Origin: Austropuccinia psidii
Taxonomy: Eukaryota; Basidiomycota; Pucciniomycetes; Pucciniales; Sphaerophragmiaceae
DNA: 64,000 bases
Direction: 5' to 3'
Assembly (NCBI GenBank): GCA_023105745.1
Contig: JALGQZ010000008.1
Span: forward strand, 25,061,866 to 25,125,865
The translations under genes and the position numbers were made by a program. Numbering within the stretch: the stretch's first letter is position 1; each line of letters opens with the position of its first letter. The notes below the pieces were generated by a model. The model searched no databases and was not told where the DNA came from. It saw only the letters and a program-made list of their open reading frames with translations. This document shows positions 1-64,000 of this stretch, piece by piece.

Positions 1-3000
1 CATTCAACACAAGACTCACAAATATACAAGATGCCAAACTGCATAGAATAAAACCTCCAAAAGTAATGGGATATATATCTGGAAAATCAAATATAAGTAT
101 TTTTATGGTATAAAATCAAGAGGAAAAAGAAAACCTGTACACAGGGGAATACTGAACATGTTTTGGGAAAAATTATTTACAAAAAGATATACCATGTTGG
201 GAAGAGAAGCTTATACCAATACAAGGGGTTAAATATAGTAGTGCAAGTGAAATCATGAAGCCCTTTAGAATAATTGACTTGACAGTAATATTTACCCATC
301 ATTCCCAATTAATAAGAGTGAAAGTAGAGCTTTTGTAAATAGACAACTGTCCTAGTAAACACTTTATACTTTGAAATGACTTCTTGTCAATCAATTGTAT
401 AGATATCTCTCACCAAAAAGACAGATATTTCACCATAGGAGACAATAAAAGACAGAAATTTTGTTTTTTAAACAATAAAGAACAAATTACTGTTATAAAA
501 AATGAGTATAGCCCATGAAAACCTTTGTTAACAAGTGAACAGCTTATAAAGGCAGAATTCAATCAAGAATCAACAGAAAAAGTGAAACAAAAATTGATTT
601 ATCCCTCATAAAAATAAAAAATTACCTTTTCAACTGACAAAGAGCCACTATGTGCTATCATTGAACATGAGATAGACATTTTTCTAAATGTGGAAAAGCC
701 CTATCCACCCCCTGTTAAGAAGACCAGCTTACTCAGCTATCCCAGTAGCTGGAGAAGCCTCAGAGGTACACATTAAATAATGAATGGACCTAGGGGTATC
801 AAGAAAAGTAGGGAATAATAAACAGGTAGGGGTCACCACACCTGTTATGATAGCTTGGAATGATGAGAAATAAAGGATGTTAGGGGACCTTAGAGCTCTC
901 AATACCTATACTATCCCTGACAGGTATTCAATACACAGAATCCATGAGACATTAACACAATTTTCACAGTATAAGCTCATCAAAGCTATGGATGCTATAA
1001 AGGGTTTTGTTAAAAATTTCTTTACAAAAAATGCCAAAGAGCTACTGAGGATAATAGTCAACTGTGTAATATATGAATATTTAAGAATGCCATTTGGTAT
1101 GAAGAATGCCCCTTCCCCCTATTAAAGAATTCTGAATACCAAATTTCCTGACAAATTATCAGAAGGATGGTTAATCATCTACATTTATGATATCATAGTT
1201 TTCTCAGAAATTTGGAAAAATTTTCTAATAAGAATAGAAAAAGTCTTACAGAAGATAGTAAAATTAAATATGGAAACCTCCTTGAAAAAATTTCATTTTT
1301 CATATAGTGAATCAAAATCACTGGGAAATCTTGTATCTGGACTAAGCTTGGGCATAGATAAAAATAAAGGAGCAGAAGTACTACTGAAACCAATTATCCA
1401 AGCCAAAGAAGAAATTAAATCATTTCTAGGATTTTCTGGTTATTTCAGACAGCATATAAAAGACTTTTCAAGAATTGCCAAATCCTTTTATAAACTCTTT
1501 TACCAATAGAAAATCTATGAAATTCCTGAAGAAAGGGTTAAAGCATATGAGGAACTGAATAAAGCCCTCAAAAATTCCCCATTTCTTCTAATTACAGATT
1601 GGAAATTACCTTTCAAACTGTAAATTAATTTTTGTGGAGAAGGATTTGGTGCTGCACTATACCAAACACAAATCATCAATGATAAACCTGTTGAAGGAAC
1701 AATTTTTGTTATTTAAAGACAAATTAAGCCAACAGAACAAAGATATGGAGCAAGTCAAATGGAACCTCTTTTCCTAATGTGGGATTTAGAAAGAATACGT
1801 TATTACTTAGATTTGACAGTTTTTGATGTAATCACAGACTGTAATGATTGAAAATATTTATTAAACATGAAGACACCAAAGAGACATATGCTAATTTGGC
1901 AGATTACTATCCAAGAATATTAAGTAAATAGGACCATAGCTCATAAATCTGGAAATATTCATAAAAATGCATATGGGCCATAGAAAGTACACCTGAAAAC
2001 CCAGCATGGGTACCATAGGAATAAAAACATATATAAGGAATATGTGTCACAGACATTGGCACAGAATTCTTTAATCAAGCTAAAGAAATCTATAAGATAG
2101 ACAAGAAATGACATATACTGTTCCAACTCTTAATGAAAGATTGTGAAGACCCATATTTATCTACCAAACTAGATGAAATGTGTAAGAAAGCTTATTATTA
2201 AGGAAGATTTCAACTCCTTCATGGAATTTTTTTGATATAACCAAGCATATATGTTTCATTACCCTGACAAATAGAGTTCTAATAAGCACTATGCTGCATG
2301 AATTACATAATAGTGTTTTATCTGGACATCTTTCACAAGATAGAACACTAGAAAGAGTAAAAAAATGCTCTCAGTGGCCAAATTGGAGAATGGATGTTGC
2401 AGAATATTTCCATACTTGTTACATATGCCAGGATTCAAATACAGTCACAGGAAACAGATTTGGAAACATGATCCAAATCCAAGAACCAAAATCCCTATGG
2501 GAAATAGCTCATATGGATTGGGTTATAGCTCTACCACCAGGAGGAGATAGAATTCATAATGCATGCCTAGTGTTAGTTGGCAGACAAAGCAAGACCCCAA
2601 TGTTCTTACAATTTCATGAATATGACACAGATATGGAAACAGCCATAATGATATGGAATAAACTCATTAGCCATACAGGCTTATCTCAAAATATAATAAG
2701 TGATAGCAATCCTAAATTCACTTCAGCATTATGGAAAAACCTCCATAACATTTTTGGAACAAAATCATCATTATCAACAGCTTACCACCTCAGGCTGATG
2801 GTTTAGCAGAAAGAATGATACAAAAATTGGAAGAGATGATCAGAAGATTCTGTTCCTATGGCCTGAAATTCAAAGACTCTGGCAGCTTTACCCATTATTG
2901 GTGTACTCTAATACCAGCTCTTGAGTTGAAATACAAAACATCAACTCATATATGAAAGTTTTGGAATTCAAGACTTCCTTATGACACTCTCAAAAATGAC

Positions 3001-3590
3001 TTAGCAGACATACACCCAACAGAAAACAGATTTAAGATAATTCTTGACAAAGCAAGACATCATGAAAGCAGGTGCATGCAAGATTGTTTTAAATATGCAA
3101 AAGAAAGATGGTACAAAAGCCATAAGCCAACTAATTTCAAAGTAGGAGACTTGGGCTTAGTATCAACTCTAACATTTAATAATATGAAAGGCCCAAAGAA
3201 ATTTAAATATTCATTTGCAGGCCCCTTCATGATAAGAGCACTAAATGGCCCTAATTCTGTGCAGTTAGAACTAACAGGTGAATCAATGAAAAAACACCCA
3301 ACCTTTCCTGAAAACCTGATAAAACCTTAAAGATCAAGTGATAAGCAGTTATTTCCCCTAAGAAATAAACCACCACTTGAAATTCCACCTCTAGAAGAAG
3401 GATAATAAAAGAAAATTGTAAAATTCTGCAGGGAAAGGAGGACAAGAAGCAAAAAAGAAAGGGAATACCTTTTAAGGTATAGAAACCCAACTAAGGAAGA
3501 TGAATTGCTAATTGAGAAAGATATATCTAATTCTGATAAGCTAATAAGGAGGTTTAGACATTAAAGAAGACCTAAAGAATAGAAAAATTA
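1..3590 (+). pseudogene. Decayed pol of element 1
   Basis: Multiple stops and frameshifts break this polyprotein, but the order of domains is clear. The region near 1-480 aligns in order with the Gag/protease region of element 3. RT follows at about 870-1500, with RALNTYTIPDRYSIHRIHET and the MPFGMKNAP block. The RT active-site box reads YIYD instead of YIDD near 1180-1191, so the first catalytic Asp is lost. RNase H follows at 1600-2000 and the integrase zinc region at 2291-2460 (HELHNSVLSGHL, then CYICQ). The integrase core covers 2500-2960. The last open piece, 3076-3330, is the end of integrase (FKVGDLGLVSTLTFNN). Nothing here could make a working enzyme. The assignment is secure because each block has an intact counterpart in the element at 57.6-60.5 kb. 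Confidence 0.88.
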
Positions 3591-3700
3591 AGCATTATTG
3601 ATCTTCAATACTAGGAGCATCTATTGAGGAGGTAGAACAGTGGATGATACCCTAATTGACTATATTAGATTGTGGTACAATCCTTTTTGGTGGTAGGTAA

Positions 3701-5376
3701 TTTGAGCCTTTAAGATATGACCACATATCCAAAAGGTTCACAACCATTTTACAAAACTTATTTTAACAACAAGAATTCAAATTATAAATCTAAAGTAAGT
3801 AAAAATTCCATAGAAAAGCTTAAATTCTTGATTATCTCAGGAAAAAATGAATACACATGTGGAATAAATCACACCATTCAATTCCCCATTAAATACAACA
3901 CATATAACATCTTGTTTTAATATATGTATAGTCAGTACTTACTGAGATAACCTTAATATATGCACTTTTATGATCAGCATATATATTCCTGGTTTTTAAC
4001 TCATATCTTTTGAAATAGGAATAATAAAGAGTTGATTCAAATGTAAAGCTACAATGAAATAACTGTACAAACACAGATATAAAGTCTATTTGGAAATCCA
4101 AAAACAAAGTTTAAACCTAAAAGGTTTTATTGCACAAAATAGCAATAGCTGTTGACCACTTTCATTTAGAGCTGGTCCAAAATTAAAGTGAAGTCAATAT
4201 TAATATTCTACTTTATAAGTGAATAATTATGTAATTATCATCTTTATATTCAAGGTATGACCCCCTAAAATCATAGTTTGAAATTTAAAATAGTAAATTT
4301 CAACAGAAAATATGAGTTACAAGAAAAACCATTAAAAATATATTTGTTATGATTTAATGAAAATATCCTGGTATCTTGGTAAGGACATTCAAGGCTATCA
4401 GAATTCAACCTCTAAATGGCTTTAGCCTGAATAACTCAAATCTCATTAATGATAAAAGTTAAGCTTAAAAATTATCATTTATTATCACTAACTGTAGTCT
4501 TATTTTAAGTTTAACAAGTAAATAAGTGATAAAGCTGGTGGATGCTAGTATATTATGATTAAATCTAATACAATCCACAAAGCTTAAACTTTTCCCAATC
4601 CTATGAGGTCAGAAAACTTAGAGCTACAGTGATAACTCCAAATAATGGTGTAATAATGAGAGAAGAAGGTTTAATTATGATGTAATCATCACTAAACCTC
4701 AAACCATTGATCAATTCCAGTGGAAAACATCAGTCAATGTGTACTAGAAGCCTTCTGGATCCTAGGAGGGAAGATTTTAATTTAAAAAGATTTCTTTTTC
4801 CTCTTTTCCCCTCAGACACAACAGAAACAATAATGAGTCAAATAGAAAGGTAATTTTCTTTATTCTTTAAATATAAATTGGCTATATTATTAGAAGCCAA
4901 AGTTTTACCAATCAGTAATTAACTTTTGAATTCATTTATTATGTCAAAAATCTTTTTTTTTACATTCTCTCTAAATTTCAATTCCATGTAAAATCAAGAA
5001 AATTTGTAATTTATCTCATTTTCATTTTTAAATTCAGTTTAAATAAGTTTTATTTACATTATTAGTCCTAAAGTAATTCAAGATTATTATATTAAGTGTT
5101 GAAATTAGGTTATTTTCCTTTTATGTTCACTTTTCATAATTCGTTTATTGATATGAATAGTATTTATATTAATATATAGCTTTAATATTATTAATATTAT
5201 ATTTATAAATTGTTTTTTTCCTTAAATAACAATTCTTCACAAATTTAGTATTTGTGTATAACAATAACAAATAGCCATAAATATATAAAATATTAATTAT
5301 TAATATATTTATTTTATTTTATTTTTCTATTTATCTAAAAAATATAAATATTCTTATTCCATAACTATAATAATAC

Positions 5377-5412
<36 letters not shown>

Positions 5413-5501
5413 CTTATTCTTCAATACATATGAGGACATTCAGATTACAATAAGTAAAATATTAGTGATTTTAACTTGTTGTTTTATAGTCAAACCTTAA
5501 A
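3701..5501 (+). repeat. 3' LTR of element 1 (family A LTR)
   Basis: It begins TTTGAGCCTTTAAGATATGA, matching the family A start TGTGAGCCTTTGAGATATGA seen at 44586. It ends with ATAGTCAAACCTTAAA, matching ATAGTCAAACCTTACA at 46549. A degraded purine-rich tract, GGTGGTAGGTAA, lies directly upstream, where element 3 has GGTGGGAGGGAA. The terminal bases have drifted from TG...CA, which fits an old copy. About 1.8 kb, slightly shorter than the 1.95-1.99 kb solo copies. Confidence 0.8.
5379..5409. repeat. (ATT)n microsatellite inside an LTR
   Basis: About ten uninterrupted ATT units lie inside the 3' LTR of element 1. Other family A LTRs have only short irregular ATT runs here, so the tract expanded in this copy. 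Confidence 0.9.
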
Positions 5502-5589
5502 ACACTAAGGCAGAACCCAACATCATACCAGAAGAAATAGCAATCAAATCCTCACTCACAAAAAGAAAATTAAACATGAACCTTAGGGG

Positions 5590-8500
5590 AATTGGACATC
5601 ATAATACTTCATTGGTGGCACTTTCAGAATTTACTCCAATCATTTTGGCTTCAGGTGAAGAAACTTAAATCCACTTTTTCATTCCAAAGGGATCTTTGCA
5701 TACAGTACTTGGAAGACCCTTCTTGGCAGACCACAACATTAGTTTATAATTGTTCCATAAACAAGGGGAAGTACTCAGTTATCAAAAGCCTTATGGGAGA
5801 ATTTTATGCATGCCATTGCGCAAACCTCAAGAAATTGGATGGCAAACTGGTCTTCCTAGAGGAATGGACTCATGAAATATGGCCAAATTGGTCAGAAATA
5901 CCCCAGGAAAGAAACTTCAAAATGAAAAAGAGACCATACCATAATCAACTTGACCTAAAAGACCCAACATCCATCTACATATCCAAATAATAATGAATTT
6001 TTTCTCACATTAGAAAACAACAAATGGCCAAACTGCCTCAAGAGACATCCTGAATACTTCTCCTCTGAAGCTGAATTATCCAATATAATGTACAAGCGGA
6101 TCATTAATAATTAAGAAACTGCCAGATTTTGATGGATGGAAATGATATAATAAACTTAAACCCTTTCAAAACCAAAAAAAAGGAAGAAAGTCATATTTAA
6201 TGAACATCATGGGCTTTTAGATGAAGAAATTCTAAATTAAATAGAAAAGGACTTCAAAATTATGGAACAAAGAGACAAAAATTCAAAAAAGAACCTACCA
6301 TATCAACTTCTTGGAAATACCATTTAACAACCAAGAAGAACATTATTAATGGCAACTGGAAACCCCTGACTTCATCCAGCAACCTACAGAATCCATTTTA
6401 TAAAATTAATACAACTACCTCTACCTGCCATACATTACCTTTGAAGAACTTGATGGGGATGAAGCTATATGAATTTGATGTAAAGACAAATATTTATGTC
6501 ACTTTCCAGGATCAAAATTAAACAATATCTAATTCTTGGAGTTATTAACTGAAGATGGAATCAAAGGAAACCTTGGAAATTCATTTTGGGATGAAATATT
6601 TGAAATTCCCACATCCCCCTCATCCAAAGAAATATCTTTTTGAACAAAATTAATTAATTTCAAAACTCAATTTACAATAATATCATCATTTTCAATTTTC
6701 AATTTTTTTTTCTATTTTATGACAGGTAGACCTTATTAATACAGAAGAATCAAAGGATAGAAATCATCTTGCAGAAATATCAAGAGAATTGGTAGACAAT
6801 TTATTACATATCAAATATCATGATACTGAAAATAAGGATTATTATTTATAAAGACAAGCAGAAACTCCTTATATTTCCCCTGTAGACTTGGGCAGCTAAA
6901 CGTATAAAAAACTATAATAACAACCAAGCAGCTGGAGGGGATTTCCTCATTCAGGGGAAGTTCTGAGGGACCATTTTTTGTCCTTGGAATGACAATAAGC
7001 TGCTCCCTTTTGTAAAAGTAAAAAGGGGTTACACAGGTTTTTATCATTATCAAATTGTCCAAATTAAACAAAGTTAATTTCCAAGCCATCAATTAAGACA
7101 AGAAAATTTCTCATCAATAAATCAAATAACCATAATAATCTTACATAGAATGGGAATCATGATAGTTGAAGAATAAAGAAAAAGTAAAGTGGAATCCAAA
7201 ATCAAGCCCAAAAGAGCTCAAAAATAAAAATAAGCCTTTGGATGAAGCCAGGAGGTCCTTGCAGGACTTGTATGCCTAAATACAGGGGTTACACACCTAG
7301 TTGTAGGTCTTGTTTGACCTTAAACTACAATTTTTATGGAATAAAGAAGAAAGAAGAATTTTGAAGACCTCAATATTTCAGGTCACTAGCAAATTCTTCA
7401 AAACGATTTAAATACCTAATTGAAGATGGATCAGCAAATTTTTGTAGCCAAATATAAATCAGTCCTGAAGAAGGTGAGACCAGTCAATGTGCCAATGTCT
7501 CAAGACCTCAACCCAGCTTTGGAAAGGCTGCCTTTGTCAAGAGACCCTTATGAAGCACCCTTATCACAAAAACCACCTATATTGAAAGAGACCTCCTAGG
7601 CTACCCATAAAAGCCTCCAAAACAGTTAATTTTGGCTCACAAGAATGGTTCTCAGGTGAAGAAATAAACTTTCTCAAAAATGTCATTACCTTAAGGGAAA
7701 TAGAGATATCTTTTTTGTGAAGAATAAAGATTATTACTCAAACACTAGTATGGAAAAACCTTATAAGATACTATTCAGACCTCATGAACCTTTGCAGAAG
7801 AAACAAATTCCCATAGCCAAATAAATTTTACCTCAGTTTACCGAATTAATCAGAGAAATAATCAGGACTGGACTCTATGAGAAATCCACCTCAAGCTACA
7901 CATTCCCAATATTTAGTGTTTCCTAATCAAATGGTAAATTCAGAATTGTCCATGACCTTCAAGAACTCCATAAATTCACCATCAAAAATGTTGGCTTACT
8001 ACCCCAAATTGAAAAATTTGTAGATGCATTCTCAGGAAGAGAATTCTATGGACTAGGAGAAATCATGGGAGGATATGACAAAAGAATTTGTTTTTACTAA
8101 AAAACCCTCACCACTTTCAAAACAACCCTTGGGAGTATCCCACTCACAAGATTAACTCAGTAGCAGTCTAACAAGCTCAAATCACCTGGATAATCCAACA
8201 ACTACCAGAAATTTTAGGAATTTTTATTTATGATTAAGAAATAAAAGGACCAAGATCACTTTACAACCAAGAAACACTACAAGAAAGCCCCTCAATCAGA
8301 ATATTTATATGGGAATAGGCCATAACCCTAGAAACATTTTTATTCAGGACTTAGGAAGCAGGACTTACTATCTCAGGATGAAATTTTGCATGTTGTGTTC
8401 CAGCTTTGGACATTGTAGGGCATCTTTTATTGTTCAAAGGAAGAAAAGTCTAAAAACAAAAGATCAAAAAAAACAAAATTGGCCAATACCTCCCAACAAG

Positions 8501-10470
8501 AAAGAAATAAGAGGATTTCTTGGACTTTGTGCCTATGTAAGAATGTTTATTAAAAACTTCTCACAAGTTTCATCACCACTCAGAAGGCTCACCAGGGAGG
8601 ATTTTTAGTGGAATTGAGATGAAAACTGTGAAGAATCCTTCAAGAAGCTCAGGAAAATTTGTGGAGAAGAAATTAACCCCAAGAAATTGGATTATGACAA
8701 AGGAGCAGGAAAAATAAAATTAGCAGTAGACTTCAGCTACATTTCTACAGAAGCAGTACTCACTCAAGAAGAAAAAGGAAAAGACAGACCAGTGTTATAT
8801 TAATAAATAGATTATTTAAAATTTGAATCAAAATACTCACAACCCAAATTAGAACTCTGTGGAGTTGCAAGAATTCTCAATAAGCATAAAGGAATACTTT
8901 GGGGGCAGCACTTTGAATTACAGGTTGATGCCAAAGCCTTAACTTAAATGATAAACGCCCCATTCTTACCCAATGCTCCCATGACAAGATGGGTGGCTTT
9001 CATTCAACTATTTTCCTTTGATGTGGTACACAAACCAGGGAAAACCTTCACTATGACTGATGTGCTATCAAGGAGACCAAGAAACGCAGAAGATGAAGAT
9101 GAAGATGCACCATAATTTGATGAAGAATAAAATTGGATCAAGCCACACCCTGGATGTGGGGTTAAGAATGTAAATTCACTAAATTTTCCAGGAATACAAG
9201 TGCCAACAAAACCAGAAGTATATTGGAAGAGGATGCAAAAATACTTAAGTACAATGAAGTAAGGATTCAAAATTTAGAAGGATAAAAAGGAGGTCACACA
9301 GCTTTTTGTTGGAAGATGGCCAGCTCCAAAGAAGAAATAGCCCAAAACCTCAATTGGCTATAGCAAGTCAAAAGGTTCAAGGCTACATTGTGAAGTCACT
9401 TCATGAAGACATGTGCCACAGAGGGTAAAATGAAACCTATAGAAGCATTGAAGAAAGATTTTGGTGGGGGGAATGAAGGAATCAGTTAAGAAATGGGTTC
9501 AACATTTCCTGGCCTGCCAGAGCAGAGGTCAAAGCTTACAAAGGGAACAAGAAAATTCTACAGAAAAATCAACACTCTTTGAAAGGGTCAGCATGGATGC
9601 AGTCAATATCAAATCTGGAAGATTGAAGTACATGGTTGTGGCCAGATATGACTTTCCAGGATGGCCAGAAACAGTTGGAATAGTCAAAGTGACAGTAAAA
9701 GGTGTTTCAGAATGGTTCACCTCACAATGGATATGCAGGTATGGTTCACCAAAATAAGTGACTTTTGATGGGGAGGCATATTTTGGAAAAGAATTGCAAT
9801 ATGCAGTGAACAAAGTAGGATCAAGTATCAGAGTCACCACACCCTATTACCCAGAGTCTCAAGGAATGGCTGAAAGGGGCCATAAACAACTAAAAGATGT
9901 ACTAGTCAAAATGTGTGGGTAAAATGGAGTAAAATAGAGGAAAATTCAAAAAATATTTACCACTAGTTACATTGGCTGACATAACTTTAACTAAAAGAAC
10001 AACTAGTTTCTCACCATTTGGACTTCAATTTGGGAAACTACCAGTATTATCAATTGAAATTGAAAACAAAACATTTCTAGCAGTGGATTGGGACAAAATA
10101 CTCACAACTGAGGTATTATTGGAAGCTGGAGCTAAACAATTAGAAGGAAAAGAATAAATGAGAAGGAAAGAAGCAGAAAAACTCAAAAAATCAAGGGAAG
10201 ACTCAGTCAAATATTGGGACAGAAGAATGGAACACCAACTAAGATAACCACTTAATCCAGGTGATTTGTTCCTGGTTTACAACAAATAAACAGAAAATAA
10301 TTGGGGACTACTTCTCAAAAACAAATTGAATGGACCATACAGAGTAATCAGACAAGTCAACAGTGGACTATATGAACTTGAGGAGCTGGGTGGAACAAAA
10401 ATATCAAAAAAATTTGCTTCCTCTCAAGTAAAGAAGCTTTAACCAAGAGGAAGAGACACAGAAGAGGAAA
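5590..10470 (+). pseudogene. Decayed protease-RT-RNase H-integrase of family C
   Basis: In the frame running through 5600-5760 one reads SLVALSEFTPIILASGEET, then HTVLGRPFLADHNI, the second conserved block of a retroviral-type aspartic protease. The longer open frame at 5592-5990 is an out-of-frame shadow of this. RT covers about 7840-8300 (FRIVHDLQELHKF, then FYGLGEIMGGYDKR), but the catalytic box near 8225 reads IYD-stop. The connection and RNase H follow at 8490-9090 (KKEIRGFLGLCAYVRMFIKN; FSYISTEAVLTQEEKG; HKPGKTFTMTDVLSRR). Integrase lies at 9461-9960 (CQSRGQS; SMDAVNIKSGRLKYMVVARYD; ESQGMAERGH). A GPY/F-like end (KLNGPYRVIRQ) lies near 10328. Many stops are present. The family is clear, the copy is dead. 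Confidence 0.82.
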
Positions 10471-10573
10471 AAAGTGAGTAAATTGAATCAATAAATGCAG
10501 AAGAGGTTTTTGAGGAGACTACATAATAAGATGAAGAATAGGGATCTCTCACCTGGAATGCTGGGGACAGCAT

Positions 10574-10589
10574 TGAATGGAGAGGGGGG
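10574..10589 (+). other. Polypurine tract of family C
   Basis: GAATGGAGAGGGGGG lies just before the TGTTGTATTC start of the 3' LTR. Such a tract primes plus-strand synthesis in LTR elements. It stands out because the surrounding DNA is AT-rich. Confidence 0.6.
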
Positions 10590-12550
10590 TGTTGTATTCT
10601 ATACCATTCTTTTCACCAGGCTAAAGCTCATAGCAACCCATAACGGCATTTGGTTCCACCCACAGGAAGACTTAAAGTCAATTATACAGCAATAAGATGG
10701 ATTTGACTCATAATACCATGGCACAGACACCAAAGGGCTGTGTATGTGTTAAAATAAATTATTCAATTTCAGTATGCATATTTGAAAATCAAGCTACATA
10801 TAGCAAACTAGCTACACTAAACAAGGTATCACCCTGAAAATTACACACCCCACCCAAATTTACACTACTTCTATAGCCACAGGACTCATGCAGAAATAAA
10901 ATAACACATGCATGAATTACACATTCACCTTCCATTCAGACACAGCAGAGTTGTATTTTGGAAAATTTAACCTACTGGAATTTCTGATAGTAATCTCCAG
11001 CAAAGCCACAGGAATAACCCATTTATATCCACAGTAACCCCACTTGAAACCTTAAAACAGCATCAGAATTATTTACACCACTTATCACCTCATGCAAGTC
11101 AAAACTAGTTACAACAGGCTGCATTGAATGCATGCCTTTATTCAAATCTCAACCACATTGCTATTCATAGCATGTGTCAAGCTAAAAAAACAAATCACAT
11201 CATCTCATGCACAACAGTAAATAAATCAGTGCAAGAAATCATAACCTGACCTCACTGTAAATTTCAAAAATAATAAAAACAACCATGACACCTGCATAAA
11301 TTAAACAGAAACTTCTACCAAGCCTAGAGTATTACATATGCAATGTGAATAAAAATTCATCATGTGATACTGCACCCACCAACAGCAAATCATTTAACAG
11401 AAAAGAGGCTGTGCACAACAGAAATCCCAAGCCAAAATCAAATAACCTCATGCATGCAAGGAAACTTCAGGGAGATCATGTCATAACCATCTCACCAAAA
11501 AAAGAGTCATGCAATAAATTGAGGCTGTTCAGAAGAAAAATTATCACCAAACCTTGAATCACCTGACCCATGGAAGAAAATCTCTCACCAAAGCCAGAGT
11601 TACACAATGGGATCAGGACAAATTAAAGTCGCAAAAGACAGCTCCCATGGAAGGCCCCCTGGGTTCCCAAAAGGTATAAATAGAGGGGTTCTCTCCCCAG
11701 ATTTCAAAATTCCCCCATGCACATTATAAGCACAGGAATTAGTCATCCCTCACCTTTGAGGTAGTGCAGTATATTATATGAATTTATAATCCCAGTAGCT
11801 AAGCTCATTAGAATTATAGTGTTTAAGATTGCCCAGTAGGTAAGCTCAGTAGAATCTTAGTATTAAAAGAAAATCATCCAGTGCCCAATATTAGGGTTAC
11901 TACTCTAGTAAAACATTTTATCCAGTAAAATCAACACCATTTATCAAGATTTTGAGATTAACCTAGCCCTCTGAACATCCAATATTAAAGAATGCTACCT
12001 TTCAAATTTAACAAAGACAATTCTATCTTATTATTAACCACTCTTAAAAGTAAAAAACCTATAAAAAAACTATTTTACTGTATTATAAATTTACCTTAGC
12101 AAAATCAACCTTATCAAAACTCATCAAATTTTCCAGATAGTCAAAAATAGCACATCTTCCCAAAATTTTATCACCAAAATGAAATCACTCACTAAAGTTT
12201 TACTAAAAAAAGAAAACTTAAACAGCCAAGTGTTTCATTAATAAATCTCAAAATTAACCATATCACTGACATTAAGTTTCTTTTTATATGTTGAATATGT
12301 CTTATCTGAGACTGTTTAATTTTGTCTTATGCAGTTTTAAATCTACTTACTAATTTCATTTTGGTTTTTGAGCTCCAAAGAAGATTTTGTTCAGTATTTT
12401 AGGAAGGGAAGTCAATACACCCTTTCCACCCTTAGTTACCGGAGTTATTAGAAATTCAAAACTAGTTACCTGTGATTTCTCCCTCCAGGTACTTCTTTAT
12501 TTCAATCCCACCCAAGAGGAGTTCCCACGGTACTTGATTCCCAGGACTTC
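10590..12550 (+). repeat. 3' LTR of family C (right end uncertain)
   Basis: The LTR start TGTTGTATTC follows the purine tract. It contains a core promoter-like block at 11675. No clean CA terminus with a matching target duplication was found, so the end is approximate. Small open frames here (for example 11345-11557 and 12387-12608) carry no recognisable protein. Confidence 0.5.
11675..11683 (+). promoter_or_regulatory. TATA box of the family C LTR
   Basis: TATAAATAG sits in a GC-richer block with a C-rich stretch 15-35 nt downstream, the usual layout at an LTR U3/R junction. A related block with TATATATG is at 25027-25034, also preceded by CCCAAAAGG and followed by TTTCCCCCATG. The two therefore probably derive from the same LTR family. 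Confidence 0.5.
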
Positions 12551-15500
12551 ACAAGTCAGAAACCTCCAAAAACCAAAATTATTCAGTTTTTTTGAAGAAG
12601 ACCAGTGAAACAAGCTAGCTTCTCAATCAATATTTTTGTTTCAATGTTATGGTATGGTAGATTCATCAATCCAGTGTTAAAATTGAATTTTAACTTGAAT
12701 ACCAACAATTTTTGCCTCCAAGTAGGTGATATGAATGAAAAATTTCCATTCAAATTTTTTTTCAAACAAAAATATTACTCTTCTGTACACTAATTTATAT
12801 AAAAAGTAAAATTAAATAGAAAATCTCAAAATGGAGCTGAATATATCCAAATAAATTAACATAATTATCTCCCAAGATAATCTAGTTCTTTATTTATTTT
12901 CTTTAAAAATTCTCATAAACATGAAGAATCCAAATGAAAAATATCAATAAAATATAAAACAAATCTTTTTCATTTGTATTTATTAAAAACATGTTATGAT
13001 TCAAAAAAACACTGATTTTCTTCATGAACATTTTCCAGACTGATTTCACTGATAAAAAAGTGAAAAGTGATGAAAAAAATCAGCAAACTAACTCATTAGG
13101 CTGGTTTTTTGAGCAAACTCATAGAATTTCAGAATTACTATTACCTTTTTTATACAATGAGAAATTCAAAAAACTAAAAATAAATAATCAATCAGAAGAT
13201 TGAATTGAAAATGATTGTAGGGTTTCTCTTTTTTCATAAAAAGGTTCTTTATACTTTGGTTTATAAAAAAATAATTTAAAACAAGAAGCAGCTATCATAA
13301 AAGAAAAATTGAAATTAATTCATTCCGTTTTCTTTGCAAATAATTGAGCTTTAAAAAGAAACTTATTTCTAGAAAAAAATAGCTTTAAAAGTGTAAATTT
13401 ACGCACAAAAACCGTCAGAATAAATTAAAAATGAGACTAGTTTCTCTTTTTAGAAAAAAGTAACTATAACTAACCTCATAATTTCAACTTTACTAAGCTT
13501 TAAAAATCAAATAATTAAAAAAACATCAATCAAAAAATTCCTTTATAAGAAAAGAAAATTTAAGAACAATTCTTTTAAACTGTTTTCGAAAAAAGTAATT
13601 TAAAGGAAAAAATAAGAAGCAATCAAAAATATACAAAAAGCAATTCAGTACATTCTTTATGTTTTAAAAAACTCAAATGATCCCAAATTCGGAGTAACCT
13701 GGTTTAGATAACTTGAAAAGCCAAAAATTTAAAAATTTATCGATTAAAAAATTCAATTCGAATCCTGAATAAATGTTCTTCCCAGAAAAAATTAATCAAC
13801 CACAAACAATATCTCGTTCTTTTATCCATTCATCTCGATTTAAGTAAAGACTTTACAGAAAAAAGCCAATAAACAAACATCAATTTATTTAAATTTTGTG
13901 AATATTTTATTTTTGAATTAGCATTGAAAAAATCAAAATGACGAAGAAAAAGAAAAAGATGATGTTCATAAGAATATTTTTATTTTTCAATCAAGTTTAA
14001 GAGAAAAAAGAAAGATAAAAAACAACAAATAATGGAAGGAATTTTAAAAATCGACCTTCTTTCCTAATAACTGAAACCCCCCATCAGAAAGTAGTTTTTG
14101 AAAAAGGGTTAATTTTATTTTAAAAATGACTTTGAAATTAAAAGTGAAAGGAATTTTAAAAATAAGTGAGCTATAAAGACAAAATCTATTAATTTATACT
14201 TCATTTTCAAAAAAATGAATGAATTTTTTAATGGAAAAATTGCTCTTCTCCAAACTCATTTTATTTATATCCTAGTCAAAAAAGGTTTATTGATAAGTCA
14301 AATTTCTACGTCTTATTTTATAAATTAAGATGAAGAGAGACTAAATAATACAATTACAGCCCAATATTATACCGATCCACAGCTATTTGTTTTATATTCT
14401 TACAAATAATCTGTAGTGGTGCATTTTGAGGTCCTTCAGTTATCATCTCGAAATCTGATAGATCTTAATCAAAAGAAATTTTTAGCTATTGATATCCATT
14501 TTGTGCAACAAAACCAGGTGATATTAAGACTTTCATGAGTCAATTAATGTAAGTTCAAATCTCTTTTTGATCTTTCATTTGAAACGATGCATGTTTAAAA
14601 CCTGATCAATGGCCCTAAAAAATTTCGACTGCCTGTCTGATGAAAACACACAATTGAAAGCAAATCTGAAATATGGAAAAGCAGCGAGGAATTGTTTGGA
14701 AGTTTTGTAAATACTCATATATTGTTCAATTCTTGAGTCATGCAATTACCCTGGAAAACTGAAATTTAGAGCTAAAAAGCGTTTTTTCAAGTCAAAAGCA
14801 ATTTGTATAAAAGTTGAGCAACTTGATTAAAAAAATAACTCTACCATGGGTATATATAAATGAATTAAAAAAAAATAATTAAAAAACTGATACTATGGTC
14901 CAGATCAAAATAAGCCTCAAAATATTTTGCTTGATTCTAAGCAATAGAATAAAGCTTGTATCAATGAAGTAAAGGTAACCTGTAAAAACTTCAGCTCACA
15001 TCACATGAGTTGAGATTTTTTTATTAATGAGGATGAGAAAATCTGACAATATTTGATTTCTTTTTTGAAATTTCTTTAATAATTCAATGTGTATAAAATA
15101 TTACTTCAACCTGACAGATGCCAAATGTTTTACCGATCCTCTCAGTTCAGTTTCCATTTTTATCAATACCTAATATCAAAAGGGAAACCTCCAATTGTAT
15201 AGAAATATCATTTTATTTAATATTCTCTTCATTTTTCAATAACTCATTATTTCTTATAATCTTAAGTAAATACTAAAAGCTTGAATATAAATTTTGACAT
15301 AATTTCTAGAGCTTAAAAGTGATAAGTTTTTCAAATCACTTCTTTTCTGAATATATGAGGTTTTATGAACCTAATAATTATTTAAATATTTCTTTGATAC
15401 AACCAATCAATTATAAAGGTGTCATCCTCAGGCTCTTGATTATTATTGAATTTTATGCAATGTCCATATTGGGATGAAAGCAAATAGAATGAAAATTGAC

Positions 15501-16004
15501 ATAATTCTAAGCTCTGGGCCATGGTAAAATATGAAAGTGGGGTGGCTGAAGAAGGTGTTCAGCTAAATTGAGCTGCTTTTAAGCATAGAAAGATGATGTG
15601 TTTTGGCTAAAAAATGCTATTTGGTAGTAAAAAAGAATTGGGTTTCAAAAAACCATGGCATTTGAGGTGTTTTACTTCTAAAATACCCAAAATTAGATGT
15701 GGTATTTGATAAGAAAAAAAGACGAGGGTTTTGGTGGTGGTGGTATTTGTCAGGTACAAGTGAGGCTCATATATAATTTAAGGTAAAAACTCTTTCTATT
15801 AAAGTCTTATTCTGTAAAGAGAAAAAGTGATTTAATATCAAAAAAACCATGTGATAATATTTTTTTTGTAAATCTTTATACCTCATTTTTCCATTTAAAC
15901 AACTCCTCTCTTGTTTATAAGATATTTTTAATGACCTAATAATAGACAATATGGTTTATAAAATTGAGCTGAACCAGCTAAAAATTCCTAATCTAATGAA
16001 TTCT
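12551..16004. other. AT-rich DNA without recognisable genes
   Basis: Very AT-rich with frequent poly-A and poly-T runs. Open frames are all about 60-75 codons and overlap on both strands (12583-12793, 15767-15949), as expected by chance. No conserved protein motif was seen. Probably strongly decayed repeat DNA. Confidence 0.6.
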
Positions 16005-16009
16005 ATAAT

Positions 16010-18002
16010 TGTAAGGTTTAACTATGAAACAATAAGTGAAAATTATTAATATTTTACTTATTTTACTCTGAATGTCCTTATGAAATTTAGATAATGAGAT
16101 AAAAGATAATTATTATAATTATGGCATAAAATACTTATATTATTAAGTGAATATAATAATATAAATTATATATTAAAAATATTAATATAATAAAATGAAT
16201 ATATTAATATATTTTTGGCACTTTACAATTGTTACAAACAAATAATAAAGGCATGAAAAATTGTTTTTTAATAATAAAAAACAATTATAACAATCATATT
16301 ACTAATATTAAAGTTATGAATTAATATAAATACTATTTATATTAATTTAAGAATTATTGAAAAAATACTAATAGAGAGAAATTATTATGAAAAGAGAAAA
16401 TAACCCACTTTTAACACTTAATATAATAATTTTGAATAATTTTATGCCAAAAAACATAAATACAACTTATTTAAATTGTATTTACAATAAAAATTAAAAG
16501 AAATTACAAATATCCTTGTTGATATGTGGAATTAGAGATTTTTAGAGAAATTTAACAAAAAACAATTAAAAATTGATTTAATAACGTCAAAATTGATGAT
16601 TATAATAAAGATGAACTTGATTCTTTGAATATATAATAGTTTTATATAAAAAGAAGAAATCTTTTACCTTTGGTTTCAATAATTTAATGTTTTTGTTGCA
16701 TCTGAGGGGGAAATAAAGTAAAAAGAGCTCTATTTATAGTAAAATCTTCCCTCCTAGAGTCCAACAGGCTTCCAATAGACATGTACTTGTGGTATCCACT
16801 GGAATTGATAAGTATTTTAAGGTTTAGTGATGATTACATTATTATTAAACCATCTTATCTCATTATTACCCCATTATTTAGAGTTATCACTATAACTCTA
16901 AGTTTGATGACATCATAGGCTTGGTAGAAGCCTAAACGTTGTGGATTTTATTAGTATTGATTATAATACAATGGTAATCACCAGTCTTATCACTTATATA
17001 ACTGTCAAACTTAAAATAAGATTACAGTGAGTGATCATAAATGATCAATTTTAAGCTTAAGCTTTGATAATAAATGATCAATTTTAAGCTTAAGCTTTGA
17101 TCATTAATAACTTTTGAGTTATACACACAACAGCCAATAACAGAGTTGATTCTGATAGTTTAACCTGTCATAATTAAAATTCCAAGAGAATTTCATTAAA
17201 TCATTAAAACTCTATTTTTGATGATTTTTCTTGTAAGTCATCTTTTCTGTCAAAATTCACTATTTTAAACTTCAAACCATGATTTCAAGGGGTTTTAACT
17301 TGAATATAAAGATGAAAAATACAAAATTCTTCATGTATGAGCTAGTAGAACCTGAATATACACTTCATTTTTAGTTTTGACCACTTTCACAACAAAGTGG
17401 TCAACAGCTATAGCAATTTTATTCAATAAACCCTTATAAGTTATAACCTTGTTTATAACTTTCCAAAGAAAATTTATATCTGTATTCCTAAAGTAATTAT
17501 GTGGTAACTTTATTTTTGGCCTAACTCTCTATCATGTGTGTTTTAAGAGATATGAGCTAAAAACCATGAATATATGCACTGATCATAAAAGTGCATATAT
17601 TCAGGTTATTTCCTTAAATATGGACTTTACAAATATGACATCAAAATGTTATATGTGTAGTTTTTCATGGGGAATCCAATGGTACAACTTATTTCACATG
17701 TGGTTGCATTTCTTTCTGAGATAAATAAGAATTTATGTCTTTTTTATGGTATTCTTACTTATTATTCATTAATTATTGACCTTACAGATATGCCATCAAA
17801 ATGATATATGTGTATTTTATCATGAGGAATCTAATGGTGTAATTTATTTCACATGTTTGCTCATTAGATTCTGAGGTAATTCAGAATTTATGCCTATTTA
17901 TGGCAATTTCACTTATTTTAAGATAATTATTTCAAAAGAATCATTATTGTTAAGTTTTCCTGTAACCTTTTTGGAGATGTGGTCATATCTCAAAGGCTCG
18001 CA
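16010..18002 (-). repeat. Solo LTR, family A, minus orientation, with 5-bp target duplication
   Basis: Read on the plus strand it starts TGTAAGGTTTAACTATGAAA and ends AAGGCTCGCA. On the minus strand it has the family A order, beginning TGCGAGCCTTTGAGATATGA. ATAAT flanks it on both sides (16005-16009 and 18003-18007). No internal region is left, so it is the product of LTR-LTR recombination. It contains a dyad at 16259-16286: 12-bp arms AATTGTTTTTTA/TAAAAAACAATT around 4 nt. It ends less than 1 kb upstream of the host gene at 18893. Confidence 0.9.
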
Positions 18003-18007
18003 ATAAT

Positions 18008-18690
18008 TTATTCATTCTTTTCACATTACTCAGCTATACAAAAGATATACTAAGAATCCAATCTAGAATTTATAAAAACATCATACACAAAGTGTTGCAT
18101 CTTCATGAAAACAAAGACATTCTTTTATGATAACTGTTTGATGCTGTGTTAATGAAAGTCCAAAAGTAATTTTCTTCTAAAAGAGAGATTTCATTTTGAA
18201 TATTGCCTTCATAAAGAATGAATAAATATCATTTTCAGAGCAAAGTATTTTTGATGACTCCAATTCCAGGTCTATCCTGATTTTTATTTGTGAAGCTACT
18301 TATCCAAGAATTTTGTATAACTCTCAATATTTTGTATTTGATTGGTAACTTATATTATTCCTGTATAATGAACTGTTGGTCAAGTAAATGAAAAATTCCC
18401 TTTCTGAAGAACAAAATAAACAATTCATTTGCCATAAATTCCACATTTTTTGGAAAAGTTCATATAAAATCTAAGCACTCATTTTGATTTTTAATTCTAA
18501 ACTTACTACACTAGGTATCTCTGGGGCTAGTTTTTCTTTGCCTGGTTGAGACTCAGCTGTTTTTTGTTTTTTGTCTTGAGATTTGAGGAATCAAGTGAAT
18601 TTGTTGATTGTGTGCATCCTTTGGGTGATTGCTGATTCTTACGAGGAAGTGAACAGCTTGATGTTTTTCTATGGAAAACTTTGCCTTGAA
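18008..18690. other. Intergenic DNA between solo LTR and host gene
   Basis: No open frame of note. Composition changes gradually from AT-rich to balanced towards 18700, marking the edge of the gene island. Confidence 0.5.
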
Positions 18691-18822
18691 AATTCATGAG
18701 CCAAAATTGTCATCCACCTGTGAAATTTCCTCGCCCCCACTTTGACGCATCACAAATTCATACAATAGTCGGGGCTAGGCAGGACCATCGGCAAGCCTGA
18801 CTATGCTACTTCATTGAGTCAT

Positions 18823-18832
18823 CCTCCATAAA
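18823..18832 (+). promoter_or_regulatory. Possible TATA-like element of the ITFG1-like gene
   Basis: CATAAATATC lies 60-70 nt upstream of the ATG at 18893. Position and sequence suit a core promoter, but one AT-rich word is weak evidence. Confidence 0.3.
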
Positions 18833-18892
18833 TATCGCTGCCTGTCTCATCGGATCGGTCGTTCATCTTGTTTGGCTGCAATCCATCACAGA

Positions 18893-21776
18893 ATGCATGC
18901 CTTGCGCCTCAATGCCTTCTTGGCTTCGACGCAGTTAATGTTCCTGTCGGCCTTGATACGTGGATCAGATGGCAAGAAATTCAAGGCAGAGGGCCTCTAC
19001 AATCTTGGGACGCTGGGGCTTGATGATCTTGACGGGATGATCATTGCGTTGGGAGACTCCAATGCCGACCAATAGTCAGCCTGCTCCGATGGCTTTTAGT
19101 TCTTGCTTGATCTTAGACTGACCCGATTGTGTTCCCTCACGTCCCCTCAAACTGCAGCCAAGATATCTTCACTCTCGGAAGCGATCAACATTCAGTGAAC
19201 CTCTATCTTTGGGATCGTGGTAGGCTGTTGCTTTGACGAATCCATAGATCTTGAATCCTTCAAAAGTTTATTTGGCGCCCGTTTCAGGTCTTGACGCATT
19301 TGCTGGCGTTGCCAACAACCCCGTCATTCCTCGAACCATAGCGGGATTTTCAATCACAAACGTAATCGCCACAGATATTAACCATGACGGGGTAAGTGAG
19401 TCTTAATCTTGTTGTTGAATGCAAAACATTTCACTCAATTTTTCATGGTTCTAGAGGTTGGATCTTCTCGTCATGGGCTCTAAAGAATTTAACGGGGGTA
19501 CCAGTGACATCTTGCTAATGGAAGTGTGGTTGGGTCAAGATGGAATATCATTTTGTAAGCTCAAATTTATCCGATATCTGAGCATCATATCATGACGAGC
19601 TCACAAAACCTTTCAGCCTCCGGAATCCCGATCCCATCTTCTCTTTCCCCTCACCCCCTTGTTTTTGATTCTGGGGGGCTCATGTCACCCGACTTACTTG
19701 GACTTCCCTCCAGCTTACCATCTGCCTTCAAGATTTGGCGAAATGTGGCTTCTTCGAATCAGTCAGCTCCATTTACCATGTAAGTCTTGACTGGTTTCTC
19801 AGTGAAGTGATTGCTAACTTGTTTTTGCTTACCATAGCGCAGATGTTCCGTTTGATAACCAGGTTCAATGTAATCTGCCCAATCCTCACAGTAGTGCCTT
19901 CATCGATTTGGATGGTGACTGTCTTGCAGGTCGATCATTTCATTATCTCTCGAATCAATCTGTCTGCCTCTTCAGCTTCTGATTGGATGATCATGGGCGT
20001 CTGCAGATATTTTTTTGACTTGTGAGGCACCAGACGGCCAGCAAACCTACCAGATTTGGATAAACAATAAGTATCAAGGCTACTCTCTCGCAAGAAGTGA
20101 TTCATTACCTCTGGGTACTAAGCAAATCTCGTTCGCTGATATTGGTTAGTTTTCTTAGTTCACTTTTCGCCTTTTCTTTGCATCTAGGCATCGGCTAAGT
20201 TATCTGGGTAAAATTAGATCGAGATGGTACTATTGATATGGCCTTTGCTGCTTGTCCCTCAAAAAATGATTGCAAGATCCATGTCGCTTACAATCAACAA
20301 ATCCCTCTCTGCACCAATACGGGTCGGTTTCGCTCAGGCTGCCGAGACTCACAGAACCTGTGTTCAGCTGACCCAAATTTTCATTTTTCATTTGATAGCT
20401 CCCAATCAGTGAGTGATTCCTCTGGTACAAATCCCTAATCATTGCCATTTCATCATACTGACTTTGGCTTTTTCTAGAGCTTCACCTCTTTGCCAATTAT
20501 TGATATTTTTCCTGGCTTCAATTTGATCACCGAACTTTCTCCTATGGACTTTAGTGGACCCAGTCCAATTAGTATTCAGACAGGTGATTATAACTTGGAT
20601 GGTTACCCTGACTTACTCATCTTGGTTGAGCCTCAAGGATCAGCAACAGCTTCTCGTGGTGTTCCGCAACTTCTTGAAAGTATACCGTGCTCCGCCCATG
20701 TCTGCACAGCTGCCCAAACGTATGATCACAGACGCGCGTTCAAACCGTTGACATACGGAGTTGAAGCGTTAACTTCAATATCGGACGCCAAAGGGGTATT
20801 TTTCATGGATATCGATGAGGATGGAAGCTTGGATGTTGTTGTTCAGAGAGCTCATAAAAAGGAAGGAAGCTCTCGCGCAATATCTTTTATCAAGAACAAC
20901 TTTTATAGCGATGCATTTTTTCTGAAAGCTATTATGCTTAATGGGGCTTGCTCGTCAAGGTGCTCTGGTAAATATGGTCAAGATGAATATAGAGTGTGTT
21001 GTTTCCCTTCCCTACGTCGGTTTCCTATTCCCACTTCCAAATTCTCATAGTTTTTTCTTTTTTGCAAAGCCCTATGGTGTCAATTATGCAGGTGCCTCTT
21101 ACAAATTTACCATTCAGGATGCTTTTGGCCAAAGACGTGCCACAGCTGGTAAGCGTCGTGGAAATATCAGAAATCCTTTTCTTTTTCGTCAATTTCAATG
21201 GCGCAGCAACTAATTTAACCTACATGCATTTGACTAGTTGGCCAGATCCCTTTTAGCACATATGCATCTCCTACAACACCATATTGCTTTTTCGGGTTAG
21301 GAAGGACGAACAACTATGTTGAGAATATGTTTGTTGGAAGCACGCGCCACCAACGAAAGCACTTCATTAACATTGAGGGTCTGCTGCCGAACTCGCAACT
21401 AGTAATTATTCCATATCAAGCACCTGACTCTACCTCACCATCAAGCTGGAAGAGGGAATTATATCTCCATCCTGGCGATTGGATTCCTTGGGTCACATTC
21501 ACTTTAGCAATTGCAACGCTAGTGCTTGCCATTATCGTGGGGGTCTTGCATATTAATGAAAAGGTTTCAGCCGTTTTTCTTTTGGGCAGGTTCTTTGTTG
21601 AACATTTTGCTAATCTAAAATATTTTCTTTTAAGCGTGAAGACGAGCGAGAGCGGCGTCGGAAGGCTCATACCATTAAGTAAGCTGCTTTTTTAATGACA
21701 TAAAACATTCTTCGAGGTTTGCTAATGGCTCCAACATTTTTTGCTTGCTGTATGGTACAGTTTTGATGCTTTATAA
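18893..21776 (+). CDS. ITFG1: T-cell immunomodulatory protein (TIP/ITFG1/LINKIN) homologue, 13 exons, 670 aa
   Basis: A type I membrane protein with an extracellular FG-GAP beta-propeller. In animals the family (ITFG1, LNKN-1) acts in cell adhesion and binds RUVBL1/2; the fungal role is unknown. Exons read by eye: 18893-19074, 19158-19219, 19288-19391, 19455-19554, 19617-19779, 19838-19929, 20007-20144, 20218-20408, 20478-20993, 21070-21148, 21238-21563, 21635-21678, 21761-21776. All introns are GT-AG and the total is exactly 671 codons. A signal peptide covers residues 1 to about 25. Calcium-loop FG-GAP motifs include TDINHDG, IDLDGDCLADIF, DRDGTIDM, GDYNLDGYPDL (380-389) and MDIDEDGSLDV (454-464). 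A transmembrane helix lies near 625-646, with a basic tail ending HTINFDAL. The last intron (21679-21760) is supported because it restores the family's FDA-hydrophobic terminus; without it a stop falls at 21680. Donor 9 (AGA/GTGTGT) is the least certain. The exons look intact and are GC-richer than the flanks. Confidence 0.93.
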
Positions 21777-22380
21777 TGGATTTCCAAAACTTTGGGTGGT
21801 GCTTTAGTAGGTCATGTTCAAGCCTCAGTCGTTTGCACTGTTTCTGATTTAGTATGATATTCACACAAAATCAATACATATTTTCCATTCCCAAAACAAG
21901 TTTATCTCATTTTAGGCAAATGGGTTTGAGTAAACCAAATTTTGACGATAGATTGGGGGAAACCTTTTTGGGATGCTTTGTTGGTTTTCATATACACAGA
22001 CAACAATCATACTAACGAGATTCTTTGTAACTGAAGCATGTTTTCAGAGAAAAGGTAAACTGTTATACAAACAAAAGCCTGACTCTACGCACTTACAGCT
22101 CCACTTTTTGCTTTAGACAATGTTTAATTAATTGTATCCAAACGTAATATCGTTTTTGAAGGTTGTGAAAACTACTGGAGTACAAAAAATCTTTGCAGGA
22201 AAACGCCTTGTAAGAATAAAATCATGCATATTTTACATAACATTCCAGCTTACTTTGACCGGTGACACTGAGAAAGTTGAAACACTCAATAAGATGTGCC
22301 ACAAACTGGGTTTTCGCATTCTCAATTTTGCCTCTTTAATAACAATTGTTGTTTTTGTGAATCAAAGTTCTGTTTTTAGA
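21777..22380. other. 3' flank of the ITFG1-like gene
   Basis: Presumably holds the 3' UTR and intergenic DNA. Open frames on both strands (21667-21864 minus, 22132-22389 plus) lack any recognisable feature and are probably chance. Confidence 0.5.
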
Positions 22381-22385
22381 TTGTT

Positions 22386-23140
22386 TTGAAAGTAGCAGAA
22401 CATTTTAGTAGACTCAGCAGCCTTCATCACCGAGAGCCAGAACAGTTTCGGATTCGGTAAGATTTATTTTCCAGTATTGACAAGTACAAACAATGTTTTT
22501 TTTTCAGGTGGTTGGCAACAAATACTGCCACCCTCAAGTTCTCGGCAATATATAATTCCTTTGCCAAGAACCCACCTACAGGCTTTTGTCCCTCTGATTG
22601 GATAAAGATGGTAAAAGAGCCTTATCAGGGCGAACAAAAGTTCTCCTTTCAAGCTGGACCTTGCTTGGGGCTGCCTCGCTTCTCACCGAATTGGGCATAA
22701 GAGGGCATGAAAGCAAAAGAAGCTTCAATTTCAAAAATAGATGCAACTGATACAGAAACCAGCTCTGATTCAAAAAAGAAAATAGAAAGAGAAAGTTCTT
22801 CTGATGCTGATACTCAAAGGTCATTTGAGAAAAATCCAATTAGCATGAAGAAGTCAAAGCATTTGGAATTTCAGCTGCAGGGTCTACTAGAAAAAATATG
22901 GAAGAACAAGCTTTAAATATAACTGAAAGAAAACTTGAAGCAATAGAAAGTAATGCGAAAGCTAGTCATGAGCTTTCAGAGCTAGAGTGAAGACATTTGT
23001 GCCAGGATGAAAGGGAAATTTTGAGCCAAAACCCAGATGCCAAGGCTGATGAAGAAAGTAAAGTTAATTCAAAATTGATGAAAAAAGAAATTCAAAAAAT
23101 AATAATACAAAGCTTTAGGCCAACTATTGAGCATATTGTA
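22386..23140 (+). pseudogene. Remnant of a NAM-associated/trihelix-like protein gene
   Basis: An open stretch runs to a splice donor at 22457 (TTCG/GTAAGA). After a 51-nt intron it continues at 22508 as RWLATNTATLKFSAIYNSFA, followed by PPTGFCPSDW, KMVKEPYQGEQKFSF and LPRFSPNWA. This spacing (R-W, FS..Y, P.TG....D, LYQ, F.F, PKWA-like) resembles the C-terminal domain of plant NAM-associated and trihelix-type proteins, also common in rust genomes and sometimes linked to PIF/Harbinger transposons. After a stop at 22698 the theme resumes with an acidic Ser-rich stretch. In a shifted frame (22870-22990) comes a helical segment, EEQALNITERKLEAIESNAK. No N-terminal DNA-binding part was found. It is a broken fragment; the family assignment is moderate. 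Confidence 0.45.
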
Positions 23141-26100
23141 ATTTTTCAACAAAAAAGCTAATGGATTTACTTATAGTGATTTATCAAACATTATTTATCC
23201 CATCCTGTAGCCAATTATGCATTTGGAAGTTTCTCATGAGTTTGCAATGCTTTTATTCATCTTTTAATTGTGAATGGTTGTAAATCAAGGGGGGAAAAGC
23301 AGTGTATAGACTGCTAAAATCCTTGAAAATAAATAAAACAGATTTACTTTTACTTAACAAATGTAGTGATGAATCTATTGAGAACCCAGGTTTCAATAAT
23401 TAAATATCAGTTGAGAATTTAATCAATACAATGATTAACAAACTTAATTATATCTATATTATTCTCAGGGTATGACTTTCCAGATACAGTGTTACCATGT
23501 AAGAGTACTAAAATAAGATGATCAGGGCCTTCTCCAGTGAGAAAAGGACTAATTATATCCCTTTTGAGTACTGTGAGGGTTTGTAAAGCTCCACAACTAT
23601 CTGCAGAGTGAGTCTTTTCACTGAAGGCTGTTTTATGGTTCTATACCATCATTAACGATGTTTTAGAAACTACAATTATGATTTGGGGACCCCAAATGAT
23701 CATTCTAGATCAGTAAAGGGTTGAATAAACTTCCAAAATGCCATTTCAGCACTGTTATTATGTGTTTATAGCATTTGAATGACCAATAATAGTCATTATG
23801 GCTAGGTTAAAGCTTTCAGCTATCAATATTGCAGGCTGAAAGCCAGTACCAGATGCTACAGGTCAGGTACAGAGATTGGTATTGAAGAAAAAACATCAAA
23901 TTCAGATATCTCAGTCAATTTTGGAAGTGTAAATAATTCAATGATACAGAATTAAATCAATTCATTAGCATTACAATATTGTACAGTTCATGTATGCGCT
24001 TATCCAAAATTTGAGAAGACATAAGGGTTTTCAGATTTTGATGTAGTTGTGTACCTAAGTATGTGGCTTCATGGGCCTACAAGCCTGACATCTTGATGAG
24101 TTTTGATGATATCAGAGCTTTAACAATATAGAATTTTAGGAAATGATGCTATTGACAAGCTTATTCAAGTATGAAAAAGATAAAGTGTAATATTCCATAC
24201 CTGTTCTTCCATTGTTCAAATCCACTTTAATACAATTGAGAAGGTAATGAGAAGAATATAAATAAAAATAGAAATGAAAATAAAAAATCAAAGAAAGTAA
24301 AAAAAATTGACTCATATTAAAATCTAAAAGGGAATTATTTCACTTGAATATAAATAAAAATCTACTTTTAGTCACATATTAGCTCAGCTCGAGAAGCTTA
24401 AAAACTCCACAGATGTTATGGGATAAACAAAAAATAATACTTTACACTATATACTAGATACAAGAATAGTCTTAGGAAGAAAGTTTAAGAGGGTTTAAAA
24501 ATTCAATATGTGTAATGATGTGTCAACTTACACAAATGATACCATTAAAATATCTGTTAAATTGCTTTAAATAGAAAAAAATAATTCCCATATATATTAA
24601 CATGGTTTAAATTACTCAATTCCTACTTGAACCCCTATAGCTAAACATTACAGGTAGAATTTAAAAACTAAACTTTACATATAAAAAGAATAAAAAGAAT
24701 AAAGTTTAACGCATTGTACCCAAATATTCAAATTTAAGTCAAAACATATGATGGGACATGCAAAAGAAAGGGTGCCATACCTGTATGGAATGGCATAATT
24801 GGGAAGTTTATCAAAAGAAAAACTCTCTCAAGGATATTTAGAAAGGAATCAGGCCTACCAGAAATGATGATAAATTTCAGGAATTTGGTGCAATAGACCA
24901 AACATATGGTGTCATATCTATATCAAATGACACTATTTCCAAAATTACCCAACAGAAAAAATATCCCAAGGTACAATTTTTCCAAGTACCTTGCTTTTTG
25001 GAAGGCTCTACAAAGGGCCCAAAAGGTATATATGAAGGGCTTCTCACTGTTTCCCCCATGCTTCTGATTCATAAAACAATCACCATGAGCAAATCGACTA
25101 CGACTGACAGCAAATGTTCCATTCAGAAATAGGCTTGGACTCATTTAATACTGAGCTTAGAACCTTTCTGTGAAGTAGGTTGAACACAGAATGTCAATTT
25201 TTGTTAGTATTCAATGCTATTCCAAGCCATTGGAATATTAAATAAGCTGAAAGGAAATCATTCTTTCTTTTATTGAATTGAATACATATATAGTAACCTA
25301 TCTAAAATTTCTTTCCTGATAATAAAAATTACTATAAAGAAGGACTCTACAGATATCAGTTGAATTTGGAAACTTCTCTTTTTCCTTTTAAGGCAAAAAT
25401 AAGTCAAAGGCAAACTTTACATTGGATAAAGACTTCTTATTCATTGACCTTTTGCTTATTAGTGCCTTAAAATATAAGTTTTTCTTCAACAAATGAGCCA
25501 CAGAATCAAGTTAGGATACTTCAAATTAATAATAATACTGCAGAAATTAAGTTTTTTGAATAATGTTTTACTTCTTATAAGGTCAAATATTTGTAAGCTT
25601 ACAAGAAAGAAGGAAAATTTCTAAATTTATCTTTGATTAAAATTATTTACAGAAAGGAAGATATAAAAAATTTACACATTTCACTCCTCATTGAATATGA
25701 GCCTTTCAATTCAGGTACTATTATTTTATTTCAGTTTTTTCCACTAATGGGTATCAAAAATAAATTTTTCCCATTTTCGTTTGAAGAAATACTATAATTT
25801 CACTTTTTTTCAAGAGAAAGAAAATATTTATTTTTTTGAATAAAAGCTTCATTTTTTTTCGGAAAAAATTGATAAATTTGGAATAAAAGTACAGTAACAG
25901 TAAAAAAATGGGTTATTTGTGAACGTTTGTTGACAATTGTCAACAAATTTACAGTAGAAGCATGTACAAGGTTCATAATTTGACAACGTTTACAACTGTG
26001 AATCATTTTACAGTAGCAAGGAATTACAGGCCTTGCTACTGTAATTTTGAACACAAAAGTAAATAAATTTGAAACAATTAAAAAATACTAAACGCACAAA

Positions 26101-26221
26101 AATTAAAAACACACACATGAAGAACCTAATATTATTCAAATAATAGTAATAAGATAGATTTCTTAAAAAAGAGGTGGTAAATCTCAAAAAAGTCAAATCA
26201 ATCCAATAAAAACAGTTGTTT
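23141..26221. other. AT-rich DNA with possible old LTR debris
   Basis: No coding region found. TGTAATATTCCATACC at 24186 resembles the family C LTR start, and 24985-25070 resembles its promoter block (CCCAAAAGGTATATAT, then TTTCCCCCATG). A decayed family C solo LTR may thus lie between about 24186 and 25200 or beyond. Minus-strand frames at 24877-25144 overlap this block and have no recognised domain. Two strong palindromes are at 25926-25947 and 26008-26044. Confidence 0.4.
25926..26044. repeat. Two palindromes beside the element 2 insertion site
   Basis: 25926-25947 is a perfect 22-bp palindrome, arms TTTGTTGACAA and TTGTCAACAAA. 26008-26021 (TTACAGTAGCAAGG) and 26031-26044 (CCTTGCTACTGTAA) form a perfect 14-bp stem with a 9-nt loop. 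TACAGTAG also occurs at 25950. No transposase or target duplication was seen. Confidence 0.7.
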
Positions 26222-26226
26222 TAGAG

Positions 26227-26987
26227 TGTAACAACCATCCATCAGGGGTAAGGGTATTCATTCATACACCCACTCAAACACCTCAAATCAGCAAATCCAG
26301 TATCTGCATCAGCAGTCAGTTTCAGCAATCCTCATTCTGAAACATGCATACAGTTTGGTACATCAATACAGCCTGTCAATACTTGTACAGGATGGATTCA
26401 CCCAATACAGTTTCAATACACCAGTATGAAACTGTATGATCACTCAAATACACCACACCTCTTGTACAGGTTCTGTACAGCTGTACAGGACCTGTATTGG
26501 CCAGACTCAATTCAACAATCAATTATTCTCATGAAAATTCTTCTCTGGATCAAGGCTGGTGATTCTCACATATACCAGCCCCTCTTTCTCCCCCCTGGGG
26601 ACTTTTCCCCAGTTAATTAATTTAGTTTATTTATCATTTCATAATTATTCTTATCCTTATTTTGGGTATTATAATTATTTAATTTTAAGTTAGTCTTTGC
26701 ATTTCTCTCTTCGCCTGTACAGTATGAGTTGGGTGGCCATATCCTTATTAACCCTTCTCTTTCCATTCTGACAGGTTGAAACAGTGGACTTGGACTTGTT
26801 TGTGGTTGGCTCTTCTATTTCTTATTCTTATTTCTTTTGTCGCTGCTTTTCTTATATTCATTATTTTAGTAATTAATCTTTAACACTCTTAAGTGTATCT
26901 CATCTTATCATATCCTTGAGCCCTCCATAAGTGAGTCCCAGTTTACTGAGTGCCAGGCCCTCTTCACTTTGAAGAGCCCCTGTGACA
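26227..26987 (+). repeat. 5' LTR of element 2
   Basis: Starts TGTAACAACC and ends CCCTGTGACA, with TG...CA ends. Contains a near-perfect 32-bp dyad at 26465-26496 built from TGTACAG words, and further TGTACAG copies on either side. Confidence 0.97.
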
Positions 26988-27239
26988 TTAAATTAATTAA
27001 CTCATATTTGATTCTTTCTTTTCATTCATTTATATTAATTTCCTCTCATTCATCAATTATAACCTTTTCATGATTTTATGATATTTATGATTTTTTATGA
27101 ATTTCCTCTCTCATCAATTTTCAGCTCATTCTTTTCATTCTTATGAAAATTGATTCTTTTCCTTTCTTAATCATTGCTGACCATTTCATCACTTCATTTT
27201 ACTTTTATCAATCAAATTTTTTTGGTGTTCTTATTCAGG

Positions 27240-27650
27240 TTTTATCTAGGGATTATTGATTGGTTTGATTGATTGGATTATTCATTGGGATTCATTTGGG
27301 TTATTGATTCAGGATTTATTGGATTTATTGACTTTGAACTCTCAAGATATTGATTGATCCTCAAGAATTGATTTTGATTCTTGATTTGATTTGACTCATC
27401 AAGATATTGAATTGATTTCTGAAGATTTTGAACTGATTGATTGATTCCTCAAGACTTGATTTCATATTGAAGACACTTATTGATTGATTATTGATTGAAT
27501 ATTGATTGATTATTGATTTCCTCAAGATTATTGATATTTGATTGAATTGATTGTTGATTGATTGAATTTATTTGACTGTTGATTGAATTTGATTCCTCAA
27601 GATTTGAATTGATTCCTCAAGATTCATCAAGATTTTATTGTGATTGATTT
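27240..27650 (+). repeat. TTGATT-rich repetitive leader of element 2
   Basis: Between the 5' LTR and gag the transcript leader is dominated by irregular tandem TTGATTGATT words interspersed with CCTCAAGA blocks. It contains no AUG-initiated frame of note. The strong repetition is on the RNA sense strand directly before gag, so it could influence translation, packaging or dimerisation; this is inference. Confidence 0.85.
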
Positions 27651-27705
27651 GGCCAAGCCTGATTATTCTTCTTAATACCATCAAGTTATTTTAATTCTTT
27701 TCATA

Positions 27706-29067
27706 ATGCCAGTCCAGCATAGCCCCCCAGCAAAGAATACTAGATCCCAGAAAATTCCAGCTGTTCTCACTCCTACAGCAAGGGCTCCTCTTGACCGCAC
27801 ACCATCAGTTCATCAACTGAGTGCAAATTTGGACAGAGGACCACCAATGGAAGGAGCAGCACCCTCAAGAAGAGGTGGAATGAAATCTAGAAGATCAAGA
27901 TCCTTTTCTGGACTTTTGGGTGGCTACCCTGGCATGTCTGAAGGTGCAAGAGCAAGATTAGGGGAAGTAGAAGATGAAGAGGGGGAAGAGTCTGTGGAAG
28001 AGGAAAATTCTGGGGAAACTGAAGTGGCAGATGCCTTGGCAAATGCTCCAGAGGTACCTCAGGGTTCTAATCTAGCCCTTTCTAGTCAACCTCTTGTCTC
28101 TCAAACTGATCCAAGTCTCCTCAAGATGATGGAGCAGATGACTCAATTCATGGGACAACTCACTCAAGCAGTTGCCCCCAGGGACAATTCCAAAGCCCCT
28201 GCTTTCAAGACTCCATCCATGAAGGCACCTGATTCTTTTGATGGTACTCAAGCTCATAAGTTGAGAGGATTTATCCAATCCTGTCAACTAATTTTCCATA
28301 ATGATCCAGCAAACTTCTTCTCTGACAGGAAGAAGGTTTTGTACTCAACTTCTTTTCTTACTGGTAGAGCTGGCAAATGGATTGAACCCTATCTCTCAAA
28401 TATTTCCAATGAAGACCCTTCCTACCTCCTCAATAATTGGCCATTGTTTGAATCTCAATTATTCACTCTGTTTGGTGACCCCAATGAAGTCAGGAAAGCT
28501 GAACAAGAGTTGGACAATTTGAGGATGAAGGAAAGTGGTCATGTTTCCTTGTACATAGCAGATTTCAGAAGCTTAATGTCAAGAATTGGAGATTGGGGGG
28601 AAAGAGCTTATATCCATGTTTACAGAAGAGGATTGGCATCAAGATTATTGGATCAGTTGGCCTCTCACCCTGGAACTTTTGATACTCTTCAAGAACTTAT
28701 GGATGTCACTCTAGAATTAGACACAAGATATCATGAGAGGCAAAAGAAAAAGGGTGGGAATCAAGAAAAGAAGCCTCCAGTCAGTGGATCCAATCAGTCT
28801 AGGCCTCCTCAAAACTCATTTCAAAAGAGGCCTCATCAGAAGAAGAATAAGAAGGGCAAGCAATTTCAATCTTCAAAGGACAAACCCCATGCTGCTCTCC
28901 TCAATAAGGACAATAAATTAATCGGTTCTGAAAAGGAGAGGAGGATTCAAGCAGGGTTGTGTACTTATTGTGGTGGCAAGCACCCAATTGAAAAATGCTT
29001 CAAGAGACCTCAGAACAAGCCTGGGTCATCATCAAAAGGCTTCCCTAGCAAGCAGGGAAAAGCCTGA
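27706..29067 (+). CDS. Gag of element 2 (453 aa)
   Basis: Structural protein that forms the virus-like particle and packages the RNA. Residues 1-145 are basic then acidic and disordered (GEVEDEEGEESVEEENSGET). Residues about 165-350 hold the capsid-like retrotransposon Gag domain (FIQSCQLIFHNDPANFFSDR, LTGRAGKWIEPYL). A Lys/Gln-rich RNA-binding region follows. A zinc knuckle CTYCGGKHPIEKC sits near 419-431, spaced C-X2-C-X3-H-X4-C, one residue short of the usual X4 loop. The ATG at 27706 is the first start after the repetitive leader. Translation ends at TGA 29065, but the slippery heptamer six nucleotides earlier should send some ribosomes into pol. The frame is intact. I recall closely similar predicted proteins in Austropuccinia psidii. 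Confidence 0.93.
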   Translation: MPVQHSPPAKNTRSQKIPAVLTPTARAPLDRTPSVHQLSANLDRGPPMEGAAPSRRGGMKSRRSRSFSGLLGGYPGMSEGARARLGEVEDEEGEESVEEENSGETEVADALANAPEVPQGSNLALSSQPLVSQTDPSLLKMMEQMTQFMGQLTQAVAPRDNSKAPAFKTPSMKAPDSFDGTQAHKLRGFIQSCQLIFHNDPANFFSDRKKVLYSTSFLTGRAGKWIEPYLSNISNEDPSYLLNNWPLFESQLFTLFGDPNEVRKAEQELDNLRMKESGHVSLYIADFRSLMSRIGDWGERAYIHVYRRGLASRLLDQLASHPGTFDTLQELMDVTLELDTRYHERQKKKGGNQEKKPPVSGSNQSRPPQNSFQKRPHQKKNKKGKQFQSSKDKPHAALLNKDNKLIGSEKERRIQAGLCTYCGGKHPIEKCFKRPQNKPGSSSKGFPSKQGKA

Positions 29068-32000
29068 GTGGGGATCATGATGTGTTCAATGGTTCTCACT
29101 TATTTCCTTCAAGAGCACAATTGTGCACTCTGAATACTAGTGTCAAGAAATCTTTAAAATTTCTTATTTTCTCTTCTGTCTCTGATATTTTTTATAGTAT
29201 TCTCATTGATTCTGGTGCTACAAACTCTTTTATTGCAAAGAATTTTGTTCTCAAGTACTCATTGACTCTGTCAGAGCTCCCTGAAAAGATTCCTCTTTTC
29301 ATTTTGGATTCTAATGAATCCCCTGCCTTGTTCATCACCCATTATACCAAGTGGGTAGTTGACTTGCCTTCCTTCCCAAGCTTTGAATGGGATTTCTTTA
29401 TCATAGATTCACCCAAAGGAGAAGACCTGATATTGGGCTATGATTTCCTTTACCATTTCAATCCCATTATTGATTGGAAAAATGGATTGATCACCTATGA
29501 TTCTAATCATAAGGATTCTAGTGGTATTATTCCTTCTACTAGTAATGACTTAGCCACTGCTGTCAACAGTGTTGCTCTGGCTGGTGAACTTAAGACACCT
29601 TCCATCCCTTCTTCTGTCCATATCCCTTCCATAATTCCCTCTCAGTCATTACTTCCATCAAGAGATGAAGTCTTCAAAGAGATAAAGGATGTTGGAGAAG
29701 ATGTTGCCATATCTTCACTTCATCTCTTCCAAGGGGATATGGACCTTCCTCCCTTATCTTTTCATGCATCCCTGGAGGAGCAGTGGGATGAGGAGGAAGA
29801 GCCAGAAGAAATTGAAACTGTGCTGAAGGTTGTTCCTCCTGCTTATCACCAATATTTGGATGTATTCTCCAAGGTGAAAGCAGAGAAACTTCCTCCACAC
29901 TGCGCCTGTGATCACCATATCGAATTGGAGGGTCTTCTACCTCCAATTGGTGTTATCTACTCATTATCAAATCAAGAGTCAGAAACACTGCGGGCCTACA
30001 TTTCAGAGAATGTAGAGAAAGGTTTCATTAGACCAAGCTCCTCTTCAACAGGAGCACCTGTCCTTTTTGTCAAGAAAAAGGATGGAGGTCTTTGTTTGTG
30101 TGTTGACTACCGCAAACTCAATGCTGTGACTAGGAAGAACAGATACCCTGTTCCTCCTATGAACCAGCTTCTTACCGTATTCAACGGTTCCACTATCTTC
30201 TCCAAGATAGATTTGCGTGGTGCATATAACCTTCTGAGAATCAAAGAGGGGGATGAGCACTTAACTGCCTTTAGAACCAAAAATTGCAGTTATGAGTATT
30301 TGGTCATGCCATTTGGTTTGACCAATGCTCCTGCTTCTTTCCAAAATCTAGTAAATGATATCTTTGCAGATTTTTTGGATGTGTTTGTTGTGGTTTATCT
30401 AGATGATATTATGGTCTTTTCCAGTTCTGAGGAGGAACATGTCAAACATGTGGCCTCTGTCCTCCAAAGACTGAGGGACAATAATCTATTTGCCAAAGCC
30501 TCCAAGTGTGTATTCCATGCCTCAAGTGTGGAATACTTGGGCTATGTTGTTTCAAGTGATGGCCTCAAGATGGATTCTTCAAAAGTTCAGCAAATCCTCA
30601 ATTGGCCTCAGCCCAGAAACATCAAGGCTCTTCAATCTTTTCTTGGCTTTGCCAATTTTTATCAACGTTTCATTAAAAATTATTCCAAAAAAATCACTTC
30701 TCTCACTTCCCTCCTTAAAAAAGATTCTCCCTTTATCTTCAATGAGGAAGCTCTTAGTCAGTTTCAAGCACTCAAAGAAGCTTTCACCTCTGCTCCTATC
30801 TTATCTCATTTTGATCCTTCTCTACCTACTATAGTAGAGACTGATGCTTCTGATTATGCATTGGGCGCCGTACTGAGTCAGGTGAATGACTCTGGAAAGC
30901 ATCCCATTGCATTTGATAGTCGCAAGCTCTTACCAGCTGAACTCAACTATGAAATTCATGACAAGGAACTCCTTGGCATAGTTTGGGCTCTCAAGCACTG
31001 GAGGGCATTTCTTCTTTCTCTTTCCAATCCTTTTGAGGTCTTGACAGACCACTCTTCCTTGCAGTTTTTCATGTCTTCCAAAGTTCTTACTCGTCGTCAG
31101 GCCCGTTGGGCTGAATTTCTCTCAGAATTTCATTTCACTATCACTTACCGCCCAGGCAGGCTGGCCACTTTGCCGGATGCCTTGTCACGTCGGGACGACG
31201 TGTACCCAGAGAGGGGGGTGGACTTCATCAGCAAGAATCCTCACAATTTTCATCAAATACTTAAGCAAGATGGAATTCAAGAGTCAAGATTCTTCTCAAT
31301 CAAAGTGGAAATTTTCTCAGATTTAGTTGACAAGATTCAAGAAGAAGTATGGCAAGACAAAGACTATAAAGAAATACTCAAGCAACTAGCAAGAGGTGAA
31401 TCAGTTCCAGATTATTCTCTTGAACCTCAAGCCAAGTTATTATTATTCAAAGATAGAGTGGTAATCCCAAGCAATGAAGAACTTCAACTCAATATTCTTC
31501 AAAAGCGTCATGACTCACCATTGGCTGGCCATCCTGGCCAGGAGAAGACCCTCAAGCTCATCAAGAGGGATTTTTATTGGGCTGGCATGAATCAATTCAT
31601 CAAGGACTATGTGTCCTCATGTCAGCAATGTTCAAGAAACAAGAACATCCATCACAAGAAGTTTGGATTACTCAAGCCTCTTTCAATTCCATCTGGTCCT
31701 TGGAATTCATTATCAATGGACTTTATCACTCAATTGCCACTGTCCAACAACTTTGATTCAATTTTAGTAGTTGTGGACAGATTCTCAAAAATGGCAATCT
31801 TCATTCCAACTTATGGCACAATCACTGCTCTGGATTTAGCTCAAATATTCATTAGCCATGTATTTTCCAAGCATGGACTCCCAGTCAGTATTGTAAGTGA
31901 TAGAGGATCCTTATTTGTTTCATCATTCTGGACTCAATTGTGTCAGCAGCTCAAGATATCAAGAGATCTTTCAACTGCCTTTCACCCTGAAACAGATGGA

Positions 32001-32783
32001 CAGACAGAGAGGGTAAATCAGATACTAGAACAGTACCTTTGGATGTATGTCAGCTATCATCAAGATGACTGGTACACCTGGCTCCCTCTGGCTGAATTTG
32101 CCTATAATAATGCAGAACATTCATCAACCAAGCAATCACCCTTTTTCACCATTTATGGAAGAAATCCCAGCTTTGACTCAATCCATATTTCTCAAGACTC
32201 ACCTGCTGGAAAGTTATCAACAAAACTCCAATCAGTACAGCAAGTTGTCAAAGAAGAATTAGAGTCAGCAATAAGGAGATTCAAGAAGTATGCAGATAGA
32301 AATAGGGCAATTCCACCTGATTTCCAACCTGGGGACAAAGTATGGCTAGCTTCCAAGAACATCAAGACAACAAGACCCACCAAGAAATTATCAGAAAGAT
32401 GGTTGGGACCCTTTGAAGTTCTTAAGAAGATTGGCAGCCATGCATATCACCTCAAGTTGCCTCAGAAATGGAAGACAGTTCACCCTGTATTCCATGTGTC
32501 CTTATTAGAACCAGTCAAGCATTCAACTATCCCAAATCGTCATCAATTGCCGCCACCACCAGTTTTAGTGGAAGAGCAAGAAGAATGGGAAGTGGCTCAG
32601 GTTCTGGACTCAAAACTCAAAAGAGGTAATTTATGGTATCTTGTAGAGTGGAAAGGATTCAGTGAAGACCCAGAAAGAACCACTTGGGAACCAGCTTCCA
32701 ACCTTACCAACTCACCAGACCTTGTCAAGGATTTCCACTCATTGTATCCAGACAAGCCTGGTCCAAATACCTCAAGAGTTTGA
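29049..32783 (+). CDS. Pol of element 2: protease, RT, RNase H, integrase, chromodomain
   Basis: Made as Gag-Pol by -1 frameshift; numbering here counts from 29082. The aspartic protease has DSGATNSF (43-50) and later ILGYDFL. Reverse transcriptase shows KKKDGGLCLCVDYRKLN, MPFGLTNAP and the catalytic YLDD at 439-442. RNase H has its first catalytic Asp in ETDASDYALG (D588) and later LTDHSSL. Integrase has an HHCC zinc site (HDSPLAGHPG, then CQQC) and the catalytic triad D880, D940, E976, with the typical 35-residue gap between the last two. A C-terminal chromodomain starts near 1169 (WEVAQVLDSKLKRGNLWYLV, then EWKGFSEDP and TTWEP), which in chromoviruses targets integration to modified histones. 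No stop or lost catalytic residue was found, so this looks functional. Confidence 0.95.
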   Translation, partial: QAGKSLSGDHDVFNGSHLFPSRAQLCTLNTSVKKSLKFLIFSSVSDIFYSILIDSGATNSFIAKNFVLKYSLTLSELPEKIPLFILDSNESPALFITHYTKWVVDLPSFPSFEWDFFIIDSPKGEDLILGYDFLYHFNPIIDWKNGLITYDSNHKDSSGIIPSTSNDLATAVNSVALAGELKTPSIPSSVHIPSIIPSQSLLPSRDEVFKEIKDVGEDVAISSLHLFQGDMDLPPLSFHASLEEQWDEEEEPEEIETVLKVVPPAYHQYLDVFSKVKAEKLPPHCACDHHIELEGLLPPIGVIYSLSNQESETLRAYISENVEKGFIRPSSSSTGAPVLFVKKKDGGLCLCVDYRKLNAVTRKNRYPVPPMNQLLTVFNGSTIFSKIDLRGAYNLLRIKEGDEHLTAFRTKNCSYEYLVMPFGLTNAPASFQNLVNDIFADFLDVFVVVYLDDIMVFSSSEEEHVKHVASVLQRLRDNNLFAKASKCVFHASSVEYLGYVVSSDGLKMDSSKVQQILNWPQPRNIKALQSFLGFANFYQRFIKNYSKKITSLTSLLKKDSPFIFNEEALSQFQALKEAFTSAPILSHFDPSLPTIVETDASDYALGAVLSQVNDSGKHPIAFDSRKLLPAELNYEIHDKELLGIVWALKHWRAFLLSLSNPFEVLTDHSSLQFFMSSKVLTRRQARWAEFLSEFHFTITYRPGRLATLPDALSRRDDVYPERGVDFISKNPHNFHQILKQDGIQESRFFSIKVEIFSDLVDKIQEEVWQDKDYKEILKQLARGESVPDYSLEPQAKLLLFKDRVVIPSNEELQLNILQKRHDSPLAGHPGQEKTLKLIKRDFYWAGMNQFIKDYVSSCQQCSRNKNIHHKKFGLLKPLSIPSGPWNSLSMDFITQLPLSNNFDSILVVVDRFSKMAIFIPTYGTITALDLAQIFISHVFSKHGLPVSIVSDRGSLFVSSFWTQLCQQLKISRDLSTAFHPETDGQTERVNQILEQYLWMYVSYHQDDWYTWLPLAEFAYNNAEHSSTKQSPFFTIYGRNPSFDSIHISQDSPAGKLSTKLQSVQQVVKEELESAIRRFKKYADRNRAIPPDFQPGDKVWLASKNIKTTRPTKKLSERWLGPFEVLKKIGSHAYHLKLPQKWKTVHPVFHVSLLEPVKHSTIPNRHQLPPPPVLVEEQEEWEVAQVLDSKLKRGNLWYLVEWKGFSEDPERTTWEPASNLTNSPDLVKDFHSLYPDKPGPNTSRV
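29055..29102 (+). promoter_or_regulatory. Programmed -1 ribosomal frameshift signal between gag and pol
   Basis: In the gag frame the sequence reads G GGA AAA at 29055-29061, a canonical X XXY YYZ slippery heptamer. The gag stop follows at 29065. The pol frame is -1 and open from 29049, so the two overlap by 19 nt. A stem-loop lies just downstream: 29066-29076 (GAGTGGGGATC) pairs with 29091-29101 (GGTTCTCACTT), 7 Watson-Crick and 4 G-U pairs, extendable by U65-A102. The loop is 14 nt. The spacer is 3-5 nt, slightly short. pol has no ATG at its beginning (first candidate GTG), which supports expression by frameshift. Confidence 0.85.
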
Positions 32784-33563
32784 TTTTATGGTGCTTGGTG
32801 GGGAGAAGAAGTTATGAAAGTAAGTTCCTCTCCTGGCATGCACCTTTAAGGGGGTATTCTACCCATATGTTGTTGTAAGCATCACCTTGGCCACTTTGTG
32901 AGCACTTGTCAATTCTTTGGACAGGTTCAGGAAGCATACAACATCAATACCCTCCATTTGGACCTTATCAAGATATGGCCAAATGTCTCTTTCTTTCTTT
33001 TGTTTTCATTTTCTTTCTTTATTATCATTTCATTTTATGCCAATCATCATAATTCAAGACATTCATTACTTCAAGTCATTTACGGCAATTCATTTCAGTA
33101 GTCATTTATGGCAAATCATTTCAGAAGGCATTTATGGCAATTTATTTCAGTCTTATGGTGCTTGGTGGGGAGTGGAAGTTATGAAAGTAAGTTCCATCTC
33201 CTGGTATGCATCCCTGAGGGTTCTACTTCTTGTAAAACATCACCTTGGCCACTCTGTGAGCATCAAATGCTTGGTTTCCATTTTTCAGACACTTCTTGGC
33301 CAGAATCAAGCAACTCACCACAAGAAGGACCAGCCATCAGGAATTTTTCTTTATTTCTTTCTTTACTCTCATTTTCTCTTATTCTTTCATTTTTTCTTTC
33401 TTTCTTTACTTGTATAATTTTCTTCTTTTATTTCTTTAAAGCAGCAGCATCCCCTCCCCAAATCATGTATTGGGAGGTTCCATTATCTTTTTTATTTTTT
33501 ATTTTTTAGTAGTTATAAGAGTGGGGATAGAAGTCAAACCAAACACAAACAAGGAAAAGGAAA
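32784..33563 (+). repeat. Repeat-bearing spacer of element 2
   Basis: Non-coding stretch between the pol stop and the 3' end of the antisense gene. A block beginning TATGGTGCTTGGTGGGGAG occurs twice, at about 32787 and 33154 (367 nt apart). Each copy continues with GTTATGAAAGTAAGTTCC and, after a gap, CATCACCTTGGCCACT. Within it are three tandem 26-bp units near 33076-33152 (CATTTATGGCAA, then CATTTCAG). A long T/C-rich tract at 33340-33500 on the plus strand lies near the end of the antisense transcript. Short plus-strand frames here (32898-33509) are low-complexity and not convincing. Confidence 0.7.
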
Positions 33564-34804
33564 CTAGTTATCTCTACCCAAGTCATCAAAAGTTCTCTGG
33601 AAGTCATTTATCAACTCATCTTCATACCAGGCAAATTTTGCAGCCATCTCTTCAGAAGCAGTACCTGGAATAGTCCTGTCATTGGCATACATAATCACCT
33701 CTCTGCTATTTCTATCAACCCTCCTGAACAATCTGGCCACAGCATCTTGATTTTCACTAGCCGCGTTGGGATCTTCTCTGGTAACCCGGATAGGCCAACG
33801 TTCTCTTCTTTGGAAGACTTGGGCGGCAGGAAACGGCAAAGGGGATAATCCATCTCTTCTTCTGCTGGAGCTGGCCACAGGTTGGAGTTGACGGGAGGTG
33901 GTTATGGGTGAGTTTCTAGGCTGTTGAACTGGTGATGGTCTTACTGCTGGAATCAAGGCAGGCCTGGTGGTATGGGAAGTAGTTGGTGAAGGAGGAGGAA
34001 GGGTTGTAGGAATAGAGGCAAGCATTGGTTGAAAGGTTCTTGGAGTACTGGGAATGACTTGACTTTGGAATCTGGTGTTGGCAAGAGGTTGAGAGGAGGA
34101 ATTGCTGGATGGATGGCCACTTGAATGGGGAATAACTTGAACTTCTTCACCATCCAACTCATCACTTCCTTCAGCATCTGGATCTGATGGGGAATCAACA
34201 ATTCTTCTTAGCTTCTTCACTACTTTCACCACTCCATCAGCATTGGTCCTTGAAATTGGAATTTCTGAGCTGTAGTGGATGGGCCTACCACCAATTGGAA
34301 TGGACCCTCCAACATTAGTCCATCTGGCCACATCCCTCTGCCTGGAACCAGTCACTACATCAAGATATCAGCACCAATTCAATCAAAATATGCAAAGCAC
34401 TCACATTGAGAAAATCCAGAAGTGGCATCAGGGGTAGGCTCCTCAAGAATGGGGAATTCCTGCCCATAAGGCCCATCCTTCCTACTCCACAAGTGTCTCT
34501 TGACCTGGGACAAAGTTGATCCGGTACGGCGGCATGGCTTCTTCCCAATAAAGCAGAAATGGCATTTTGACGATCGAGGATTGTAATGTTGAAAGCAATC
34601 CTTACCCCTGGCCAAACACTCAGTACAGGCAGGATCAAGAACTTCAACTGCTCTGAACCCATCATATGTTTGGGAGGGGTCAAAATGGCCAGAAGACGCC
34701 ATGGAGGGAGAAGACAATCGACTGAAGACGCCAGAACCATGAAGAACAGACGGTGGCGGTGCAGAAGGGGAAGATTCAGTGAGTTCAGTCAGTTTGGAAC
34801 TCAT
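33564..34804 (-). CDS. Antisense spliced gene with a Zn2Cys6 (GAL4-type) cysteine cluster, 396 aa
   Basis: Lies on the strand opposite gag-pol, between pol and the 3' LTR. Exon 1 is 34804-34405 (ATG at 34804, MSSKLTELTE). A 50-nt GT-AG intron spans 34404-34355. Exon 2 is 34354-33564. The splice joins phase 1 to phase 1 and gives exactly 397 codons. Residues 60-91 have cysteines spaced C-X2-C-X6-C-X10-C-X2-C-X6-C (positions 60, 63, 70, 81, 84, 91), followed by Arg-Arg. This is the consensus of fungal binuclear zinc-cluster DNA-binding proteins. The middle is Pro/Ser-rich and disordered. The last about 75 residues (VARLFRRVDRNSREVI, AKFAWYEDELINDF) look helical. The frame is fully open in a young element. 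Plant Ty3 elements (Grande, RIRE2) also carry antisense frames here, but I know of none with this cluster. DNA binding is inferred, not shown. Confidence 0.8.
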
Positions 34805-34906
34805 AACTGAAGAAAGTGCAAGCAGAAGATTCAAGACGTCAGAATCAATCCACTCCACATCAAGAAAAAGAAATTTGACTCAAGGAACTGGGGCCATAAC
34901 TCAATT

Positions 34907-35449
34907 ATGCCCCACCTCAAAGCCTCTAAGGTGAAGGTTCACACCCCTTTGGGGCTGAACTCATCACCCAGGGCCTCCTCTGCAACTCTGGGGGAGGCCA
35001 AGATCTTGATGGTCCTGGACCCCTTCAATGGATCCAGGCCATATATGGTGAAATTTGGAATTGGGCCATTTTTTGGGCCGCTTGGTCACCCTGGGTCCCC
35101 AGCAAATTTGGGCCCAGAGGCTCCATTTTGGTCCTGGGGGCCTCCAATAGCCCCCACGGACCGCGGCCCACGGCCCACGGACCGCGGCGTACGGCCCGCG
35201 GACCGTAGGACCCCAAAACATCAAAAAGGCCTATTATGGCCAAAAAACCAGAAAAATCAAAAAAATTGCCCTAATCACCAAAACACCCAGCAAGGCCAAA
35301 AGGCCATAAAAAGCAAGATACATCAAGATCACTCAAGATGGAGGCCACAGTCCAAAACCCACTGGGAGGGCTGCCTGAGGCCAATTCCTTGGATCATGGG
35401 GACAAGACCCCTTGGAGGTTCATTGAATGGATTAAGTCTGGGCCAATGA
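34907..35449 (+). other. Open frame of 180 codons over the GC-rich segment of element 2 (doubtful gene)
   Basis: Begins with ATG and is open, but the product is a Pro/Gly/Lys-rich string without a domain. Its repeats (PTDRGPRP, PTDRGVRP) are simply the translation of the CGG array. Minus-strand frames are open too, which is common in GC-rich DNA. More likely non-coding upstream region of the antisense gene. Kept as doubtful. Confidence 0.25.
35157..35205. repeat. Array of seven 7-bp CGG-N4 units
   Basis: CGG triplets start at 35157, 35164, 35171, 35178, 35185, 35192 and 35199, exactly every 7 bp. Typical units are CGGACCG and CGGCCCA. CCG triplets within several units create CCGCGG palindromes. 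This is the most GC-rich spot noticed in the window. It lies 353 bp upstream of the antisense start codon, counted on that gene's own strand. CGG triplets in direct or inverted pairs are the known targets of Zn2Cys6 proteins, so this is a candidate operator; simple minisatellite origin is the alternative. Confidence 0.75.
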
Positions 35450-35779
35450 GTACAAGTCATATACTCATTGGGCACCAATTTTTGAGCACAAGTGCTCAAT
35501 GGCCTTTATTCTGGGATATATCCCAAGGCCACATCCCAAGACATGGCTGATTGAATCAAAAGAAAAGAATTGCATACTCTGGAAGGAATACTCACTCAAA
35601 CTTGAAAAGAAAGGGGGGAATCAATTGAATTTGGCAGGGAAGAAGTAATGAAGGATTTTCAGGATAATGGTCAAGAGGAAAGAAAATTAAAAAGAAATTT
35701 TTTTTGAAAAAATGTGGGGATATTGAGATGCCACTCAACAGTGGCAGGGTATTATGGTGTTCAGGAGCCCACCAGTTTC

Positions 35780-35792
35780 AAGAGGGGGATAC
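35780..35792 (+). other. Polypurine tract of element 2
   Basis: AAGAGGGGGATAC directly abuts the TGTAACAACC start of the 3' LTR, the expected place for the plus-strand primer. Confidence 0.85.
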
Positions 35793-36553
35793 TGTAACAA
35801 CCATCCATCAGGGGTAAGGGTATTCATTCATACACCCACTCAAACACCTCAAATCAGCAAATCCAGTATCTGCATCAGCAGTCAGTTTCAGCAATCCTCA
35901 TTCTGAAACATGCATACAGTTTGGTACATCAATACAGCCTGTCAATACTTGTACAGGATGGATTCACCCAATACAGTTTCAATACACCAGTATGAAACTG
36001 TATGATCACTCAAATACACCACACCTCTTGTACAGGTTCTGTACAGCTGTACAGGACCTGTATTGGCCAGACTCAATTCAACAATCAATTATTCTCATGA
36101 AAATTCTTCTCTGGATCAAGGCTGGTGATTCTCACATATACCAGTCCCTCTTTCTCCCCCCTGGGGACTTTTCCCCAGTTAATTAATTTAGTTTATTTAT
36201 CATTTCATAATTATTCTTATCCTTATTTTGGGTATTATAATTATTTAATTTTAAGTTAGTCTTTGCATTTCTCTCTTCGCCTGTACAGTATGAGTTGGGT
36301 GGCCATATCCTTATTAACCCTTCTCTTTCCATTCTGACAGGTTGAAACAGTGGACTTGGACTTGTTTGTGGTTGGCTCTTCTATTTCTTATTCTTATTTC
36401 TTTTGTCGCTGCTTTTCTTATATTCATTATTTTAGTAATTCATCTTTAACACTCTTAAGTGTATCTCATCTTATCATATCCTTGAGCCCTCCATAAGTGA
36501 GTCCCAGTTTACTGAGTGCCAGGCCCTCTTCACTTCGAAGAGCCCCTGTGACA
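35793..36553 (+). repeat. 3' LTR of element 2
   Basis: Same 761-bp length as the 5' LTR. By eye three substitutions separate them: CCAGCCCC against CCAGTCCC, GTAATTAATC against GTAATTCATC, and CACTTTGAAG against CACTTCGAAG. The TGTACAG dyad is repeated at 36031-36062. Followed by the TAGAG target duplication. Confidence 0.97.
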
Positions 36554-36558
36554 TAGAG

Positions 36559-39500
36559 TTTCATAAAGATTCTTTTTCCTACTTTTTCTTCAAAATACAT
36601 ACCAAAGATATAAATCAAATAATAAAAATGCATTCTGCTCAATTTTTACATATCCTTTTATCATTAATCTATTCAGGGTAGCTATATCAGGTTTGTGGGA
36701 TTCTTGGTTAAAAGAACATTTTCAAAAATATTTTTTGTGGTTTTGTATTTTTGTTTCTCTGTTAATATTGAAGCAAAAAATTACTCAACTCAGAAATAAA
36801 ACATGTGGGAAGGACTATTAGTAGATATATGAAGTCAAAGTCATACTGATAATGAAAATTGAAAACTTATATATTTCTTTTATTTCAAGAGGTGAAGACA
36901 AATTCACTCATTTTCTGAAAGCCATATATTCATGATATGCATATAATTCTCTCAGAAATATTTCAAAAAAACTTGGTTCCCCTTTGATCCAGCTCAAATA
37001 TTCCCAAGATTCAGATTATTACTAGTATTTTTCCTTTGAAAGAATGAAAAGATCCTTTTTTGATTCTCAGAAAGATATATTGTCAAAATTTTATCATATT
37101 TCCATTGTGGAGGATATTATGAATTTATTAAGTTAATAATAAATAAAGTGTTCCAAATCAAAATTTATACTTGGGTTTGAATATTTCTGATGAACAACAG
37201 CTCATAGATTCCCAGAAGAAAACAGACAACATATGGGTAAATGTCTTGATAAATGCTGAATAGTGGGATTTGAATCCTTGAAATTGTGTTTTAACCTTGT
37301 TTTAAATATTGTTGAACATGGCTTTGAAGAAATAATTGTGTTTATCTATGCTTACTTAAAAAACGGCTTCAGCTAAAATCTGCAAACTATCTTTTGGAAA
37401 TATAACTGTGCGCCATATATCAAAGCTTTTTTTAAATTTAAGAATAAGAAAGGAATATTCTAATAGAATTATTTTAAAGTGTTTGAAAGAGCTGCACATA
37501 TTTTTTGATCAACTAATATTAATACAAAGCTGAAGGTCCTTAATTTATTATCCTCTTATTTTATAGAATATTATAAAATCAATTTCAGCTTGAAAACACC
37601 TTACATAAGATTCATAAAATCTTTTTTGAAAAAAGAGAATAAATTTATTCTAGGTATATCTACTTGGAACAACATATAATTGTCATTATTTCAAAAACAT
37701 TTACTGAATTCTATTTGTTTAAGAAATATGAAGATCTCAATTTTTCACAATAACTATTTGATATTTATATTCTTTTAATTGAATGATTAATAGGAATTCA
37801 TACATGTACTAACCATACATCTTAGGAATATTTAATAAAGAGAAATTGAGAAATTGTTTTTGCAATGATTTTGAAGGATTTAAGTTTTTCATTGTGCAGT
37901 ATTGATGAAGTCACAAATGTATACTATGATAGTTGAAGTTATCAATGGGTCAAATTCAGATAAAAATTTCAATTTTTATGAGCACAGAGAGCACTTTGTA
38001 TATTCTAAAAATTACAAGATTGGTTGAAGATTCAATAGCTTCAAAGTAAACTGAAAGATTGGTATAACATTAAACAAACATAACTTGAAGATATATGAAA
38101 TATAAGGGACCATATCATTGGAAAATGCTTAAGTAAAGCAATGAATCGATTAAAATGAAGGACAACCATATTTATATATAAAAATTAACTTTATTCAAAA
38201 TTCACACACATGATCTTATTTGATCTCTAAAAGTATTGGTAGTGAAAGCGATCATTTACTGCTTATCTCTGCCCCTCCCCTGACTTTCTTTACATAAAAA
38301 TATGAATGATCTTCTTTTTTACACATTCAAGTAATTGATTAGATCAAGATGATGAATTTAGAATTTATAATTCATTAACAGTAGTATACAAAGTGAAGCA
38401 AAATTATTCAAAAGGAGGGAGAAAATTGATCATTCCAAAATATGAAAGAACTAGATATTTTTGATGGTTGTGAGTATTAAGTATGGTATTATTAATCAAT
38501 ATCTTTTATATTAAGAAAAGAATGATTTTTTACTTACACCAAGGGATTTTATAATGAAAAATTGTCCAAATATAGAAAGAAACCAAATTTTACTGGAAAT
38601 ATCTGTATTTTATAGCTACAACCGTAAGAATCTACTCCAAATCAGTTTATTGGCTGAAATACTGGTGATATAAGTTTACTATATACTATCCTTTTCGTGG
38701 GCCTTTCCTTAGGATTACTTTGAGTCATGAAGCCTTTTAACTTGTTTCAATTTAAAATTAAGCCTCACTTACAGAAGAGAGGAATAATAAGGGATTGATT
38801 GGCTCACATAATAGAGATTTTGATAATAGAAAAGGGTTTTATTTTAGGGTATCTCTAATATACTATCTTTATTTCCACAAATTATCCAAGAATTTAAGCC
38901 ATTTTCTCATTAATGAAAAGATGAATGAATACTACAAGGGTTACAGTGTCAATGTTATTCATCTCTATAATTCACTAAGTGAGTTAGAGAGAGAATTCAT
39001 ATTCAAAATGTAATATATATTCAAAATTCTGTAACAGATACTTCAAAGTTCCCATTTCATTGTTTGTGAAATTATACAAAGTGATGAAGAGGCTTAAAAA
39101 AAGGGAGACTCAGAATGATTCTTGTGATCATGTACTCTTAAGTGAGTGAGATTTGAAACTCCTGACCAAAAACTGATATCAAGACAACTGAATTCAGCCT
39201 TTGCGGCTTGAATTCCTCTTACAACTTATATTTTCAAATTGAATTTCTAAACTATCATCAACCTGAATGCAATATATCTCCAATTTTGAATTCCAAATTC
39301 AACACCTGCTTTCATGCGTAACCACTTTTCTCAAAGTTAATATTGAGGATCAATCCAGATCTTCTCTAGTAGGATAACTTGATAGTATATTGACAATAGA
39401 GTAGAAAGGCTGAATATCTTAGAATATTATTTATGCTTCATTAATGGAAATTATCTATAATATAAATGAAAAAAGATCAATATAATTTAATGATATTAAC

Positions 39501-40400
39501 AGTATGATAGCCATGTTGAGATAGTGTTTAAAGATATTATTAGTAGTTATTTTAGAAATTTTATTAATAACAATTATTAATAAAAAAAGGTAAGATAATC
39601 ATCCTACACTAATAAATCCCATAATACCCATTATTGATATGGTAGAGTATATTCATATCCATGCTCAAAGTATTACATTACTATTATATAATATATATCT
39701 TAGATTTATATCAACCTAATAACTATTAGAGAACTAAATTTTCCTTGGATTATTATATTTATTCTTATAATATTATTAAACCAACTTTGCATTCTGAAAT
39801 GTTTATCAAAATTATTATCAGTATCTATCGTGGTCCCAAAAGAGGAATATTTGAATAATTCAATTATAAAAGAGTAGGAATCCTAAAAGAACGGTAAAAA
39901 AGGTAAGGAAACCTCACTTATCAAAAAAACAATATCAACTATTCCAATTATTATAATAGAAATATTTGGTTGACATAATTATACAGACTTCTGAATAAAG
40001 TTCTTTAATTGAAAATAAAAACATTGAATAATTGATTGGTCCTCTCATCAAGAGGATATCTTTTTTGGTATAATTAAAGGGGCAATTGGTACAGTTTAGC
40101 ACCCATGGTTATTGGTTAATTCTGAAATTCAAAAAAGATTTAATATTAATTTCCCCCTCAAGGTATTTCCTCTTATTTATCACACAAATACAGGAGCTTT
40201 CACATCAAGTGTCCCAATGGTGGCCCTTTCAGCCTCAAGAATCAATAATGAGATAACATTATCACACTGAAAGGCCAAATGTTTTTTCTATCAAAAAATG
40301 AATAAAATTCAAAAGCATCAATTGTTAAGAGAAGAGTTATCATAGAGAAATCATAAAAATCATTAAATAAGATCCTCACCTTGGAGGAGGAATTAGAAGA
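36559..40400. other. AT-rich DNA without recognisable genes
   Basis: About 3.8 kb with no convincing open frame. The longest, 38795-39013, has 72 codons and no motif. It may include the decayed 5' part of the family C copy whose gag follows. Confidence 0.6.
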
Positions 40401-42406
40401 AAAAGTCTTAAGCTACAGACCTAGGTCAGAAAGAAAATGAAGAACAGGATTTACCTTATTTGGATAGTGATGAATAATGACAGAAGGCTATGGAAAGTCA
40501 TGCAACAAAGACATATAAAGAAAAAAAATCCAGGAATTCTTCAACTGAAACCACTACTGGGGATGAAACCTATGAAATAATTCTCAGAAACAAGAAACCA
40601 TTAAGATCACCAATCTCAAAGCCATTTCAAAAATTGACCCCAGGAAAATCAAAAGGAGGTGCAATACTTTCCAAATTGGTACATATTGAAATGCCTCACC
40701 AACAAGAAAGAGCTACAATACCTTGTGTAAATATTGTGAAAATAAAGGAAAGGACTATAACCCCAAATTTCATGAAATTAATGTTGAGAATTTTATAAAG
40801 AGAGCTGAGAAAAAATTGGCAAATGAAAATACTAATGGTAGTAATTTGGACATTCAAATAGAATTCTGGAGTGAAGATAAGAATAACAGATATATAATTT
40901 AAGGCATGCCAGGCTTAGAAATCAAGGAATCAGATCAATTGAAAAATAAAATTATCAGTAAATGGAGAAAGATGGAACTAGACATATGGCATAGGGAATA
41001 TTAAATAGAAAGAATGTATAATAAAGCTCAAAAAGAAAAGGTTTTAATAACTTTACCTCAAAGGTATCTACTTAAGTATGGATATTCACAGAGAAAATGA
41101 TTGAAATGAAGATATAGTTGATTCTTTGTCACCAGGAGTTGAGAGTAGAGTTAGTAATAAAATTACCAAAGACAGGGTCTTGAATCAAGCCACAGATGAA
41201 GTAAATATCTTACCTGAAATGGATATTCTCAGAAATTCTATTGAGGCAGCAGTGGTTAATAAGGGGAAATCACAATTATGAAATGAATATGAAATAAAAA
41301 TTGAACAGAAAGCTAGTTTGACAATTTAAGCTGGAAGAACTTTATCAAAAAAATGGAATATATTACTCAGAAAATAAAGAATCTGCCACCTCAAGAAGAC
41401 AATGTTAAGTAATACCCAAAGGAGTTTAATCTAACAAAGGATGTCTTGGAGGACCTCAAATACTTATCAGAGGATGCTCATCCACCAAAGAAGGTCTGGA
41501 AGGATCAACCCAACACACAAGGATAAGTCCTAGCAGCAAATGAACAACCATTCAGACCAAGAAATCCCCAGAAAACCTTACCTGAAAATTATGAACCTTA
41601 TATACAGTGAAGATTCATCCAAAACTACCCTTGAATTGCTATGGTTGTTTTGAAACTGGACATTTATTGAAAAGATTTTGTTATCTGGCAAAGGATATGG
41701 AAAGAATGGCTGTCAGTAGGAAAGGACTGAATTTTATTTACCTTAATTCAAGAAAGTGCCCTTAAAAGCAACTGAATTTCAAAAATATTTAGCCAGGGAA
41801 TCTGCTAAGAAACAAAAGAAAATAAAAAATAGTATAGTTGAATGTGAAATAAGTCCATCAAGACCATAAGAGCAAAGAATAGTTGATTTGAAGAAGGAAG
41901 AAAAAGAATCAATTTACCAAGGAGAAGACTGGGTTACTTGAGAACTTCCAAATGTAACTTCACCCACTGAGATGTCAGAAACAAATGCAACTATCAGACA
42001 GAACAAGAAAATATTTGACAAAAAAGAAAGCCAAAGAAATAAGAGTCTCAGATTGAAAATAAAATAATCCCAGAAACCTATGATGGGGATGAAGCTTAGT
42101 AATATCTGAACATAGTTTCTTCAATCAAGTATTAAAATATGAGTGAAAATACCAAAAGAAATCAAAATAATAAATAAAATGAAATTTGAAGAAAAGAGAA
42201 TAATAAATAGGGAATAAGAAAAATATATTAAGAGATGGTTCATAGCAAAATTGAATAGAAAGAAATGAGAGAAGAATTCAACCCAAAGATACAAATTGAA
42301 AATGTGATAAAGAGAATCTTGGAAAAGAAAATGAATGTAACCCTGGAAGAAATCATAGCAGGTTCCCCAACCTCAATTCAGAGGTCTAAACAAACTTTTC
42401 TTAAAC
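40400..42406 (+). pseudogene. Decayed gag of a second family C element, cut by family B
   Basis: Fragments in shifting frames follow the Gag order I recall for this rust Ty3 lineage. They include a basic N-terminal part (40490-40798) and an aberrant zinc-knuckle-like stretch near 41630 (LNCYGCFETGHLLKRFC, spaced C-X2-C-X4-H-X5-C, one residue too long). Then come EDWVT and a final NVTLEEIIAGSP-like piece just before 42400. The sequence stops abruptly at the TGTCAGGG start of family B, so that element inserted into it. Many stops make it inactive. This gag and the pol at 5.6-10.5 kb belong to the same family but are separate copies. Confidence 0.6.
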
Positions 42407-44035
42407 TGTCAGGGTAACTCTATGATATAGCTTCAAAATGATAATAAAAGATATAAATCTGAGTGTGACACAAAAATAATGATGCAATGGTTAAAAAGGC
42501 TATACTCAAAGAATTGAGTGATGGTAAGTGCTATTGATAGCCTTGGGTGCAGGCTTTACCTGTTGGTTTACAATACTAAACCCTACAGTAATTACAATTA
42601 TAATTATACCTGTTTTAATTCTAAGGGTACCACTCCTTTAAGAAGCTATACCACATAATAATACCAAGAAAAGGATGATTGATTGGCCTTCTGGTGAGGA
42701 AAGGCCTCCTTTTATCTTGTTCTGGGGTAGTGGGAGGTTTTTTACCTCTGCACACAACCACAGAGTGAAAATGTTCACTACTGTGGGCTGGTTGGTGGTT
42801 CTACACACTCAATACAGACTGGTATTGGGTGGAAATGTGGTTTTGGAACCACAAGTTGTCATTTTTACCCTTTACAGGGTGAAGATTTTCACCAATGGAG
42901 TTTACATGTGTGTTATTGTGCTTTTTACGCGTCAGAAGCTGTACAGAAACTGTATATACCTCTGTATTTGACTGAAATATAGGGTATTGAAGTACGAACA
43001 AGCTTATTTGTCTATTTAACACCTCATAATCATACTTATGGGATATTATCCCACAGTAAAGCTGTATTGGTCTAATTGTGGGATGATATGGAGCACAATA
43101 TTGGTTCATTGTGTAGCCCTGGGTGTGGTCTACACAATGGTACCTCATTTGGTATGGCTAACATCAAATATGGCAAAGTTATGGCATGTTCAATTCTAGT
43201 TATCCAGATATATGATTCTCTGAAAATCTGTATGGAACTTGTTTTCCCCATAACCTTTGTTCTAGATGTGATATGGAGAAATGTATGGCACCATCAGATA
43301 GCCCTGATTGTACTGTTTCCAAAGAGACCTCACTTTGAGTATCTCACACTAAAACTCTAGAAATTAGATGGGAGGTGAATATTTTATTCACTTTTATTTG
43401 ACCTTATTTTGTCCAGAACTTCTATAGCTTTGGTGCTAGGTCAATTTGGCTATTACCATTGAATAGCCCTAATTGAGAGATTCAATTTGACTACACATTT
43501 AATGGGGTTAAGCCTCTTTCTCTGGAATTCAGATGAGAGGTGAAAATTAAGGTTCATGCTCAGCAACTGCTTTGAGCTTGAATAACTTTGTTATTATTTA
43601 TCCTAGGATTATGGGACTTGCATATTTGGAAGGGGTGATTTTCCTTTTTTTGATACCTTTTGAGCCTCTTTGGCTCAACTCCATTTTTTGGTGGTATTTT
43701 GATCTACCATTGGTTTATGGTATTCTGGAAGTCATGCTTGTGCTCTGGTTTTGAGTCACACACTGAAATATGCTCCCTCTGAAAAAAGGCTCATATTGAT
43801 GAGACTTTCCTGCCTTCTCTGTGGTACTAATGTGGTTCATGTGACTTTGAGCAAACCAACACTTTGTGGTCATACCCTCCATATCTGGTGGTTTATGTTT
43901 CAAACCATGCAGATGTTTGGTAATTGGTTTCCTTCATTCAAAGTGGGCTTAACCAATTTCCTTTGTTCAATGGTTCTTAAATTCCAGAAAATATTCCTCC
44001 TTGGGGTTAGGTTCACTGTATGAATAATTTTAACA
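42407..44035 (-). repeat. 3' LTR of family B
   Basis: On the plus strand it starts TGTCAGGGTAACTCTATGAT and ends near TTTTAACA, giving TG...CA. On the minus strand a purine-rich ATTGTGGGGAATGGC abuts the far end, as a polypurine tract would. It aligns with the split copy at 49472-63069, for example through TGATTGATTGGCCTT and the run TTATGGGATATTATC. Differences are numerous, so the copy is old. Open frames inside it (42675-42971, 43076-43360) are chance. Confidence 0.65.
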
Positions 44036-47000
44036 GCCATTCCCCACAATATCAGAGTCAGATTAATGACCTTCTTGGTCTTTTCTTGTTTTTTTTTTCT
44101 TGCAAATGTCTCTTCCCTGTCTTTGGGCAAATTTTCTGCATAGTGATTGGGTGATTAACAGTTGTGAGTTCAGATTCTGAATCACCAGTTTCTTTGGGAT
44201 CCAGGGTTGGATTCTCCCTGTCATCACCAGTACTATGGGTATCATATCTACCAGTAGATGTTCTAATCCTTCCTTCTAGCGTAGTAGTTGATATTTCATC
44301 CAAGGTGGATTCTTTGGAGCATCTGAATTTTAATGCATTCTCTAAGTCTCCTGGTAGTTTGGTCAACAGTTTGTGATTTCTCATTTCTGTTGTTATGTGA
44401 GGGTCCATGAACATTAGCCTTTTTGACTGTCTCAGACACCAATCATATGAATCTTTGTCCACTGTGTATCTATCATTTCCAAATGAAAGTGTTTTCTGCC
44501 ATATTCATGTATCATTTCTGTACTCTTGGATTATTTGGCTCCTCCGCCATGGCCAGTTTCATATGCCATGGTTTTCTTTTATTTCTGTGAGCCTTTGAGA
44601 TATGATCACATATCCAAAAAGGCCACAAGAAAAACTCTATAATAATTCTACTCAAAATAATTATCTTAAAACTAGTGAAAATACCATAAATAGGTACAAA
44701 ATCTGAATTAACTCAGAATCTAATGGGTACACATGTGAAATCAATTAAAAAATCAAATTCCCCATGGTAAAATAACCATATGCCATTTTTTATGTCTTAT
44801 CTGAAAAGTCAATAATTACTGAAGAATAAGTAATAATACCCTAAAAAAGACCTAAAATCTTATCTAACTCAGAAGAAAATGAAAAAACATGTGAAATAAA
44901 TTGTACCATTGGGTTTCCCATAAAAGACTACAAATAAGACGATTTTATTACAATTCTCTAAAGTCAATACTTAAGGAATTCAGCTGAATCTATGCACTTT
45001 TTTGGTCAATGCATATATTCATTGTTTTTAGCTAATATCTCTTGGAATATACATTATAGAGAGTTAAACCAAAAATGAAGTCACCACATAAGTACTGTAG
45101 GGACACAGATATAAAATTTATTTTACAAGATATAAACAAGTTTTTAACTTGTAAGTGTGTATTGAACAAAATCACTGGAGCTGTTGACCACTTCATTGTG
45201 AGAGTTGTCCAAGCATACAAAAAGTAGATAGTCAGATTCTACTAGTTCATATGTAAAGAATGATTTAGGTTTTCTCATAATATTCAAGGTATAACCCCTT
45301 GAAATCAAGGTTTGAAGTATAAAACATTGAATTTCAACAGAAAAGATGAGTTACAAGAAAAATCATCAAAAACAGAGTTTTGATGAGATAATAAAATGCG
45401 CTTGGCAGTTTAATGAGGACATGCCAAGATATTAGAATTTACTCTCAGAATAGCTTTAGTGTGTAGAAAAAATCAACAGTTATTAATGAGCAAAGTTTAA
45501 GCTTAAAATTGATCATTTATGAGCACTCATTGTAATCTTATTTTGGGTTTAACAGCTATAAAAGTAAGAAAACTGGTAAATACTATTAGATTATGATTAA
45601 TACTAATAGAATACACAAAGTGTAGGCTTTTTACAAGCCTATGATGTCATTAAACTTAGAGTTATAGTGATAACTCTAAATAATGGTGTAATAATGAGAT
45701 AAGATGGTTTGTTCATGATGTAATCATCACTAAACCTTAAAGTACTGACCATTTCCAGTGGATAATGTCAATACACGTCTACTAAAAGCCTACTGAACTC
45801 CAGAAGGGAGGTATTTACTATAAATTGACCTCTTTTGACTCTATTTTCCCCTCAGACGCATCAAAACAATAAAAACAATTAAAACAAAAGGTAAAATCTT
45901 TTATTCTTTATATACAAATATGTTAGATTGTCAAAGACCAAAAGCTATCTTTATTATAATAATCAGTTTTGACATGCTTACTTCAATTGTATTCTTGTTT
46001 TGTTATAAATCTCTTAAAAATTTTGTTTCCACGTAAAATCAGGGAAATCTGTAATTTATTTTATTTTTATTTGTATATACAATTTATATGAGTTGTATTT
46101 ACATTGTTTGGCATAAATTATTCAAAAATAATTATATTAAGTGTCAAAAGTAGGTTATTTTCTCTTATTATAATAATTTCTCTCTATTATTACTATTAAT
46201 AATTCTTCAATTAATATAAATAGTATTTATATTAATAAATTACTTTGATACTAGTAATTGTTTAGTTATTAATTGTTTTTTATTAATAAAAAAATTTTTT
46301 TATGCCTTTATTACTTGTTTGTAACAATGATAAAGTGCTTTTAAATATATTAATTATCAAATATTGATATATTTATTTATTATATTATTATATCTATTTA
46401 TTAATATAATTATTCTTACGCCATAATTATAATAAATCTTTATTATTATAGTTATTTTTATCTTATTTATTCTATTTATAAGGATATTCAGAGTACAATA
46501 AGTAAAATATTAGTAATTTTTAATTATTGTTTCATAGTCAAACCTTACAATTTCTGTGTACCAAATAATAGGAGGTCTTTGAAAGCTGTATTTAATATGG
46601 AGGTAATCCAGTAATCTGGTATACTTGGTACATCAATGAAGAGTCCATCAATATAATCAATGAGTTTAATATTATCATATTCTCCTATTCCAGAGAATTT
46701 GGGCCAACTTGAGGCCTCTAGAATCTGTTTTAATACTTCCTTCTATGAATAAGTCATCTTATCTCCATCTTGGTATTGCTATGGAGACCTTGCTTTCTTC
46801 TCCAAAAAGGAATCTGGTTTGATGTCTTCCTGGTGATTTTGATTATCCAAAACATTGCCTTGCTTTTGGGGTTTTATGTTTTGGCAGACATTGAACAATT
46901 TGTCAATATTGTAATACAGGTATTCCCTATCCCTTTTGCAGTGATTTTCCTCTGCTAAGACTTGATTTAGTCTTATTTTTCTCTCTTCTGAGGCTTTGCT

Positions 47001-47840
47001 TAATTTAGTATAGTCCTCATGAAGGCTATTAATAACTTTAGTTTGTAAGGTATAAATCTCTTGTTACCTTAAAGTATTTTCATAGAGTCTTTCAAACTCT
47101 TTTTGAGCTTTCCCTAGAAGCTATGAGAATTGTAAGCATAGAGTATTACTACTTATGGTACTCTCAGGGATCACAAAATTGTGTTTAATGTGAGTGGAGA
47201 TATTATTACTTATCCTAGGGCTGCTAGCTTCATTAGAAGTATTTACAACTTTTTGTTGTTTTTTGTACTGATTTTGGCAGGTCCAAGAAGTTCTAGATCA
47301 TAGGATCTGACTATTTCTTCCTCTGGTTGCAAGAAGTATTCTTCTTGTCCTATGAACCTCTTCCTCTCCTTGATTCTACCTGGGATTGGAAAGTATGGGG
47401 ACTCTTGGTCACTGTTTGGCTAGTGCCTGAGTGGTGTGAAGCCACTAGGGAGTTTGGTTGGGTTACCACTCCTTATGAGCCTGAAAGAGTCAGAGCATGT
47501 TATCTCTGGTTAAATTTGTCTTCTATTATAAGTTCTTTGAAGAATATCTCTTTGAGGGAAATATTATGAGTACTTTCTACAAGTTCTTTCTAGTGGAACT
47601 CTAGGTTGAATTCCCTGTCTGCTATTCTCAATTGGAGAAGTTCTTTGAATATTTGATAGGTTAGAATAAGCTGTTCTATGCAAGCCATTACTGGATCTCT
47701 GCTGTTTGAAACCATCTTGAAAGGTGTAGGAAGGTTAATTTTTCCATGTCTTATGAATTTGAACAACTTTAACTTTTCTCCTTTCCAGGCCTCTGATGGT
47801 TGATTCTCTTTATAAGGAATAATCCCTTGGAAATCCAAGG
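44036..47840 (-). pseudogene. Broken gag of family B, interrupted by a solo LTR
   Basis: Minus-strand pieces at 47838-47590 (FKFIRHGKINLPTPFKMVSN, then DPVMACIEQLILTYQIFKEL) and 44462-44058 (SYDWCLRQSKRLMFMDPHIT, then MRNHKLLTKLPGDLENALKF, CSKESTLDEI) match the N-terminal and capsid parts of a Ty3 Gag related to, but distinct from, that of element 3. Helical remnants lie between 46600 and 47300. The solo LTR at 44586-46549 splits the two. After GKRHLQEKK the frame ends, and the 3' LTR follows at once without zinc knuckle, protease or RT. Stops and frameshifts make it inactive. Confidence 0.6.
44586..46549 (+). repeat. Solo LTR, family A, plus orientation, with 5-bp target duplication
   Basis: Starts TGTGAGCCTTTGAGATATGA and ends AGTCAAACCTTACA. 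ATTTC is duplicated exactly at 44581-44585 and 46550-46554. It interrupts the family B gag remnant. Open frames inside (45032-45220) are not genes. Confidence 0.93.
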
Positions 47841-47939
47841 TCTCTGAAATGAGGTGATATCATTTCTTATTTGCAAAGTGAGAGTACTATCTAGTTGATT
47901 AAATCCCTATTTTGTTAGGAATATATAATTCAGTTTTGA

Positions 47940-49150
47940 AACATCATTGTTGAAACTCTCAATAATGATTATCAAATCAACTTTCCACACCAGTTTGGAT
48001 GGAAAAACTCAAGTGTGAGGGTTTAACTTGAAGAGAAATCCAAACAATATATATTTTGTATATATTAAAGGATTAAGTAAGAGAAATATGATTATATTTC
48101 TTTTTGAATAAGTATTATTATTGAAATTATCAATAATAATGACTATGATCAATTCTTCCCACCAATTTGGGTGAAAAAGAAAATGATTTTAAAGTTTTTT
48201 CTTGGAGAAAAATCCAAATAATATACACTTTGTCTATATTATTAAAATAAGTTTTAAAAGAGAAATATGGTTTTTATTTCTTTTTATATGGTTATTATTA
48301 TTGAAATTATCAATAAGAATGATAAAAATAATTTTTTTTACACAAATTTGGGTAAAAGAAAGAATTAAAATGGTATTTCTCCAAGGAAAAGTCTAACAAT
48401 ATATACTTTGTATATGTTATTATCAAAGAATCAGTGAAAGGAAAAAATATGATTACATATTTTTTGTAGTATTATTATTAAGATTATCAATAACAATGAT
48501 AATTACCTATTTTTCACACCAATTTGGGTGAAGAAATGAATTATAAGAGTCTTTCTTCAAGAAAAACTCAAACAATATAGACTTTGTATATATTATGGAA
48601 AATGGATCAATAAGGAAATATTATTATATTTTAGTATAAAGTATTATTATTGAAATTATCAATAATAATGTAAATAATCAGTTTTTCATGCCAATTTGGG
48701 TTGAAAAATAATTCCCAAGAGTTTTTCTTTAAAAAAAATTCAAATAATATATAGTTTGTATATATTATGAAAAAAGATCAATAATAAATAAAGATTTTTT
48801 TTGATTATGAAGTATTGTTATTTAAATTATCAATAATTATTATAATAATCAATTTTTAACCAATTTGGGTAAAAAATGAATTATAGGAGTTTTTTTTGAA
48901 TAAAAGTTCAAACAATATATTCTTTGTACATATTAAAAAATAATAATAATAAACTATGATTATATTTCATTATAAAGTATTATTATTGAGATTATCAATA
49001 ATAATGATAATAATAAATTTTTCATGCCAATTTGGGTGAAAAATTAATTATGAAAGTTTTTCTTTAGAAAAAATTCAAACAATATTCACTTGGTATAGAT
49101 TATTATGCAAAAAAAATAAAGAATATGATTATATTTCTTTTTTTAAAATA
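47940..49150. repeat. Tandem array of about seven 170-180 bp units with hairpins
   Basis: The anchor TTTGG within CCAATTTGGGT-type sequence recurs near 47989, 48162, 48342, 48519, 48691, 48860 and 49027, spacing 167-180 bp. Most units contain an inverted repeat with arms like ATTATTATTGA and TCAATAATAAT around about 5 nt. A second, with AATATATAC and GTATATATT around TTT, occurs in most. The array lies between the 5' LTR and gag of family B, so it was the RNA leader of that element. Confidence 0.85.
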
Positions 49151-49445
49151 GAGTATTGTATAAATACAGATTATGTATTTATAACTATTCAAAATGATGA
49201 AAAATATTATTTTTCAGAAAGAATATGTATGCATTTGTTATTTTTATTTTTATTATTTTATTATATTTTTTTATGTCTCAGTAAAAAATCAGGGTAAATA
49301 AAAAACACAAGATTAATCCACTTCAGGGCTTCTTATTGATTGAAAAAAGTGAAAATAAGCATGAAAACAAGTAAAATAGCTCTAAAAGGTCATGAAAATA
49401 AGGTCAAAATAGTGAAAAAAGGCTAGAATTTTGTCTAAAATAGGT

Positions 49446-49471
49446 GAAAGAACCAGGCCAGGCCCGCAAAA
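49446..49471 (-). other. Conserved motif just after the family B 5' LTR (possible primer-binding site)
   Basis: Read on the minus strand the bases after the LTR end (CCCCAACA) are TTTTGCGGGCCTGGCC. Element 3 has TTTGGGGGCCTGGCC at the same place (54219-54233). The shared GGGCCTGGCC core in otherwise different DNA suggests the primer-binding site of this lineage. I could not match it to a named tRNA. Confidence 0.5.
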
Positions 49472-49710
49472 TGTTGGGGTCACTCTATGATATAACTTCA
49501 AAAAGATAATAAAAGATATAACTAGGAGTGTGACACAAAAATAATGATGATTAATTAATTATTAGCTGGTTAAAATGTCTATAGTCAAAGAATTTAGTGA
49601 TGGTGAGTGCTATTTATAGCCCTGGGTGCAGTGTTTACCTGTTGGTTTACAATAATAAACCCTATAATAAATACAATTATAGTTATACCTGTTTTAATTC
49701 TAAGGGTACC
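49472..49710 (-). repeat. Family B 5' LTR, first segment
   Basis: Starts TGTTGGGGTCACTCTATGAT on the plus strand and matches 42407-42635 of the 3' LTR. It breaks off at GTACC, where a solo LTR was inserted, and resumes at 51657. Confidence 0.8.
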
Positions 49711-51656
49711 TGTAAGGTTTAACTATGAAACAATAAGTAAAAATTACTAATATTTTACTTATTGTACTATGAATGTCCTTATAAATAAAATGAATAAGAT
49801 AAAAATAGTTATAATAATAAATAATTATTATAATCATGGTGTAAAAATAATTATATTATCAATTAACTATGATAATATAATTTATATTATAAAATATAAT
49901 ATAATAAAATAAATATATTAATATAAAATAATTAATATATTTAATAGCACTTTATTATTGTTACAAACAAATAATAAAGGCGTAAAAAATTGTTTTTTAT
50001 TAATAAAAAACAATTAATAACAATAATATTACCAATATTAAAGCTATAAATTAATATAAATACTATTTATATTACTTGAAGAATTATTAAAGTAATAATA
50101 AAGAGAAAATGACCTACTTTTAATACCTAATATAATAATTTTGAGATATTTTACGCCAAATAATGTAAATACAACTTATCCAAATTGTATTTACAATAAA
50201 AAATGGAGAAAATTACAAATATTCTTGATTTTTACGTGGAAATGAGATTTTTAGAGAGATTTTTAGCAAAAACAATCAAATAAATGATTTAATCATGTCA
50301 AAAGTGATGATTACAATAAGATGATCTTTTGTCTTTGATAATATAAAAGATTTATATATAAAGAATAAAGATATTACCTTTTAAGTTAATTGATTTAATG
50401 TTTTTGATGCGTCTGGGGGGAAAACAGAGTAAAAAGAGCTCTATTTATAGTAGATACCTCCCTCCTAGAGTCCATCAGGCCTCTAGTAGACGTGTACTGA
50501 TCATATCCACTGGAATTGATCAATATTTTAAGGTTTGGCGATGATTACATCATTATTACGCCATTATTTAGAGTTATCACTATAACTCTAAGTTTGATGA
50601 TGTCAAAGGCTTGGCAGAACCCCAAATTTCGTGGATTTTATTAGTTTTAATCATAAACTAATAGTATTCACAAATTTTATCACTCATATGACTGTTAAAC
50701 GTAATTTAAGGTTACAGTGAGTGATCATAAATGATCAAATTAAGCTCAAGCTTTGATCCTTGATAACTTTTAAGATTTACACGCTAAAGAAATTCATATA
50801 GTGAATTCTAATAGCTTGGCATAACCTTATTATTCTGCCAAGAGCATTTCATTACATCATCAAAGCTGTATTTTTGATGATTTTTCTTGTAACTCATCTT
50901 TTCTGTTGAAATTTAATATTTTAAACTTCAAACTATGATTTCAAGGGGTTATACCTTGAATATTATAATACAAAATACATCATTCTTCAAGAATGAACTA
51001 GTAGAATCCAACTGTCTACTTTTTTTAAGTTTGGACCACTTTCACAACAAAGTGGTCAACAGCTCTGTTGATTTTAATCAATAATTCCTTACAGGTTTCA
51101 ACCTTGTTTATAACTTGTTAAGTAAACTTCAATTCTGTATTCCTACAGTAATTACGTGACGACTTTATTTTTGGTTCATCACTCTATCATGCATATTTCA
51201 AGAGATATTAGCTAAAATCCTTGAATATATGCGTTGACCAAAAAAGTGCATATATTCAGGTTAATTCCCTAAGTATTGATTTTGAAGCTTAGCTTCTTAA
51301 TTGTTTTATATGTGGATTTTTATGGAGAATCCAATGGTACCATTTATTTTACATGTTGTTTAATTGGTATTTGAAATAAATGAGTATTTGTGTTTTTTAT
51401 AAGGTATTATTACTTATAACTTATTAAATATTGACTTTACAGATATGCCATAAAATGGTATATGTGTATTTTACCATGAGGAATCCAATGGTATCATTTA
51501 TTTCACATGTCTATTCATTGGTTTTTAAGTTAAACCAAGTTTTATGCCAATTTATGGTATTTTTGTAGTTTTAAGGTAATTATTTTTAATGTATAATTAT
51601 ATTAAATATTTTTTTGTGACCTTTTTGGGTATGTGGTTATATCTCAAAGGTTCACA
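49711..51656 (-). repeat. Solo LTR, family A, minus orientation, with 5-bp target duplication
   Basis: Plus-strand start TGTAAGGTTTAACTATGAAA, end AAGGTTCACA. GTACC is duplicated exactly at 49706-49710 and 51657-51661. Removing the LTR and one GTACC restores the family B LTR order seen at 42636. It holds a perfect 28-bp palindrome at 49988-50015 (arms AATTGTTTTTTATT). Confidence 0.93.
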
Positions 51657-52296
51657 GTACCACCTCTTCAAGAAGCTATACCATGCAAGAATACTAAGAA
51701 AAGGATGATTGATTGGCCTTTGGGTTAGGAAAGGCCTCCTTTCATCTTGTTTTGGGGTAGTGGGAAGTTGTTTACCTCTTCACACAACCACAGAGTGACA
51801 ATGTTCACTAATGTGGGCTGGTTTATGGTTCTAAACACTCAATAAAGACTGGTATTGGGTGGAAATGTGGTTGTAGAACCACAAGTTGTCATTTTTATGC
51901 TATACCGGGTGAAACATTTCACCAATGGAGCTTACAGGTGTGTTCTGGTGCTTCTGACACGTCAGAAGCTGTCCAGAACCTGTATAGACCTCTTTATTTT
52001 ACTGAGCTATGGGGTATTGAAGTGTAAGAAAGCTTATTTGTCTATTTGACACCTCATAATCATATGTATGGGATATTATCACACAGTAAAGCTGTATTGG
52101 TCTAAATGTGGGATTTTGACTTTAAAACTGCTATAGCTTTGTCAATTTTCAAGATATTGAGATTGAATTTGGTTCATTGTGTAGCCCTTGATGAGATATA
52201 CACAATGGTACCTCATTTGGCATGGCTAACATCAAATATGGCAAAGTTATGCAATGTTCAAATTTAGTTATCCAGATATATGATTATCCAGGAATC
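51657..52296 (-). repeat. Family B 5' LTR, second segment
   Basis: Parallels 42632-43230 of the 3' LTR (AAGCTATACCA, TGATTGATTGGCCTT, GTTATCCAGATATATGATT). It ends at GAATC, the target duplication of element 3. The open frame 51855-52049 corresponds to that at 42675 and is not a gene. Confidence 0.8.
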
Positions 52297-54218
52297 TGTG
52301 AGCCTTGAGGTATATTTTACATACCCAAATAGGCCACAATTATCTTAAAAAGAAATTTTGAATTATACATAACTCATAAATCATGCATATATTCAAAATT
52401 CATCATTTTTTATTTCAGAAAAGATGAATAACTTTTTATTGAGTAAGTAAATCCATGGATTTAAGGCCAGATTTGGATTCTACACAAAAATTCACCTAGG
52501 GTAGCTCCATAGAGTGAATAATCTCAAATTAACTCTTTGAGGTGGTAATATGGAAAATACTTCAACACCACATCATTAATACCACATAAAAGATCCGTGA
52601 AAGTTTTTGTTTTTCTTGATTTTACGCCAAAATAATGGGAAAGTGAGAAATCCCATGTTACATATACAGTAAGAATAGTGTTATACATGTTTTGAGCACT
52701 TAATATTATGGTATTCTTACATGCACCTTTGGTGCACCCATAGTGGATATCTCACTTTAAGCTTAAATTTCTATTTTGACGTGAAAAATAAGCAAGGGGG
52801 ACAAAAGACATCAAAGAGAGCCAGGGTACCCAACTTCTGAGGCCCCAGAGGCGTGGATAGCTCCAACGCTTGGTTCCATGGCTGAGCTTGACCCAATTGG
52901 TAGATTAAACCTCTTTGGGAACTTGGTTACCAAGTTACAACTACTGTAAAACACCAGAAAATAGCAAATAACCTGCTATTTTGACGTGCCAAGGAGGTAA
53001 ACAGCTACTTGCACTCCTGTAACCATGTCAATTACTAATGACTTTCCATGGATAAACCCCAAAAGAGTAATTAAAACCCTTTTTGGACTTGTATCCATTG
53101 ATTTACCTCATAGCAACCAGTCAAACACTGATATTTGCAATTCTACGTAGAAATGAGGTAAAAACTTCAAAAATTAATTAAAAATACAATTATTAATGAA
53201 TCCTTCTGAAACCTTCAGGACCAATTGAGAACTGTATTATCTATCGTACAACCAAAAAGAATTACAGTTTTACTAGTAAAATTAAAAGTTTTACTTACAG
53301 TCTATTTTTTGGTTATTCTACCTGAAACACTGAATCTTCAAAAATTCACAGTAAATACAACCTGTGATGAAATTGTCAATAACATTGATAACCTTGGGAA
53401 ATAAATGATTAATTTGGAATAAAAGAATATTTACAAATGTTACTCCTTTTATTCTTAACCATATTGGGGTTGGTAGTCACGTAAAAGCATCAATTAAGAA
53501 ATTATGACAATTTTGTGTGATAACAGATGATGTAAGTACTAATCCAAAAGGGTTTAATGCTTTCTCACTCACTGGTTTTTCAGTTTGCTCCATGGCACGC
53601 CTCTGTGAGCTGTTGTTGAGTTAAAAGAGGCCTTCTCTTGCTGTTTTTTCCGTATTATCATCTTATTATCATTTTATATCATTGTTACCAACAAGTAAGT
53701 ATTAGTTATACTATTCTTAAGTGTTTTAAATCTTTCAGAATCAATCAGAAAGACGTGAAATCATAGAATCCAACTATATATTGTTGTAATCCTGCTATAA
53801 ATCATTTTGATCTCTTAAATCCACAATTCTACGTCAAATTTCTCTACTTTTATCTATCAATAAGTTCTTTGGAGTATTAGTGAGTCATTTATCTTTAATT
53901 CTTGAAGTTTTTCTCTAGTAATAGTTTTCTTCAAGGATTAGCTTTATAATTATTCTTGCAAAAGATAATTATAGATCAAAATAATTTTATTATTTCTAAA
54001 GGAAGTTTTTATTATAAAATTCTTCTTGTAATTGATTCTTGTAGACAATTACTTGCTCACTGTTAAAATCACTAGTAGTGCTTAACACGTGAAAGAAATA
54101 ATTCTTTAATTATTTAATTGTGGTTATAATAATATTTTATTATTATATGTCATAAGAACAGACATAGTACTGCTGATTAATAGTAATATTATCATCAGTT
54201 TCATAGTCACATCTTACA
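52297..54218 (+). repeat. 5' LTR of element 3
   Basis: TG...CA ends. It shares short terminal similarity with family A LTRs (TGTGAGCCTT at the start, TTCATAGTCA and CTTACA at the end) but is otherwise distinct. A strong splice donor, CAA/GTAAGTAT, is at 53694/53695, near the 3' part of the LTR. Confidence 0.96.
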
Positions 54219-54602
54219 TTTGGGGGCCTGGCCGTGTTTTTTGAACCTTGTACCCTTGATTAATATATTTTTAAGTTCTAAAATATATTAATTTAATATT
54301 TTTTTCTTCAATTTAAAGAAAAAATTATTTTTATTTTTGAAATTGTCTTAAAATGTTATTTTATTGAGGAATTTGGTTTAATTTTGTACTGTTTTTACAC
54401 GTGGCTTTTTCACATCCAAAAACTTATAAAATTATTCTTTGAGTTACTCTGACTTAATTTTTTATTCAAATTCTTAAATTTTAATACTTTTTTTTGAAAA
54501 GAATATTTTTTTAATATCAAAAAATAATAAAACTTATAAAAAATATTTTAAAATATCTTAAATCATAAAGAATAATTTCTTTTATCATATTTTTTTCTTT
54601 AA

Positions 54603-55605
54603 GTGTCTTCAATCAAATACTGTGCAGCTGGCAACAGACTCAGTAAAAGATACATCACTAGTCCTGAATCTGCAGAAGCAGAATCTGAAGAAAGTATTGA
54701 GGTGCAAATTGCTAAAAGAGGCACCTTATTTAACTCAGAAAAGAATAAATTAACACCAAAAGGTGTGTTTTTATCTTTAAATTTACTCTTTATCCTTAAA
54801 TTAATGTAAAAATGGTGCATACCAGAAATGGAAGCAACTATTCAGTCCAACCAGATGGATGTGGACAAGGAAGAGGCAAGACCAAATCCAGAAGTGCCAA
54901 ATCTTCCACAAGAAAGACATATCTGGAGTATGCCAGAGTTGCCCCCCATTCCCCAAGGTCTGTACCAACAGATTTTGATGTGAATTCTGAGCCTGAATTA
55001 ATCCATGATATTATTTCCAGGGCTGAACCATTTTCAAGTGGAAGAAATAGAAATATATCAATGCCAGTACAAAAATTGGTTCAGAGCAGCCAAAGAGGAA
55101 GAGTGGGAAATCTGCCCAAGCCTTTGGCAGGGGGCCATGAACTCCTACTTACACATCAAGAGCTTTCTGGGTCAGGAGAAGACCATAGAACTCTTAGGAG
55201 GTTGGAGCCCCCTGTCTTGCAAAGACAAGGTCAAAAAGATAAAGAATTGGTTGAAGAACCAAAGTCTTTTATCCATAGACCAGAAGAAAAAGTTGGAAAT
55301 GACTCCAGCTTTGGAGACAGAGGCACCAGTGGCGTCTACCAGCTCCAGAAGTGTCCAAGGACAAGCCCAAGGGAGCTCAGAAGAAGCAGAAAGGTCCCAA
55401 GAACCATCAAGGCAAGGGAAAAGGCAAAGCAAATTGGCACAGACCTTACCCACAAGGGTACAGGATCCCCAAATTGGAGCCTTCAGCCATGGACAGTGTC
55501 TTCAATATGGCCAGAACTCTGATGGAATTCACAGACAAGGAACAGGAAAGGATGAACAGAAACTTTCCACGCAAATATTCGGTGTACAGACTAGTATTAA
55601 TGTAG
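54603..55605 (+). pseudogene. Spliced accessory reading frame overlapping gag of element 3
   Basis: A second long reading frame shares DNA with the start of gag. Exon A, 54603-54762, follows a T-rich CTTTAAG acceptor (TSPESAEAESEESIEVQIAK). A 63-nt GT-AG intron follows. Exon B is 54826-54957 (EMEATIQSNQMDVDKEEARP). A second 63-nt intron, 54958-55020, removes two in-frame stops. Exon C starts at 55021 (GLNHFQVEEIEIYQCQYKNW, then FRAAKEEEWEICPSLWQ and KKIKNWLKN). Near 55340 the frame shifts and continues to 55605 (PAPEVSKDKPKG, GKGKGKANW, MARTLMEFTDKEQERM). The gag frame changes at the same place by the same amount, so one indel in this copy hit both. The product looks like a folded, Trp- and Lys-rich protein. 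Function unknown. I recall similar predicted proteins in Austropuccinia psidii, unverified. Confidence 0.55.
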
Positions 55606-58600
55606 AAATTGGTAAGCTTGATGGAAAGTTAACTAAAATTGCATCAGATATAGTTGATTTAAAGAAAAATGACAAGAAATACACTTAATTGCACCAAGTG
55701 ACAAATGCCAGACTTGACTCAATTACCAATTCTTGCAAAAGAATTGAAAACATGTGCCAAGTTCAGCATGATGAGATGGAGGAGCTTTCTATTTTTAAGG
55801 TGAATGATCAACTTACAATTTTACAAGACCAAGTCTTAAAAATAGTTGAGAATACCAATCAATTTGCTATAAACTTAGCAAAAAGTGACAGTGAAAGGCA
55901 GAAGTTGAAGAATGAAATAGTTTCAAGTGTGGAACAAATTCATAAGAATCATGAACCACATATGCCAAGACATTCTACACCTTTAACTGAAGAAAAACTT
56001 TCTGTTAAAGAAAGTCTTACACCATTCTTAGGAGAGAATGCCTACTCTGCAAGAGATATTCCCAAAATAGAAGAATGGCCAACATTCTCTGGTGAAGGAG
56101 AATAGAACCACATTGAATTCATCAGGACTATTGATATGTTGCAAGAAGACTTTAATATACCTGATGAGATCATAGTGGGAAAATTACACTGTTTGTTTAC
56201 CAGAACTGCAAAGAAATGGTATTACAAAATGAGGATTGATCATGGTAAACATGATTGGTCTTGGTGGAAGTCTGAAGTAATTACCAAATGGGCCAACAAT
56301 TCTTGGAGTTTTAAAATAGAAAGTTCCTTTGAAAGTTCCATTTTTAACTCAGAGAAAGATAAACCACTTACTTGGTTCTTCAAACAAAAAGACAGATTAT
56401 CTGCTTTACAACCAGATATGTCTGACACTATGATTAATATGAAAATATTAAGAAAGTGTGGAGGAGAATTGGAACATGCTATCAAAAGGAGATGTGTGGA
56501 ACCCTGTTAAACAGAAGACTACATTAATGCTATGGAAGATATCATTGCCAGAACAAGAATTGGTAAAACTTGGTCTAAAATCCCAACAGAATCCAAGATG
56601 ACCTCTAAGATTCCCAGAGAGGATAAGAGACCAGAAAAACCTGTCTTAAAGTGCCATCAATGTGGAAGCACTTCACATTTAGCCAACACTTGCACAAAAA
56701 AGACAAAAATCGATGAAGTTCAAGTCATTGAAGAAGTTCAGTGTACTGCAGAGAAGGAGGAATCTGATCAAGATTCTGCAATCTCTGAAGATATACCAGT
56801 GGAGGACTATCCCATTGAAAACATCACAGCTTTCTTTGAAGTCACTGAAGTCCATACCCACTTGCCACAGTATAGTGAAGATTGCTACAACCTTAGTAAT
56901 GTTCAGGATGCCAGAATGTGTAAAACCAAACCTGCTAAAGGAAAAGGTTATACTGCTGGAGCATCTTGTATCACATCAATTCTGATGAATAATGTTGAAG
57001 CCAAAGTCAATTTGGATACAGGAGCATTTTGCACTTGTGTAGGCAAAGATTATCTCCAAGCTATACTTCCTGGATGGAAAAACCATCTATTACCAATAGA
57101 AGGTGTACAATTTAGTAGTGCCAGTACCAATATGTACCCTTTGGGCATATTAGACACTATTCTTGTATTTCCCCATCCAACAGGAAGTATAAGAATGAAA
57201 GCTGAAGTTGTAGTAATGGACAACTGCACATCTCAACATATCATTCTTGGAAATGATTACTTAAGTATTTATGGTATTGATATCAATAACCATAAAGAAA
57301 GATATTTCACAATTGGAGAGAACAGGAAAAGAAAATTTGCTTTCTCCAATATGCCAAAGCAAATATCAGTAGTATCTTCTAAGAGAGATACTCATAAGGA
57401 AGAATTTGTGTCCACACAACCTGTTGAAGCACAAATCAATCCATCATTATCACCAAAAATGAAGGATGAACTTATTGACATGTTATACACATAAAATACT
57501 GCATTTGCCTCTGATAATGAACCATTAGGTGCTATAAGAGGACATGAAGTTGATATTACTCTTAATATTGACAGACCATATCCCCCAGTACTTAGAAGAC
57601 CAGCTTACCCAGCCAGTCCCAGAGCTAGAGAAGCCTTGGAGAAACATATCCAAGAGTTAATTCAACTTGGTGTACTAAGGAAAGTAGGCCATAATGAGGA
57701 GGTTGAAGTGACAACACCTGTTATCATTGCTTGGAATAATGATAAGTCAAGAATGGTCGGAGATTTTAGAGCTTTGAATACCTACACAGTTCCAGATAGG
57801 TATCCAATCCCTAGAATCCAAGAAACCTTGACTCAATTATCTAAAGCCAAGTATATAACATCAATGGATGCATTTAAAGGTTTCCATCAGAATTTTTTGA
57901 CGCCTAAAGCTAAGAAATTACTTAGAATTATCACTCACTGTGGTATTTTTGAGTATCTTAGAATGCCATTTGGCATTAAAAATGCTCCATCTCATTATCA
58001 AAGAATGATGAATACCATCTTCCCCACAGAATTGTCTGAAGTATAGCTTATCATTTATATTGATGATATTATCATATGTTCTGACTCATGGTCTTTGCAC
58101 CTTGAAAGACTTGCAAAAGTAGTTCACAAAGTTGCAGAAGTGAATATGAAAATTTCACTTAAGAAATGCAACGTTGGTTTTGAAGAACTTAAAGCATAAG
58201 GACATCTTGTTTCTGGTTTAAGCTTGGGTATTGACAAAAATAAAGTGGCAGCAGTGCTACTTAAGCCAATACCCAAGAATAAAAAAGAAATGATGTCTTT
58301 TCTTGGATTTGCATAGCTACTATAGGCAACACTTGAAAGACTTTTCAATTCTATCCAAATCACTCTATAGAATCTGTGATCAACAGACTGTATTTGAGAT
58401 GACACAGGAGAGAATTAAAGCTTATGAGAAGATAAAGAAAGCCCTTACAGAAGCACCTTTACTCCTCATTCCTGACTGGAATATTCCTTTTAAGTTTTAC
58501 ATTGATGCATGTGGAGATGGATTAGGGGCAGCCCTACATCAAGTCCAAATTGTTGATGACAAACCTACAGAAGGACCAGTTTGTTCTATCTCAAGGCAAA

Positions 58601-60510
58601 TCAAACCAACAGAAGCCAGATATGGTGCAAGCCAAATGGAGTGCTTATGCTTGGTATGGGCACTTGAGAAATTACACTATTATCTTGATGGCAGTGTTTT
58701 TGAAGTTATAACTGACTGTAATGCAGTAAAATCACTTCTTAACATGAAAACTACCAACAGACATATGTTGAGATGGCAAATAGCTATTCAGGAATATAGA
58801 GGAAACATGACTATAGTTCATAAAGCAGGAAACATTCACAAGAATGCTGATGGACTTAGTAGATGGGCTTTAGCCAACACTCCTGATAACCCAGCTTATG
58901 TACCTTTGGAAGCTGAACCACAGATTCCAATTGAAGGAATTAATATAACTGATATTGGGACTGAATTCTTTGAGGAGGTCAGAGAATCTTATAAACAAGA
59001 CAAGAATTGCTATATCTTGACTTCTTTATTAGATAAAGACTGCAAGGATACATCTTTAGCTAATGCACTTAATGAAGTTTGGAAAAATTCCTATTCTGAA
59101 GGAAGATTTCACTTGTTTGATGGGATCATTTACCACAGAACCAAACATTCTTGTGTAATGACATTATGCAGCAGATTGCTTATCAATACAATTCTTCATG
59201 AATTACATGATAGCATCTACTCTGGACACCTGTCAGAGGACAGAACACTTGAAAAAGTAAAGAACTGTGCATGGTGGCCATCTTGGAGAAAAGAAACCAT
59301 TGAATATTGCCATACCTGTGACAGATGCCAAAAAGCAAACAGGAGTACAGGCAAGAAATTTGGACTTATGATCCATATTCAAGAACCAAAATCCCCATGA
59401 GAAGTTGTTCACATGGATTGGGTCACAGCACTTCCTCCAAGTGGTGACAGAAGTTATAATGCTTGTTGAGTCATTGTAGAAAGATATAGCAAACCTCCCA
59501 TATTCTTACCATGTCATAAAGATGACACTGCTACGGATACAGCTCTTCTTTTATGGAGTAGAGTTATTTCTCATACAGGATTATTTAAGAATATCATAAG
59601 TGACAGAGATCCCAAATTCACATCTTCACTTTGGACCAATCTTCATAGATTGTTTGGGACTAAGTTATCATTCTCTACAGCATATCACCCTCAAACAGAT
59701 GGGCTAGCAGAGAGGATGTTTCAGACTTTAGAAGACATGATCAGGAGATTCTGTGCTTATGGATTAGAATTCAAAGACTCAGATGGCTTTACCCATGACT
59801 GGTGCACTCTGATACCTGCATTAGAATTGGCATATAAGACATCAGTCCATTCTTCCACAGGACAAAATCCTGCTATGTTAGAGAAAGGATGAAATCCAAG
59901 ACTCCCAGCAGACACACTGAGGAAAGACTTGATTGACATTGATCCTACAGCTTCCAGCTTCAAAATAATGCTTGATAAAGTAAGACTTCATGCAAAACAA
60001 AGTATGGATGATGCTTTTAATTATGCAAAACAGAAGTGGGACAAGAGTCAAAAAGTACCAGAATTCAAAGTAGGGGACTTAGTTTTAGTTTCAACCTTGA
60101 ATTTTAATAATATAACAGGCCCAAAGAAACTTAAAGATTCTTATGTAGGACCTTTTGTTATTATTGCTTTACATGGAACCAATGCAGTTCAAGTGGAATT
60201 GAGTGGTGAATTGGAAAATAAACACCCCACCTTTCCAGTCAGCTTGATAAAGCCTTATCAACCAGCTGATAAAGAATTGTTTCCTTTAAGAAACCCAACT
60301 CCTTTAACTGTACCACCTGTGGAACAGAATGAAGACAAAAAGATAAAGAAAGTCATTAAAGAAAGGAGACTTAGGGGTAAAAATCAAAGAGAATATCTTG
60401 TCAGATATAGAAATCCAGTACATGAAGATGAATGGATGGCAGAATCAGAAATACCTGACTCAGATAAACTCTTAAGAAGATTTAGACATGAAAGAAGGCC
60501 ACAAGCCTGA
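54812..60510 (+). pseudogene. Gag-Pol of element 3, broken by stops and frameshifts
   Basis: Starts with ATG 54812 (MVHTRNGSNY). Gag includes a coiled-coil-like part (55690-56000), a capsid-like domain (FIRTIDMLQEDFNIPDEII, KKWYYKMR, at 56110-56510) and a canonical zinc knuckle CHQCGSTSHLANTC near 56650. Protease has LDTGAFCTCVG near 57012 and HIILGNDYL. RT has a retained YIDD at 58059, RNase [13 protein letters not shown], integrase [17 protein letters not shown] and a D, D, E triad (MDWVT, SDRDPKF, AERMFQ), then a chromodomain-like end (YLVRYRNPVHEDEWMAESEI). Premature stops are at 55686, 56103, 56508, 57492, 58044, 58197, 59398, 59467 and 59890. Frameshifts are near 55340 and 58314 (an extra T). 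At least three stops replace expected Trp codons. Confidence 0.93.
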
Positions 60511-60637
60511 ATATGTCTATAAATGTGCTTTAAATTCCTTGATCTGAGTGATGTAAAGAGGTTGGACAATGGACATTAACCCCCTTTTGGGCCTTATTCT
60601 TTTATCACTAATAAAATTGTAGTACAATTTTATTTTT

Positions 60638-60651
60638 TCGGTGGGAGGGAA
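60638..60651 (+). other. Polypurine tract of element 3
   Basis: TCGGTGGGAGGGAA lies directly before the TGTGAGCC start of the 3' LTR. Element 1 has the degraded equivalent at 3688-3700. Confidence 0.8.
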
Positions 60652-62569
60652 TGTGAGCCTTGAGGTATATTTTACATACCCAAATAGGCCACAATTATCT
60701 TAAAAAGAAATTTTGAATTATACATAACTCATAAATCATGCATATATTCAAAATTTATCATTTTTGATTTCAGAAAAGATGAATAACTTTTTATTGAGTA
60801 AGTAAATCCATGGATTTAAGGCCATATTTGGATTCTACACAAAAATTCACCTAGGGTAGCTCCATAGAGTAAATAAGCTCAAATTAACTCTCTGAGGTGG
60901 TAATATGGAAAATACTTCAACACCACATCATTAATACCACATAAAAGATCCGTGAAAATTTTTGTTTTTCTTGATTTTAGGCCAAAATAATGGGAAAGTG
61001 GGAAATCCCATGTTACATATACAGTAAGAATAGTGTTATACATGTTTTGAGCACTTAATATTATGGTATTCTTACATGCACTTTTGGTACACCCATAGTG
61101 GATATCTCACTTTAAGCTTAAATTTCTATTTTGATGTGAAAAATAAGCAAGGGGGACAAAAGACATCAAAGAGAGCCAGGGTACCCAACTTCTGAGCCCC
61201 CAGAGGCGTGGATAGCTCCAAAGCTTGGTTCCATGGCTGATCTTGACCCAATTGGTAGATTGAACCTCTTTGGGAACTTGGTTACCAAGTTACAACTACT
61301 GTAAAACACCAGAAAATAGCAAATAACCTGCTATTTTGACGTGCCAAGGAGGTAAACAGCTACTTGCACTCCTGTAACCATGTCAATTACTAATGACTTT
61401 CCATGGATAAACCCCAAAAGAGAATTTAAACCCTCTTTGGACTTGTATCCATTGATGTACCTCATAGCAACCAGTCAAACACTGATATTTGCAATTCTAC
61501 GTAGAAATGAGGTAAAAACTTCAAAAATTCATTAAAATTACAATTCTTAATGAATACTTCTGAAACTTTCAGGACTGATTGAGAACTGTATTATCTATGG
61601 TACAACCAAAATGAATTAAAGTTTTACTAGTAAAATCAAAAGTTTTACTACAGTCCATTTTTGGTTATTCTACGTGAAACACTGAATCTTCAAAAATTCA
61701 CAGTAAATACAACCTGTGATGAAATTGTCAATAAAATTGATAACCTTGGGAAATCAATGATTACTTTGGAATAAAAGAATATTTACAAATGTTACTCCTT
61801 TTATTCTTAACCATATTGGGGTTGGTAGTCACGTAAAAGCATCAATTAAGAAATTATGACAATTTTGTGTGATAACAGATGATGTAAGTACTAATCCAAA
61901 AGGGTTTAATGCTTTCTCACTCACTGGTTTTTCAGTTTGCTCCATGGCACGCCTCTGTGAGCTGTTGTTGACTTAAAAGAGGCCTTCTCTTGCTGTTTTT
62001 CTGTATTATCATCTTATTATCATTTTATATCATTGTTACCAACAAGTAAGTATTAGTTATACTATTCTTAAGTGTTTTAAATCTTTCAGAATCAATCAGA
62101 AAGACGTGAAATCATAGAATCCAACTATATATTGTTGTAATCCTGCTATAAATCATTTTGATCTCTTAAATCCACAATTCTACGTCAAATTTCTCTACTT
62201 TTATCTATCAATAAGTTCTTTGGAGTATTAGTGAGTCATTTATCTTTAATTCTTGAAGTTTTTCTCTGGTAATAGTTTTCTTCAAGGATTAGCTTTATAA
62301 TTATTCTTGCAAAAGATAATTATATATCAAAATAATTTTATTATTTCTAAAAGAAGTTTTTATTATAAAATTCTTCTTGTAATTGATTCTTGTAGACAAT
62401 TACTTGCTCACTGTTAAAATCACTAGTAGTGCTTAACACGTGAAAGAAATAATTCTTTAATTATTTAATTGTGGTTATAATAATATTTTATTATTATATG
62501 TCATAAGAACTGACATAGTACTGTTGATTAATAGTAATATTATCATCAGTTTCATAGTCACATCTTACA
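60652..62569 (+). repeat. 3' LTR of element 3
   Basis: 1918 bp, collinear with the 5' LTR over its full length. Followed by the GAATC target duplication. Examples of differences are GCCAGATTTGG/GCCATATTTGG and TTTACGCC/TTTAGGCC. Confidence 0.96.
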
Positions 62570-63069
62570 GAATCTGTGTGGAAGTTGATTTACCCATACC
62601 TTTTGCTCTAGATTTGATATGGGCAAATGGATGGAACCATCAGATAACCCTTCTTGTGCTCTTTCCAAAGAGACCCAACTTTGAGTATGTCATACTAAAA
62701 CTCTAGAAGGCAGATGAGATGTTTATTATGTATTTACTCTTATTCAACCTTTTTTGGCCATATCTTCTATAGTTTTGGCATCAGCTCAATTTGGATAGTA
62801 CCATTGGATAGCATTAATTGAGAGCTTCAATTTGCATACTCATTTAATGGGGTTCAGCCTCTTTCTCCATAATTTAGATGAGAGGTGAAAATTAAGGTTT
62901 ATGATAAGCAACTGCTTTGAGCTTGAATAAATTTGTTATTATTTATCCTAGGATTATAGGACCTGCATCTTTGGAATGGGTGATTTTCCTCTTTTTTTTG
63001 ATACCTTTTGAGCCTGTTTGGCTCAGATCCATGTTTTGGTGGTATTTTTCTCAACCATTGGTTTATGGT
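62570..63069 (-). repeat. Family B 5' LTR, third segment
   Basis: Continues the LTR from 52296 (GAATCTGTGTGGAAGTTG) and parallels 43225-43727 of the 3' LTR, including TTAATGGGGTT, TTATTTATCCTAGGATTAT and ACCATTGGTTTATGGT. It stops at ATGGT where the next element begins. The frame 62524-62706 is chance. Confidence 0.8.
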
Positions 63070-64000
63070 TGTAAGGTGTGGATATGAAACTTTGACAAAA
63101 TATGAAGTAATTTTCCTGTCCTCAAATGTTTTATAAGGTAAAATTATTTAAAAATAGTAAGAAAGAGTATTTTTGAGAGAAAAAACGCCAATTTTATTGC
63201 TTTTAACTTTTGAAGTATAAAACAATAATATAATAAATATTTTCTGTTTTACCAACAATAAAGATTTATCCAAAAATACTCTAAAAGTGATATTTAGGGA
63301 TACAAAGGAAATTCCTTCAGGAGCAATTTCAATTGGAATTAATTGAACAAAAAAATGCAAGCAATTAATGGAAGAACAAAGTCTTTCAAAATATATTTAA
63401 AGAGAAAACATTCCCAAAAGTGACCAAAGTGAATTTGGAAACAAAGTGACAAAGTTAACAGTGATGAAAGATGCTTTAATTCACTTTTGGGGTGGTTCAG
63501 GGGTCAAAATGATTATAAGAGTTACAAACAATGATCATAATGATTTTTTCACATGGTTAAAAGGTTCAAAATGTTTGAAACAGGGTGGTTAGAATCTTTT
63601 ATTGATTGGTTTAACAGTGTTTAAACTAATTATAAAAGGAAAAGCTTCCAACATGAAGAGAAAAGTGGGGCAAAGAAGACATTCTTTTATAGCCATCAAG
63701 TCGTGAAAAACAGTCTGACAACAGAAAAGTCAATTATGGCATCATTGAACCCTGGTTTAGCCCAAAAAATGGCTGGTTTAAGCCATTTTTTTCTACTTTT
63801 AGCCATTTTAGACCCTTAAATCAGCTATTACTATAGAAATACCTGGTATAGAGCCTTCAAAACACGTCATAATGTGTGTAAGAGGTGTAGAAACCAATTA
63901 AAACTGTTTTTACTAACATTGTTTTAGCTTAAGGGTAGTTTTACCCTCTTGGAAGCAGTTAAAACTACCCTGGTTGGTAGCAAAACCTCATCATCAATTG
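63070..64000 (-). repeat. Start of another inserted LTR, running off the window
   Basis: TGTAAGGTGTGGATATGAAA resembles the plus-strand start of minus-oriented family A LTRs (TGTAAGGTTTAACTATGAAA). It interrupts family B exactly at ATGGT (63065-63069); the intact 3' LTR copy continues ATGGTATTCTGG at 43720. The far end and target duplication lie outside the window. No gene was seen in it. Confidence 0.6.

What the first reader, a model, noticed from the sequence alone, without database searches (positions are those of the whole stretch)
33564..34804. Retrotransposon-borne antisense gene encoding a Zn2Cys6 zinc-cluster protein
Seen: a minus-strand frame inside a young Ty3 element becomes one 396-residue protein after removing a 50-nt GT-AG intron. 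It has six cysteines spaced C-X2-C-X6-C-X10-C-X2-C-X6-C at residues 60-91. Known: this spacing is the fungal GAL4-type binuclear cluster consensus, and some plant Ty3 elements (Grande, RIRE2) have antisense frames of unknown function between pol and the 3' LTR. Inferred: the element carries its own DNA-binding regulator, which may control its LTR, its antisense gene or host genes. The intron shows it is expressed from its own minus-strand transcript, because a sense transcript could not splice it.
Basis: partly seen in the sequence, partly recalled or inferred. Interest (0 to 1): 0.88.

Follow-up and report, generated by a model that had tools for sequence, protein, structure and literature searches.

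The report
Spliced antisense gene inside fungal retrotransposon
A jumping element in what is most likely the myrtle rust fungus carries, on its backward strand, an intron-containing gene that selection has kept and whose protein looks like a zinc-binding switch, so it probably regulates the element, although neither its RNA nor any binding to DNA has been shown.

Summary
Minus-strand exons 34804-34405 and 34354-33564, joined over a 50-nt GT-AG intron, encode 396 residues whose only six cysteines follow the Zn2Cys6 spacing. They lie between pol and the 3' LTR of a complete Ty3 chromodomain element. The host is most likely Austropuccinia psidii; the exact gene start occurs 1,277 times in the 1.0-Gb genome. 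In 48 copies read, pol lies opposite in 46, the splice donor is kept in 42 and the acceptor in 45. Singleton variants look neutral (N/S 0.89 of opportunity); variants shared by 8 or more copies are strongly purified (0.15; cysteine cluster N1:S14). So it is a selected protein gene that is very probably spliced. The zinc-cluster reading is only partly supported: no Pfam Zn_clus, PDB or fold support, and two positions invariant in yeast domains differ. A 7-bp array of CGGNCCG-like units, variable in copy number, lies about 270-450 bp upstream of the start codon: a plausible target, but gene-less relatives also carry it. No RNA was examined. Antisense accessory genes are a known kind; this is a new fungal variant with direct evidence of selection.

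The parts
26222..26226 (.). target-site duplication TAGAG, left copy (right copy 36554-36558)
26227..26987 (+). 5' LTR, 761 bp, 3 differences from the 3' LTR
27706..29067 (+). gag (Ty3_capsid, Retrotrans_gag)
29082..32783 (+). pol: protease, RT, RNase H, integrase, chromodomain
34405..34804 (-). antisense gene, exon 1 (residues 1-133 and first base of codon 134)
   Evidence: homologs
34532..34627 (-). six-cysteine cluster, residues 60-91, C-X2-C-X6-C-X10-C-X2-C-X6-C
   Evidence: selection
34355..34404 (-). intron, 50 nt, GTGAGT donor, CTGAT branch-like site, TAG acceptor
33564..34354 (-). antisense gene, exon 2; residues 287-396 have the lowest ratio of old to recent replacements
35136..35155 (-). 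inverted repeat GGGGGCTATTGGAGGCCCCC next to the array (ATTGG inside)
35157..35205 (-). heptamer array of YGGNCCG-like units (7 units here), 353-401 bp upstream of the antisense start codon; unit number differs between copies
34824..35034 (-). conserved stretch upstream of the antisense start codon (candidate promoter or 5' UTR; role inferred)
35793..36553 (+). 3' LTR

Best explanation
This is an antisense accessory gene of a Ty3 chromodomain retrotransposon. A transcript starts upstream of 34804 on the minus strand, is spliced once and is translated into a 396-residue protein. Because the intron is antisense to the genomic RNA, it survives reverse transcription. The protein's N-terminal part binds zinc through six cysteines, and the protein acts as a nucleic-acid-binding regulator of the element, most likely of its own antisense promoter region, where a variable array of CGG-N-CCG-like heptamers sits. 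Shown: gene structure, link to pol, conserved splice signals, purifying selection on the protein including the cysteine segment, array position and its variability. Inferred: transcription, zinc binding, DNA binding and regulation. My odds: selected spliced protein gene 0.95; zinc-binding module 0.75; DNA-binding regulator 0.5; the CGG array as its site 0.3.
For: Link: pol lies on the opposite strand in 46 of 48 fetched copies (2 had no pol match), 629-835 bp from the gene end. Splicing: donor GTGAGT 42 of 48, acceptor YAG 45 of 48, CTGAT branch-like site 43 of 48 (34, 37 and 35 of the 40 fetched); intron length 51 in 32, 50 in 13, and 52, 53 and 32 in one copy each, so a one-base length change is shared by subfamilies without breaking the downstream frame; retention gives an in-frame stop in 47 of 47 testable copies. 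Protein: N/S relative to opportunity is 0.89 for singletons, 0.73 for variants in 2-3 copies, 0.20 in 4-7 and 0.15 in 8 or more; Fisher p 8e-25 for singletons versus 4 or more; exon 1 alone gives p 1e-11, exon 2 alone 9e-15. Cysteine segment 60-91: N1:S14 among variants in 8 or more copies, N4:S2 in 4-7 copies. In MF-1 proteins (117 rows, the window protein among them) old replacements are conservative: mean BLOSUM +0.56 against -0.58 +- 0.17 in 60 neutral simulations; residues 60-91 +1.24 against -0.82 +- 0.33; old cysteine losses 2 against 7.0 +- 3.1, reached by 2 of 60 simulations. Array: the longest CGG run with constant spacing (any spacing of 4-14 bp tested) is 7 against at most 3 in 1000 shuffles; lengths are multiples of 7 in 40 of the 41 copies in which both anchors bounded an array; 2,175 matches (overlapping ones counted) of a five-unit pattern in the genome against 3 for the reversed pattern; 13 of 29 array loci have an exact gene start within 700 bp downstream on the same strand, 0.02 expected, none on the wrong side or strand.
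Against: No transcript was examined. No match to Pfam Zn_clus or to any PDB chain with the single protein; the only profile hit, the zinc-cluster protein LAC9, is at E 2.2 and its best stretch aligns the wrong halves, as does hhalign. AlphaFold models are unusable (pLDDT 41 and 44). The Arg after the second Cys and the Lys before the third, invariant in the six yeast domains I aligned, are Leu64 and Asp69 here (47 of 48 copies each). The number (not the kind) of old replacements in 60-91 is not below the simulations (ratio 0.088 against 0.104 +- 0.023), and in 45-59, 101-133 and 201-286 it is above them; recent replacements are also slightly more conservative than any simulation (-0.438 against at most -0.463), so the null is imperfect. 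Exon indels are weak evidence: 97 in-frame runs come from 11 distinct events and 10 frame-breaking runs from 10, and the 40 copies were mostly chosen stop-free in exon 2. In 3 of 8 array loci read, the gene is missing although element sequence flanks the gap, and a fourth has the array in another context, so array and gene are not inseparable.
Confidence: 0.5

Rival explanations
1. The protein is a zinc-binding accessory protein that does not regulate transcription: it helps the particle or integration complex, for example as an RNA chaperone, Gag partner or nuclear-import helper. The six-cysteine spacing is convergent.
For: No sequence relation to Zn_clus; yeast basic positions absent. The part with the lowest ratio of old to recent replacements is the C-terminal region 287-396 (0.050 against 0.085 +- 0.008 in simulations), which the low-confidence model draws as two helices. 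Gene-less relatives exist and may be helped in trans.
Against: The six cysteines are the only ones in the protein and match the zinc-cluster spacing exactly. The CGG array upstream is unexplained.
Confidence: 0.3
2. The protein counters host silencing (RNA interference or DNA methylation), which is likely to be a main obstacle to a Ty3 element in this genome.
For: More than a thousand copies of the gene start, CpG depletion over most of the element, and CpG depletion of transposable elements ascribed to deamination of methylated cytosines in A. psidii (PMC8063080, passages).
Against: No Pfam match of any kind for the protein; no direct evidence.
Confidence: 0.1
3. The antisense RNA, not the protein, matters: it pairs with the genomic RNA and feeds silencing or limits transposition, and the frame is a by-product.
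For: Proposed for antisense transcripts of other elements (PMC7264820, main text read in two parts).
Against: Purifying selection on amino acids cannot be explained by an RNA-only role.
Confidence: 0.05
4. Chance open frame or annotation artefact.
For: Gene callers favour open frames; the 120 listed published copies are all hypothetical proteins. My 40 fetched copies were also mostly chosen stop-free in the exon-2 match (34 of 40, by the listing).
Against: Exon 1, not used in choosing copies, shows the same drop of N/S in shared variants (137:50 in singletons, 25:60 in variants of 4 or more copies). Of the 40, 13 are stop-free over both exons.
Confidence: 0.02

Closest known systems
[quoted passage not shown]
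   Same: Position, orientation, multi-copy conservation; [quoted passage not shown] PMC11963269, passages).
   Different: No TRP28 (or any) Pfam match here, fungal host, a conserved intron (the word intron does not occur in PMC11963269), a six-cysteine cluster, and selection measured here on the DNA of copies.
Boty-like elements of Botrytis cinerea with antisense gene brtn
   Same: Fungal LTR element with an additional antisense gene (title of Zhao et al. 2011, seen in a reference list; mentioned in PMC7264820).
HBZ of HTLV-1
   Same: Antisense, spliced transcript of a retroelement encoding a transcription-modulating protein (PMC1459196, abstract; PMC3185765, abstract in listing).
   Different: bZIP protein with its first exon in the 3' LTR; here both exons are internal and no homology is implied. 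An analogy only.
Fungal Zn2Cys6 zinc-cluster regulators (GAL4, LAC9, PPR1, PUT3, HAP1, LEU3)
   Same: Cysteine spacing; CGG triplets in inverted, direct or everted pairs are the usual target (PMC9000951 and PMC5559640, passages), and the array is built of such pairs.
   Different: No Pfam Zn_clus match, two invariant yeast positions absent, X10 loop, antisense transposon gene.

Membership tests
Ty3 LTR retrotransposon with chromodomain | LTR pair, TSD, gag, and pol order protease-RT-RNase H-integrase-chromodomain | tested here: met
[quoted passage not shown]
   46 of 48 copies with pol opposite; N/S pattern; gene-less relatives exist
Zn2Cys6 (PF00172) | C-X2-C-X6-C-X5-12-C-X2-C-X6-8-C spacing (recalled consensus) | tested here: met
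Zn2Cys6 (PF00172) | score above the Pfam gathering threshold | tested here: not met
   no family at all for the protein; no Zn_clus among 40 members, where six other families hit one member each, best E 0.038; 1 of 19 domain pieces hits Zn_clus at E 1.1
Zn2Cys6 (PF00172) | Arg after the second Cys and Lys before the third, invariant in six aligned yeast domains | tested here: not met
   Leu64 and Asp69, 47 of 48 copies each
Zn2Cys6 (PF00172) | two-zinc six-cysteine fold | tested here: inconclusive
   AlphaFold pLDDT 41 and 44
Zn2Cys6 (PF00172) | binds zinc and CGG triplets | not testable with these tools
   a CGG-N-CCG array upstream is only circumstantial
HBZ-like antisense regulator | spliced antisense transcript | not testable with these tools
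   splice signals conserved; no RNA data

The most novel reading that the evidence does not exclude
A retrotransposon family carries a self-contained antisense regulatory module: a spliced zinc-cluster-like factor plus a tandem array of its own CGG-N-CCG binding sites just upstream of its promoter. Site number changes so fast that near-identical copies differ, so each new copy starts with a different regulatory dose. Gene-less relatives keep the array and are controlled in trans, like non-autonomous clients. No DNA-binding, RNA or promoter data exclude this.
Probability: 0.25. Interest if true: 0.85.

Novelty: new variant of a known kind. Interest (0 to 1): 0.66.

Why it matters
Antisense genes of LTR retrotransposons have been noted for decades without known function. 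PMC7264820 says the function of these ORFs is not known and mentions non-plant cases such as Boty. Here is a fungal case with more than a thousand exact gene starts in one genome, direct evidence for selection on the protein and conserved splice signals, and a candidate binding-site array whose unit number varies between near-identical copies. That turns an open question into a specific, testable one, in a genome of which over 90% is covered by transposable elements (PMC8063080, passages). In the listings of my searches no paper described it, nor did term searches of three rust or A. psidii genome papers; most papers of subscription journals are not held.

Tried and rejected
Rejected: raw cysteine loss between copies as evidence against function. 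Cys to Phe is 72 of 629 in the MF-1 rows, but G to T at TGC/TGT at other codons is 289 of 2,481 (by subtraction), the same rate; the bias is seen again in the DNA of 40 copies. Rejected: CGG sites in the 5' LTR (none). Downgraded on recheck: exon indels. One search counted 97 in-frame against 10 other runs, but one search shows 11 distinct in-frame events (2 in exon 1, 9 in exon 2) and 10 distinct frame-breaking ones (5 and 5, each in one copy); exon 1 alone has 2 against 5. Shared indels are in frame, but exon 2 was biased by my choice of copies.

No result: structure prediction of the whole protein and of the cysteine domain, so no fold search was run. Profile comparison with yeast domains aligned the wrong halves. 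A length-shifted search for long homologs gave only 4 A. psidii entries. Adjacent locus tags of pol and antisense proteins gave 3 pairs, all at distance 1 on contigs of equal length (0.6 expected within distance 3, up to 4 in 1,000 random placements), superseded. At the cysteines, the internal-to-terminal ratio of changes (28:75) does not differ from other hot-spot sites (76:233), and label shuffling is not significant (p 0.15-0.22); only the simulation comparison (2 of 60) and the N/S counts lean to constraint. Homologs outside A. psidii could not be listed, because the 120 rows shown of 707 are all that species.

Errors of mine: one search compared loci in mixed orientation and was redone; one search crashed and was rerun; one search prints a meaningless 'columns 0'. 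In one search, by eye, four of 45 arrays (L031, L040, L041, L051) had the left anchor at a wrong place and are left out; of the other 41, one (L022, 12 bp) is not a multiple of 7; three of 48 copies lacked an anchor. Rows dropped: 4 of 121 proteins with under 280 aligned residues; codon columns with fewer than 30 of 40 copies, and variants more than one base from the commonest codon. The 40 copies were picked by me from the listing; 34 have no stop in the exon-2 match.

Full report
What is there. The minus-strand gene is exactly as described: exon 1 34804-34405, a 50-nt GT-AG intron 34404-34355 and exon 2 34354-33564, giving 396 residues with six cysteines only, at 60, 63, 70, 81, 84 and 91. 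It lies between pol and the 3' LTR of a complete Ty3 element: 761-bp LTRs with 3 differences, TSD TAGAG, gag and a chromodomain pol.

Host. Of 707 related proteins the best 120 are listed; all are hypothetical proteins of Austropuccinia psidii MF-1, 57-93% identical in the local alignment. The window's own genome has 1.015 Gb in 84 contigs, and the window has 33% GC. This agrees with the published genome of just over 1 Gb and 33.8% GC (PMC8063080, passages). The species is therefore inferred, not stated by any record. Why no MF-1 protein is identical to the young copies here I do not know; collapsed or missing young repeats in that assembly of short contigs would explain it (inference).

Copies. 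An exact 24-base gene start occurs 1,277 times, control 0. A DNA search scored 40 of 2,937 candidates, all 99-100% identical to exon 2; a diverged protein gave 9,231 candidates, of which 118 were scored. I read 8 young copies, one of them the window, and 40 more picked by me down the listing, 34 of them without a stop in the exon-2 match. Over the gene the 40 are 78-99% identical to the window, median 85%. In 46 of 48, pol is on the opposite strand 629-835 bp beyond the gene end; in 2 no pol match was found.

Is it a gene? (a) Splice signals: GTGAGT donor 42 of 48, YAG acceptor 45 of 48, CTGAT 43 of 48; intron length 51 in 32 copies, 50 in 13, and 52, 53 and 32 in one each. Among the 40 alone the counts are 34, 37 and 35. 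Retention gives a stop in 47 of 47 testable copies. (b) N/S by sharing: relative to an unweighted opportunity of 3.29, singletons 0.89, 2-3 copies 0.73, 4-7 copies 0.20, 8 or more 0.15; Fisher 8e-25 for singletons against 4 or more. Exon 1, which played no part in choosing the copies, gives 137:50 against 25:60, p 1e-11. This is what is expected if most copies are dead and decay neutrally while the lineages that spread keep the protein. (c) In the separate MF-1 protein set (117 rows, the window protein among them), replacements become more conservative the deeper the branch (-0.44, -0.27, +0.02, +0.56), while 60 neutral simulations with the measured mutation bias stay near -0.55. The null is not perfect: recent replacements are also slightly more conservative than in any simulation. 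(d) Exon indels are only weak support: 97 in-frame runs stem from 11 distinct events, the 10 frame-breaking ones each occur in one copy, and exon 1 alone has 2 against 5. Only 19 of 48 copies are free of stops in register, 13 of the 40.

The cysteine cluster. In residues 60-91, variants in 8 or more copies are N1:S14 and in 4-7 copies N4:S2; taken together this is the lowest N/S of the five segments relative to opportunity. Old replacements there are conservative in kind but not reduced in number against the simulations. Singly, copies lose cysteines often: 28 of 120 MF-1 proteins (29 of 121 rows with the window protein) and 22 of 40 fetched copies keep all six. This has a cause of its own: G to T at TGC and TGT is about 2 to 6 times as frequent as in other contexts in the DNA, on both strands and at cysteine and other codons alike in the proteins. 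By label shuffling alone the cysteine result is not significant; by simulation 2 of 60 runs reach it. Residues 287-396 have the lowest ratio of old to recent replacements.

Is it a zinc cluster? The spacing fits; nothing else does. Pfam gives no family for the protein and no Zn_clus for 40 members. PDB gives nothing for the protein and, for the domain profile, a single hit among 177,635 sequences, the zinc-cluster protein LAC9 at E 2.2, through mismatched halves. Positions invariant in six yeast domains (Arg after Cys2, Lys before Cys3) are Leu and Asp in 47 of 48 copies. Both models are unusable. I therefore do not file it as a Zn_clus member; zinc binding is likely, DNA binding open.

The array. 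At 35157-35205, 353-401 bp upstream of the antisense start codon, stands a heptamer array of units of the type YGGNCCG: seven triplets at exactly 7-bp steps, against at most 3 in 1,000 shuffles. It holds 12 of the 62 CpG of a CpG-poor element. In the 8 young copies the array has 3 to 14 units while exon 2 differs by 0-2 bases. Its length is a multiple of 7 in 40 of 41 copies with usable anchors; 4 were mis-anchored and 3 had no anchor. Many CGG are decayed in the diverged copies. Genome-wide a five-unit pattern has 2,175 matches, overlapping ones included, against 3 for its reverse. Of the 29 array loci in the part of contig C1 that was listed, 13 have an exact gene start 374-527 bp downstream on the same strand (0.02 expected, none on the wrong side). 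But among 8 array loci read, 4 have the gene, 3 keep the flanks and lack the gene (the match jumps from window 34798-34871 to 33559-33595), and 1 has the array in another context. CGG pairs are the usual target of zinc-cluster proteins (PMC9000951, PMC5559640, passages). That makes a sharp hypothesis, not a result.

Comparison. Antisense additional ORFs in this position are a known kind in plants (PMC7264820, main text), and Retand elements combine them with tandem repeats and a predicted DNA-binding domain (PMC11963269, passages). Botrytis has brtn (title in a reference list). HBZ of HTLV-1 is a spliced antisense regulator (PMC1459196, abstract). New here are the conserved antisense intron, the selection evidence, the cysteine cluster and the array, in a rust fungus.

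Noticed in passing
L021-L060 gene alignment; 121 rows of MF-1 proteins and the window protein: Context-specific decay: G to T at TGC/TGT (C to A at GCA/ACA) is 4.3% and 4.0% among rare variants against 0.7-1.9% in other contexts; 9-16% against 0-5.5% in MF-1 proteins. Not seen clearly in the old repeat pairs of the window. A mutational signature worth following.
   Followed up: partly
L066, L067, L068: Relatives that keep the array and flanks but lack the whole antisense gene (jump from window 34798-34871 to 33559-33595): deletion derivatives or a gene-less sister lineage.
   Followed up: partly
26349-26497 and 26715-26722 (5' LTR): 13 TACAG/CTGTA words in one LTR (mean 1.9 in shuffles, maximum 9), several as the palindrome CTGTACAG: a candidate site cluster for another factor.
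   Followed up: no
P0142, P0174, P0202: Pol relatives at 58-66% identity without A. psidii names, from other sources: related elements may exist in other organisms.
   Followed up: no
34907-35449 +: A 180-residue sense ORF runs through the array; no Pfam match; probably a by-product of the GC-rich stretch.
   Followed up: no
L052, up to 1 kb upstream of the gene: 42 CpG in 1 kb, the most of the 48 copies, and no pol match: perhaps beside a host gene or an unmethylated region.
   Followed up: no
window 718-3399 and 57594-60483: Two diverged Ty3 pol regions related to each other at 70-76%.
   Followed up: no
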